DNA of 64,000 nt from Hoplostethus atlanticus (lineage: Eukaryota; Chordata; Actinopteri; Trachichthyiformes; Trachichthyidae). The position numbers and the translations under genes were made by a program. Below, piece by piece: positions 1 to 64,000 of the stretch. The stretch's first letter is position 1, and each line of letters begins with the position of its first letter. The stretch is taken from the NCBI GenBank assembly GCA_034670405.1, contig JAXDDX010000015.1, positions 5,982,001-6,046,000 of the forward strand, written 5' to 3'. The notes beneath the pieces were generated by a model. The model was not told the DNA's origin and did no database searches. It saw only the letters and a program-made list of their open reading frames with translations.

Positions 1-58
1 AGCCACGCCCCTCCGATCAAAGCTCGACTATCCCAGCATGCTAAGGCTCCGTGTGTAC

Positions 59-287
59 CTTCTATGAGAAAGGGCTTCTTGTCATTGATGTACATGAGGC
101 AGTAGGCGCTGGCATTGCGGTAGCCTCCGAATGAGTCCCTGACCAGCTCCTCCCAGGAGGACTTGGTGACAGAGATGTCGTTGTACTTCATCCAGCGCCG
201 ATGGTGCGGGTCGTAGATGTAAGCCCAGTAGTGCCCCGCGTTGGCCTGGCCTTCGTGGACCAGAACGGCATGAAGCCGGTATGGAAC
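59..287 (-). CDS. usp25: usp25 exon 16 (catalytic histidine box), last exon in window
   Basis: 229 nt encoding [20 protein letters not shown], then [20 protein letters not shown], ending [19 protein letters not shown]. It holds the USP His box; His604 and His612 correspond to human His599/607, together with the YNDI acidic residue. Acceptor tttccag|GTTCC, donor AGAAG|GTACAC at 59/58, phase 1 exit. The next exon is off the window. Confidence 0.96.
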
Positions 288-3200
288 CTGGAAACACAGG
301 CGGGACATGTTGAATGTTGAAAAATAAACAACAACAAAAGGGTATACTATAGCTGCGTACAGCCAAGACAGAACAGAGCTCCTCACCTGCATCATAGACT
401 TGTCAGAGTACATCAGGTCAATGGTTCTGTGGATTCTGGATACACTGCCCTGCAGATCTGGAGGGAAGACGACCATTACGAACCGTTAAGTGTCATGTTA
501 TCTGCTGCCCTCGTCATATCACAGAGTATGTTGTGGCCTCAAGGTAGCACAACAGTGTCAAACAAAGTCCTACCACGGGTGTCATTCTCCACCTCGCTCC
601 TCCAGCGATGCAGGCAGCCCTCGAGCACCCTCAGCTCTTCTTCGGTGATGTGGCGTGGGGCGGGGTGCATGGGGAGGTCGGGGGGCAGCCGGGACTGGGT
701 GAAGGGCTTGTGAATGGGTACTCTCTGCTGCTGGGCTGCGGTGGGGGCCGCGGCGGGGCCCTGGACCGGGGCCGAACTCTCTTGGGGAACTGAGCAGCCC
801 TGCTCGGCAGCGCTGCAGGATCAGAGACACGGAGCAGGACATCAAAAAAACACATTTTTAAGATCTAGTTTAATGTTCCAATACTGACCACTTAGCAACT
901 TGAAATTATGGTTCAACAATGAATCACAGCGGGCTCATGCTATTCAGGACTTGGGGCCAAGTGCTGTCAACTCAACCCATTCAGAAACTTCACAAACCCC
1001 GACCTGAAAAGCCATTTTCTAAAGAGGGCTCATATATCCTAGTGAACAAATGCTCTGTCCTTCACAAATAGTTTCACTTCACATTGTAAAGTGATTGAAT
1101 TCAAAGGACATCCCAGCCCATTAGTCCAAAAATCATTAGTCCTCCCTTCAACTACCTCCTGCTTTGTGACACAGACGACTGACACCATTTTACCCAGTGC
1201 TTGATAGTACATAAAAAAGGTACTAACAGTTATGGAATGGTCACCTTTGGGTGCTTTAGCTTTCTGGCTGCTCAGGATGTGGACAGTCATGCATTGTTTA
1301 TCCATGGCATGGCTAGCTTTTGTGCTGCAGGATGATTTTATGTCCCAGACGCACATGACTGTATAACTGTCGATTTAACTATTAATCACCCTGCTTTTGT
1401 TCAATTTAATCACTATCAACTGAATACAAAAGTTTTATCAAACATCTGTGGTCTTTCTAACTCTCCAAAATCACTGAACCAGGACCTCTCATGGTTTATT
1501 GATTCATTTTTCATCTCCTCCCAGTTATTTCCTAGTTCCTGAAACAAGTTGAGTTAGTGATGGGGGGGGGGAGGGGGGAGCAGTGAAAATGAAAAGGAGG
1601 TGGTGTCTGTTGCGCAACTTGCCTCTGCAGGGGCAGCTGTTGCCCTGTGGTGCCACCAGGGGGCGCTGATGTGTCAATGTCTTCCACAGGGGAGGTGCAC
1701 ACTGGCTTACTGGAAGCAAACTCCATGGCATACTGGAGGACATCTGCCAGAGGAAACCTCTTGGGGCCTGAGCCATAACTCAGATACCTGAGGGGGAGGG
1801 AGAGAGAGAGATAAAGGAGAGGGGGAATAACACCAAAAAAAGAGAGAGAAAGGGCAGGGTCAGCGTGAGAAATGACTCCCATGGCTGTATTAGAAAGCTT
1901 TATTGAAGTTAGCCAGCGTGTCGTACCTCTCCAGGCGCTGTTGGAGCAGCGTTAGATGCTCTTTCAGCCTCCTGATCTCCTCCCTCTTGATCCTGGTGAT
2001 ATCCCTGTTCCTGTCCATGTACCTGGCAACACACAGAGCTGGGGCTTCAGTCTTAAGGAGACTTGGAGGTTGAATGTTGTTTACAGCAGAGAGAAATACA
2101 TCATGATACCCTCTTCTAACTAAGATTTCCATCACCTGTCCATGTAGAGCATAGAGGGGAACTCCAGCTTGTTGTGGATCTTCTCAGGTCGCCCCAGTGC
2201 TTGGTTGAACTCAAATCTGGACAGTTCAAAGGTCAACACGGGAGGGAGTTCAGTGAACCAGTGCTGAAAGAAAATTGGATGTTGATAAAGATTAATTCAC
2301 TTAATTATATTAGAGTTTGTCAAAAACAACAAATGTCCCCTTTGTATCCCCTTTCTTCCAACGTTTCCAATGTCATTTGATAAGATTCTGTCCTGGGGAC
2401 CCCCTGGAACACTCTCAAGCACCCTACAATGAGAGCCACCGCTTTAGACGACCAAATCAGATTTGTTGTCGTTGTTGTTTTAGTGCTCATAATACAGGGT
2501 GAAGGGTGGAAGCCAGAGACATTACAATAACACTAGGGTAGGGTAGGGTTTGGCAATGTACCCCGATTTCTCCGACTTCCTGAATTCTGACGTCACTAAC
2601 AAGGAAATATATGTAGTCAAGTGCAGGGAATGATATATTCATCTCAAATAAAAATAAAAAAAATAAAAAAAATGTCATCACATAAGTCATTTTATTTCAT
2701 TTGTGGCTGAGGTTGCAGTGTTCGGTTTGCTGTATGTATGTTAAATGTGAAATAGCTGATCAGGAGGAACCAAAGTCAAGTCGCTCTGATGGTTATTCCT
2801 ATATGACTTGAGCGGAGCATCATCCCCTCCCTCCCTCTAGCTGGTAGCTGGGGCTCTTCCAGAGGGCTGGGTGCCATGCCCATCTGTGTAGTGGCCTGGT
2901 AATTAGCTGATCACAGCTACTGTGGGACAGCGTGGGCAGGGACACAGCTAACACAGAGGTCAAAGCCAGACTTACGGGGGGGTAACCGAGGGGTGGAGGG
3001 GGGTCAACCCTGTGGAGAGGATCCCCCACACCATCCCAAATTATTTAACCCCACTATCTTTTATTAAGTGCTGCTGGTAGTGGGGGACTGACAATTCATT
3101 TGTGGAAGTTTTAAGAATTGCATTTTTTTATTTGTCATTGAGATCTTTTCATCTTCGAATGAAAACATTAAATATGGACAAAATTAGCTGACATCAAAAA

Positions 3201-3355
3201 CCAATAACAATAACCCAATACTTTTTCCTCGTGGATGTGTTTTTGACATAATTATAGTCTAGGTTCAGGAAGCCTATTTACTCAACCCAGCTGATGGAAA
3301 CACACCTACACCGCATTTTATTTTTTTGAGACAAAAGTTGGATAGAAACATAGTT

Positions 3356-3386
<31 letters not shown>

Positions 3387-4639
3387 CACCCTGCGGTTGG
3401 CACTGACCTCCTGTCCAGACCTGGCAGAGTTTTCTGCTGAGTGCAGGGACTCGATCTCGCCTTCGATCATCGCTGCCTCAAGACACTCGTGGAGGTCCTT
3501 GAAGCCGTTCACCTGCAGGGGGTACTGCCCAAACATCTCCGTGTTCTCAAATTTCTTACCTGTGGAATGCGCGCACACACACACACAGTCATAATTGTTG
3601 ACTTCCTTGAAAGACTTTGACAACAAGCAGTGTGTGCCCTATTATGCAATCTACTCCTCCTCAGAGCCGAGAGAGAGAGCGAGAGAGAGAGAGAGCGAGA
3701 GAACAAACCATATGTATAGGCCCGGGGAGAAATGGGTCAGGCATGAGAGAAAGCGTCGGACAGGCAGAGCACTTTAGACAAAAAGCAATAGGAGCCATTT
3801 CACACTCGTTTGCATCCAAGCTGATTTTCACTAGTTCAGCAGTCGCTCACTCATCATGACCACTTTAACAGCAGCTCTCTGCATCAAGTACTGATGAGAA
3901 GTCAAAAAAAAAAAAAAGGGGGGGGGGGGGGGGGAGTTGTTAGCGGACATGCAGATGAGGCATTAAGGTCATTTTATGAGCAGAAGCGTCCGCTAGCCAG
4001 GCTTTCGGTGGCTCTGGGCCAGTATTGTCATGCATAATAAGTGCAATGTCAATCAGCCGTCAAGGTCCTCCACGATCAATGCGGCGGCCCTCTTCCTCTT
4101 TTACATGGGCCACATCTCATTAAAACAAGGTCACCTTTCATTACCGGGGGCAAGGACTCGCTTGCTTTCTGGCTGCTGCGTCGAGGCCATGCTAAGCCTT
4201 TATCTCTCTCTCTTTCTCTCTCTCTGTCTGTAGCTATCCCTCGCTTTCTCTCCTTCTTATTGGTTTGTGTTCGAACACCGTTCCACATCATCTCACCTTC
4301 CAGGACTCCCACGGCCAGGAAGCGTCCGTAGAAAAGCTCCACCATGGGGTTCTTTGGCTTCTCACCCTCCCTGACAAAAAAAAAACAAAAAAAAGGAGGT
4401 CGTCACGCAAACCACAGCTGTGTGAAGAGGGCATCTCCGCCTCAGAGCCGTGTGAATAATGCTCAATTCGTTCACCGCTTTGACCGTTGCTGCCCACTAC
4501 AAAACCACCATGCATATGTCTAGTTCTGATGTCCGTTCTCTCCGAGGTTACCTGTCCTCCTCTGCCTTCATCTGGAAGGCGTCCTCCAGCCAGTCCAGCA
4601 ACTTGTGGGTGAACTCGCTCACATCCTGCTGTTGGGAAA

Positions 4640-4708
<69 letters not shown>

Positions 4709-7700
4709 AGAGAAAGACATATAGATCACAGAGGCCACAGAGTCAAACTGCAGGATTAACTACGCCTAGGAGCAAGTACACTCAGTCAAATCTGTCACTT
4801 TGTTAATATAGACTGAGATTCGGATATGAGATGACTGGTCTTAGCGGTGGAGTTCGCCGAACGCAGACCTTCAAAGGGAACCTGCGGGCCCCGAGGCCAC
4901 TCTCTCATAGACATCAATGCCGCCCTGTAATTCAGGTCAATGCCCCTCCAACCTGACTAACACAGAGAGGAGAGACATGACTGATGAGTACAGCAGCCAG
5001 AGGGCTGACCTCAGTTAACCTGCACATAAGCTTAGTGGAATTCCTATTGGAGGAAAGGGGGGGGGGCAGTTTTTGGACATTTATGAACATTACATTACAG
5101 GGCATTAACATACACAGGTTGATTCCTGGTCGATATTGTGCTTTTTGCAGAGATCGGAGGGGGCGTTGTGGCTTTGGGGATTAACATTTATAGACAAGGG
5201 AGGTTAAGCGTCTCAGGATGGGAAGAGCTGAGTCAGTTGAACGATAATGGAATTGGAGGGTCAAGCCCTCAGCCAAAAGGACAAGACACAATAAAGGGGA
5301 AAAAAAGGTATTAAAGCTTTCAAGTGTATGCAAATGGAAAGCTATGATGCAGCGCTTGTTTTCCAAAGGATAAAGGATAAAGAGAGGACAGACCTGGTCA
5401 CGTAGGTGCGAGGGTGACGGTCCTCCTGATGGAAACATTCTATCTAACATCTATTTCTGTGAAGCGCGACTCAAACTTACTTTTACTGTGCATCATTTTA
5501 ATAGAGAAGGCTTGTTTTAGTTGACCAGTGGCTGCGCTACCAGCTGCAGCCCAGAAAAGGAACCGGCCAAACTCTTGACTGCCTGTAGTCCGTCAGTAAT
5601 ACTGTGGCAGTTTGGCTAACAACATGCACCGCAATGTTTTCTCGGCGTACTTCAGAAGCTGCTCCATACCTACTCCTCTGTTGATTTCATCCAGCTGTGA
5701 CTACATGTTGTACAACGAGGAGTTTAGATGAAAATCCACCTGTTTACATTGCACTTTTAATGGAGTCAATTTACAACTGTTCAAAAACAGGGACAGCCTA
5801 CATGTTTACAATTGGTAGGATTCATGTTCAAGGTGATGAAAATGTGTAGGCAGAAAAGTGTGAGATTTGTTTGGGTTTTTTTTTATTGGCAAAGAAACAA
5901 TATTTTCTATGAAGGAATTGCATATTTGGCATATGTCTGAAACCTAATGTGATCCATGTTGTGTCTCATCAATGATGCAGTCCACCTACGGGCCAATCAG
6001 CAACAAATATGTCCCCTTGACCCCCTTGGGCTAGTCAGTGTAATTTTGAAAACAGCAGAATGTAACTGGGAGGATTTATTCAACTGCCTAGCAGGTCATA
6101 GATGACAGAGGCTTACCTGCTGAGACTCGCTGGACTTGAAGGCATCTTTGAGGATCTCCACGGCGCGTGATGGATCCACGTACTTCCTCTTGGAGCCCAC
6201 CATGAGAGAGAAGAGGTTCCTCAGCTCCTGCATGAAGGGCAGGTTCCTGTGCTCCTGGTTGGAGAAACACAAAACAGCTCCAGCACAACTACTTGGTATA
6301 AATGACTAAAAACACATTTGGTCCTGCTTGTGCTGATCGATCTATCGGCTCTCTATTTATCCAAGAGGGACATTCAATTGTCACAGCAGAACCAAATAAA
6401 CACAAAACACTACAATAAAAAAAAAATTGAAATTTTATACAATCACCCACCTCATGACAATTAACACTGTCTTTAACACACACGCCTTTTTCAATAGAAT
6501 TTATTTTTCTATGCTTAAATAATGGCAACGTTTGCTGATGTTAGAATAAAATAGATATGAGATGAGAACGAGGATATATGGAAAAGTCACAACACTCCAT
6601 ACTGAGATTGTTAATGCTGCATGAAAAGTGCATGAAAAGAAAACACTTTCTGTGTGGTTTTTGTTTTTCTGTGCTAGTGAGTCAGGGATGCTGATGTCGA
6701 GATTAACACCTAAGCCCTAGCAGGCTCCCACTGTTGGAAGCAAAAGGTCAGTGATTAAGACTGAGATCAGGAGATGACTGCCCCGAGCCATGCAGCCACG
6801 GCAGAGGCTTAGACCAGATTAGTGACAGGATGCTAACCCTATGGCGAGCTCTCTGTCGGGAAAGGAGGGGGAAAATGCCGCTTTGAGAACTACGGTGCCA
6901 GAGTAGCATGGACAGCAACTAGGCCAAGCTAAGCAGCTCAGAGCTGCCGAAAACCCCTGCAGCAATTGAAACACACTCTCTCTCTGCATGTGTATGTGTG
7001 CGTGCTGGTGGAGAATAATCAAGGCTCCATCAAACATTTCACACCACACTCTTCATGGCTTGGCTTGCAAGCAGTTAATTAAGTGGACTGTCAGGGGGGG
7101 AAACGGTACGCTGCTGTGACTTAAGGGCAAGATCACACAGCTGCTGAATGGTGCCATAACATCCTACATGGATTTCATCCTGGTGGCTCACAGCACTCTT
7201 TAGAGAGTCAAGCCTTCGGGGCTAAAACCCAGCTAGCCGTGGTAGGCTAGCTGTTATGCAGTAAACTAGGCAGATGTGAGGTCACATATACAGGGGATCG
7301 AATGAACTAGCGTTATGAGACCACGCTTTGACTGCTGTGAGATCGCTATTGACATTTCCTCCCCCTCTGTTGGAGGCCTGATGGGACAGTGTCTCACCTT
7401 CTGGTTGCGAGGCAGGTCCTGGACCCTGGCCGGGGGAGAGTAGTGGAGCACCAGCCTCTGGAACTCCAGCAGGTTGAACAGAGACTGTGGGTGGGATGGG
7501 GTGGAGGAGTGGAGGGGCATAGACGAGTTAGGATCATCTCATGTTAAGGCAGCATTAGCCCACATGCATGTCAACATCTTTTATGGAAAAGAGCATCAAA
7601 CATACATACCTCATTGAACATGATTTGAGATTTACGAATTGTTAGGATCCACTCTTCAATTCTGCCCACATCCAATTGAGCACTTGGATGGAGCAAAAAT

Positions 7701-10700
7701 GTCAACTTTTAGCATTGACTCATGCTGCTCACCGCCCACAAGGATGATATTGGTGAAAGAGGATTGGGGGAATAACAAGTAAACCAATTCTAAAAATGTT
7801 GGATTCAGACTACAGCTTTTTTAGAGTGTCCTAGTGCTTGTCTTACGTTGACTTTTATGGTCACAGTGCTGTTAATTTCCCTGTTGTATGTGAAAGCGAA
7901 CAAATAACAGTAAAAAAAAAAAATAGTTTCGTAAGAGGCCTGAGTCTCTCAAGGTTTGGACATCCATGTGGGAAAAGAGAGAGTTGTTTACTCCTTTTTT
8001 ATCACCTGCTTTCAGTAAATCTAGCAGAGAGGTCAAGCTCGGGCTGTGTCCTTAAGGGTGGGAGTTACATTACACACAGGAGCCAGGCACCATGTGACGG
8101 TGTATCCAATGTTCATCTGGCATATTTCAGCTCAGTTCACATTCTGCCACTGGCTGCACACGGATACGAGGAACTAATGCCAACTAACTGATCTTTTTGT
8201 GTGACGGCCGGGCTAAAATGTTTCTGCATACCAGCTGAAGTCAGAATGAGGGTTTTCATTTGACGTTTACATTTAAAATCTTAGTCACTTGGATTATGCT
8301 CTTATCCAGAGCAATGTAGGATGACTGCAACAATAGAACAAGCTTCAACTCCTGGATCACCAATATCACAAGCAACCAAAAAATGGATGCAATAAAGAAT
8401 GCAAAAGTCAGGGCCTTAGTGGACGTGTAATACTCCTGTGGACTACTGAAGGATCATGTAAGAGCAACGTGCTAGGAAAAGAAATAGTACACGAGCCAAG
8501 AAGACAAACAGAAGGGATTATTTAGAGTGCAATTTGAGATGAGTCGAGAGGGGATAACATTCAGAATAAAGGCTCTATTATAAATTTCATGAGATCCCTT
8601 TCACTTAGTCCTACAGTGTGTGAGAGTGAGTGTATATGTGTGTGTATGTGTTCACCTGAATGACAGCACTGAACCAGCAGGTATTGCCAACATTCTTCAG
8701 CCCCACGGGGCAGTTGTCCATCCTCTTCCTGTCATGGGGGTTTGGCGAATCGCTCCATACTTCTGTGTGGGTGCGCTTCAGACTCGCCTTGTTCTCCGCT
8801 ATGCTGGCCTCCAGGACTCTACAGAGACAAGCAAATCCAAACAAAGGCAATGAATATCGCTTCCACCAAATGATACTCCAATGCCTAACTAAAGACCGAG
8901 GCTGACATTTTCCTCCTAAAGCACACAAATGCCAGATTGTGGCTCCTTAGTGTTGCATTTCAGTTTGGTCACACTGCACTTGACTTACCAGTTCTGCTTT
9001 AAAATATAAGGCTTTTATTCTCAGTTATCAGTGCATGACCCCAACCTGCTACAACAATGATTTCGAGATAGCTGGACATTTGCCAACGCGTTGGACAAAA
9101 TGGTGGATTTCTGAGAAGAATGGTGGGAAAACAAGACTCGATAATAAGGTCAAGTAACAGATTCACAGTACTCACATTACTGGCTCTGATTGTTCAGCCT
9201 GCGCTAAAACTAACTGGTCGAGACCTTCCCTTTCTAGTAAAGACACATTTTAGTTTCTATCAAAAGTAAAGCTGTTGTGAGAAATGTTGTTTATACACAG
9301 TTTCTTCTAATAGGCAGATATGATTTGCTGTTTTGAATGATTGCTGTGTGGCAACCGTGTGCCATTTGCTTTGACCTAGTTTAAGATGCCAACAACAAGA
9401 GTGGGTCAACTCTTTTTTATTATAGACTAATAATTTATAAATGTAGATTTATTCAAGACTTCATTTCCCAGGTACTTGACATCAGGAGACGATGTAGATG
9501 GGAAATCTGGGGATTTTGGTCCCTGGTATGAATCCCCAGTGCAAACCAAGGATTGGTGTCAACTGTTTATTTTCCTTTTTTTGGTCAGAAGTTGCATTTT
9601 GAATTTCCTGGTGTACTCGTTATGGCTGGTGGTGTTGAGCCCACCTGCTGATGGCCTGCTCCTCATCGGTGATGCCTGTCTCCCTGAAAGCCCGGTTGGA
9701 CTCCTCCAGGCTGAGGGCAATGGCCCTCTGCAAGTCATCCTTGTCGTCCCCAGTCAGGTCAATCACATCTGCAACACAATGCCCTCAGTTCACATGTGCT
9801 TCACTGGTTACATGCACATATACTCAAAAGTATTGAGTTCATGACTAGTTGATGTAAACACCATAATCCATTAAGAATGACCCCAATAAGCTCTTATGCC
9901 GGTTAAGAGAAACCTGGATAACCTGGATAACCGGGATATTCCCATATTATCCAGGATACTGGTGCATATGAGGCACTATGTGGAATACTTTGTGCAATGT
10001 AAACACAGCAGACAGAAAGAGTTGAGGTCAGGAAAAAAAGTGTCTTTTAAATACCACTTAAGTATCATGCAGAATGGAAGATGGGTCTATTTCTGAAATC
10101 GGTGCGAACAGGACTGAGTGAACATGATCTTCCCACGTTGAAGTGGTGCCCTCATGCCTACTCACTAGTGTCTGCCTGGCTGCCCACGCTGATGTATCTG
10201 TCGTTAGCCACCTGAGAGGTCTGGTAGTAGGTGGCCTCATCTTGCTGAGGGACCTTGGCATTCTTCTCCGTCAGGAAGGCCACGGCCTCCGCCAGGTCGC
10301 CATTGCTCACCTGCAGCACCAAATGGTACAGGTAAGAAAAGGGGGAAGCACGTGTGAACTGTAAGAATGGTTCACAATTTATATTCTAGGTATTCTAAGT
10401 CTCAGCTAGTGTTTCTGCACAATGCTTATAGTTGGTTACATGTTGGTTGGATAACAACATAGGAAATGGGTTTGCATACAAAAACTCAACTTAGGGATCC
10501 TTACTGACCGGATTTGGAGACTGGGCAATACTCCTAGGCTAAGTTACTCTATCTCTATATTCTAGTTGAATATTATTCTGTGAACTGACAGTGTGTCCAA
10601 AATTGCATAAAAGGTGTGGTCATCATAAGTATATCAGACATGAACGAAAATGAGCATTTCATCGCTCCTCTCTCACCTGATCTTTCCTGTCTCTCTACTG

Positions 10701-13700
10701 ACTGTCAAATGAAGGCAAAATGCCAAAAAAAAAAAATCTTAAAAAAAAAAAGATTTTCCATGCTGTTCCACATTTTCCATGCCTGCAGTATGTCTGCAAA
10801 CTGTCAGCGACACAAATTCAAATCCTGCAAATTGTGTAAATATGTGTATGTGATGATTAATATCCCCCAGAGACTTGAGATGAATGTAGCGCAAGCAGAT
10901 GTGTGATGGTGCTTCTGATGGAGCTACTCTCGCTTCGTCTGTGTGATAATAAATGAAGAAAGCTTGTGAAAGACAGAAACTGAGACAGGGTCTGAGATGT
11001 ATGCGTGAGCGAGGCCCAGAGACAAACAGAGCAAGAGAAAGAGTGTACAGTATATGTGAACGTCAGCTCTGGCGTTAGTGTTTCTGATGCCATGTCAGTA
11101 CTGTACCTGCAGGGCCTGCTGGAGCAGCTGGACGTCTGTGGTGCCCGTGACCTCCCTTAACTGGTTCAGTAGAGTCTGCTGGTGCTATTGGAGGTGGAGG
11201 GGGTGACAGGGCAGGTCAGAAAAGAGCACAGGGAGGTGAAATACAGGGTCTCAGAAGAAAAACACAGATGAATAGCACTCAAAGGATAAGCTCAAGGACA
11301 GGGCTTTCAACCGTCTCTTCAACCAAATCTACACCCTTGGCAGAGAGAATAAAAATCAGAAGATCTGTGGGTTTGTGGGCCAAAGGTTCTTGGTGTTTTT
11401 ACTGTGGTGGCACATTGAAGGCACACCTAATTCTATACACTTTTTGAGAAACACTGGGATATGCAAACAGAATCATTCATCAGTCACACATCACCCTCAC
11501 CAGTTTAGAAAAGCTAGGGTGCTATGCTGTATAATATGGACCCAGAGAAAAGAATGATGTCAATCCTAGAGGCCACCATCTTCATTTAATGAGTGCACTG
11601 CTGTCTGACCTACTGTTATATGTCAAGTCCAGCTGGAGTGCATGCCTTGAATGAATGCACTCTAAATAATGGGGGAGTGCACTTCCTGTCAGTGCCCAAG
11701 GCAGACATCTTTTATAAGTAACTGGAGAACAGACTCTGGCTTTTATAAGTGCGGGGGACAACAGATAGGATAAGCATCTCAAACAGAAGCAGGTAAAACT
11801 AAGACCATATCTGTAAATAACGGTTTGCACGGATGAAAAATTATTCCTTTTCGTCACCTGTTTCAGCACTACAACTACAGTATGTTCCTGTAGTCGTCCG
11901 TCACATCATTTGCTGTCAAAATTGAAAAATAACAGCCTGATAATTAAAAATATACTCTCCGAAATGCCAGCTAGCTGGGAGAGGCGGAAGTGAGCTGCGG
12001 CAGCTGGTGCACATAAGTTGCAATCATTCAAAATAACAACATGTAGAAACAGTTGATCTAAATAAAGTGGTCCAAACAAAGTAAGAGCAAACATTTGGTG
12101 TGCACCACCCTGTGTGACACCACATCATATGCTTTCCAGCTCTAATTTGACTGCTTCCCACAAGAAATTCTGTGATGTGGCACTCTGTGAACGTTATTTG
12201 CTAGTGCACTAGGCAACTCACATAACAAGCTGAATTGCAAGTGAATTTGAAGAAAGCTGCAGGTAGGTTGTGACCATAACAACCAATTAGGAGGAACACT
12301 TTACAGTAAGACAGAAAAGGTGTGTTGGTCTCTTGCGCAGTGCCTCCGTGAACCCACATCTGCAGAAGCTCGGCATTTTTTTTTGTTAAATAAATTTAAG
12401 TTGTACAAAATCATTCTGGTCCTGCAGCCCAATAGTTGTTGGGTTGGCCCATTAACACTAGGAGATTGTTGCTGCATTTGAGAGACAAATGCGGCCTCTT
12501 GCATCTCAATGTCACTCGATGGGACTTTGGCTGTAGGAAAAATCCTGCACAATGCTGTGGTGTGGAATACATGAATTACTACATGATTGATTGAAAGGCT
12601 GGGCCCTGGGGAAACCAACCAGCCAAACTGATAAGCTTAGAGACACCTCTGCTAAAGTGACCTATGGAGTAATAATGGAAAACAGAAACTACTACGAATG
12701 TTTATCATCACCATGATTAAGAAGACGATAATGACGGTTTATTGCCCTAGTTTTTGGTGGTGGAAGGATTATCCAATTCCAATTGACTACAGATAGTTCA
12801 GTCAATAGATCATCAGACTTTTAATCTGAAGGTCCAGGGTTCTCACCCCTGTTTGGGCCAGAGAATTGTTCTTTTAGGGCAGCAAGTAAGTAAGTAAGAA
12901 GACAATTCTTCATCCACAAGGTCCTGGGCTCCAGCCAATTGACAGCAAGCATTGGCCCTGCTGAAGTGTCCTTGAGTAAGAGACTGAAACCCTACCAGCT
13001 CCAGCTACTCTGTAGCTGACCTGTGAGGCAGATTCTGTACTTTGATCCTGCCCACATCCTTACCCGCCTAGTAGCTACACAATTTTCTACAAGTTTAGAA
13101 AGCAAGAGTGCTTTAACTAACTAAAGATAATAATAAGAGTAAGAGCATAGAAATAATGCAACAAACCCATCCTGCCTCTGGTCCTGTTCACGGTTTGCTA
13201 GGCAAGGATACACAGCTCAGTACAATGAGTTCAATACTCACACAGTAAGCTAGGTCAGGGCACTAGACTGGTGAAAGACAACAACTAACACTGCTCCTTC
13301 CCAGCCTTGAAAAGGACAGCCATCCTGATTTCACTGCATTCTGACAGACTGATCAGTAGGCTACAGTTTCCTGATATAATGTCAATGTATTGTCTCAACT
13401 ACAACAAAGAGAAACTTTCTGAACACTAAATGCAGTGCCAAAATTAAATTTTCTTTCAGTGCTTCGAGCATTTTGTCTTCAGCAATATCATTTGTAGTAG
13501 TTTACCACTGAAGAAAACACACCTATGAGATGCAATGGCAATCATTTCACTTTAGCTAATGAAACTCCTGTTCAGCAAATACTCAACAATCATAACTAAA
13601 GGGCCAACTAGAAAATGTTTTTACAAAACATATATAGACAAGCACTGGACATACCACTTTTCCCAGACTCCAATTATAGCAGGTTCAGGACTGTATAGTT

Positions 13701-16700
13701 AAGATGGCTGTCTGTGGTTCCGATCTGGATGCGTTACAGCACTTCTTGCTATCTTTAAGAGCTCTTTGAACATGTCAATCAAAGCAGTGTGGTTTGTGTG
13801 CTTATGAGGGCTTTTCACTCAGCCAGTGTGTTTTGGTCACTGTGAGAGAATGATGGATGCAGTTTAGTTAATGTGGAAGACAGCGGGTCAGTGTAGTGAG
13901 AGGGAATTCATACCTGTGACACATTTGGGTCATCTACACACTCACTTCTCATCTTGACGTGACATGTCTGGCATTGTCACATTGTTGTCTACCCTTAAAA
14001 GGCAGCTTGTGAATGACACCACTGGGGTTTAAATGAACAGAAATTTCTGAGGGAGTCAACTTAGTGGCTTTACAGCAGGTTACATGCATCCCAGTGGTTA
14101 CAATAGTATCAGGCTCTGATAGCCTTGTTTTATCTATGTGTAAAGGAGTTGGATACAAAAAAGCTGTGGTGCTGTGGTGCTGGCTTAGTTGATTTTCGAC
14201 ATGACCTCGTCATGATCTACAGGTCACAGCATGTTTACCTGCACCACACCCAGTTGCCAAGGAGTGAAGCATGGTAACAAGCCTTGTAATGCTGTGTAGC
14301 AGGGTGCGTTCACACAAAGCATTTTTAATCGTTTACTTTAATCGAACTTTTTTTTTTTTTTTCCTTTCAATTCATAGCATTACATATCATTATACATCAT
14401 TTCAGTTCATTTTCACAACCATAACTTAATCCCATTCCCCTTCCTCCCCACCAACACAGATTGACCTTTTCAAGATTAACATTTTAACATACAACATACA
14501 TTAACATACAAATTAACACCTTCCATTCCCATCCGCCCTAGCCCATACCAAATGAACCCATTCCTCCCGGGCCTGCTACCAATTAAACAGTATCCCTCCT
14601 CCCTCCCCTCCATATACAAATGTATTCCCCCTCACAAAGCACTCCTTTACATCCTTCCCTCCATACCTACATATCAGCTCCACATCCCGCTTCACCATTG
14701 CTTTGAATAGGGCTTTTATTTTCACTTTCCGCCCCTCAAATCTCGAACTCTAGGGTGCTTACTGCTTAAGTTTGGTTCGTTTGGGCAGGCAATTCAAACT
14801 CGAGTGCGCACCAAATACCCACACCGAGACTACCAGAAAATGTGTGGTTTGTTAGGAGTGAGAAAGTAAACATTCCAACTACAGGAAAAGACCCCAAAAC
14901 ATATGGTTTTACAAGTATGTTGTTCATTGCTCAACCATTGTTCCATATGGTTTATGTGTATAAGGAGACAGATGTTGCCATCTGATTGCCAGCAGTTTCT
15001 CATGTTCGGGAAGTTATGCATCCCAAAATGAACTGAATGAACCGCAGTCTGGACTGATGATCATATATATATCATATGTGTCCTTACCTGGTATAAAGAC
15101 CAGATATGGTAAATTACAGCAAAGAGCATGGACTAGTCCATTATGTTCTGTTTAAGTTACAGGGACTGGAACTGGATTTGATTTAAATCCTCCTGCTCCC
15201 CGACTGCCAAAACTTCCAACCTTGTGGGATGACAGGTTACCAAACTGTCCAAGAATCTAGCACTTGTGAGTGCATGTGACTTCTATTTACAAGTCCTGGT
15301 TCGCTGTGATTGGGCAGTGTGAACCTAAAGGAACCAAATGCAAAAATGCAACAAAGTAACCTTTTCAACTACGGTGCGCCCCTACAAACTTTTACTCAGT
15401 TGAGTCCCGTTATCAAAACAATTCAGACCCAAGCTGCCTTTGTGGGCTATTGTGCCAACTAGTCTGAGGAAGATAAAAACTTTGAGGCCTACAGTATTCA
15501 GACCTCAATTCTGCAGGGACTTAGGAACAGGACTGATACGGATGGAATGTCCTATAACCAACTATTACAATCCAATCAATATAACCAATCACCCAAACTC
15601 CCACTCACTGCCTGTCTTAGTTAAGATGGGGCCTTGGGCAGTTTGAGAATTTCTATTATTATTAAATGAACACATCACTGCGTGAGACAACTGTAACATG
15701 CATGAACATGCATAAAGACCTTTGATACAGCAAATAGCTTCATTCATAATGAGAACTGTGCAGCCAAAAACACTCATCTGTTGAAGTCACCGATTTCTCC
15801 AGATTTCTTTTATTTTACTACAATACTACTACTACTACTAATAATAATTCTTTTTTAAATTAAATTTTTGGTCAATGGCAGAAAAACAGGCCTACAGGGT
15901 AAGAAAATAAAGGCGACTTGATGATTCATACCAAGTTAAAACCAGCCCGTGGCTAGGCTCTGTGGTGTGTTGAAGAAATTTCAGGAGCAGGAGAATGGTA
16001 GTTGCAGTTTATTCAATCTGCAGATCAGGAGCCAAAAACTCAAACTCAGAAAGGATTACACAAAATTTTATAGTATTGAATATTCATAATTATGTTAATA
16101 CAAATTACTTCTAATATTACTATTGGTTAAAGGTTACGGGATCAACAAGTAGGCCAATAATAACTGAGGTACAGACACTATTAGAAGAGGTGAACTCCTT
16201 CATTTCTAGAGACAGTAGACTATTATTCATTCAAGGCTAATTGGTCAATGTTATCTCGGAGATGTGAGCACCTGCACATCCAGGCTCACAGGCCAGAGGA
16301 AAGTGCACAAAAGGTCACTCTGGTGCTCATAAATGTACCAAGAATATCTAAAGGAATGCAAGCTACAATTTATCTAATGATAGAACAAACACATACTAAT
16401 GAATGGCATTCTGAAGTTAGACACTTAAGGTTTCTAACGTACAGGTATAAGGTCAACATGTGAACATGAGGAAAAGTTATATTAACAAGCTATGTGGCCG
16501 TGTCTGGTGTGTCTTAGTACTTTTCCATCTTCCCCCAGCACTTCTGCTTCTACAGGTGTGAGCCTTTTTGCTCTCATTTGCCTAGAATATTATACATTTT
16601 TCAATGAGATATGAAATTGAAGAGCATATTTTAAAGTCAATTACTTGTGTTAAACTAGGCCATTGTTGTTCCCTGGCAATAAGGTATCATCCTGAAATAT

Positions 16701-17724
16701 GCACTGGACTCTTCTCACTTTGTTTGTAACTGTCAAGGCTCTCCATTCCTCTCCTCCTTTAGTATGAGTTTGATGCAATAAGAACTGTTGTTAACATTAG
16801 ATGCACCATAGACACACATTCTGAACTCAAACATGTTGATTAAATGAGCTTATAGTATCAGATACAGCCTAAAATAAATTACTTTGAAGATGACCGTGCC
16901 ATTGTACTTCTAATAATTCTCAATGTGAATGAACCACAGAAGCTGTCTGTTAATTCACTACGGTACATGCATGCACACACCAGTAAATAAAACATCATTG
17001 ATGAATTGGCATCAATAAAGTTTAATTTATTCTGCCACAAACAGCATGATGTGAGTCCTTGGCAGTGGGTCAATTATAGATGGATTTTTATTCTACAATT
17101 TTTAGTCTGCCTCAACATTCATGTGACAATTATGCTTTCACTTCGACCACACACAGGCAGCCTGCGTTACACGCTGCTATTTTTTTTAGTTGTGCTAATC
17201 AGTTTAAGCCTGAACTCAAAACAGTTATTTTGTCCCATATTCCAGCCTTCTGCCCCATCAGCTCAGAAAATAATAAATTCACTGTACCGACCAATGTTTG
17301 TAGGCCTGTATATCAAACTTAGATTTTTACAGTAGGCCTATACCACACAAGAGAGGTACTGAAATCTGTTTAGAGCAGCAGTGAATAGAAGTAATTTGTA
17401 CAAACTTGAATTTTAATTGAGACCAGCAGAAATTGGGTTGGACCAGCAGACATCTAGCCTAACCTAAAAATATTTTCATAACATCAGTCAAGTAGTTACA
17501 TAACCAACCACGGCAAACTATGCTCTTTTGGCAATCTTGAGTGACCAAGATTACCCAGTGACGGGTCATTTTCACAAAAAGTTAGCAACAGAACCAAACC
17601 ATAAATGCACTTCGCTGAAATAACAGTGTGATTAACTGTACCCTGGTGATCTGCCTTTCATCCACGTTCTTCTGATTATTGGCAACCTTTCAAACGACAT
17701 GCACTGCCTTTCAGATGTTAACAA

Positions 17725-17767
<43 letters not shown>

Positions 17768-18512
17768 CACACACACACTCTCACACACACACACACACAC
17801 GGCTTGATAGCGAGCTGCTCAGTCCCCACCAGCCAATAACGCTAGCCATGACTTGTCAACAAACATATCAGATATGTTATGAGTAACCTAAGAAACATTT
17901 GCAAACCAGCAACCACCAAGTAGCTACGTCCCTAAACTCAACATTCAATTCCTTAACATTAGTGGCAACCTAGATCGTGAAACATCTTTTACACAGCGTC
18001 TTGTGACCAGTAACTCAGTATTGTGATACCAAATACTAATCTGTCACTACCACTTGGCCTTGTTTATTTCTATTGACGACACAGTTAGCTAAGGTAGCTA
18101 ACGTTAGCAAGCGAAATCTCAGCTCATCGTTAACATGCGCATTATAACATAACTAGCTAACGTTACAAAACTGGCAAAACTAACGCCAATGTTTAACTTA
18201 CGTGCCAAAGTTAGCTAACGGCTAGCATAGCAGCTAGCAAAATATTAGATATCGCTTCACGCTAAGTTAGGCCTAAATTTATTTACTTGTAATCTGCAAA
18301 TAGTGTCTACGGCTAGTATGAAACCTTTATGAAACAGCTCTGCGGTAAACTTAACTATCTCGGTAGCTGGCTAGCCGACTTTGACTGCAAGTAGTTTGAG
18401 TCTGAAAACTATGTAGCTAGCTATATAGGCTAAAGTTAGCTAGCTACCAAGTTAGCTTCTCTAGGCTTACCTTCTGAGAATGTTGCTGGAGGACATTCTG
18501 CTCCACGGTCAT
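59..18512 (-). CDS. usp25: usp25, ubiquitin-specific peptidase 25 (5' two thirds, 16 exons, runs off left edge)
   Basis: Cysteine protease (deubiquitinase, peptidase family C19) that cleaves ubiquitin chains; acts mainly in the cytoplasm and at the ER. Coding exons, descending: 18471-18512, 11107-11184, 10166-10310, 9645-9768, 8656-8818, 7398-7484, 6117-6254, 4552-4628, 4297-4370, 3408-3559, 2136-2263, 1927-2022, 1623-1787, 574-812, 387-457, 59-287. Together they give 2008 nt, about 669 codons, in one continuous frame. Order of parts: N-terminal UBA-like region (15-55), SIM VIDLT (90-94), two UIMs (about 97-116 and 123-140), USP catalytic core with Cys box GNTCWF (Cys177) and His box [11 protein letters not shown] (His604/612). 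Human USP25 is 1055 aa in the usual isoform, so roughly 390 residues plus any alternative exon lie beyond the left edge. The N-terminus [10 protein letters not shown] identifies USP25 rather than its paralogue USP28. All splice phases agree; one intron is GC-AG. Confidence 0.97.
387..457 (-). CDS. usp25: usp25 exon 15
   Basis: 71 nt encoding (D)[19 protein letters not shown] and SMMQ; human has [24 protein letters not shown]. Acceptor cctccag|ATCTGC (an internal ctgcag six bases further in would break the frame), donor ATGCAG|GTGAGG, phase 0 exit. Confidence 0.93.
574..812 (-). CDS. usp25: usp25 exon 14
   Basis: 239 nt. The variable first half encodes [20 protein letters not shown]. It is followed by the conserved [20 protein letters not shown] and [20 protein letters not shown]; human has [43 protein letters not shown]. 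The alanine/proline-rich linker is poorly conserved, as expected. Acceptor tcctgcag|CGCTG, donor CCCGTG|GTAGGA, phase 1 exit. Confidence 0.92.
813..1622 (-). other. usp25 intron 13 (GC-AG type)
   Basis: Starts GCAAGT and ends TGCAG on the transcribed strand. Unique sequence of ordinary composition apart from a G/A-rich patch at 1562-1580; no repeat or coding exon seen inside. Confidence 0.8.
1623..1787 (-). CDS. usp25: usp25 exon 13, ends at a GC donor
   Basis: 165 nt encoding [20 protein letters not shown] and on to [15 protein letters not shown], ending LPLQ(S). The polypyrimidine tract before the acceptor (ccctcag|GTATC) is long. The only donor that keeps frame and matches the human exon end is CTGCAGAG|GCAAGT at 1623/1622, a consensus GC donor. 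Joining it to exon 14 gives LPLQS-AAEQG, aligned with human LPS-TTEQQG. Confidence 0.88.
1927..2022 (-). CDS. usp25: usp25 exon 12
   Basis: 96 nt encoding (R)[19 protein letters not shown] and [12 protein letters not shown](R), matching human [33 protein letters not shown]. This helical segment belongs to the insertion within the USP fold that mediates USP25 oligomerisation in human. Acceptor gttgccag|GTAC, donor GGAGAG|GTACGA, phase 2 both sides. Confidence 0.94.
2136..2263 (-). CDS. usp25: usp25 exon 11
   Basis: 128 nt encoding [20 protein letters not shown] and [22 protein letters not shown], the conserved USP strand and loop region ([12 protein letters not shown]). Acceptor ctttcag|CACTGG, donor GGACAG|GTGATG, phase 2 exit. 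Confidence 0.95.
2264..3407 (-). other. usp25 intron 10
   Basis: GT-AG intron of 1.1 kb. It contains an A-rich stretch near 2649-2672, a polypurine/C-rich patch near 2820-3010 and the (AC)n tract, transcript sense, that starts 22 nt inside the donor. No further gene seen. Confidence 0.75.
3359..3386. repeat. (GT)14 microsatellite, 22 nt inside the exon 10 donor of usp25
   Basis: Uninterrupted GT dinucleotides; (AC)14 in the usp25 transcript. Confidence 0.95.
3408..3559 (-). CDS. usp25: usp25 exon 10
   Basis: 152 nt encoding [19 protein letters not shown] and on to ENSARSGQE. Almost identical to human up to EIESLHS. Acceptor ttccacag|GTAAG and donor CAGGAG|GTCAGT. A UG tract (3573-3587) precedes the acceptor and an AC tract (3359-3386) follows the donor in the transcript. 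Phase 1 entry, phase 0 exit. Confidence 0.95.
4297..4370 (-). CDS. usp25: usp25 exon 9
   Basis: 74 nt encoding (R)[19 protein letters not shown] and VGVLE(G), matching human [25 protein letters not shown]. Acceptor tttgtcag|GGAGG, donor GGAAG|GTGAGA, phase 1 exit. Confidence 0.94.
4552..4628 (-). CDS. usp25: usp25 exon 8 (QQDVSEF box)
   Basis: 77 nt encoding [20 protein letters not shown] and KAEED, identical to human across the core. The acceptor cttttcccaacag|CAGG lies only 13 nt downstream of a 64-nt UG dinucleotide tract in the pre-mRNA (4642-4705). The exon length is not a multiple of three, so skipping would shift the frame. Donor GGACAG|GTAACC, phase 2 exit. Confidence 0.95.
4629..6116 (-). 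other. usp25 intron 7
   Basis: 1.5 kb GT-AG intron. Its 3' end is dominated by the 64-nt dinucleotide tract at 4642-4705. The remainder is unique sequence with a short G run (5058-5066). No coding exon seen. Confidence 0.75.
4642..4705. repeat. (CA)32 microsatellite at the exon 8 acceptor of usp25
   Basis: Uninterrupted CA dinucleotides; (UG)n in the usp25 transcript, ending 13 nt before exon 8. Confidence 0.95.
6117..6254 (-). CDS. usp25: usp25 exon 7 (catalytic core)
   Basis: 46 codons beginning [18 protein letters not shown] and ending [28 protein letters not shown] is shared with human. The QQ(Q)DVSEF element, a conserved USP box 2 motif, begins at the 3' end and is completed in exon 8. 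Acceptor aaccag|GAGCAC, donor CAGCAG|GTAAGC; both phase 0. Confidence 0.95.
6255..7397 (-). other. usp25 intron 6
   Basis: 1.1 kb GT-AG intron; unique sequence with no recognisable element. Confidence 0.7.
7398..7484 (-). CDS. usp25: usp25 exon 6 (catalytic core)
   Basis: 29 codons beginning [18 protein letters not shown] and ending QDLPRNQK, as in human, directly downstream of the Cys box. Acceptor ccacag|TCTCTG and donor CAGAAG|GTGAGA; both phase 0. Confidence 0.95.
7485..8655 (-). other. usp25 intron 5
   Basis: 1.2 kb GT-AG intron holding the fish interspersed repeat at 8264-8565. Next to the donor is a CA-rich stretch in transcript sense (about 8618-8655). Confidence 0.75.
8264..8565 (+). 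repeat. fish interspersed repeat (cttatccagagca type)
   Basis: Begins ttacatttaaaatcttagtc and has gctcttatccagagca, the hallmark of a widespread teleost interspersed repeat. It continues to gggattatttagagtgcaat. A second, diverged copy with the same beginning and end is at 19966-20165. Lies in usp25 intron 5. Confidence 0.6.
8656..8818 (-). CDS. usp25: usp25 exon 5 (second UIM and catalytic cysteine box)
   Basis: 163 nt encoding (R)[19 protein letters not shown] and ending [18 protein letters not shown]. The first part is UIM2; the end is the USP Cys box with the nucleophile at residue 177 (human Cys178). The donor ATTCAG|GTGAAC is followed by a CA-rich intronic stretch on the transcribed strand. 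Exit phase 0. Confidence 0.96.
8819..9644 (-). other. usp25 intron 4
   Basis: 0.8 kb GT-AG intron; A/T-rich unique sequence, nothing recognised. Confidence 0.7.
9645..9768 (-). CDS. usp25: usp25 exon 4 (SIM and first UIM)
   Basis: 124 nt encoding (N)[19 protein letters not shown] and on to [15 protein letters not shown] is the SUMO-interaction motif; the following acidic and alanine-rich helix is ubiquitin-interaction motif 1. Human USP25 is regulated by SUMO on a lysine within this region; the KDD lysine is present here (Lys98). Acceptor gttgcag|ATGTG, donor CAGCAG|GTGGGC, phase 2 exit. Confidence 0.94.
9806..10004. mobile_element. MITE-like element in usp25 intron 3
   Basis: Imperfect terminal inverted repeats: ggttacatgcaca at 9806 and tgtgcaatgtaaac ending at 10004. 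The interior ctcttatgccggttaag and cctggataacctggataacc resemble a common teleost MITE family. It fills half of the 397-nt intron 3. Confidence 0.55.
10166..10310 (-). CDS. usp25: usp25 exon 3
   Basis: 145 nt encoding [19 protein letters not shown] and continuing to [13 protein letters not shown], closely matching human residues 43-88. It completes the UBA-like domain and the linker before the SUMO-interaction motif. Acceptor gctgcag|GTGAGC and donor ACACTA|GTGAGT; it ends in phase 1, splitting the Asn codon shared with exon 4. Confidence 0.94.
11107..11184 (-). CDS. usp25: usp25 exon 2 (UBA-like region)
   Basis: 26 codons beginning [14 protein letters not shown], equivalent to human HQQTFLNQLREITG, the ubiquitin-binding UBA-like helix region. 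Acceptor ccaatag|CACC at 11185/11184 and donor CTGCAG|GTACAG at 11107/11106; both ends are phase 0. Confidence 0.94.
12786..13060 (+). mobile_element. tRNA-Lys-derived SINE
   Basis: The head (12786-12859) resembles tRNA-Lys with anticodon TTT: catcagacttttaatctgaa, then B box ggtccagggttc. The 5' acceptor strand is decayed. The body contains ctgctgaagtgtccttgag and aaaccctaccagctcc, the fish SINE core also present at 47430-47581. It cannot be a working tRNA because the acceptor stem does not pair. Confidence 0.7.
14300..15324. mobile_element. degenerate nonautonomous DNA transposon
   Basis: Ends resemble inverted repeats (agggtgcgttcacac at 14301 and cagtgtgaac ending 15324). The interior has gtttggttcgtttgg and aactcgagtgcgcacc, typical of fish elements with gttcacac termini. 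It is interrupted by the polyA-ended insertion at 14348-14745. Confidence 0.45.
14348..14745 (-). mobile_element. polyA-tailed retroposed fragment
   Basis: On the minus strand a G-rich, then A/T-rich sequence ends in a run of about 15 A (plus-strand T run 14348-14362), inserted inside the DNA element. The bases tcgaac occur on both sides and may be the target duplication. Source transcript not recognised. Confidence 0.4.
17726..17800. repeat. CA microsatellite with CTCT interruptions
   Basis: CA repeats interrupted twice by ctct; in usp25 intron 1. Confidence 0.95.
18471..18512 (-). CDS. usp25: usp25 exon 1 (start codon)
   Basis: Fourteen codons, [14 protein letters not shown], matching the human USP25 N-terminus apart from a short indel near the end. 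The start codon at 18512 sits in the context GGCCATGA. The donor is AAG|GTAAGC at 18471/18470, phase 0. Intron 1 that follows is 7.3 kb, the longest in the gene. Confidence 0.95.
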
Positions 18513-18790
18513 GGCCGGTTCAGAGGAAAATGAAGTTAAATTCAAAGCAGGTGTAGCAAAACGCGCAGTTTAATTGTCACTAAAGCGAATTAAAAACACG
18601 ATTCTAAGATGTCCACTCCTTAATCAGTGACATAACGGGCGCCATGGCAGGGTAGTTACTAGCGCAGGTCGTCAGGAATGAAAACATTGCTGCTCCCTGC
18701 CTGGGATCTGGGATCTGGGATCGATTACCCATGTCTGTCTGAACTGCATTTACGTCACGGATCAAACTCATAAGAAAGACGTCATTTTCA
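18513..18790 (-). promoter_or_regulatory. usp25 promoter and 5' UTR region
   Basis: Sequence immediately upstream of the usp25 start codon. Two ATF/CREB-type sites are visible: TTACGTCA at 18750-18757 and GACGTCAT at 18778-18785. There is also a small threefold repeat of ggatctg at about 18702-18722. No TATA box is evident. The transcription start is not determined; the span is set by proximity to the ATG. Confidence 0.55.
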
Positions 18791-19965
18791 AATTGTCCAC
18801 AGATATAATAAATGCTTTAAAATAATTCAGAATTATTCCGCCAACCATTACTTAAAAAAGCTAAATAAAGAAAAACTGTACCTTTTGTGAACTTACACCC
18901 AGAAACAGCATTGCATAACCTTACCAGCTAACACCTTAAAGGCATTTTAGAAAGATATTTGTAGATTCATTATTGACCATTTCTGCAATAATTATCTCCT
19001 ATAATGGAAAACCTTTTTTTTTTTTTTTTTAGTATAGATATATAGTATAGAAGTATAGAAGAATAGAAGCAAGGAGAATCAAATATATTTTATTATTTTT
19101 TATATTTTTGAGGGCTGAATTTCATATTCACAAATGTAAATTTAGAGATAAAAAAACATATTCTCAATATGCGATAGGGTTATTGAACAATATATAAATA
19201 CTAGCTCACACTCATTAAATAAAAAAGCTATGACATTTATCAGTATTTGTCTTTCCTTTAAGGTCCTCCAGTAATTATGCTATGTGCCACTAGCTGCATT
19301 GTATACACTCTATGTATACTGGTGTTTCTGCACTTTTCTGCTTTTTCGAATAATACCAATAAGATCTCCAAGAACAGTAATTTAACAAATCAATACTCAC
19401 AGTATTTTTATTGGGAATAGATTATTTCATTGCTTCAGGCTAAACTGGAAGTGATGCAATGTTAAAACAAAAAAGAAAACCACTGATTGCTGCATGTGGC
19501 CTATTTTCTATTTCTATTTATCTTCTGTGATCATTTTAATTAATGCAGTGATATATGATGCTGTTTTTTTTACTGTTGTACCTGTCATTTTGTACAGTTA
19601 TTTTGTTAAGAAAATCTGAGATCATTTTTACAGACCTGTTTTCCCTGAAGTCATTTTTGATAGATCTTTGTATCCTATCCGACCTTTGTCTATTTGTCAG
19701 TCTAATATTGTAAAGTAAGGCCTTTGCATTAGCAGGGGTTGGATTCATTCTAAACAATGTACAATCCAATGCATTGCATATTAACATTATTTTAACTGAG
19801 ATTGGAAAAACCAGTTGAGGTTAATATCCCCAATAACAAGTAATTTCAAAACCTCCTTCTTCCTAACCCTCCTCCTGTGACCTGGATGTTATTTCCTCAA
19901 CATTCCCATACAGCTCTTGTTTCCTGATGACTTCAATATTCCTGGTTGGGTTTGAAGTCTGAAAT

Positions 19966-20165
19966 TACATTTGACATTTAGCTGATGCTCTTATCCAAAG
20001 CAACGCACAATGAGTGCAACCCTAGAATAAGCTGCACCCTTATAATATACCTGTGGCCACAGAACAATGATGTGAGAGTGAAAAGAAATAGAAACAGAGA
20101 AGAGCTAAGGAGAGAGGCAGAGGGGATTTGTTGAGAGCATTTAGAGTGAGTAGAGGAGAGTATTC
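19966..20165 (+). repeat. fish interspersed repeat, second copy
   Basis: Starts ttacatttgacatttagctg, then gctcttatccaaagcaacg, and ends with ggggatttgttgagagcatt. Same family as 8264-8565, shorter. Confidence 0.6.
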
Positions 20166-20611
20166 AGGGGCTCCAGCCTGTTATTTCCCTAATGTTTTCC
20201 TTCTCAGACAAAAGCCACTTCGATGCTCGACGTTTTGCTTTCTGAGAGACAAAAGGATTGATAGCTGTTCATTTTCTTTCGATTGCAGCTGTGAGACACT
20301 TCTGCACTTGCCAAGTGTTTCAACCTTCGGGAAGATTTACTTTGCATTCTGGCGGGATATAGATGTGCGAACACAGAGGCCATGTACTTGCCCTAACAGT
20401 ATTCCTATGTCTAACTGTGGATTGTTCTGGCTAAACTGCTACTTTTGCTGCTCGTGCACCTTCCCCTTAAACCCATTCAAGGTGGGAGCTTGAAACTCAG
20501 CACTGTCGTTTGGCCTCAAGGAGGTGCTGTAAGAATGGTGCAAACCTAACACATTTACAACGCTGTAACGTCGACACCATTTGATATGAAGCGGTGGTTC
20601 TTGATATGGTG

Positions 20612-20752
20612 CTCCTCGGGCCCAGAGTCCTGCTGGTTTTCTATCCTAGCAGGTGGTTAACTGCATCCACCTGTCATCCCAGGTCTAAATAGTCCCTGAT
20701 TAGACAGCTAGAATGAAAAGAGAAAACCAGCAGTACTCTGGGCCCCAAGGAG
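20612..20752. mobile_element. foldback (long inverted-repeat) element
   Basis: Left arm 20612-20642 (ctcctcgggcccagagtcct onward) and right arm 20721-20752 are near-perfect reverse complements: about 30 of 32 positions pair, with one gap. They are separated by a 78-nt loop containing aggtggttaactgcatccac. A teleost foldback repeat is the likely identity. Confidence 0.7.
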
Positions 20753-22259
20753 TTGATAACTAGTCACACAGCAGTGCAGCAGACTGGGATCCATCTGGGT
20801 TTGGGGCACATTTTCTTGGAAGGGACTATGTAGAGCCACCATCATAAATTTTGCACCATTTTAAACTGCTGCCTCCACCTAACCCGGCCATATCATCAGC
20901 GTATAAAAACATAGCATGTGATCATTTTACCAATAAATTTGCAAGGAGGTGAGGCTGATCATAACCACGTGACAGTTTGTTTAATCTGACCTTTATCCTC
21001 AAGTTTAATCATGACTGGCCACCACGTGCTGCAAGCCATTTTCAAAAATTTCGGATGAAGTCACATCAAACTAAATGTCATCAAATTCGGTGCACTGACA
21101 CTACGGCCAGGTCAATATATCAACAGTGGTTGTCATGGGTTAAGCAAGAGTTTATAACTCAAAGCGATTTGCGCAATCACTCTGAAACACTGGACATATA
21201 TCTGAAACACTGACTGGATCATGCATGCCAAACTCCATTGCGGGGGAGGCTTTGTCATTTTTATCTAGCCGCAGTCCTGTTAAACACAGACAGATCCATA
21301 CAGCTAGCTGTAGTATCCCAACCTAATCTCTCACCGTTCTCACATGGCTCTCGACCTCTAGCACCTTTTAAATATTTAACATCTCTTGTGGCGCGGACCC
21401 CAGAGTCCGCTGCTTCCAGCTGCAACGGTTGACAGTGCAACGCAACTAGGGCAGTGTGTTATTAGGTTTCATGCAGATCGGTTCACCATGGCAGGGCTTT
21501 TTTTGTCACTTGTGGATAAAGGCGCTCAATCATAGTTCAATTTGCAGCCTAATTATTCCAAACAGACAGCACGGCGCCAAACACCGGGCACTAAAATCTG
21601 CCAGTTGTTATTAATTCAGTGGAAGATGGAAGGGAACAAGTCCTCTGATCCAGAACTGGGTCATCCTTTAGATGTTCAGGAACAGCCTCGTCGTAATAGT
21701 TAACTCAAGCATTCACCATCCTTCACTAATACAAATGGCTTTTTTTTGTGTGTCATCTAACTAGTACATATAAATATTCATTGAAATGTTCAAAACTTTG
21801 TGTTATTGGGGAGGATTTGGCATCAAGGGGTATTGGAGATGGATATGTTTTGCAGTTTCATAAAGTAATCAAAACTGCATTTCATTGAAGTATATATGTG
21901 CATGTGTAGATGTCAATGTATACTTTTGGTTTTTTTCTTGTAGGGAGGTAGGAGGTATTAGTCGTTCAGTGTTGCCTGTCTCCAGCAGATGGCAACATCC
22001 CATCTGAATTGGAGCGTCAGGAGCCCATCGTGACAGATCCACACAGCAGCAGGACGGACGAGAAAAACGCAAATGATTCATGAAAATGATTCCGCTTTGT
22101 AAATCAAGTGGCATTGTAAATCACAAAGTCTGTTTTTCCAATTTTCGGCACCGCTACTTAATCAATAGTTTATACTTTTATGTGCGGCGTGCTGAAATAT
22201 TGACTGACCACCAGAGTGTGTGAAGGTTACCTTGAGCGCTCAGAAGGCCCTCTTAAAAC

Positions 22260-22261
<2 letters not shown>

Positions 22262-22295
<34 letters not shown>
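22262..22295. repeat. (CT)17 microsatellite
   Basis: Uninterrupted CT dinucleotides in the intergenic region. Confidence 0.95.
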
Positions 22296-22299
<4 letters not shown>

Positions 22300-23323
22300 C
22301 TGAGCAGAAACATCACACAGTTTGACCCCAAGGCAGGAGGTAAGAGCTATCAGTCAGGAGTATCTGGGAAGCCATCAGCAAACCAATCAGAAAAGAAATT
22401 GATGAATCAATCGGCAAAGTCAAACAGTAAACAGATCCTGATGCTGCAGAACGGATATAAAGACTTCTGACTGGTTTGTTCAAGTTCAAAGTGGATCCCA
22501 AAAGCAAGTAAGGCCCCGACGGCTGTGAGGAAACAGCTTTGCTCACACCAGGACATCAAGAGAGTCCCTCCTGCCTCTCTGTCTGATTCAGTCTGTAATC
22601 CAGCACAAACACACCCGCATCACAACCATATTTTCCTGTGCAGTTGGGAGGATATTTTTCGTGATCCTGGGATCTAAAATGATGGAAATGTAATATATGA
22701 GATTCTTCAGTCTAGTCAGAACCATCATATGCAGCAGTTATTATTTCTTGTCTTGGTTTATTATTGGTAGGAGCTCAAAGTGGGTGTCCACAATCAGTAA
22801 GACACTAAGGCGTGTTATGACCACTGTTGGGAACATGCACATTTCATACAAATCTACCCAAAGGGGACAGAATGACAGTACCTTCAGTGTGTAGCCAGTC
22901 AATGTTAATGTCAGTGCAAAGATGGATACTTGATGATCTCATTGGATGAGTGTCTCAAGCTTGTTCTGAGTGCTTATTGGCATCCAGCAAATGTATCAAC
23001 ACTGATGGACTGGAACGTTTTGGTTTGGTTGGTCGATTCCAGATGAACTAAAATTGTCTATTATTTTTATTAAAGCATAATAGTGTCTATTATCAATTTG
23101 CTTTTCTGCTGCTTAATATAACTCTGCTGCCATTCAATTCCACACGCCAGAGACATGAACCTTCACAACCTGATCAATAGTTGTGTACCAGCAAATATTA
23201 CCTCAGTTGGCCTCGTGAGGTCAAACTAAAAAAAAAGTCAAAAGGCCACAACTCTTGCACCATGTGTGCTATTATCGCGCCCCTTGGTCCGTCTGTCCAG
23301 CTGTTACTGTTCCACACATGTAC

Positions 23324-23420
23324 CTGTTGGAACATCAAAGTCCACCAGGATGGATTTACCGCCATTTTGAATCAGTTCTTTCCCTCGGGGGTTTTTCAGT
23401 TTTTGAGCAGTCGACGCCAT
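23324..23420 (-). CDS. orphan start-codon exon candidate, unknown product
   Basis: A 32-codon open frame starting in a strong initiation context (GGCGCCATGGCG), MASTAQKLKNPRGKELIQNG and on to VDFDVPT, ending at a good donor match (CCAACAG|GTACAT), phase 1. The surrounding bases are CpG-containing within an otherwise A/T-rich intergenic region. I do not recognise the protein. No partner exon was found downstream on this strand before usp25. Its phase 1 end does not fit usp25 exon 2, which needs phase 0, so it is not an in-frame alternative first exon of usp25. It may be chance. Confidence 0.25.
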
Positions 23421-26400
23421 GGCGCCCGGTCTGTCGCTAAATGTAGCCCCTGAGTAAAGAGGAAGGGAGTGGGTGTGTTTGGCTTCGTGCAGGCTCTTTG
23501 TGTACACATTATATTGGAATGAAAGTCTGCATACATCCATCTCGGCTGCACTGTTTCACTCAGAGTCCATCTTTTACTCTGGGGTTTATTTATGGGTGTG
23601 TCCTATCACATGATGACTCTCAACTCTCATCTCTTTTTGAATATTTATTTTAAACATTTCATCATTTTCAAAGTGACCGATATGGGTGTACAAATGTCAG
23701 GAACACTGGGCCGCCTACTGTTGAATTTAAGATTGGTCAATATACGAGTATTGGTTGTGGCAGCATGGACAATCAGATAATGGCTTACAACTCAGGGTGT
23801 GTTTGCATTGCCACTATGAAAGTAGGTATGCATATACAGTATGTCTGGACTTCCTTTTCTATTCTTTCTATTTCTATTTGTATTTCTATTCACTATTGCT
23901 ATGAAACGTGAGTGTCAAAACCCTCCCTGACCCCTGACATCTTTAAATCTGGAGTCATTGCTCATAGCTTTCTTGTCACAAACACACAGATGCCACAGAC
24001 AAAAGAGTCCGATCAATCAATACATCAATCAGAGCAATGCAGCCCGTTTCTCACAGCAACCTCCTATAGTCGTTTTCACCATTGTGGACTTTTTATCCGC
24101 CCTGCAGGATATTACCTGCCATAAAACATGAACCAGTAAGAGCCGATTCATCATCTGAGCCAATGTTTCTCAGGCGGAAGCGTGGGTGAGCCTCAATGTA
24201 TCAAGGGTGCCGTATATGAGGTCCTGGTCTTCATATAAGACAAGACAAGCCTCAGTATCTCTTGCAGTCAGGGGGATATTACAATGCCATATAGAGATCC
24301 CAGTAACTGATCCCCTCATTTAATATTAAACCCAGACGTCCATCACAGATGTTATTATGTGATACGGGGCAGATGACAGCAACGTACCTGCTGGGTAACA
24401 TACCAGAACTCGTGCACAGAGGTTATACTCAGTGCAAACGTTTTGTTGGAAACAGTATAATGGCAGCATTGAACGGTCGAGTTCATTAGAAACAACTTGC
24501 AAACACAATCCTGTTCTTCCATCACATCTTTTCGAATGCAATGTGAGCATTGATTTTATGGCAGCGGTAATGAATGAAGTAGTTAAAGTCGGCTGTGACC
24601 GGTTATGTTCAAGTGTAGCTTTATAATTGTGTTCTGTTAGCGACAAACTATGCTGTTGTTCCTCACCGCCGCCTCAGTAAATGCACCGATCCAGAATTTG
24701 GCCAAACAAAATCTGCAGACTCTTGAAGAATTTGATGGAAAGTAACAGAGGAAATAGTGCCTTATGAAACCTTATGAAAGTAACATAAAAAAAAAAAATC
24801 CAAAGTAACTTTAAATGTAAGTCTGTTGTACATCAAGGTTTGCAAACATTATAAATAATAAAGCCTTGGGAATACACGGAAAGCTCATTTTCAGTTGTCA
24901 CACACAGTCAGTCAATAGAAACATCAGAATGGGAGCGATGGCAACAGTTCAGCAGGGGGTGCAGTTATGAGTTTACTTTGTTTTGAGAATCAACATGCAA
25001 GGTGATATATTTCTCATATTTCTCTTTATATTTCACAGTTAGATCAAACTTTTAATGACTTTTGACTTTTATTTTTTTAATACCAGATGCAGCAATATCT
25101 GTTCTGTTTTGCCTCCACACAACAACACGGTGGGACATCAGAGCAGCAAACTCAACAGAGTTAAATTTGGCATGCTTCCCCCTAAATGGCCCTTAGCCCC
25201 CCGCGGCACAAAGTTCACATCTCAGGCTGGTCTTAGCTAGACTGGTTGACACTGAACTGCCCTTTCTCATTCTACCGGGGATTTTGAGAAATGTTTACTC
25301 GGAAAGTTCACGACCCCGCGATGTCATCACGTGCGCGGTGCGGTGCGGTGCGATGGAACGCGCAGGAAATTACAGGCAAATACATTTCCAGGAGGATTGG
25401 GACTTTTCTGCATCAAAGAGGTAGAAATTGATTGTCGACATAGTTGTCTCTCTAGTCTAAAATTGAGAATCAGTTCAGGTCAGAATCAGGTCAAGAGTGA
25501 AATGAATCACCCAAGAAAATATCTCATCCAATGCTCAAAAAAAAAAATGTATACCCAAAGGTGAAGTACAAGAGAATGCTTCTATCTCCGCGGGGCGATG
25601 AGCGGAGGAAGAAGACGCGAGCAGACAGCAGATTGACGTCGCTGGCTCTCCCCGACCGGTTTGTAAAACATTTACCCTTGCGCTTATCTGACATGGCAAA
25701 TGTCAGCCATGTTCTTTCAGTGTCAGCCGAGATCCCTCAAGCCGACAGGCTGCACCGTGGACTGCAGAGGGACTCTCGCTCGTCATAAATATTTCAGCCG
25801 CTCTGTTTACATGCATGCACTTGACCATCAGTATGGAGGCCTGACAGAACACCTACCGTTGACCTATAAATAATGAAACCTTTAGTCTTATTCCTCACAC
25901 CCAGAGAGCCCAGCATTTAAGAAAATGGACTATCACTTCGGACTATTGTTTGTCTGTCTGTTCTGTAGTATAAGTCATTTATGAATCATGGCCCCTACCG
26001 GGAGGCAGAGCGGGTCAAAAGGCTATCAGGAGTGATTAAAAGAGAGGACTGAAGTTGTCATATTTATACCAAACGGTAGAAGAATGGCCTTGTGATTGTA
26101 ATGCCCAGGAGGGGGGCGGGTGCTGGGGTGTGGAGGCGGGTGGGGGGGGGGGGGGAGGTCACAGCTGCAGGCCAACAGTTGATCCTGTGCCGGGAAACAG
26201 GATCAGCCAGGTCAGGGCAAGGGGAGGCAAAAAGGTTGTGACCCCGGGGGGTAAGGAACAGGCTTCACAAAGAGGTAACATCTTCAAAAGCTACGGCCCC
26301 CGCCGGGGGAGCTAGTAAGGTTGGGAAAATAAACCAGTTTGACCTCCTTTCTCTGAGCGGGAGTTTCCCCAGGTGTTTGCTTTAACCTCTTTGCCGGTTT

Positions 26401-28119
26401 CAGACTTGAGCCTCCGCTCTTCTGTCTTTACACCGAGTGTTTGCAGCAGCGTGACTTAAAAGGCAAAGGAAAGCAACGTTTTCACTCGTATCGTTTTGGA
26501 AGAAAGCCTGGTGTTTTACTGAGAGCTCTGCCTGAATGACATGTGACCATAAAATGCTAATTACATTGTGTGTATGTGTGTGTGTGTGTGTGTGTGTTTA
26601 CATAACATCTGAGGTCAAACCATGTGCTCAAAGTTCAAACACTTGTATGGGGCCAGGGTGATTGAACATCTGTGAGCATATTTATCACACCAGTCACCAT
26701 GACAACTAGTGACAAGTGTTGGCTCTGTATGGTCTCCATGTGAATAAACAAAGCGCCTCACCCAACCAGCAAAACTGAAACTAGTCCCTTTTCTCAGTAA
26801 CACTGAAGTCCACAGACCACATATCACCGTGGCTGATGCGATTTTCACTTGTTCCCATGTTGACTAAATTTGTTAACTACAGTCACGATGTTGTTAGGCT
26901 CCGGGAATTCAAAGTGCTCTTATTTGAGGCATTGGTGGCAGCGGTGTGCAGCAGCTCACTTCCTTTTGGCCTCACGCTGAGGTCAGGAAATCAAACAGAG
27001 AAGCCACAGACAAACAGCCGATTGTCAAGTTTTACACCTTGACCTCGGCTTAAACTTGTGACTCCGTCCTTTATGTTTGCCGCCGCTCCGGCAGTCGGGA
27101 GGAAATCAAGAGGTTATTGGCGGTTCAGCCTTGATAAGAATCTTGAAATGGAGAAGTTCACCGAGGGGAAAGGTTACTGGGAGTTTAAAGAGAGTGCAGT
27201 CAGTCATGGGGAGGATTAAATAAAAGGGAAGTCGGGGCTGAGGAACTGTGCTGGATTTCAAAAGTGCACTGCAGACAAAAAGCCGTCTGTTCGCCCCAGC
27301 GGACTTCATATTCAAACCCAGTGCGAGGGGGAAGTTTAGCTTGAACTCGTCGTCACCTTTGCAAAGTCTCTTGCACTGCAGCGCTGTTTTTATTTCTTCT
27401 CATGGCCAGGCAAATCCTCACCAAAAAAAAACAACATAATAGTGGAGGCTGAACACGAGACTTCAGGTGTTCAAATGGCTGTATAATGCAATCTATTTTG
27501 GGGTCTAAATGCAAGATGCATGTTCCATTTTTCCGAGGCATATCCTTGGGCATGCATTCAGGGCACATCTGTTGACCTCCATGTGTCCTCCCTCCTCTCA
27601 ATGTCTTTCCTGCCTTTGTTAAGAATCAGCACTGTAGTGAACAGCAGCCAACTCAGAAGCAGACGTTTTGTGGGAAATACAGGACATCCTCTCTGCATTG
27701 TAATAATGGCCGTAGTCTTTGATTACTCAAAGGGATTTTGGCTTTTTATGTCCTCAAGGTTTGTTTTTTGGTCTTTTGGTGCTGCCATGTTTACCCCACT
27801 ACAAGCTTTGTTTCATGTCCATTTAAACTCTAAAACTGATTGACCAATCTCATGAAACGTGCATTGGCTGTATGTCACACCTGAACATGAGTTTTCAATG
27901 TTTTGAAGTTGTAAATGAACGGTTTACATTTGTATCGTTTGGAGGCATTGTAGCAAGACAGGTATGTATTTCTGAAAGATGGGAGGAGATGAAATTCCAT
28001 CAGCCAATGCTACCATCACCATCGATTAATACACTCAAACACATCCCAGATCTGTGCATTAAGCCGTTCATATAAATGAAAACATACGATGGCAAAGTAG
28101 AAAAAAAGAAACACATTCA
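23421..28119. other. intergenic stretch between nrip1 3' end and 23.4 kb
   Basis: No gene recognised. It contains a short gcggt pentamer run at about 25334-25352, a GC-rich patch near 25590-25660, a G-rich patch (26108-26158) and a GT microsatellite (26567-26597). Confidence 0.6.
26567..26597. repeat. GT microsatellite
   Basis: GT repeat with one TA interruption. Confidence 0.9.
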
Positions 28120-28142
28120 TACTAGGTCATGCATTTTAGTAC

Positions 28143-28148
28143 TTTATT
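28143..28148 (-). terminator. distal polyadenylation signal AATAAA for nrip1
   Basis: AATAAA on the transcribed strand, the last one before the composition changes to ordinary intergenic sequence. The choice among several AATAAA copies is inferred. Confidence 0.4.
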
Positions 28149-30344
28149 TTTGAGATATCAGTGCAAATGAACACCAAAAATGAAAACATAAAAAAAATAA
28201 AAAAAATGAAATAATGTTTCAGGTCTTCACATGGAAAAATGAAACATCTTTTTTTTTTATATTTGCTGCTACAAATGTATTTTTCAGATGCACAATGCAG
28301 GTCTATGATTGTACGTCAATCCTCCACTATAGCCCCAAGCTCCTTCGCGGAGCTTTTGTTAACCAGTAACAGAAAAAGAAAAAAAATCACAAAAATATTC
28401 AATGCACGTTTATTTTTCATACATTTTTATCAACTTGCTCGACAGCCTGTGGTTATTTAGGGACCGTTCATATTCTAAATGAACCTCTCTCTGTGATAAA
28501 AAAAGACCTATTTTAAGACTTGACATTTTCCCCCATCACCAGTAGGGATACACAGGTAGTTCCCATGCGTCTGCATGCAACAGGCAGCAGTGAGGAGAGT
28601 CAGACATTATTACACAACACAGCGCAGGATAGATTATCATTTACCACATAGAGACACATGCAAAGAACAAACCAACCAAAAAAAGATGGGCATAGCATCC
28701 TCTGCCTTTGTATGTACACTAGTACGCATATAATTCATATTTACATGTCAGGGCATTAAAAACTAGGGTAATATCTTTTTCTTCAACAATACAAAATAGT
28801 CATCTTTCATAATGAAAGTACTATTTACACAAATATATTTAACCATTGTGAAAATGTATTAATAATAGAAGAAACATACTTCATAGGTATATGTATTAAA
28901 AAGATCACAAGACTAAATGGATAACGCAGTGTGTGAAAACTAAAACGGATACTGAAAAAAATACAGTACAATCAAAATAAGGAGCTAGATACCAGATATC
29001 CCTCAAGACACCAACATGTCTCGGTGATTATTGGGGGGCAGGTACACATATCCAGCTGCTTTGAAAAAGAAAAGAAATGTACCTGTGGTTTTCTCTTTAT
29101 TTTCATGCAATTCTTTTTGACATTTTTATGAGTTAAGAGACTGTCACAAAAATAAAAAAAAGGTGTCCATAAAGCACAAGAGTCAAGAAAGAATTTTAAA
29201 AAAACTTCACAAATTCTCAACAGATAACAATACTGACATTTTTTTCCATTACATGCCATTAAACTTATTCTTGAAAAAAGGACACCGGAGACTTAAAATC
29301 GACAGTGCAAACTCTGGGTACAACTTTATAGAACTTGAAAAAGAGACATGCCGTGTGCTTCTCACTCAACGTCTGCGTGTGCATGAGGAGAAATGAGGCT
29401 GGTTTTACCCAGGATGGAAAAATAACACCTACTCAGACACTGAAGCCTTTTAACTGTTGCTCTAGAAACCTGTTTACACACAGTTGCGTGCGCCACAGAT
29501 GCCCTGTTGACCCACCTGCACGAAACTGCACAATCTGCAAAGAAATTAGCCTGAATTTGCACTGTCGAATTTTAGCCTAACAAGTTCAATTCGGATCAAA
29601 GCAAAATACAATGAATTGTGACCATTCGAACCCCCTGTTGATATATTGTCATCCCCGCTGGTAATTACGCCACGCGGTGATTCTTGAGGAAACGCAAGAG
29701 AAAGCATTCATCACAGTAGGATCCCCCTCTGACACTATTGCATCGTGAATATTGTTTTCAAGGTCCTCCTTTGAATGGCTCCTATCTTGTACACTTTCAC
29801 AATAGACTGCTGTGTCTGCCCCCAGAATGACTTTATTTGGAATCTGATCTAAAATTGATGGGGACTCTTGTCTATCTGGAAATGTTCTGATGGAGAAAAT
29901 AAATAAAACGTCCACTGAACTGAGTGCTAACATTTTTGGAGTCATCAATAATAAATGTTGCTTGAAATGTTCTTTCTAAATGTTTCATGGCAGGCAACAA
30001 AGAGGACACAGACTAGTGATAGGTGTACGATTCAAAACGCAAGTTATGGGAGTAAAACAAGACCAGATTCTAAAAGGAGGACTTGTGAAATAGGTACTGC
30101 ATGATTATCAGTAATGGGCAATGTTAACTTTGACATGTTCTTAATTTTGGTTTCATCAATTAGACATTCTGCAAAAGGTACAGCTATTTTGTACCGTTCT
30201 ATAACCTCACCATTTAAAGTTGAGAAAGTAATGAAAATATGCCTTTGAACTTGAACTTGCTCTATTCCACAAAAGAAAATCTTCATTTTTGCATTCTTAA
30301 TGTTATTTTGTCTCATCAAACTTCAAACCAAATTTGGCAAGTCA

Positions 30345-30345
<1 letters not shown>

Positions 30346-30385
<40 letters not shown>

Positions 30386-30412
30386 CACACACATGTATAT
30401 ATATATATATAT
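30346..30412. repeat. TA-rich microsatellite in nrip1 3' UTR
   Basis: Two TA blocks around a short catatacacacacatg centre, about 65 nt downstream of the nrip1 stop codon. Confidence 0.9.
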
Positions 30413-30472
30413 TTAAAAAAAAGTCATTGCAATCTTTTCCCCCTTTTGTCTTTTTTGTAGTTGATAAAACTT

Positions 30473-33205
30473 CTATTTAGATGATTGGCTCAGTCCCTGG
30501 CTCTCGTGGCTGTGCTTGTCGTTATGGGTCGGTGATTGCGGGGTGGAGCTCAGTCTGTGTTCATAGGCATGCACATCGCTGATTGGCTCCTCCTTAACTC
30601 GAACCGCAGGCTGGGTCCCCTGATCCCTCACCTCCTGCCTCAGCTGAGTGCTACCCTTCTGCAACATATAGTACAGAATGGGGTTGGAGCGTGTCAGCCG
30701 TGGAGAGTCTGGGTTGGATTCACAGCCCCCCTCCTCCTCCTCCTCCTGCTGCCCAGTCCATCGCACCGGGCTCTCTGGCTCCTGTTTGACCAAAGTCGGG
30801 GGGTCCCGTTTTTGAGTGGCCGGCCACGGGGCTGGGTGGCGGCCCCAGGGGGCGCGGAGGGGGCCGTCACCTGCCGGAGGGGCGGGCAGGGGTCTGAGAT
30901 TATTGGGGAGCCCTGAGCTGAGGGAGCCGTGGGGGTGCCAGGGCAGATGGAGGAAGCTGTGATTGTGGGCCGGCTGACTGAGAACGCTGCCGTTGGCCTT
31001 GCCGTTGGCCTGCAGGACGGAGGGGCTGGGTGGCCCCCGGTGCTGCTGGGACAGCTCCTTCAGGCAGTTGTCAGACAGCAGCAGCTGCTTGAGCACATTG
31101 AAGCCCCGACTCTCTCTGGTAAGGGGTTCGCTTGGGGGGCTCCTGGGCGGAGCCACCTCCTCCTTGGGACTCCTCTGCTGGTCATGCGCTTCCTGAAGAG
31201 CCAATGAGGCGAGGCTGTTGCTGTCTCGACTGTCCACTGCCCTCGGAGAGTTGACGCTGTTCAGGCTCTCCGTTCGGTCAGAGCAGAGGCGTCTCTTCTT
31301 GGGGCTGGGGCTCGGGTACTCCCTCTGCTCCTCTTTAACCTGTCTGGGCTGCGTCTCGGCCTGCACAGCAGCACTGGTGTAGTAGGTAGCAGTCTGTTGT
31401 TTTAGCAGCTGGCTGAGGAGGCCGTATTTTGCTATGACCTCTGCGGGCCGTGGCTCTGTTTTAAAGTCCTGCTGAGGCGCTGAGAGGGGGCTGTTCTTGT
31501 CGTAGCCACTCCGTCTCTTTCTGCCACTCAAATCCTCAGACGTGGCCAAGGACGGCCCCGTCTCCTCCACGTGCTCCGTTTTGACCTTTACATCCAAAGG
31601 GGGCCCATTGGAGCTGTCACAAATGACAGAGGTGCCAGGGCTCCTCTCAAAGCACCTCCCCGCTGCCTCCGCGCTCCTCCTACCGCTCCCGGCAAGCCTG
31701 TCTTTGTGGTTGCCGACAGCGGTGGCCGAGCCTGTTCCTAGCAGGAGCTGCAGCACTGTGCGCCTCTCCAGAAGGTTCTCAATCTGGGAGGAAGGGGGCG
31801 AGGCCTCCTTCCGGCTGAAAGGCGTGCCACTTCCAGAGGGCCCGTCGGAGAGCGGAGTGGTGGTGTTCCTGTGGATGGGTGCGTTGAGCCTCTCCAACAG
31901 CGCCAAGGGCCTGCCCGCATCCAGCTCCTGGCCCGGCGCCTTGCTGGAGGGGATGGGCGGGGAGGGCGTGCCACACTGGGCCAGGTTCTGTAACAGTTTG
32001 CTGGCACTGAAGGCAGGCTCAGACGCCTTCTCAGCAGGGAAGGCTTTAGACTTACACAAATCCAGCGGGCTGGACTGATCGTGGGGGGAGGGGTAGGAGT
32101 ATGGGGACTGTGCGCTGCTGGGGTCTCGACTGAGGGAGTAGAGGGGCTGGGCTGGCGGTCCGGGCCTGTCCATGGGGCTCTTTGTCCTGGTCTCGTCCCA
32201 GGGCATCGGCCCCTTTGGTGGTCCCCGGGACATAGTGGCCATGGTTATGTCAAGTGGCAAATCTGGAGTAGCTACACTTTTGTTTACCTTCTCATTATTT
32301 CTGCGCTCGAGAAGGAGCTGCATGAGCGTGAGCTTAGGATGGGATTTCAGGTCTGGGCTCATTTCAAGCTCCTTGCCCTTAGAGACCTTCGACCCAGATG
32401 GCTCTGGTTTCCACTTGTTTATCAATGACTCAGTCAGTTTGTCCAAGGAGGAGGTAGAGAAGGAGGATGAGGAAGAGGAGGAAAATGCAGTGGAAACAGA
32501 GGAGACAGCAGTAGAGGAGGGAGAAAAGGCTGTGGCAGAGGGCTGAGCAGAAGAGGGAGGGGAGAAAGCAACTGGGGTACAGGAAAACACTGGGGTAGAG
32601 GAAGAGAAGGTGGAGGAGGAGTAGGAAGAGGAGGAGGAGGCTTTGGGCCCAGTGTCTGGGGCATTGGCCCGGCTCCTCATGGAGAGGTCAATGGGAGAGC
32701 AGCTTGAGTAGGAACTCTCTGCATCACTGCTGTCCTTGGCCAGGCTCCTCTCCTGTGTGGAGCACTCGCTGTCCGAGGTGACGGAAGAGGAGCCGCTCGG
32801 CGGCAGGACGCCACAGCTGTCCTCTAGGTGCCCATTCTTAGTCAGCTGCTTCTGGTTGTTGTGGTTGTTGAGGAGCAGCAGGAGCAAGCTGCTGCAGGTC
32901 TGGGGGGGGCGAGTTGGACGTGAGTCAAAGCCTCGCTTCTCCCTAGGCGGCTGGTTCTGGGTGTGGCTCGGGGCACGTGGAGGAGGGGGAGGAGGGGGAG
33001 GAGAGCTCTGGCTGTGGCCACACAGCAGGGAGGGGCTCCCTGGGCTGGACAGGGCCATTCGGGGGAGTGTTGTTGTTCCTGTGGTTGTAGTTGTCATCCC
33101 GTTTTGGGTGGTTAAGGAGCTTAGTGTGTCTGAGGCTCCAGGCAGAGAATCTCCCACACTGGGTGGCCTTTTGTCCTGACCCAGCTGCTGGGTTGCCATA
33201 GCGGC
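30473..33205 (-). CDS. nrip1: nrip1 3' reading-frame segment (central and C-terminal domains)
   Basis: 910 codons beginning AAMATQQLGQDKRP and ending LSQSSK, stop at 30473-30475. It has no internal stop or further shift. It holds a proline run (SPPPPPPPPR), a long serine-rich block (about codons 217-280 of the open frame counted from 33286), six receptor-box positions including the C-terminal LYYML, two CtBP-type motifs and five SUMO-consensus sites (VKTE, FKTE, VKEE, VKQE, VKEE). SASKLLQNLAQCG, IENLLERRTVLQLLLG, FNVLKQLLLS and NPILYYMLQKG match human. The serine-rich block has no obvious human counterpart. Confidence 0.94.
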   Translation of the reverse strand, partial: AAMATQQLGQDKRPPSVGDSLPGASDTLSSLTTQNGMTTTTTGTTTLPRMALSSPGSPSLLCGHSQSSPPPPPPPPRAPSHTQNQPPREKRGFDSRPTRPPQTCSSLLLLLLNNHNNQKQLTKNGHLEDSCGVLPPSGSSSVTSDSECSTQERSLAKDSSDAESSYSSCSPIDLSMRSRANAPDTGPKASSSSSYSSSTFSSSTPVFSCTPVAFSPPSSAQPSATAFSPSSTAVSSVSTAFSSSSSSSFSTSSLDKLTESLINKWKPEPSGSKVSKGKELEMSPDLKSHPKLTLMQLLLERRNNEKVNKSVATPDLPLDITMATMSRGPPKGPMPWDETRTKSPMDRPGPPAQPLYSLSRDPSSAQSPYSYPSPHDQSSPLDLCKSKAFPAEKASEPAFSASKLLQNLAQCGTPSPPIPSSKAPGQELDAGRPLALLERLNAPIHRNTTTPLSDGPSGSGTPFSRKEASPPSSQIENLLERRTVLQLLLGTGSATAVGNHKDRLAGSGRRSAEAAGRCFERSPGTSVICDSSNGPPLDVKVKTEHVEETGPSLATSEDLSGRKRRSGYDKNSPLSAPQQDFKTEPRPAEVIAKYGLLSQLLKQQTATYYTSAAVQAETQPRQVKEEQREYPSPSPKKRRLCSDRTESLNSVNSPRAVDSRDSNSLASLALQEAHDQQRSPKEEVAPPRSPPSEPLTRESRGFNVLKQLLLSDNCLKELSQQHRGPPSPSVLQANGKANGSVLSQPAHNHSFLHLPWHPHGSLSSGLPNNLRPLPAPPAGDGPLRAPWGRHPAPWPATQKRDPPTLVKQEPESPVRWTGQQEEEEEGGCESNPDSPRLTRSNPILYYMLQKGSTQLRQEVRDQGTQPAVRVKEEPISDVHAYEHRLSSTPQSPTHNDKHSHESQGLSQSSK

Positions 33206-34100
33206 GAAGTCGCTCGCTGGCGGAGCGTCCGGAGAGCTGGGCTTTGAGTGCATGCTCCCGGGAGTACTGCTGGAGGTGTGCTTCACTGGACAGCAGCAGG
33301 GCCAGCTGACTGCAGGCCACGCTGGGCTTGGGTGAGGGCGCTGGGCTGGAGCGGATCTTGACCATGTTGGCCACCGCCTTCAGACGCTCTGCGCAGGACA
33401 CTGAATCAGCAGCTGCCGGGGCGGAGGGAGGCGTGGCACTGTGAGCTGAGCGAGGCGATTCTGGAGGTCTGTCCTGGCTGTGTCCCCGGCGGCTGTAAGG
33501 CGTGTTGCTGTGATTCTGCAGTTTGCTCTTCCTCATCAGGCCTTTCAAGCGACTGGAGGCCGTCCCGTACACAGGAAGTGGCTCTTTGTCTGCAGATGGG
33601 GCCTTAGGTGGAGGGGAGCACTCGCTGGGGGGCTTGTTGGACTGCTGGGACATAGCCACGCTCTGCAACCGTGAGCTGAAGGACTGGAGCAGGGAGGCCA
33701 GTAGTGTGCTCTCCCCGGCATGAGGAGAGCCCTCTAGCGCTCCATTCTGCATGGCGCCCCCTTGGCCATTCAGCTCCACTGGGGGTGAACTCAACCGCTG
33801 GTTCCCCGGTTCATTCCAGGCTCCGGAGCGGAGCAGGCGGGCCTTCTTCAGGTGCTGCGAGACACCCAGAGAGGGCCCGTTGGTTCCAGCCTTGGGAGCT
33901 GTAGGGCCATGGTGGTTGGGCAGCTGGAAGGGCCCACCCGCCTTGTCGGCCTGCTCCTGGTTGCTGTGGGCGGCCTCTGACCTCCTGCTCGCTGTGGCCC
34001 CAGGCCCGGCCACCACTGGATGCATCAGTAAACCTTCCAGATAAGTTAGAACAGCTGAATCCTTGTGTGTCTCAGGGCCAGGCTCCTCCCCATGAGTCAT
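30473..34100 (-). CDS. nrip1: nrip1 (RIP140), nuclear receptor corepressor; single coding exon interrupted by a one-base frame shift
   Basis: Nuclear cofactor that binds agonist-bound nuclear receptors through LxxLL boxes and represses by recruiting CtBP and HDACs; in vertebrates it controls metabolic and ovarian genes. As in other vertebrates the whole reading frame is in one exon. The start MTHGEEPGPETHKDSAVLTY is nearly identical to human. Two open segments, 34100-33207 (298 codons) and 33205-30473 (910 codons plus stop), are in different frames and meet exactly inside the conserved ASERLAAMA motif; human NRIP1 has 1158 residues. Numbering through the junction, receptor boxes are LEGLL 21, LASLL 134, LKGLM 185 (degenerate), LALLL 266, LLLLL about 405, LMQLL 592, LQLLL 783, LSQLL 895, LKQLL 1003 and LYYML 1142; CtBP-type motifs are PIDLS 469 and PLDLC 678. 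It is not determined which teleost duplicate (a or b) this is. Confidence 0.95.
33206..33206 (-). other. nrip1: nrip1 frame-disrupting extra base
   Basis: One base (C on the coding strand) separates CTT (33209-33207, Leu) from GCC (33205-33203, Ala). Human continuity ASERLAAMA needs the two codons adjacent. It is not in a homopolymer; the local sequence is GACTTCGCCGC. Confidence 0.85.
33207..34100 (-). CDS. nrip1: nrip1 5' reading-frame segment (N-terminal repression domain)
   Basis: 298 codons from the ATG at 34100 to the Leu of ASERL. The downstream of two possible starts is chosen because MTHGEE is the vertebrate N-terminus. An in-frame ATG at 34151 lies on the intron side of the predicted acceptor. 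It holds four receptor-box positions, the SPAPSPKPSVACSQLALLLS block and AHLQQYSREHALK, all matching human closely. Read without correction, this frame continues 87 unrelated codons (RRYGNPAAG and on) to a stop at 32943-32945, which would give a truncated 385-residue protein. Confidence 0.93.
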
Positions 34101-34137
34101 GTTCAATACTAGGATCCCCTCGTATGGTTCAGCACTG
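34101..34137 (-). other. nrip1: nrip1 5' UTR part of the coding exon and splice acceptor
   Basis: On the transcribed strand a pyrimidine-rich tract ends gttttccactag|cagtgct at 34138/34137, 37 nt before the start codon. This matches the vertebrate arrangement in which noncoding 5' exons are spliced onto one exon holding all the coding sequence. The upstream noncoding exons were not identified. Confidence 0.6.
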
Positions 34138-34558
34138 CTAGTGGAAAACAAATGTCCACTGGGTCATCTGGTTGACAGTGGCATGTACTTCCAAAATACC
34201 AAAAAGAAAAGGCAGACAGTCACACAGAGTGAGTCTGCAGGGGGCCGGAGGATGCACTGGCTAGATGTAATCCCTCTCTGAAGTCGGTACAGTCAGCAGA
34301 GCGGTGAAACGGCGGCCATAGATGGAGCCATTCCGGGGCAGGTGGGTCTCCGTGGCATTCTTGTACGCCTTTGAACGCGGGATGATCCCAGAAGGCCCGG
34401 CTCCCGGCTTATGCGAGCAGCAAGCGGGGAGTCGGCGGGATTTCACCACCAGAGATGTTGACACATTCCGTGGCTGTGGATGTTTAGGATGGCTGTCCTT
34501 AGGCCTGGCTGCGATTCTCTCGGCGGCGCCTTTCAGCTTTCCTCACGTGGGGGACCTA

Positions 34559-34561
<3 letters not shown>

Positions 34562-34649
<88 letters not shown>
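34562..34649. repeat. (GA)44 microsatellite upstream of the nrip1 coding exon
   Basis: The longest pure dinucleotide run in the window, about 430 nt upstream of the nrip1 acceptor. CT in the transcript sense. Confidence 0.95.
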
Positions 34650-34654
<5 letters not shown>

Positions 34655-35147
34655 TGTGAGAAACAGGGATTCGCACGGCACTGTATCACATTCATTTCAA
34701 CACCTTGTCCGCCATCTCTGTTACTTAGCAACATTTCAGATTGACTGCATGCGGCTCCCCTCTCCCTTCTCCCTTTTCCCCCCCGCCTCTCCCCTCTCCC
34801 CTCGCCGCCGCCGCCCCGCACAGACGACAAATGTAGATTAGGCCTGATTGGATCCAAATTGAAAATTCAAGCCCACTACCTTGAAAACATTCAGGTCTTG
34901 AGCTGTAAGCCCCTCGCCGCGGTGTCTTTCAAAAGTGAAGGGCCTTGTGAGAGCTGTGAATAATTTCTTATGCAGTTTGTCATTTCAGTGGATTATCCCC
35001 CCTCCCACTACTTATGCACTTGAGCAGCATCTCACACGACACTACCCTGTACTCTGCACACAGCAACAGCCAAGCGCCCACCCACGCAGGCACATACGCA
35101 TTAAGAACCATGCGTGCCTGGACATACGCATGACTAAGCGCATGAAG

Positions 35148-35150
<3 letters not shown>

Positions 35151-35194
<44 letters not shown>
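35151..35194. repeat. (CA)22 microsatellite
   Basis: Uninterrupted CA dinucleotides. Confidence 0.95.
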
Positions 35195-35196
<2 letters not shown>

Positions 35197-37509
35197 TGAA
35201 GGTTTTGTGGCTGCCCTATCTTACCAGTGCATTATCTTTAACACCTGCCCAGTTGAATCCCTCACCAGGCAGAGCTGATCTGAGACCGAACGGCTTTGAA
35301 ATCAGAAGACAGGAGCAAAACATGAACTGAACTGACTGTCTTTTTTTTTTTTTTTTTTGGCTGAGATAGTAAAAAGGCAGCGGAGGATCACAGCAAGGAT
35401 CTACCTAACAGACAAGCCGTACTGTACTATCACGTTTGTGTGTGTGTGTGTGTGTGTGTGTGCTGGACGGGTGGGGGTGGCTTTAAGGATCAGGTGCACC
35501 TGTCACACCGCACCACTGTCAGGAGGGCAGAGCCGGTGACACCAGGGTGAGCGCCGTGCCAGTTGCTATGACAGTGTCAGCGGCGCTGCCCTGCGAGACC
35601 TCTGCTCTGAACCCTGTCAGCGTGGTTTCCGTGGATACAGGACACCGCCGACAGTCCTGGCCGCGTCCCGTAAAGGTTAATTAATACAGAGTTTCAAGCT
35701 CGCCTCAGCTGCTGCCCGTGTCCTTTCCCCCGATGCCGTCCTCACCTTTGGTGTCCGCTGAGTGGACCAACATAGCAGGTCACACGACAGGACTGCAGCC
35801 CTTGATTATGACGAAAGGCTGTGGCAACCCGCGCAGCCCGCTAGCCTAAATATTTCACAGAGAGCAGCGGCGAGGGCCAAAAACAACAAGGCGGCCGGCT
35901 GAAATCCATCCCTGTGGCCAAGGTCCACAGGTTGGCATGACAGAAAGGGCAATAAGGTGCCACTTTTAATGCCACCTTGAAAATGAGCAGGGATTAGAGG
36001 CTGGATTTAAGTTCACCGGTGTGCAGTGGGCAGTGAGAAAACAATCGCTTCTCTTCAAGCCGCAGGTTCACCTGGTTGATGAGCCTTCACGACACCTGGC
36101 CACCCATAAACACATAACTTAACTGAGATTGGCCCATCAGCGTCAATTACAGTTCAAGGCCAACTTTAAAGCCGTTGACCTAAATCTGACAACAACAAAG
36201 GCCAACCTGGTCACACTGGGCCATCTGACGTCTGCTGTCCTGCTAATCTTAGACGGCTGGATTAGGGCTATTTTCCCGCCGGCGAGCTTAACACAATTAT
36301 AACGGAACGCTCTGTAACGGCGCGTTCATTCGCCGCGTGTACACACGTTTACCGCCCAACTTATTTTGGAACGGTTACTAATACGACCCCGATACAAGCC
36401 CAGGCAGTGAGTCGGGAGGGGGAGAGAAGAAAAAAAAAGAAGTAAATCAAGACGAGACACTGACACGGTTTCACACGTGGAAAATTCTGTTAATCTCTTT
36501 ACTGCTGGCAGTGAACCTTTGGAATTACAGTTGACCTTGTCTACGCTTTTGCCCAAAGTAACTTCCAACACGCGGAGCAGACAAAGCAGCGCGGGGGGCC
36601 GCTAACAGCACTGCGTGACATTGGTTTACATGTAGTAGAGCTACCCCATCCGCTACATCAGATAAAGTAGGAGCCTTTATACGAGGAGCGGGGACCTTCA
36701 AGCTCTTGAAAGACACGTGTAACGACGGAGCTGGTGTCAGAAAGCCCCGCAACAGCGAGGGCAAGGGAAAATATGTTCTTCACAGTGACAGTGCTCTGTG
36801 AACAAATAAATGACCTTAATATAGGGAAAGCTGTCCTCTATAGTGGGCCCCTAAAGCATACGGCCCCCCCTCCGTCCCCCTTTCAGGATGTGTGATGTGT
36901 GTATTACTATTACATTATCTCCCCTGGTGTATACATTGGAAATGACCTTACACATCTGTTAACATGTCATCTCATTGGTGGTGGCACCCCAAAAGCCTGA
37001 CCTCCACCCCCCCTCCCCCCACCGTGGGACACCGGAGCACCAATGAGCTGCTCCGCGGTTACTGTGGTGATTATCCATTATCTTTGACAATGTCAGCCAA
37101 TGACAGAGCAGACACCATTCTAAAGTGATTTTTACCACTACAGTCGGCCACGTACGTGTGAGAGGGAGGGCAAGTGATGGGGAGGGCTGAGAGTTTCATC
37201 ATCCCCTCCACCACCACCACCACCCCCCGCCCCCGGCCGGTCTTTGCTTCATCTATTCCTCTCCCTCTCTCCTCGCCGCTCGTACTTTTAGACGGGCGAG
37301 AAACAGGAAAGGTCACGGCACTCTCGGCCATTTCCTGCGTGGAATTACCAGAAGAGTGACACGAAAATGTCCCCGTGCAGATGTCACGGATTAGATCTCG
37401 AAGTCTGACCTTCATTCCCCCCGGTCGGCCTCCAGATTACAGCCCCCCCCCCACAAACACGCCATGCAGCATAGCCCCCCAACCCCACCCCACTCTTTTT
37501 TTTTAAAAT

Positions 37510-37840
37510 CAGACTTCATAAATGACCTTCATTGTCAGGAATGGTAATCCATTTAAGCCATTTAAAATGTATGAGACCAAACAAAAGAATTAAAAAGGGG
37601 AAGAGCCACAGGAGCAGCAGTTAAAGTCAAGGTCATTCATGCCGCCAAGGCTTTTCCACTTGATGCAACAGCTGGTGTCCATGCAAAGCTCTGGGCGTTA
37701 ATAAAAAGTGACAATGCTGCCCGAGTGGTGTGTATTACTAATGTCTGACACCAGCCTGGCAGATGTGTTCTCCCTGCATTAAAGGGGAGTCAAGGTTAAA
37801 GGAATTTAAAAGGAGAGGCGATGCCTAAACACTATTATAT
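37510..37840. promoter_or_regulatory. candidate conserved noncoding element upstream of nrip1
   Basis: Complex, repeat-free stretch holding a perfect TCAAGGTCA (37627-37635, ERR/SF-1/LRH-1 type extended half-site), a further inverted AAGGTCA (tgacctt at 37523) and a tcaaggtta variant. No open frame matches it. Conservation is guessed from composition only. Confidence 0.35.
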
Positions 37841-38542
37841 CATGTAATCTGCAGCCCGGCCCTACTGCACATACTCAACAGGGTAGCTCACTTTACACAC
37901 GCCGCGTGACCGCTATTTTGTAAATTCAATATGTCCCTGACATGATTAAATAAGACAAAACATAAGCTACCTGACCAAATGTGGTTGTTCCGAGGCCGCC
38001 GCAAGTGAACGCGTCGCGCCGGAGGAAAGTCGAATTAAAAGCTCTGCCTCACCTTGAGAGAGGTAAACAAGAGACTAAACACGCTAGCAAACAGCAGGCG
38101 ACCGGAGCAAGGAAATGTTTTTCGTGGGATAAGTCAATCGGGACAACAAAATAACAGTGAAATGCGATCCGCAGACACATGCACGCCCACACAATGAGAA
38201 CTAGGGCACTCTGACCCACTTCTGAGGATGCATTGACCAAACAAGTCATGCATAGCCCACACGCCCATGTGTGCGCACACACACACAGACACACACACAC
38301 ACACACAGAGAGAAAAAAACGTGGACATACCCCACATAGAGGCAACGTGATACGCCGACGCTGAAAAGTCAGACCTCTTGTACTAAGTAGCACAGGCGAT
38401 CCGGGGGGAAAACCGTCCTCCTCACGGCACATGAATGTGAAGAACATTGTGTGAGGAGCGAATACTAACATTTTAGACTTTAGACAAAATGGGACCAGAG
38501 AGCTCGAGCTGTTGGCCTGCATCTGGCCTCGGATGAGACGAG

Positions 38543-38544
<2 letters not shown>

Positions 38545-38574
<30 letters not shown>
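38545..38574. repeat. (GT)15 microsatellite
   Basis: Uninterrupted GT dinucleotides, followed by a G-rich patch. Confidence 0.95.
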
Positions 38575-38577
<3 letters not shown>

Positions 38578-41084
38578 GCTGGGGGAGGGGGGCATCATCT
38601 GTACTCATCAGTACAAAGAGTTCTCGGGGTTGAGAGAGCAAAGAGGAATTCATGCACATTGATGAGTCATCTAAACGATTCAGAGCCCAGCAGAATGGCA
38701 GGAAGGGGGAGGGGGGGGACCCAGCCAAGCCTGAACGGTCCTGGATGGCACCGCCGTACTGTATCACAGACCTGGCCGTCTCTTACCTTGCCCAGGGTGG
38801 CGCGGACATGCTAGCAAAAATGTTTGTGTCCATAGTAAATATTTGCGTGCCATTCGGAAGACCCACCCAAGGGCTGTTTCCTGAGCGGCCGCGAATTAGC
38901 GCATCGATTCAAAACACACACACACACATTCCTTCTTAATGAGCCGTGGCCGCCATCAATCTATACCTGACTCGTTTCTATGGGGCTCCCGAGGTAATCT
39001 TCGGCTCACATCGTCTATCCCAAAAAAAAAAAAAAACCCCGCTGCTCATTTCCCCCCCACTGCGAAAACACAACACACATTTTTCCATCTGTAAACACCG
39101 GCGCTGGAAACAGGAACAGCTGATTGCCCCCGCGGCCGGGGGGGACGCCAAGAGGGCAAGAGCGAGGCTTTTGAAGCGGACCGCGGCCGGCGGTGTCTGA
39201 GGGAAATGGGCCACTTTGCGATCGAGATCAAATGTCCCCACCGTCAGGCTGCCCCCGGACGCCGGATAAACCCAGCTAAAAATAAAAAATAAAAAATAAA
39301 AACTCGGCCTTTTAATGAATCATTTCCATAATATCCCCTGGCATCACTCCTAAGCAGGGCCCGTCGCCATGAGTCAGCAAGATGTCTGCCTTTATCGGGT
39401 TTAAAAACTCGGGACGGCTTGGAGTAAGTCGGCCCGTGACAGAGGTCTAAGTGACAGGCAGGAGTAGAGGACATCTGCCTGCTATCGTTTCGCCTCCCAT
39501 AATGCTCCCATTGACCTACTTTCCAGTTTTTAAATCATCCTAATGCTTGAGTGAGGTTGGAGAATAGTATTAGAGTACAATAGGTTGTAAAGGGTCACTG
39601 CATTAGATTCATCCAAAACCACATTTTCGTTTCCCCTTGTTATTTCCCCCTCTGCGTAACTAAGCGTACAGTCAACGTGGTGCAAATGAAACCAATCTCT
39701 CTAAATCAATTAAGTACATTTAACTGACTGGAGTATAAAACGATTATGCCTAACCTTTTGGGACAGAATCTCCCGGCAGCGACCAATCCAGTTGGCAGGG
39801 CGGAGCTGAGTCCATGCCAAACGAACAGGACACTTCAGTAAGATTAGTTCTACCTGGGGGCCCCGCCGACGCCTGACCCAGTACGCCCAGCGCCGCTGAC
39901 AAACAAAAAAAAAATCAGGTCCTGATACTCTCGGAATCTGAATTGGCAGCCGGGTTTAATGCCGAAGTTCACTGACATTCACAATGTGTACGACCTGCTG
40001 AGTAGGTGCGGATGACACGGATATCTACATGCAGCCAGTAAACTTGATAATGATTTTGAAGAATTCAGAAGCAACAATATTCCCCTGCCAGGAAAACTAA
40101 ATGGAAAAATAGTGTTATAAAATAATATAAAATAAAAATATATACAAAAATATATAAATATATAAAAATAGTTGTTTTTAAACCAGATTTTGCCAAGAAT
40201 TCAAGGATTTTGCTGCCATAATGATAGAACTTCGGACCACACAGAAGCTTTAGACAAACACACCCTGTCGTTTAAGTTACTACACGTGATTCTTTTTCAA
40301 GCAAAATATTGGATAAAACAAACGGTGGCCGGTTATGAAGCTTGGGCCGATTAAACCGGGGATCGTAATTGAACACTTGCCATCGCCGCCCTGTAGGCAA
40401 ACAGTTGTGCTGCGTGATCAAAAACCCCCAAATTTCACAGCATTTTTTTTAAGGCGTCATAGGTAAAGCCCTTCCTAAGACGATCTAGTGGGACAAAATA
40501 AGAGACTTGAAAGACGACAGAAAGAGAAAGATGTTCACCTTGCTATATGGTATGTGGGATAACGGGATAGTCTATGCACAAATAGGGGGGAACGACAGAC
40601 AAAACCCAAACAAGTGATTTGTCCACGGTCCTCTTAGAATAAACCTCAATGCAACCAATGAGAGGCCCTGCTGTACTGGGACCATGTGTCGTCACTGCAA
40701 CTTGGCACCGCGACAAACTCCTGTTCATTTATGTTCCCCCTAGGGAGCAAAGTGATTCTACAAATACTTTTTGCAGGCGTGCAATGTGTGGAAGCAGTGT
40801 GGCGTGGAAGCCGTTAATGGGGAGTCAATCTTAGGTCCCATTGCAAATATACAAATCCTTTTCGGGAGTCTTCTTCTCCCAGGCACCGACGAGGTATAAG
40901 ATATACATGAAACACCGACACACAATCGGTTTACAACATACACAAATGAGATACAAAGCAGAAACGACGTGGCGCTGCAGGGGGGGAACGAAACACTGAA
41001 ACGCACTAGCGGTCTCTTTCTCCCCGCCGAAAAGCGATTTCATTTCTCGACGCCAGCCGGGATCACCTTGATCTCCACTTGAAC

Positions 41085-41310
41085 CGGGAGGTAAAACCCG
41101 CATCACACACGGAGACACCGGGACCACAACACACTTTATTCAGGCCCCGGCCTCTTCCTCGCCTGTAAAGCCTTCCTCTCACCTCTAAGCCTCATTGGCT
41201 AATAGGTGTGCTCCGCTTGCTAACTACGGCGGGGTCGGCCCGGCGCTCAAGGAAGACGCGAGCTGTGCCCCGCGCTTGGTCGGCGCTTTTGGACGAGCTG
41301 CCCCGGTCAG
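41085..41310. promoter_or_regulatory. CpG-rich patch with CCAAT box, candidate nrip1 upstream promoter
   Basis: About a dozen CpG within roughly 90 nt (41220-41310), next to an inverted CCAAT box (attgg at about 41194-41198) and a possible splice donor on the minus strand (gcttagag|gtgaga near 41181). It could be a noncoding first exon and promoter of nrip1; this rests only on composition and motifs. Confidence 0.3.
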
Positions 41311-43062
41311 GAAGTCATTATGGAGGTTTAGGAAATTAGACATGAGCAATATGTCAAGATTTCACCATCATTTTTCATGACCATCCCCAGATATAGGTCT
41401 GCATGAGGCATGTTTCAGTGGGCAGACTAATACTGTACTGGACTAAGACAAACTAGGCATGCTGATGTTCATGTACAGGCCAATTTGCAGGCACTGCATA
41501 GCAAAAAAAGACATTGGCCTAAGATGCTTTTTGGCAACACAGTGCACACAGCAGCAGTATATTACAGTTAGCTTGGCTATGCAGCCGTAATGTTGTTAAC
41601 CACAGATTAAAGCTGAATCCTAAATAACACCCGCCCCAGAATAAAGCTGACTGGTCATAGGTTGAAATAATACTCGCACTTCGGCATTTAGACGGGATGC
41701 TTTTCAACCGGATTGGACTGTGCTCGCTCAACGCCCAACGGTCACGGGCCGCTGGTGAATGAACGGAGGGTTCGCGGGGTCAGGCCGGGTCGCGGGGCAA
41801 AGGGAGCGAACGCGATATTCCCTGCCACGGGCCACTGGCCATCGGTTACACAGTGTACGCGGGTGAACCGATCAATGTCAACGGCTTTAAATTTAACTTT
41901 TCTCTCTAAGAGGTGCTTTGGGTAAAAAAGTTATTTGGGGAGGTTATTCTGGGTGGAGGTGTATAACCAGACTTAGTACAAAAAAAAATTGGTACATTTC
42001 CACTGAAGTGTTGACAAAGACCTCCTGCCAATGATTACTGTGTGCGGTGAGGTTAGGCTTTGCTGGCTAAGTATGCAGTAAGCATGTCGTCGACCCAGTA
42101 ATACGAGCTGCATAGAAACTGAAAGATTGTTTCTGAATGATGATGGAAATTATCAGCTGACAAAAAAATAACAACATTCTAAGTGGATTTGGCTTTGAAA
42201 GTGTCGTAGACTCGAATTGACATGGTGATATCAACATGCTCAGTGTCGCCCCTGATGCAGACGACCAGCGGGCCAAGTCTTGCAGGAAATGATTCTGTCT
42301 TAGTCAGCCCGTTGACCATTAAACCAGATGGGGCCCGACTGCAACCAGCGGTTATTTTTGCTGTGATGAAGGAGATCAAAGGGGAGAAAGAAAGAAAGAA
42401 ACTATCAAGCGGTAAACAAGACTATCAAAGCAGACTTTTTTTTTTTTTTTAAACCGCTACACTAAGCCCAACCGCTAACACACCCATCCTGCTCTGGTTG
42501 GGAGGCGAACGTAGACACACATCACGCTCCCGTACCTTGTCATCCTTAGCTGTGGAGGCTGATACAGGTAAAGTGCAGTAATCAATTTGCTCTACTGGCA
42601 GCAGCGCTCCTTCGGAATACTGATCAGCCTCCCTCCCCTCTTCCCTCACCCCCTCCACCCCCGCTCCCTCTGCCTTTCCCCTTCCTCATTCACCTTTCTC
42701 ATGACTTGACACCCCCCCTCCCCCCCCCCTCGGTGCCCCAGACCTGACCAAACGCTAAAGGAGGGCGGGCCGTCTTCTGCACAGATAACTGCTGCCACTA
42801 ATCAAGCCTACGTGCACCGGGGCGTGGGATTAAAAGAGCTTGCACAGTTTGACTCAGGCACTGAATAGCGGTAGCACGTACACACACACACACACACAAG
42901 CAAACACACACAAGGTCAAAATAAAAACCTATAGGGAAGCCAGTAGTGTCTCGCCCCGGAAACACACACACACACACACACACAGACAAGCCGCAGACGA
43001 GCAAACAGCACAACAAGGTCAACTTAAAAGCTGATGTGAGGTGAACGTTCTCGGGCTATGAG

Positions 43063-43064
<2 letters not shown>

Positions 43065-43097
<33 letters not shown>
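43065..43097. repeat. CA microsatellite
   Basis: CA repeat; two shorter CA runs lie just before it at about 42880-42899 and 42961-42983. Confidence 0.95.
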
Positions 43098-43100
<3 letters not shown>

Positions 43101-43403
43101 AAGATTAGATCTAAATTTACTCCGCCAGTCAAAACGGGACTCGGTGGTGAGCCACCCGTCTCTATCTCTCAGAACACATGTCACGCAGCGAGCTGCGGTG
43201 TTGTGCGCATCCAAAGCGAGAAGAGGAACAAACTCAACGGTGAATTGACGGGGCCTTAATTCCCGTTCGCTTTTCATTTGGAGAGACGGCTGAAAAGGGG
43301 GGGGTCTCTACGCCGTATCAAACACATACCGGAGTTGCCTGGAGGCTGTAACAGAGCGTTCTCAGTGTTACGCTACACACACAGGCATGGAGCAGAGATA
43401 GGA

Positions 43404-43479
<76 letters not shown>
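43404..43479. repeat. compound (GT)n(GA)n microsatellite
   Basis: Seven GT units followed directly by about 31 GA units. Confidence 0.95.
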
Positions 43480-43481
<2 letters not shown>

Positions 43482-43586
43482 ACCCTATGCATCAGCAGGG
43501 ATATTTCATTATGTACATAACGAGTGCCATTAATCGCTCTTAACAAGAGGACACAACCTCACCTTGGCAGTCTCACACGCACAGTA

Positions 43587-43653
43587 GGGGGGGGTGGGGG
43601 GCGTTGGGGGGGTGGGGTTTGGGGGATAGGGGAGGGGAGGGGAGGGGAGGGGC
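43587..43653 (+). other. G-quadruplex-prone G-rich tract
   Basis: More than eight runs of four or more G separated by one to three bases, on the strand opposite to nrip1 transcription. A second similar tract is at 43743-43783. Confidence 0.6.
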
Positions 43654-44257
43654 GTAGAAATATCTATAGTGCGCGTGGAAAATTAAAATTCACCACACTC
43701 AAGGATCTGCCACCTCCCTTTGACCGACCACATCTCTGCCCAGGGGAGGGGGGGGGGCAGGGGGGAGGTGGGGGGGGTGGAGGCGAGCCAGCAGCCATAT
43801 AGGAGCCGCTACTCTGACAGACACAAACACATAAAAAAGTAAAGAAGGAGCAGAGGAGGGAGAGAGAAGTGAGGGAATAAATATATAAATTAAAGTGGGG
43901 GAAAATGCCGCAGTGGCGGTTGCCAGCGGGGGGCGCGCGCCCTTGACATACTGACACGGGGACGCACTGTCATGTGACACTCTTGTCATTCGCCCGATCA
44001 GCCGCCCGTCCTCCCGCCCGTCCGGCTGGCCACCTGGCAAAGCCCCCCCCCCCCCCTTTCCACCTCTCGCCCACCTTGGCGCGACCTCATCCTCCTCTGA
44101 CCTGCCGCCGCTTGGCCCGCCCTCCACCCCAACACCACCCACCCCCGCTGCAGTCCTAGCACCCCACCCGCCCCACCCCTACCGCTCTGTCTCCCTCCCC
44201 TCGCCTCGCCTCCCCTCCCTCTCCCTCTCCCTCTCCCTCCCCCGCGGCTGTGCAGCA

Positions 44258-44272
44258 AGGTCAGGCGGGTCA
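44258..44272 (+). promoter_or_regulatory. DR3 nuclear receptor site
   Basis: AGGTCA, spacer ggc, GGGTCA: direct repeat with three-base spacing, the vitamin D receptor/RXR type. In a GC-rich region upstream of nrip1. Confidence 0.45.
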
Positions 44273-44394
44273 CCGTGTCCTCATCTGTAATCCGCTGCCA
44301 TTCGTCAGCAGCCCCGGCCCAGGCTGGAGGAGAGAGGGGAGAGAGAGGAGAGGCAGGCGCTCCGACGAGGGGAGAATGCCCAATTAGGCAGCTG

Positions 44395-44395
<1 letters not shown>

Positions 44396-44440
<45 letters not shown>
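44396..44440. repeat. CA microsatellite
   Basis: About 22 CA units, with a short GA run 20 nt further on. Confidence 0.95.
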
Positions 44441-44442
<2 letters not shown>

Positions 44443-47429
44443 CTCAGCACAGCAGAGCAGGAGAGAGAGAGAGAGAGAAATAGAGGAGAGACAGGAAGGG
44501 AGGGAGGGAGGCTGCAGAATCAGCCTACTGTCCACAGACTGAAAGGGGGGGGGCATACATGAACCCTTTCAGCTGTGAGTGTCTGTGTATTGTTTTGGAG
44601 TGTGTGCAACTGCAGTTTAGCCACGTATGACGACCATCTCAAGCATGTTAGTATGTCAACAAGAGGGGCAGAGGGAGTACGCTGTGGAATTCCAAGGCTA
44701 GTTAGGGGGAAATAATTCTCATCACCGGAGCTAAAAATGAAACGCGTGATGATTCAAACGTCGAGCGGAGACCACCTGGGGGACATTTTGGACCGGTCCA
44801 GAGTGTTGCGTTGATACCTCTCCTGTCTGGAAGCCCAACGATGATGGGGTGAGATGATGAAGGAGAGGCGGTGCCGGGTCCTGCTGGGTCCAGGCTCCGT
44901 CTAATGGAATTGACCAGTTGGCCATGTAAAGGCTGGAGCAACATGCCACCCAGCCAGAGTGGGCTGGAGGGATGCCGCCAGACCGAAACGCCTTGGCGTC
45001 CCAGACTCGCGGCAGATATCAAATGCATGACAAATATCCCATAATTGGATCATTCATCACCTCTGAACACATCTGCTTTGAGTAATGGGAAAACTAATCA
45101 GCAAAAATGGTACAGAGAAGACTCCACGCCTGGCCCCGGGGAAGATTTATGCCGCCACGATTCAGGACTCAAGCCTGTACTTATTGATTGTTTAGTCTAA
45201 ATGCTTTTTCCTTTAATCAAAATAAAGAGTCAAAATGGTGCCATGCCAGTCGGGTGATGAACAGGTGTGATCCAACGGCCTGGAGGGAGGAGGTGGAGGT
45301 GGTTGTTGTGGCTTTGCTCTGCTGGTGAGAGGAAAGTGTTTCCTCACTCTTTTTTTTTTTTTTTTTTCTTTTCTTCTACGTGTCAAAGTTCAACAAGGTT
45401 CAGTAGCGCTTCAAATCCAGCTTTGAGTGGTGAGTGTTCAAAGGGGTTGCGTCACAAGAGCGAGGGACACTTATCCGGTAAATCCTGTCTGAGTAGAAAG
45501 TACAGTTCGCAGGGACTTAGGGGTGGATGTCACACCGTCTGCATACATATGTTCCCTCCGTCCTCCCTGCCGGGCTGCACACCTACAGAATAGTACAAAA
45601 TGGAAGAGCTTGGCTGTGCAGGCGGAGCCAAAATGTCCAGTTACATTAGCGTAGTCGGAGCAGGCGCGGGGATAAACACCCCGAACCCCTTGAGCAACAC
45701 TCCACCGAGAGGACTTCCTCTGCTGCAATTTGAATGTCAATTTATTATTCATCACTGGAAGTGACTTTTTTTCCACGGCGCACTCTCACTTTACAGCCCC
45801 GATAATAACATCTGTGTTCTGCAGTAAAGGGTAAACCCATTTACAGCTTCCTAGTACGGAAAAGGAAATACATATAAGGTGTAAATATCTAATAGGAATG
45901 AATATAAAATATTAAAATGACTAAAAATAGAAATGAATAAAATATAAATAGTAAACAATCCATATTTGTTTTACTGCAACTCCCCTCGTGCGTGCTACTT
46001 GGTACGTCCCTGCTCTGTGTGTCAGTAGGCCGACTGTATAGTATTGTTACTGGTCGAAGTGGATTCCTGCAGCAGCCACGCACAGTGAAAGTCCATGTAA
46101 ACACCATGAACTCAAGGTGACTCTAAAACTAAATTCATGCTTTCAAGTTTTTCTGACGAACTGGTACCAGGCTACGCAAATGCTAGCGCAAATCAATGGG
46201 GTTTGACGCCACTGTTAGCTGGCTAAAGCTAACACCAGCTAGCTAGCTAGTCCTTTTACTCCACGGTTTTAGTTTAACCGGAAAACGTTGATGAATGCAG
46301 TCAAACTCTTCAGTAGAAAACTTTTCTAACACTAACACTATTCATTTTATATTTCCTGTCTGTCTAGAAACACTGCAGAGGTGGCCGGCTAACAACCTCT
46401 CTTATAATTAGGAAATTGGATGTATACCCACAGTACAGGCATTAAGTATTTACCCATTTTTTAAGTACTCTCCTCATCGTGCCTCCGTAAACAAAGACAC
46501 CATTAATTAATATGTCCGGCTTGTTAGAGGAGATGGCTGGAGTTACAGTTTCACTTTTGCACACAAGCTGCATCCAACTTACTTTAATTATTTAAACAAA
46601 ATTCTTGTAAGCCGAGGATTAGCGGTTGGTATCGTGACGACCTTTGCACCTCCTCCACTCCTCCTGCTCCTGTATCACTGGAGCCACACAACAAAGAACC
46701 AGTCATCCGATTCTATAATACGTTTAAGAGCAACACTATAGGAATATTACAGTGATACCAAAAAAAAACATAAAGTACATTAAGGTCAACATCAACTCAC
46801 TATTAAGTACTGCAGTCCTTGTATTTTAGTGATTTCTTGGTTAGAGTGTATCTCGTGTATTGTCCGGCTCCACCCATGTGATTGTTATTATTATGACTCA
46901 GTGTTTTGTCACCCGGTCCTCACTCTCTTCTTTCAGCACTGAAAGTACCTAAAGTGCTCCCAAAGTCTTACGATTGTAATCTGTGATGTCATATTGATGC
47001 ATAGCCTGAAATAGCTCCATTAGCGGCCTGGGAGACTGACTTTGTGGACTCGTACCATGTCTGGCTGTACTTATACATCTAAAGGAAATTTCAATGATAG
47101 CAGGGCTATTAGCTGCGTTCCAGACAATATAGGCGTATCTGGCCCCCAAATCAACCTGGTTACTGTTAGACCCACCTTATACTCTTTTTCTCCCCCCCAA
47201 CTGGCTGTGTAAGGAGCTGTATGCTGGTGTAAAATCACAGATTAGGAGGCAAAGTAGACTCTTCTCTCCCAGTTCTGGCTGTGAAAGATAACCGCTCAGT
47301 AATAGGGACCAAACTACACTAGGGAAATAACATTTTTCCAGGCTGAAATTCAGTGGTATGAACTATTATCATGCTAATAATACTGTGATACTTTACTGAT
47401 CCACATCTCTTTTTACTTGCCCCTCCACC

Positions 47430-47581
47430 TAGGGGGGGGGGTCAGAGGTCAGGGCCAGCTACAGAACAGTGGCCTGGAGCTGGCAGGGCTTCAGCGTCCT
47501 GCTCAAGGACACTCCAGCACAGCCAAAACAGGGACTTGAACCCGGATCCTCAGGCTAAAGGACGGCCTCCCTGCTGCCCTA
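47430..47581 (-). mobile_element. tRNA-derived SINE, minus strand
   Basis: Reading the minus strand: a tRNA-like head with B box ggatccgggttcaagtccc (about 47527-47545), then gtgtccttgagcaggacgct and agccctgccagctcca, then ctgtagctggccctgacctc and a C run. Shares its core with 12786-13060. Confidence 0.7.
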
Positions 47582-48629
47582 AGTATATCCTCCCATTAAG
47601 TATAGCGTGCTGTCGTAAGCCAAGGCAATGCTCTCTCGGAGCAGCCATAGTGTAATGGACACTGCAAGCCGATACCTGAGTGACCAACAGACACATGACT
47701 ACAATGTAAACAAAAAGTGGAGGAGCGAGTCGGCCCCGTGGATACTGTAAATATATTCTCAGCTCAGAATACAGAGCGGTCGCTTTCTGTCCTGATACCA
47801 GCCGGTACATACTGCAAAAACATACAACATCTGACTGATGAACTTTACCAGTTTTATTTGATTGAGGAATCATAGTTCAGCCGTTAGATATTGCAAACTT
47901 AAAGAACACAAAACGGCAACTGAAAAAAAGTCACAATTTACTGTGAAGACATAGCGGTTGCATGTCCATATGAAATGCAGTGCAGTGGACAAGCCTAGTT
48001 ATGGACACAGCCAGACTCAAATTTGTTCCGGCTAAATATTTGATTTTGATTTCACATTACGCGAGACAAGCACTTCAGGAAGCAACCGGATGGATAGGAT
48101 GAGATGATTTTGTAGGTTGAGGCTCGTTAGTTACAGAATTAAAAGTGTAATTAATTGTACGTCCACATTTTCACTCGGCTGGCGCTCCTAACCGGAGTGA
48201 CTCACGCCGGGTGCAACAGTAGAATCATCTTAAAACTCCTGGATCATCAAAATGACGCGCGACCAAAAACAAGGAGTGCAAAGGTCAGGAGCCTTGGAGC
48301 CCGTAGCGTGGTCCTGTCACCACAAACTGAAATGAAAACCGCCTGCTGATGCACTCCAGTATATTCCTGTAGTAGGTACCCTGCTCTATAGGGTACATAC
48401 ATCCTCTCAAATGCATGTTGGGCGAGCCAACGCTGTTGTTTAACTGTTGACTCGCTCCGTGGCTAAAACTCACTTTAAGCCTCAACACTTAACTGGAGAG
48501 CGTTTGGAGGGGGGCTGCCAGTGGCTCGCTGTCCCTTTAAATAACTTTAAGACCTTTTTTTCTCTTCTCTACCTCCCTCCTCCGAGGTTTATCACACTGT
48601 GACTCTTCTCTTTCTTTCCTCCTTCCTTG

Positions 48630-48641
<12 letters not shown>

Positions 48642-48676
<35 letters not shown>
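48642..48676. repeat. (CT)n(CA)17 microsatellite
   Basis: CA repeat preceded by a short CT run. Confidence 0.95.
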
Positions 48677-48677
<1 letters not shown>

Positions 48678-51516
48678 AATGCTGTCTGCATGTGTGGCTG
48701 GCAACTACAAAGCAGTTAACCAAGCATCTCCTGGCTCTGTGCAGAGAGAATAAGACACTCTCATTACTGCCCTTAAAAAGCTCTTGCCCTCGCAAAACCC
48801 ACTGCAGACCCGGGAAAGTCGCAGCAAAGACTCGAGGAGTTAAAGGTTACTTTTCCCTTACAAGTCAATTCTGTGTGGTGTGTGTGCGTGCCTGTCTGTG
48901 GTTGATGGTTTTCTGCCCTTCCCCTCCCCTCCCCATTCCCCTTTCCTGTTCCTCTTTAATGTCACAGGGCTGGCTCATATGACCTTGAGCGGCAGCGTTG
49001 GCACGGCAAGAGCGAGAGCTGCCTCGCCTGCGGGCGCCCTTGAACTGGATCTGCAAGACAAAAAAAACCTTCACGCGGCCTGATAGACATCTCAGACCCC
49101 CACGCTCCACCACCCCACCCTCCCTTCTTTCTCCCCAGCTCTTTTATTCAATCTACGCCACTCCTTATCTGTTCCCCCTGGTGGGAAGAGATTTATCAGG
49201 ATGCTGTATCTTTAACCTCTCTATCAGACTGAGATAGAGACAGAATTTCAAAATGTCTGACCGGCCTGTGTGGATTTATTTTTAAACCTCCTCCTCCATG
49301 TTCAAGCCCCATGCCATTTCAGGAAGAGAAGGAGGGGGGGGGGGAGACATTTTGGAATACACCTGTGTGATGAGATGGCTGTCCACCCTCGAGGTGTTGT
49401 TTACGTACAAGGAAATTCCAGCCTGTTTTTCCTCCCTGCTCTGCTCCGCTCTGAGCCACTGGCACACAGTGACCTGGACCTTCAAAACAAAAGTCCCAGT
49501 ATCTGTTCCAAGGATGAGTGTTGGCTTACTGGGCCAATCGAGTTCTCTGAGCCTTGGAGAGGGGCGGCGGCCTCAGAACCAGTGTTTTGACAGGTTGATG
49601 ATGACCTGCCGGGTCCCGATGAAGAGCTCTGATCTACCTACGTAAACACCGCGGTCCGTAGTCCAAAGTCTGGCTTTCTGCTGTCAAACGCATCAGAACT
49701 GAGCAGAGTCTGCTGTAAAGGCACAACGACGTTTTCTTTTTTTATCAGCATGCAAATATTGCAGCACCCTCCCTCCGACTATGATTCAGGCCACCAAGGT
49801 TCAAGCAATAAAGTAAATATTAGCATTGCACTGTTAGCAGCAACGTGTTGAAGACATGAGCTGTGTGAAAATTCATAATAGATGTTGTGTTTTTACAAGG
49901 CGCACACACACACTACTGTGGGGTGTGTGTGTGTGTGTGTGTGTAGCGGCTTGCATGGTGGGGGAAGAAACAGAGACAGGCCTAGCCCCCCTACCAGTTC
50001 TCTTCATGCCTGACCTTTCAGAACTGTAATGTTATCACATGTCATACGCAGGCCTGCTGGAAACCATCTGCTAAAGGCGCTGTGGTGGCTCCAAAAAAAA
50101 CAAAAAAACAACACACAACACACACACACACACACAGCACTGGCTGAAGTGGCCGAGTACTGGTTCTGACTGGTTTACTGCTCAGCATGTCTCACCTTCA
50201 CACACACACACAAACACACACACACACACACACACAGACGGACGGTGACATGCAAACGCCCCCTCAGAGACTGTTGTTGAGGGACGCGAGCCAGGAGCAG
50301 TCTCTTCAATTAGCGTTAAGGGGCTTTCGCGCAGAGACGTGAAGTTCTGGGGCTAAGAATAACATTAGACAGGTCTGCTGCCCGACAGTGGCGAAGGCTG
50401 TGGAGCCGCGGCCACTGAGGAGAGCCTGGCGTCTGTTCTAACCGGAGCCTTGATGCTAATCCGATCCCCCGCCACGTTTAGCCCCACCTCGGGATATTAT
50501 GTTATGTTTGCTAGTGTGACACCTTGGCTAATAAGGTTGCTTTTACAGAGAGCGAAACCAATCTGATTACCGTTAGCCAGGGCTGATATAGGAGGGGGAA
50601 AGAGGCTAACGCTAACGAAGCCCTGCGTTCATTTGCTGTGAAATCCCTCCCATCAAAAAAAAAAAAAAAAAAAAAGTTGTTTTCCTATCGGGGAGATGGG
50701 TGTGCTGAAATATTAACAGGCCCCCGCCACAGATCCCTCCCAGTAAAGCCAAAAAAGCAAGACTCGGGTGTGGAGGCACCACAGTGCCCTGCGAGATTCA
50801 TTACAGGCGGATTTGTTCCACATAGTGAAATATGAGTGAGCTCCACTGTCTGACAATCGCATCCCTCCATAAGCAGCCCCCGATACAACAATAAGCTGGT
50901 TTTCTGTCCTGGAGGCTCCTGGCTCACGACAACAGCCGCGGCAATTATTTTGCAGAGGAGGAGCTCGAGCCCAGTGTTTATCTCCCGCCTGGGTCTGTCT
51001 GAGACACAAAGGGTATAAAACAACCAGCGACAGCACAGGGCCGCGCAAAATCAATATCAAAAATATATAATTTCTTCCCCCGGGGGGCTTGAAGGTAATA
51101 TGCCAGGAAGCAACACGGGGCGAAACATTACTCGCCCTACGTCACCGACCTTCCTAATTTAGCCACTGAAATCGGGGGTTGCCTTGCATGTACTTTTAGT
51201 TTACACAGCATGTATATATATATATATATATAATACATATAGACATGGTAGTCCACTAGCAGGTAGCCAAGTTAGAACAAGAAAAATAAATTGGTGCTCA
51301 GTATCTTCTAATAGGTCGCGCGAGCAAATGATCCGTTCGTCCATGTGGGGCTCTGGCACCGACGGCATGCGAAGCGATCAACGCAGCTGAATAAGCATCT
51401 GCATTGCTCATTTCTAAACCACAGTTGAACTTGGTACAGTAAATAACCTGACCTGAATAAAGTGGAGCAAATCTGGAAGAAAGCGGGGCTATATTTAGAT
51501 TATAGCAAACCCGTGT

Positions 51517-51551
<35 letters not shown>

Positions 51552-51713
51552 GTGAAAAGATCCGTTACTTAAAAGCCGCGTGTGTGGCTCGGGCTTTGAG
51601 CTTGTCAGGTCTGACTGCAGTAATCAAACGCTATTACTGGAGACGGAGAGGGGAAGAGAGGAACTTATAGGAGGTGGCAGTGCTTTCATAGGCTCCTGCG
51701 CTACTGTAAGGCT

Positions 51714-51720
<7 letters not shown>

Positions 51721-51765
<45 letters not shown>
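51721..51765. repeat. (GT)22 microsatellite
   Basis: Uninterrupted GT dinucleotides. Confidence 0.95.
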
Positions 51766-51766
<1 letters not shown>

Positions 51767-52128
51767 TGTGTGGGGCTGGGGAGTGAGGAGAGACCTCAGT
51801 GCTCAGCTTGGGGCGTATAATCTATGGTTCATTTGCAGCTTTTCTCCCCAGTATGACAAGCCGTTTACAAGACGTAGCCTCTGCCGCTGACCCAGTTCTG
51901 AGTGGCTGCGTCTCGCGACAGGGCCCTGCCTTCCCATCAGGCCCTGCTCCTCGTCTAACTGACGATAACTCCGCCACCCTCTGCCTCCGTGAACTGTGGG
52001 AAAAAAAGAAAAAAAAAAAATAGGTCGCCCTGACCCACTTTTCTTTCTTTCTTTTTTTTTTTTTTTCTTCTTCCCTCCCCAAGATCGTGCGAGGAGTTCT
52101 GCAGAGCATGATCGAGGGAGACAGTAGA

Positions 52129-52131
<3 letters not shown>

Positions 52132-52179
<48 letters not shown>
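52132..52179. repeat. (GA)23 microsatellite
   Basis: GA repeat flanked by A/T homopolymer runs. Confidence 0.95.
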
Positions 52180-52181
<2 letters not shown>

Positions 52182-52366
52182 AACAAAGGAAGAAAAGAAA
52201 AGAAATAAAAAAAAAAAAAACAAGACAGGCTCGGAGACTATTCTGATGAACCCCCGCATTTTGGCATTGGATTCCTGGGGCCTTAGAAATAGAGGCGGCC
52301 CTTATTCTGCTGGCAATGTATGTATGGCAAACAGCCCCGAGGCTAAACACCCATCTAGGGGCTTCA

Positions 52367-52367
<1 letters not shown>

Positions 52368-52422
<55 letters not shown>
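52368..52422. repeat. (CA)27 microsatellite
   Basis: Uninterrupted CA dinucleotides. Confidence 0.95.
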
Positions 52423-52424
<2 letters not shown>

Positions 52425-53658
52425 CTCCTCTCAGGTGGCGATTACCTCATTTGTTACTCCGAATGGGCCCCTCTGCCTTATTTAAACACAGACATACACA
52501 CTGCTTTTTTGCAGTCATTCAACACCCGCGAAGGTATGACATGCCATGCAGTCAGAAAAATCCGGAGCGTTTCGAGGCCCGGGGCTAGCTGAGGCGGAGC
52601 GGCCCCTGACGCCCGGTTAGCGTGACACCGGCCCCTGTGAATTCCACTGCGTAGGTTGGGGACGGCTCGCCATGCATCTCCGATCACGCATGGCGCTCTC
52701 ATGCGAACCCTCCTTTCATTAAGCTGTGCTCACTCGTGCATCGCCTCTGTAATCCCTCCGTACATTAGCTCTCGACGGCTGGCACGTTCTCCCGACAGCG
52801 GCGGAGAGTTGCGTCCATTTCTAAAACGCGATAGATTGTGTTCCTCACGATTATGTGTATCAGGGGGCGGAGGCCTGTTGGGCAACACCCAGTCGACGCA
52901 CCCTGCAAAACGCCTCGTGCTAACCGGAAATTGCTCACGTGTTGCTTAGCAGCTTTTGTTTAGCTACTGTTTAAGAGCTACACTGCTAGGCGGAAGAGTA
53001 ACAATTAAAAAGACTTATCGATGAAAATGTGCGCTCGTTCTTAGGTATGGTGCCTTAAAAGCAATAAGCCACTTGATGCTGCTGGTGCTTTAGCGATTTT
53101 ATAGTTCGTTTCAAGCCTCACAACACCTCTTAGCTGGTTTAAAATCACTATAAAACACAGCCTGACTCGGTTCAACCATTTGTATCCCCATGTAAAGTTA
53201 AAAAGTGGCTGACCACTTGTTGACAGGCGGTCAAACAGACGCGTCCAGAGTTTGGTTCCCTGTACATTAGCGCGCCTTATGTTAGCACCCCAGTGTGTGC
53301 CCATACAGGAGCATTAGTCCCACCAGATGCTAGCTACTCCATGTGGCTGCGTGTGTACTCATTTGCAACAGCCATTGCTTGACACCACGCTCTTTTAAAA
53401 AAAACAAAAAAACAACAAAAAAACAAACAAACAGGAGGGCTGACCCACCGCTAAACTCTCACCAGCCGAGTGCTAAGCCTCTGCGTGCTAATGGTGACCT
53501 AGTGCACACAGGCATGTCGGTGCCTCAGAGACGAGTCATGAAGCCCGCTGCTCCACTTTCCTCTGATGCCAGACACGCTTCAAAAAAAAAAAGAAAGAAA
53601 AAAAAAAAAAGATGGAGCTGTGCGTAGGCTTAGACGTGTGAAGAACAGAAAACATGGC

Positions 53659-53662
<4 letters not shown>

Positions 53663-53700
<38 letters not shown>
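53663..53700. repeat. (GA)19 microsatellite
   Basis: Uninterrupted GA dinucleotides. Confidence 0.95.
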
Positions 53701-53703
<3 letters not shown>

Positions 53704-54828
53704 TGGCCGTTTGGAAAAAGCAGAATAGGGTGTCAGATCTCTGTATTTGGTGGGGGCTGGTGGAGGTTCCAGTTCCTGTTAGGGGGGTGGATGTAGGTCA
53801 AGCCCTGCCTCCTCATAAGCACCAAGGTCAACGCTGAATGGAAGGGCAGGTGGCTTAGAGAGAAAGAGGCCCTGGATAAACCACATTCATCTGGCTGTTG
53901 TACCAGAGCCAGCACTGGCCCCAGACGTGTAAACACAGTTACACAAGCACACAGCTCCTCTGTGCTAACCTAGGTGTGTGTATCTGTGTGTGCGTGGGTG
54001 TGTTTGTGTGGGTGCATGCAGAAGGAGATCACACGGGTTACACAAGCTCTGCTTTCATTACTTTTTATAACCCAAATTAGACTTAAATCAACAATACTTG
54101 AGCCCGCTTCGTGACACTTCTAAACTGTACAAGCTGTGGGTTGTAGGGGCCCGACCCATTAGGCAAGTTAGGCACCTGCCACCCCGATTTTTCTATCCAT
54201 CTTATCTATCTACAACGCCGCAATTAGATCATTACATTTTCACATTACGCACGGGTCCCAATCCTGCCCCCCCCGCTTTTTAGTCCAACTGCTCGCACAG
54301 TCACTGAGTAGGCGGGCAACGAGAACACGAAGCACCCGAACGGAAATGTGGAGCGCTGGAGATTTTGGATGGCTAACACTCAAACGTGTGCGGGGAAAAC
54401 GGAGGAAAACATCTCCCCAACTGAAGCAGGAAACCCTAGCCAATGTGTTGCTGAAGGACTGAACTGTGTAGTTGGCGTGTTGGTGCCTGCGGCTACTGAA
54501 GTAGCGCTACGTAGCAAGCTAGCCAGCTAGCTAGCTCTAGCTCTGTAAGGAGCTACTCAGCTAACGTTCCCTCTCCAGGTTTGCCTGTGTGGTTATTCAT
54601 CTAATAGCTGCTACTAGCACACAACGTTAGGTAGGCTGTTCTCATTCAGTTACTTTTGTCACCAATTAGTCATCTAAAAAGCTCTCAGATGAAGTAACCG
54701 AGGCAAAGTCCAATAGGAAATGATTTAGGAGCGCCAGGCTTTCATTAAACTCTGGCTTGATTCTATCAGTCATTTTATTTGACAGCTAGCGAATCTATCT
54801 TTTACGTTTGAGGATTTGTACGTGTTTT

Positions 54829-55172
54829 CATATCAGATCAGGAGGTCAGAGAGCGGGGAGGTGAAGAGAGCATTAGTTAGTGGCCATTTGATGAAGTTGT
54901 AGTGTAGGCCTCCTCCTTGCACTGTATATTTTATAGATGATTTAAAGTTTGACGCCTGCTTTTTTTTTTTCTCATATCAGATCCGAGATGATAGCAGGAA
55001 GGGACGGAGGCAGGCAAAGCAGAGGTAGGATGCCGGAGAGAGAGAGAGGGGAGGTTAACAAAAATCCAATGTTGATTCAGTTAGTGGCCATTTGATAACA
55101 TCGTTGTGTAAGGCCTTCTCCTTGCACTAGAGGCATTGAGGTAAATGTACTCTACAGCTGATTTAAAGTCTG
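54829..55172. repeat. imperfect tandem duplication, period about 203 nt
   Basis: Two copies of a block in the same order: tcatatcagatc, a G/A-rich piece, gttagtggccatttgat, gtgta..ggcc, ctccttgcact, gatttaaagt. The first core is at 54875-54956 and the second at 55078-55170. Not a microsatellite; function unknown. Confidence 0.7.
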
Positions 55173-57372
55173 ATCATTCCTCAGCTTTATAAGGCTTGTA
55201 AGACGATACAGACAAATTGTTGTACAACACAGTTTTTTTGTGCTCAAAAGATGTGTGCGGTTATATAATGTTGAAAAACAAAAGGAAACCCCCCTCCAAG
55301 ACGGGCAGAAGTATTTCTGACATGAATGGAAAACACATACTGCACATACCAGGAGAAAACACCTGACACTGATTGACATCTAAAATGGAAATGTCTCTGA
55401 AGCATGAAACCCAATCACAGTCCATTAACAATCAGATACCTATTATCACAGTACATAAGCCAGCAACACACATGGAAATATATTTAGAACGGCAGGAAAT
55501 TGACTTCTGCTTGCAAAAATGTGTGTTGCTCAATGGGGCGAGCGTTACCCTAGCAGAGCCCCACTGGGGCCAGCCATGCTAAAAACGTTTGCACTCATGG
55601 TACTATAAAGCACTATGGATAATAGTGTCCACCGAGTGGCATATACTATGCTGTAGGAACCAAAAAAAACATTATTTATCCATTTGAACTTGGTTGTGCT
55701 GGTAAAGTCTTATGTCTAAAAACAGTGCGACAAAATACATGGATTACAAGACCTTGAATGAATATGTCATATTTCTCTGGGCAAATGATTGGTCAGTCAA
55801 CTAGTTTCATTACAGAGGGAGAATATGGGGAAAAAAACATGCGATGACCTGCTTCTAATAACATCGCAATGAGATGAGAAGCACAGAAATTCAATCTTCT
55901 GTGACACTTGGCTTCACGAAGAGCGAAGAGACGGTGCATCTTTGTGAAAACTAGACTTTGCTTATCCGTTTATTTGACTGAGACCTTACATGCAGCCTTG
56001 ATGCCTTTCGTGTTACGAGGTTATGCTGGTATCAATGGGTAGGATAGCGTCACCGCTCAGACGTTTCTTATGATTATCTGGAGCTTAGAACTTGCAGTGG
56101 TTTCACCGACAACAACTGTGGGCCAATTTTCCTAATTCAAAAAAAGAAACTGACATTTCTTTCGCCATGTTTGATTCTTTCAGCATTTTGATGTCGCAAA
56201 GCGTTGCGAAGCCACAAATTACAGTGAATAAAATTAGGGGTATACTGTATTGTTCCTCTCTCCTCTCTCCTCACATGCTACAACAAGCCTGAATTCACTG
56301 ACATTTACCGTGGCTGCTCCACAGACAGGAAACAGCTACTGCAGCTGTTCTTAGCACTGACAGAAATATACACACATGAGGACGTGGATTTAAGGTATAT
56401 GATGCTACTAAGAAAAACCCAAACACGGGGCCAGTTTATTGAGTACAACTCTTTACATGATAAGACATGATATCAGAAATTAAGAAAGTTGCTGTCAGGA
56501 TTAAACGAATAAAGAGACCAAACATCACAAAATATTTTTCAGCTTCACAGCAAACAAAGACATTTTCTGGTCTAAACATTGTATTAAAATGGCCTGCAAC
56601 TACTATAAATAACCAAGGAAGCTGGAGGAAACAGTACCTCCCATTGACTGTCCAAAAACACCAACTACACTGGAAGATACTCTGAACAAAAGTGAGAAAT
56701 TACATCTTCATCTAATGATTTCCCTCTTTGTGGAAACGCCGGGCTGTGGATGTGTCAATGTGGTGTTAACAAAAAGGGGGCCCGAGATCCTTATTTACCC
56801 AGCCATATGGTAAACATATCCAGGGGGCAGAAATGTTAATATACTAGCATAAAAATACACTGAGGCAGAGAGACACCAGTGTGCTCTAAAGTGAGCCAGT
56901 GAGCCAGCGTGGTTTTAACAGTGGGGCAGCTGTAGGGAGTGAGTGAAGGCAACTGCAATAACACGAATGCAAGCAGCCAGCTCACTCTGGACATGAATCA
57001 CTCTGGCCGTGAACCGACCTTTCCCTGACATATGCCTGGTATCAGTGATTGAGAGTTGAGATGATGACTAAACCCGCTCAGTTAGCCACCACAATGAAAA
57101 CAGGGTGGAACTTGTAGCCCTGCCGTGGCCAAATTCGGATCAGCGGAGCCACGCAGCTCGCTCTGACACGACCTCGACCCCGCTTGACCTTGGGGGGGTG
57201 ATTACCCAATTGGATGACGGCTTGCCTGTGGCTAGTGTACCCACCCCCTTCTCCTGCCCTCTTAGACATACAAGGTTGGGAGAGAGGGGGTAGGGGGTGA
57301 GGTGGGGTGAGCGGTGTCACATGATTGGATCTCCTTCTGGAGAGTTACTTAAAAAAGGCCTCCTCAGCAATC

Positions 57373-57384
57373 AGGTCAAGGTCA
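57373..57384 (+). promoter_or_regulatory. DR0 nuclear receptor site
   Basis: AGGTCAAGGTCA: two AGGTCA half-sites with no spacer (the GCNF/NR6A1 type), also containing TCAAGGTCA. Confidence 0.5.
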
Positions 57385-57604
57385 TGCTCTAGCCTTAACA
57401 CCAAAGAGAAAGAGTGTGAGAGAGGACAGGATAGGCGGTGCAGAAAGAGATAAGAAGTGACAAGCTACTCGGTCCCGGGTCCTTGACAACTTGAAAACAC
57501 ACGCTACCATTCTATTAACTGTATTAATCTTCCTGCTTAGTGGACACTTTTATTCAATGTCACTTAGGCGATTATCACTCGTGCACATCTCTTTTCCATT
57601 TCTG

Positions 57605-57712
57605 CAGCTGGATATTTACTGGAGGAATCCAGGTTAATTGCCTTTGCTCAAGGGCAGAGGGGTGAGCGGAGTATGAGCCAGCAGTCTTCTGGTCACCAGT
57701 CCATTTTCCCTA
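57605..57712 (+). repeat. fish interspersed repeat fragment
   Basis: Contains cagctggatatttactggag, ttgcctttgctcaagggcag and cttctggtcaccagtcc, the diagnostic run of a common teleost repeat (the 3' portion of the cttatccagagcg family). Confidence 0.55.
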
Positions 57713-60700
57713 AGTAATAGGTCACACAGCCGCCGCGAGTCATCTGCCCGGCGCTCTCCATCTCCTCTCAAATGGCCTCCCTAGCACTGGGTGCCTTATA
57801 ACGCAGTTCAGCCTTTCAGTGTGTCTCTGGGGCTCTAGTGCTGAATAACGCCACCTCGCTAATGGAGTCACAAGTGGGCTGCAGGATCACAATAGGACAG
57901 CATGTTTCAGAAATTCAAGAGGCCACTTTTAGTACAAAAAAAAAAAGGGGGGGGGGGGGGGCTGGGGTTATGCCAAACTTCTTCAACCTTAACTTCGTTC
58001 ATTTTTCAATTTAGACGTTTGGCACTTCATGACCAGGAGCTGTCCAAATTATATTGATTCAAATTGCAACAACTCATTTATCTCTTTTTTTTTTTAAACA
58101 AAGTAGATACATTTAAAATAGAGAGGGGATTTACAAGGGCAGCTACTATGTCAGACAGTGGAGGGAGGGTCCTGCTGCAACAAAGTATAGAGGGCCAACC
58201 AACTCTACACGGGTTCAAAGGGACCATGTCTTCATATGAAACCCTGCAGACAAATCATCCATGCTTGGAACAACATGCAAAAACATGACTGGGTTGGCCC
58301 TGTAGTGGAAACCAGGCTAATGTGTTGAAGATCTCTCTGAACTTGCATAGCTCCTACTCGCCACTGCCACCCGCTCAGGTGCCTTGTTGCCCGGCAACGA
58401 TTCAGCTCATCACTAGAAGCCAAAAAGTTACACAATTACAGTTCAAGCCGAAGAGGATCTGGGGTGAGCAGAAGGCTGCATCATTCAGCAAATTGTTTCC
58501 CCAACTACATATGATGTGTGTCTACAAGAGGAACTAGGGAAGGCCCAGCCCTTGTGTGGCCCATGCATTTTTTTTCCCACCTATCCAGCCATATGACTCA
58601 GATTTCAGCCAACCAATGTGCAAGTGTGCAAGTGCCCATGCAGTTGCACTGACAACAACCCCAAAATTGACCTGGTGACTGGAGCACTATGAACCAGTGT
58701 TGGGATGGTGGCATACTTGAGCAACTCTGAGGAGCAAAGTTTCATGACGCTTACATTTCCCCGATCACGACCCTCCTCACAACGGACATAAATCTCCAGA
58801 GACACAACCTCACAGCACATGCTGCATATGCCATCCCCCCACCCCCCCGGCCCCGGCCCCTCCCTCCCCTGTCGTCCTGTGCAATATATCCATCATTCAT
58901 TCATAAATTCTGAAAACCTCCTCTTTAGTTAATTGCCTGGGAAAATTTAATTTCAAACGAAAGCTTTTAAAAGAGAAAGATATAATTAAGTTGCAGGGAT
59001 CTCTCTGCCCCCTCCTTGTCCAGGGGGGCCAAGGGGACATGTGCTGTGCGCCGTGCAGCTCTGCACTGCACTGCTCGGTGTCAGGGAAGTCATACGCCCA
59101 TGTTTAAAGCAGAATGTTACGTAAAGCCTCCCCCTCTGCACAGGCTTACTGCACCAGACGCTGTGTCCTTGCCTGGGCTGCTCAAGGTTCCCAAAAGGAC
59201 AGGCTGCTAAGAAGTTGGGAAGGACAGGGCCCTGTGATAGGCTGCAAAGGGAGGGGGGGGGGGGGGGGGAGAGAGAGGGAGAGCTGCTGCATGTGACAGC
59301 CTTGGACTTTGAATTCAGCGCCAGACAGGCTCATGCATCAATCCCTCAACTTACAAAGACAAGCCACTAACCTTGACGAGGCCAGGGACTCAGGAATGAG
59401 TGGCATTTTCACTTAGCCCCAGCTTCTCCCCTGCACTCCGGCCACATAACCTGGTTAAAATAAGACACAGTTGAATAACAGTCGAGCTCAAGCCTCCAGA
59501 AATCCTGCTGCATTTTCAGGCGGTTTAATTGGACTTTGCGACCTGTTGTTCTGACCCCTCAACCCTTAGGCTTCTTAGTGCACACACTAGCGGGCATATG
59601 GGAAAAAAAATACAAGTGGGGGACACACAAATAGCGTTCGGTACACGACGTGCGGTAGCCTTGTCAGACGCCGCTAAGCTGTTTTGTTTGAGCGAGGCAT
59701 GACGTAAGCTCAAGTGAATCCATGTTTGAGATGATCCTGGGGATCAAGGGCCGCATTATCTCCGTCTTAATTATGTGCCTCCTCTGACTATTGCAGCACC
59801 GATTGTTTCGGAGTGTCAGCCATCGCTATGCCGTCCATTCCCCCCCGGTGAAACAAGGCCGGACAGTGTCTATCTCATGACGCTACGGGCCGGGTATGGC
59901 TCGTGTCTGTGAGCGTCTTGTCCTCATTCCCTTTGCCAGTCCCGCCCACTCTGTCACGCCGGTGACATTGGCCCGCTTGTGGCAAAGCAGAGAGCTTCCC
60001 CTTGTCTTGACTGCAGCATCCTGGCAGCACACTCGCCACAATGGTAGCGAAACCTTCCTACTGCACCTCTACAGCCTGGGGGCAGCAGCTCTGCTACAGG
60101 AGTCAGGGAGGGAGGAGGGGAGTGGAGGGGAGGGAGTCAGTTCCACTCCACTCCTCTGTTGTGACCACACCAGCCCAGCCAGGAAAAAGAGTCAGTTCTT
60201 CTCACGTCACCCAGGAGGTCCGCTGCTCCACGGTACATCTCCTCTGCCTTTACTTAATGTATCACAGGAGAAGGGGGAAGTGGAGATTGGGTGTAGTGCT
60301 GCTGGGCCTGCCGCCACAGTACAAGGTAGCTCTGTGCTCGCTCTCTCCCTGCTCTGCTTCATTGATCGCCACAGTTAGGCTCCACAGCTGTTGTTTTTGA
60401 AACGGGCTGATGCTTCACGTGGGTGACATGTGTAATTTATCTGACCCGCAATATCTTTCTCCTTCGGTCTCCCTCTCTCTCTCTCTCTCTCTCCCGCCTT
60501 CCCTCCCCATTTTGTGAGTGATTTCAGCAAAAGTCTAAATAATTCACGGCAATTGCAATCAGCGAGGATCAATCGGCGGCGATAATTGAGGGGCCTGTCA
60601 TTGCACCGAGGCCAAGGTGAAGCGTGAGGGGAGGAGAGTCGGAGGTGAGAGTGAAGGAGGAGGAGGAGGAGGAGGGGTGGGTCAATCAACAGATGAGCTT

Positions 60701-61354
60701 TGGCCACTGTAGCTCTTAAGAGGTTGCGGCGGCGGAGTCCATCTTTCTTCCCTTCCATCTCGTCATTCCCGCCCGCGCGGAAGAGCGATGGCCGTATGGA
60801 CGCATTTAGCGGTTCCTGCCTAGTCATCAAAACCAGTCGCATTGACTTGGAAGCACCAGTAGCGTAGTGAAACCGAGAGCTCCCGCTAAACCACCACCTA
60901 CTAAACCGTGCACAGCGGGGAATAACACGACCGCGGCGTTAGGACGTGAGAATATTGTCAGCGAGTATACTCCAAATGGCGTCTAATCAGTAAACAGCGC
61001 GAGTTTTCAGACGCCCCCTTTATGTTTCTGCCTCACTAATTCAGAATTGCCTTTGAATAGTGCAGCTCCAATTTCAGCGGCGGCGCTAATGTATATTTCA
61101 TTTGAGTGTTTTTACTTCCATTCCCGCTGTCCTCGGTCCTCAGCCATACCCAAGTCGCTTCATCAAATGTTTATGTTCAGACTTCTTAATCAATCAAAAC
61201 TTGACATTTTGGTTCAGACTTCACTGCATCCATTTCAGACTATTTATTTCCCCCCCCTCCTCATGCAATCTGGACCTGTCTCGATAGCAACACTTGTGCA
61301 ATACTGATCTTTGTTTGTGTGGAATCCAGCGAGAGACGAGGAGGACCGGAGCTC

Positions 61355-61500
61355 TAAGTGATCAGGGAGGCACGGCTGTGACCAGAAGGTCTCCGGTTCG
61401 AATCCTCAGGACTGGCTGAGGGGGGGGGGATGAGAAATCTGTTCCTCAACATCTACCGTCAAAGTGCCCTTGAACAATGTTCGGTGGCCAACAAAACAAG
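61355..61500 (+). mobile_element. tRNA-derived SINE fragment
   Basis: B box ggtctccggttcgaatcctc at about 61389-61408 preceded by ggaggcacggctgtgaccag, followed by a G run and caaagtgcccttgaacaatg, the fish SINE body signature. Confidence 0.6.
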
Positions 61501-64000
61501 TGCTGGGCAGCTCCCAGGTCTATAATAAATCAAAAACTCTGCAGTAAATGCGTGACACCTGTTTTGGTAGACTGCATAGTATTTTTTATTTTTTTTTGCT
61601 CTGTTTTTGCTCAAGTGCGACGCCACCCTCTTGTCTTGTCTGTCCTCTTTTGCTTTTCCTGACAGACGTACAAACATTTGGGTTTGATAGTTGGCAACCA
61701 TGGAAGTGGTAGGAGGAGGAGGCGGGGGAGATAAGTGCTCCTCTTCCTGTATAAAGCATACACAATTACACCAAAATACCAAAAAGGGGGGAAGGAACCG
61801 CAACAAGCAACAAGCAACAAGCTGTGTGTCATTCTGAAATTGTTCACAGGAAAGCCAAGATTATTTTAAAATGGCATTTACTTCTGCTATTGAACACACA
61901 TGCAAAAACATACACAGACACACACACACCTGCATGCACACACACATGCACCCCATGAAAACATGCCAGTTTGATACAGCAGCAGTGGTGGTTTTAGGGC
62001 AGATATAACGTGTTGTCATGGGATGCAGCCAGTGGATAAGGGAGGAGAGCGAGTGCAGAGTCCAGTCTTGTGACTCTCCAGCCAGCAGACCCAACATCAT
62101 TTGCATTTAGCCATTTGAATGTCCTCTGGTTCTGTTGCAGGCTGCTGCACATCGCTCAACAGCAGCTCCCCGGACAATAGCAGATGGCTCAGTCAAACGA
62201 AGCTCGGCGGAGTTACAGTAGGCTAGCCGGGGCCCGCTCGCACACTAAAAAAGTACTTTACAAGTGCTTCAACTTCAAAACGTTGGGCTGTAAAATGTGG
62301 AGGTTTTAGTTATCTACGGCGCCAGAGGACGAGCCGAACTACCTTGAACATCTTGTGTAAGTGCAGGTCAAATAATTAAGCAGCTTAAATGCTCGACAAA
62401 AGAAGGGCTAAAAAGGCAGACCCCCAGACACAGACCGGTTTTTTTTTTAGAGCTAGACTTTTACACAAGTTTGACTTTTCTCCACATCGCTTTAGTTTGC
62501 CGGTGTAATCCGTGTCATTTTTGCCCCCCCCCCAAACGACGAAAGCCAAACAGGTTTTGTTGTTGGCGGGAAGTTTTGCGAGCTGGACTACGAGCACCTG
62601 AACTAACAGTGAGAGATGTGCTCTTCTCTATCCCCTGAATCTCCCGGGAAACCTCAGCCCCTGCCCTTTAGCCTCTGCGCTGAACAACGGTCAGATGAGG
62701 CAACAGGACAGCTCATAATAACTGGACACCTACGCAACGGCGGCTCAAAAAGACTCTCTGTCAGTCCCTGAAAATACTTCTAAGTGTTTGAACTCTGAGT
62801 TATCAAACCTTGTCTGAGAGGATGACAGGACGATGTGTCGGGTCTGCAGACCGAACCAAAACCCTTCTTCAAAACCTGTTACAGGAGTGTACACGCTGTG
62901 TGTCAGCTCAAGTTGGATTTTTGGGACGTGGAACAAGGCGGACACAATAAATGAGCATCATTAGCAAAACCTGTTTGAATCCAGATCAGTACTGCTCCTA
63001 GATCATTAAAAGGCCAGACTTTACGTTAGTGTTGATTATGTTATAGCTGTCTTAGCGGCCTGTCTCACTGCCTGTACTGTATTTACTATCACGGTCAGGG
63101 GTTAGTGCTATTATCGCTGTAGCCTGAATGGGGCTGCATTGGAAACCACCCTACAACATGGTATTACAGGGGGGGGGGGGGGGGGCTACAGGTTTCTGCA
63201 AGACAAATTTAGAAACTTTAATAAAAGACCTTAATAACAATTTCACCCCTGAAAAGTCAAAAAACACAGTGAAGTAAGCATCTGGTAACTAATGCACCGA
63301 GGACGAAGCTGCATCTTTAAAACCTCCAAGCCCATTTTGGAGACTCAAACATTTAACATTATTTAAGGGCTTTTCAAGGCCTTGTACTTTGATAAATTCA
63401 ACGTCTAACATTTCAAGAACCTGCAATAGCCTATGGAGATTTCCAGAGTAGTGCAACTGTCAAGTGTTTCCCATTGGTGGTGCTAAAACTACTCTGGACT
63501 ACTTCACTGGAGATTACTGTCTACTGTATTCTACCAAGTACTCCATTATCTACTATCGTTACGTTACAACTCCTCTGACATGGACAGGCCCTACGGTGTG
63601 TAATGTTAAGAGGCAAAAAAAAAAACGTCGATAAGTAGCCATAACCCACGGTCAGGCATTATCGACTCAGTTTTCATAGTCAGAGCGGTATGACAGTACA
63701 GTAGGAGACCAGCAGGCCGGTTACATTTCATTTAATAGAGGGGTTTGTTGAGTAGGTAACAAAATAACTAGCATTTACATTCATCAAAGCGAATTGTGCA
63801 CAAAAAAATAGTCCTAGTCTGGGCCTATTTTGCTGGTCGCACGGTCGCCGGGGGAATAAAGACAGGGATTTTTTGTTACTAAATGACTTAGCAGGCTAAA
63901 ATAGAAACCCGCTGCACCGCACAGCCTGCTTTATCTCCCACTTCTTCTTTATGCAGCGATTTCAGCGCTATATCCATACGCGCCTCTGCTCGCCTCTCGA

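Follow-up and report, generated by a model that had tools for sequence, protein, structure and literature searches.

A surplus base in the nrip1 reading frame of Hoplostethus atlanticus, probably a consensus error within an intact gene

The window, that is, the whole stretch of 64,000 nucleotides analysed here, carries on its minus strand an nrip1 gene whose coding sequence is divided by a single base into two open reading frames. From comparison of sequences we consider the break most likely (probability roughly 0.75) to be an insertion error in the consensus, arising in sequencing or assembly, inside an intact and functional gene. We infer that the surplus base is absent from the DNA of the animal itself. 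The features concerned are:

33207..34100, minus strand: nrip1 coding frame A, codons 1-298 (MTHGEE...ASERL); its PF15687 match ends exactly at residue 298
30473..33205, minus strand: nrip1 coding frame B, 910 codons (AAMATQQLG...QSSK) plus stop; PF15688 and PF15690 matches
33206..33208, minus strand: candidate surplus base, any one of C 33206, T 33207 or T 33208, from a single-base deletion scan
32943..33206, minus strand: literal continuation of frame A, 87 codons without a profile match, then TAG (32945-32943)
3..10385, minus strand: exons of the neighbouring gene USP25, serving as an intact-frame control; 14 exon pieces match PDB 5o71_A

Coding frames of nrip1

Frame A opens at the ATG at 34100 and runs for 298 codons up to ASERL at 33207, while frame B, one base out of phase, extends for 910 codons from 33205 to 30476 and is closed by a stop at 30475-30473. 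Joined, they specify a protein of 1208 amino acids with no internal stop; read literally, the gene yields a 385-residue product composed of the 298 codons of frame A and 87 more past the break. The alternative frames are full of stops (26 and 34 in the two other frames over the frame B region, 909 codons each, and 11 and 5 over the 297 codons of the frame A region), and open frames of such length are thus not due to chance. The first-pass annotation, which had described a 298-codon and a 910-codon NRIP1 frame offset by one base, is borne out in this respect, both being present on the minus strand with Pfam matches. It had also considered long-standing decay unlikely because the rest of the frame is intact, and indeed we found no second lesion over the 1208 codons and reject a long-standing pseudogene on this ground. 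No further shift at the C-terminus was recognised by eye in the two other frames from 30900 to approximately 30000, nor were local repeats found around the break within 33100-33300. A short intron over the break is likewise rejected, since the profile match continues across the joint and an intron of 3n+1 bases, if longer than a single base, would delete conserved residues.

The methionine of AAMATQQLG (33199, minus strand) lies directly after the break in what we take to be a start-like context, GCCGCTATGG. Internal initiation at this codon would yield a C-terminal product of 908 residues.

Identity of the gene and its neighbourhood

Three of the NRIP1 repression domain families are matched well above their cut-off of 27 bits: PF15687 (NRIP1_repr_1; domain 1) at 337.8 bits, PF15688 (domain 2) at 371.3 and PF15690 (domain 4) at 88.3. 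For PF15689 (domain 3) no match was listed up to E 10, although the HMMER filters drop most matches above E ~0.1 and weak ones may have been lost in this way. The PF15690 match reaches no further than profile position 265-266 of 313, leaving the last 47 positions unmatched. This copy of nrip1 may therefore lack repression domain 3 as well as the C-terminus usual for the protein.

The joined protein carries LxxLL boxes at residues 21, 134, 266, 405/406, 592, 783, 895 and 1003, together with PIDLS at residue 469 and PLDLC at 678, both of them downstream of the break and presumably motifs of the CtBP-binding type. We take NRIP1 to be defined by several LxxLL boxes together with PIDLS. Upstream of the break there are three canonical boxes (residues 21, 134 and 266) and LKGLM at 185. 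By the usual numbering of the boxes, the apparent third receptor box is this LKGLM (33546-33548 onward, minus strand) and not an LxxLL. The first-pass annotation had placed the truncation after the fourth receptor box, which holds if LKGLM is counted; in terms of canonical LxxLL motifs only three precede the break.

USP25 and NRIP1 are neighbours in other vertebrates, and in the window the USP25 exons lie on the same strand as nrip1, as one would expect of an NRIP1 orthologue. A PDB search with a 968-residue frame returned nothing up to E 10 and a scan of viral_contigs found no relative.

Placement of the joint

Frame A alone matches PF15687 from position 1 to 271 of 305, the match ending at residue 298 (337.8 bits); the joined reading extends this to positions 1-303 and 358.3 bits, a gain of 20.5 bits. 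The placement of the joint was tested by PF15687 scoring of six pieces, namely five joins and the unjoined frame. ASERLAAMA gave the best score of the five joins (224.7 bits), with ASERFAAMA (222.8) and ASERLRAMA (221.4) only 2-3 bits behind; remoter joins scored 211.5 (after RRYG) and 201.7 (an early join, QLPDAPPASDF). The unjoined piece scored 198.9, its match in this comparison ending one residue later, at profile position 272 of 305. On these scores ASERL/AAMA is the best joint of those tried. The 87 codons by which frame A continues past the break have no PF15687 match.

Codon-position GC and codon usage do not clearly show a switch of frame at 33206. GC by codon position changes phase not there but near 32975, and swings back over approximately 32675-32376. 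The codon-usage likelihood places frame B ahead by 7 bits over 33205-33110 and frame A ahead by 10 bits over 33109-32948, which leaves frame A ahead by 3 bits over 33205-32948 as a whole. The sequence here has low complexity, with many Thr, Pro and Ser codons. The Pfam match covers it only to approximately 33104, and none is present over approximately 33103-32783. Over that part we read frame B on grounds of continuity, homology being present to either side in this frame and frame A ending at its TAG.

A scan of single-base deletions at 120 positions (33266-33147) showed that removal of 33206, 33207 or 33208 produces the identical joined peptide, ASERLAAMA. The joint at ASERL/AAMATQQLG proposed in the first-pass annotation is confirmed; its C 33206 is one candidate among three for the base to be ignored, T 33207 or T 33208 giving the same protein. 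Leucine could originally have been encoded here by CTT, with the C surplus, or by CTC, with a T surplus. We favour a surplus T at 33207/33208, as a preference and not as proof, because nrip1 uses CTC more often than CTT (31 vs 9, the break site being counted among the 9) and because a T read as TT is a duplication, which a surplus C would not be.

Origin of the surplus base

An error of the consensus would have consisted of the insertion of one base, the likeliest case being that a leucine codon CTC at 33206-33209 had its T read as TT. Several observations argue for it. The one-nucleotide lesion stands alone, neither a stop nor a further shift having been found across 1208 codons; protein similarity crosses the joint from PF15687 position 271 to 303; the ASERL/AAMA join scores best of the five tried; and the event can be a simple duplication. 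Against it, the break does not lie in a long homopolymer; the six runs of at least six C or G elsewhere in the nrip1 coding sequence are all in frame. Nor is the local error rate obviously high, since approximately 600 USP25 codons in the window are free of frame breaks. The 14 USP25 exon pieces align in order to residues 42-493 and 515-666 of 5o71_A with no break inside any of them; they were cut by hand, so that frames were tested within pieces only and residues 494-514 were left out. If the break is such an error it is a matter of annotation only, and nrip1 in this fish ought not to be called truncated or a pseudogene.

The main rival, which we consider unlikely though well worth keeping in mind, is that the base belongs to a real and recent truncating allele; this would be heterozygous or have become fixed lately, and might affect one of two copies of the gene. 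Its product would comprise the first 298 residues and 87 foreign ones, keeping three LxxLL boxes and losing PIDLS, PLDLC and the later boxes. The NRIP1 coding sequence lies in the last exon; if this is so here, nonsense-mediated decay would probably not remove the message. As it stands, the sequence has a clean frameshift of one base, and a young allele would agree with the absence of any second lesion. On the assumption of neutral decay, this absence bounds the age of the allele at approximately 0.5-0.8% neutral divergence (95%), the two values being obtained with the indel:substitution ratio taken as 0.15 and 0.08, respectively, with a transition bias also assumed and stop-making changes amounting to 2.8% of substitutions. 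Yet, per individual, truncating alleles generally hit fewer genes than consensus indels do in unpolished long-read assemblies, which speaks against such an allele.

Truncating frameshifts of NRIP1 do exist in people. PMC8430632 describes c.2184delA (RIP-MSI), heterozygous and dominant negative in colorectal tumours, and refers to a family with urinary-tract anomalies that carries a truncating mutation in heterozygous form. The truncations reported in that paper are, however, harmful or dominant, which again weighs against a truncating allele here. Were the allele real, a vertebrate would carry a natural knockout or dominant-negative form of this corepressor, which could serve in studying how nuclear receptors signal and how duplicate genes are lost.

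It is very improbable that the break is bridged by programmed or tolerated +1 ribosomal frameshifting, in which the peptidyl-tRNA-Leu would slip from CUU onto UUC, with translation continuing in the next frame. CUU is the P-site codon of known shift sites, occupying this position at the +1 sites of Ty1/ABP140 (CUU_AGG_C), EST3 and bacterial RF2 (CUU_U) (PMC5009743, PMC12661321). In animal mitochondria, moreover, there are single-base inserts corrected by +1 shifting, including those of most birds and some turtles (PMC5009743). The A-site codon at the break, by contrast, is CGC, neither a stop nor rare in the gene, where it is used 14 times elsewhere, and the zero frame continues for 87 codons rather than stopping at the site. 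CTT followed by C also stands in frame at four other places in nrip1 without a break.

A stimulatory RNA structure is common, although not universal, at +1 sites. In pseudoknot-free models the folding here is unremarkable (z -1.14, 29 of 200 shuffles being at least as stable), and for the 70 nucleotides downstream, taken at five offsets, 265-361 of the 1183 windows along nrip1 were at least as stable. On its coding strand the 3.6-kb stretch lacks both CTTAGGC and TCCTGA, and a search of the open-licence literature for NRIP1 with "programmed ribosomal frameshifting" found nothing. A tolerated site CUU-C-GCC in a nuclear vertebrate gene, giving from one message both the 1208-residue protein and a 385-residue short corepressor, which would be devoid of the PIDLS and PLDLC motifs, is to our minds scarcely credible. 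It would bear on vertebrate recoding only if the site is conserved.

The first-pass annotation had put an error or a single recent lesion ahead and a programmed shift last, as the least likely option. The ordinary A-site codon, the lack of a stop at the site and the unremarkable folding uphold this order. Its remark that the codons are ordinary is true of CGC but not of CUU, given the standing of the latter at known +1 sites.

Other features of the window

An 88-base GA dinucleotide array is located at 34562-34649, approximately 460 bases upstream of the ATG of nrip1. By a simple scan the window holds 25 arrays of at least 20 bases, one of them a plain A run. On the plus strand, 12790-12855 matches the tRNA family of Rfam (RF00005, 39.1 bits, cut-off 29) and may be a tRNA gene or a SINE derived from one. 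Pfam gave no match up to E 0.001 for four further long frames of the window (4 of the 15 listed).

Comparison with known systems

The gene resembles the nuclear receptor corepressor NRIP1 (RIP140) in its Pfam repression domains 1, 2 and 4, its LxxLL boxes, its PIDLS motif and its neighbour USP25. It differs in the surplus base after codon 298, in having no domain-3 match, in the LKGLM box at 185 and in the last 47 unmatched positions of PF15690.

With the Ty1/ABP140 and RF2 sites (PMC5009743, PMC12661321) the break has in common CUU in the P site; unlike them it has in the A site CGC, which is not a stop and, from its use in this gene, probably not slow, and no zero-frame stop nearby. RIP-MSI c.2184delA (PMC8430632) is likewise a one-base frameshift in the NRIP1 coding exon leading to a C-terminally truncated protein, but it is a deletion which loses the last 431 residues, whereas here a base is inserted after residue 298. 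To the consensus-indel frameshift errors of vertebrate assemblies (PMC8081667) the likeness is that of a lone short indel breaking an otherwise intact coding frame.
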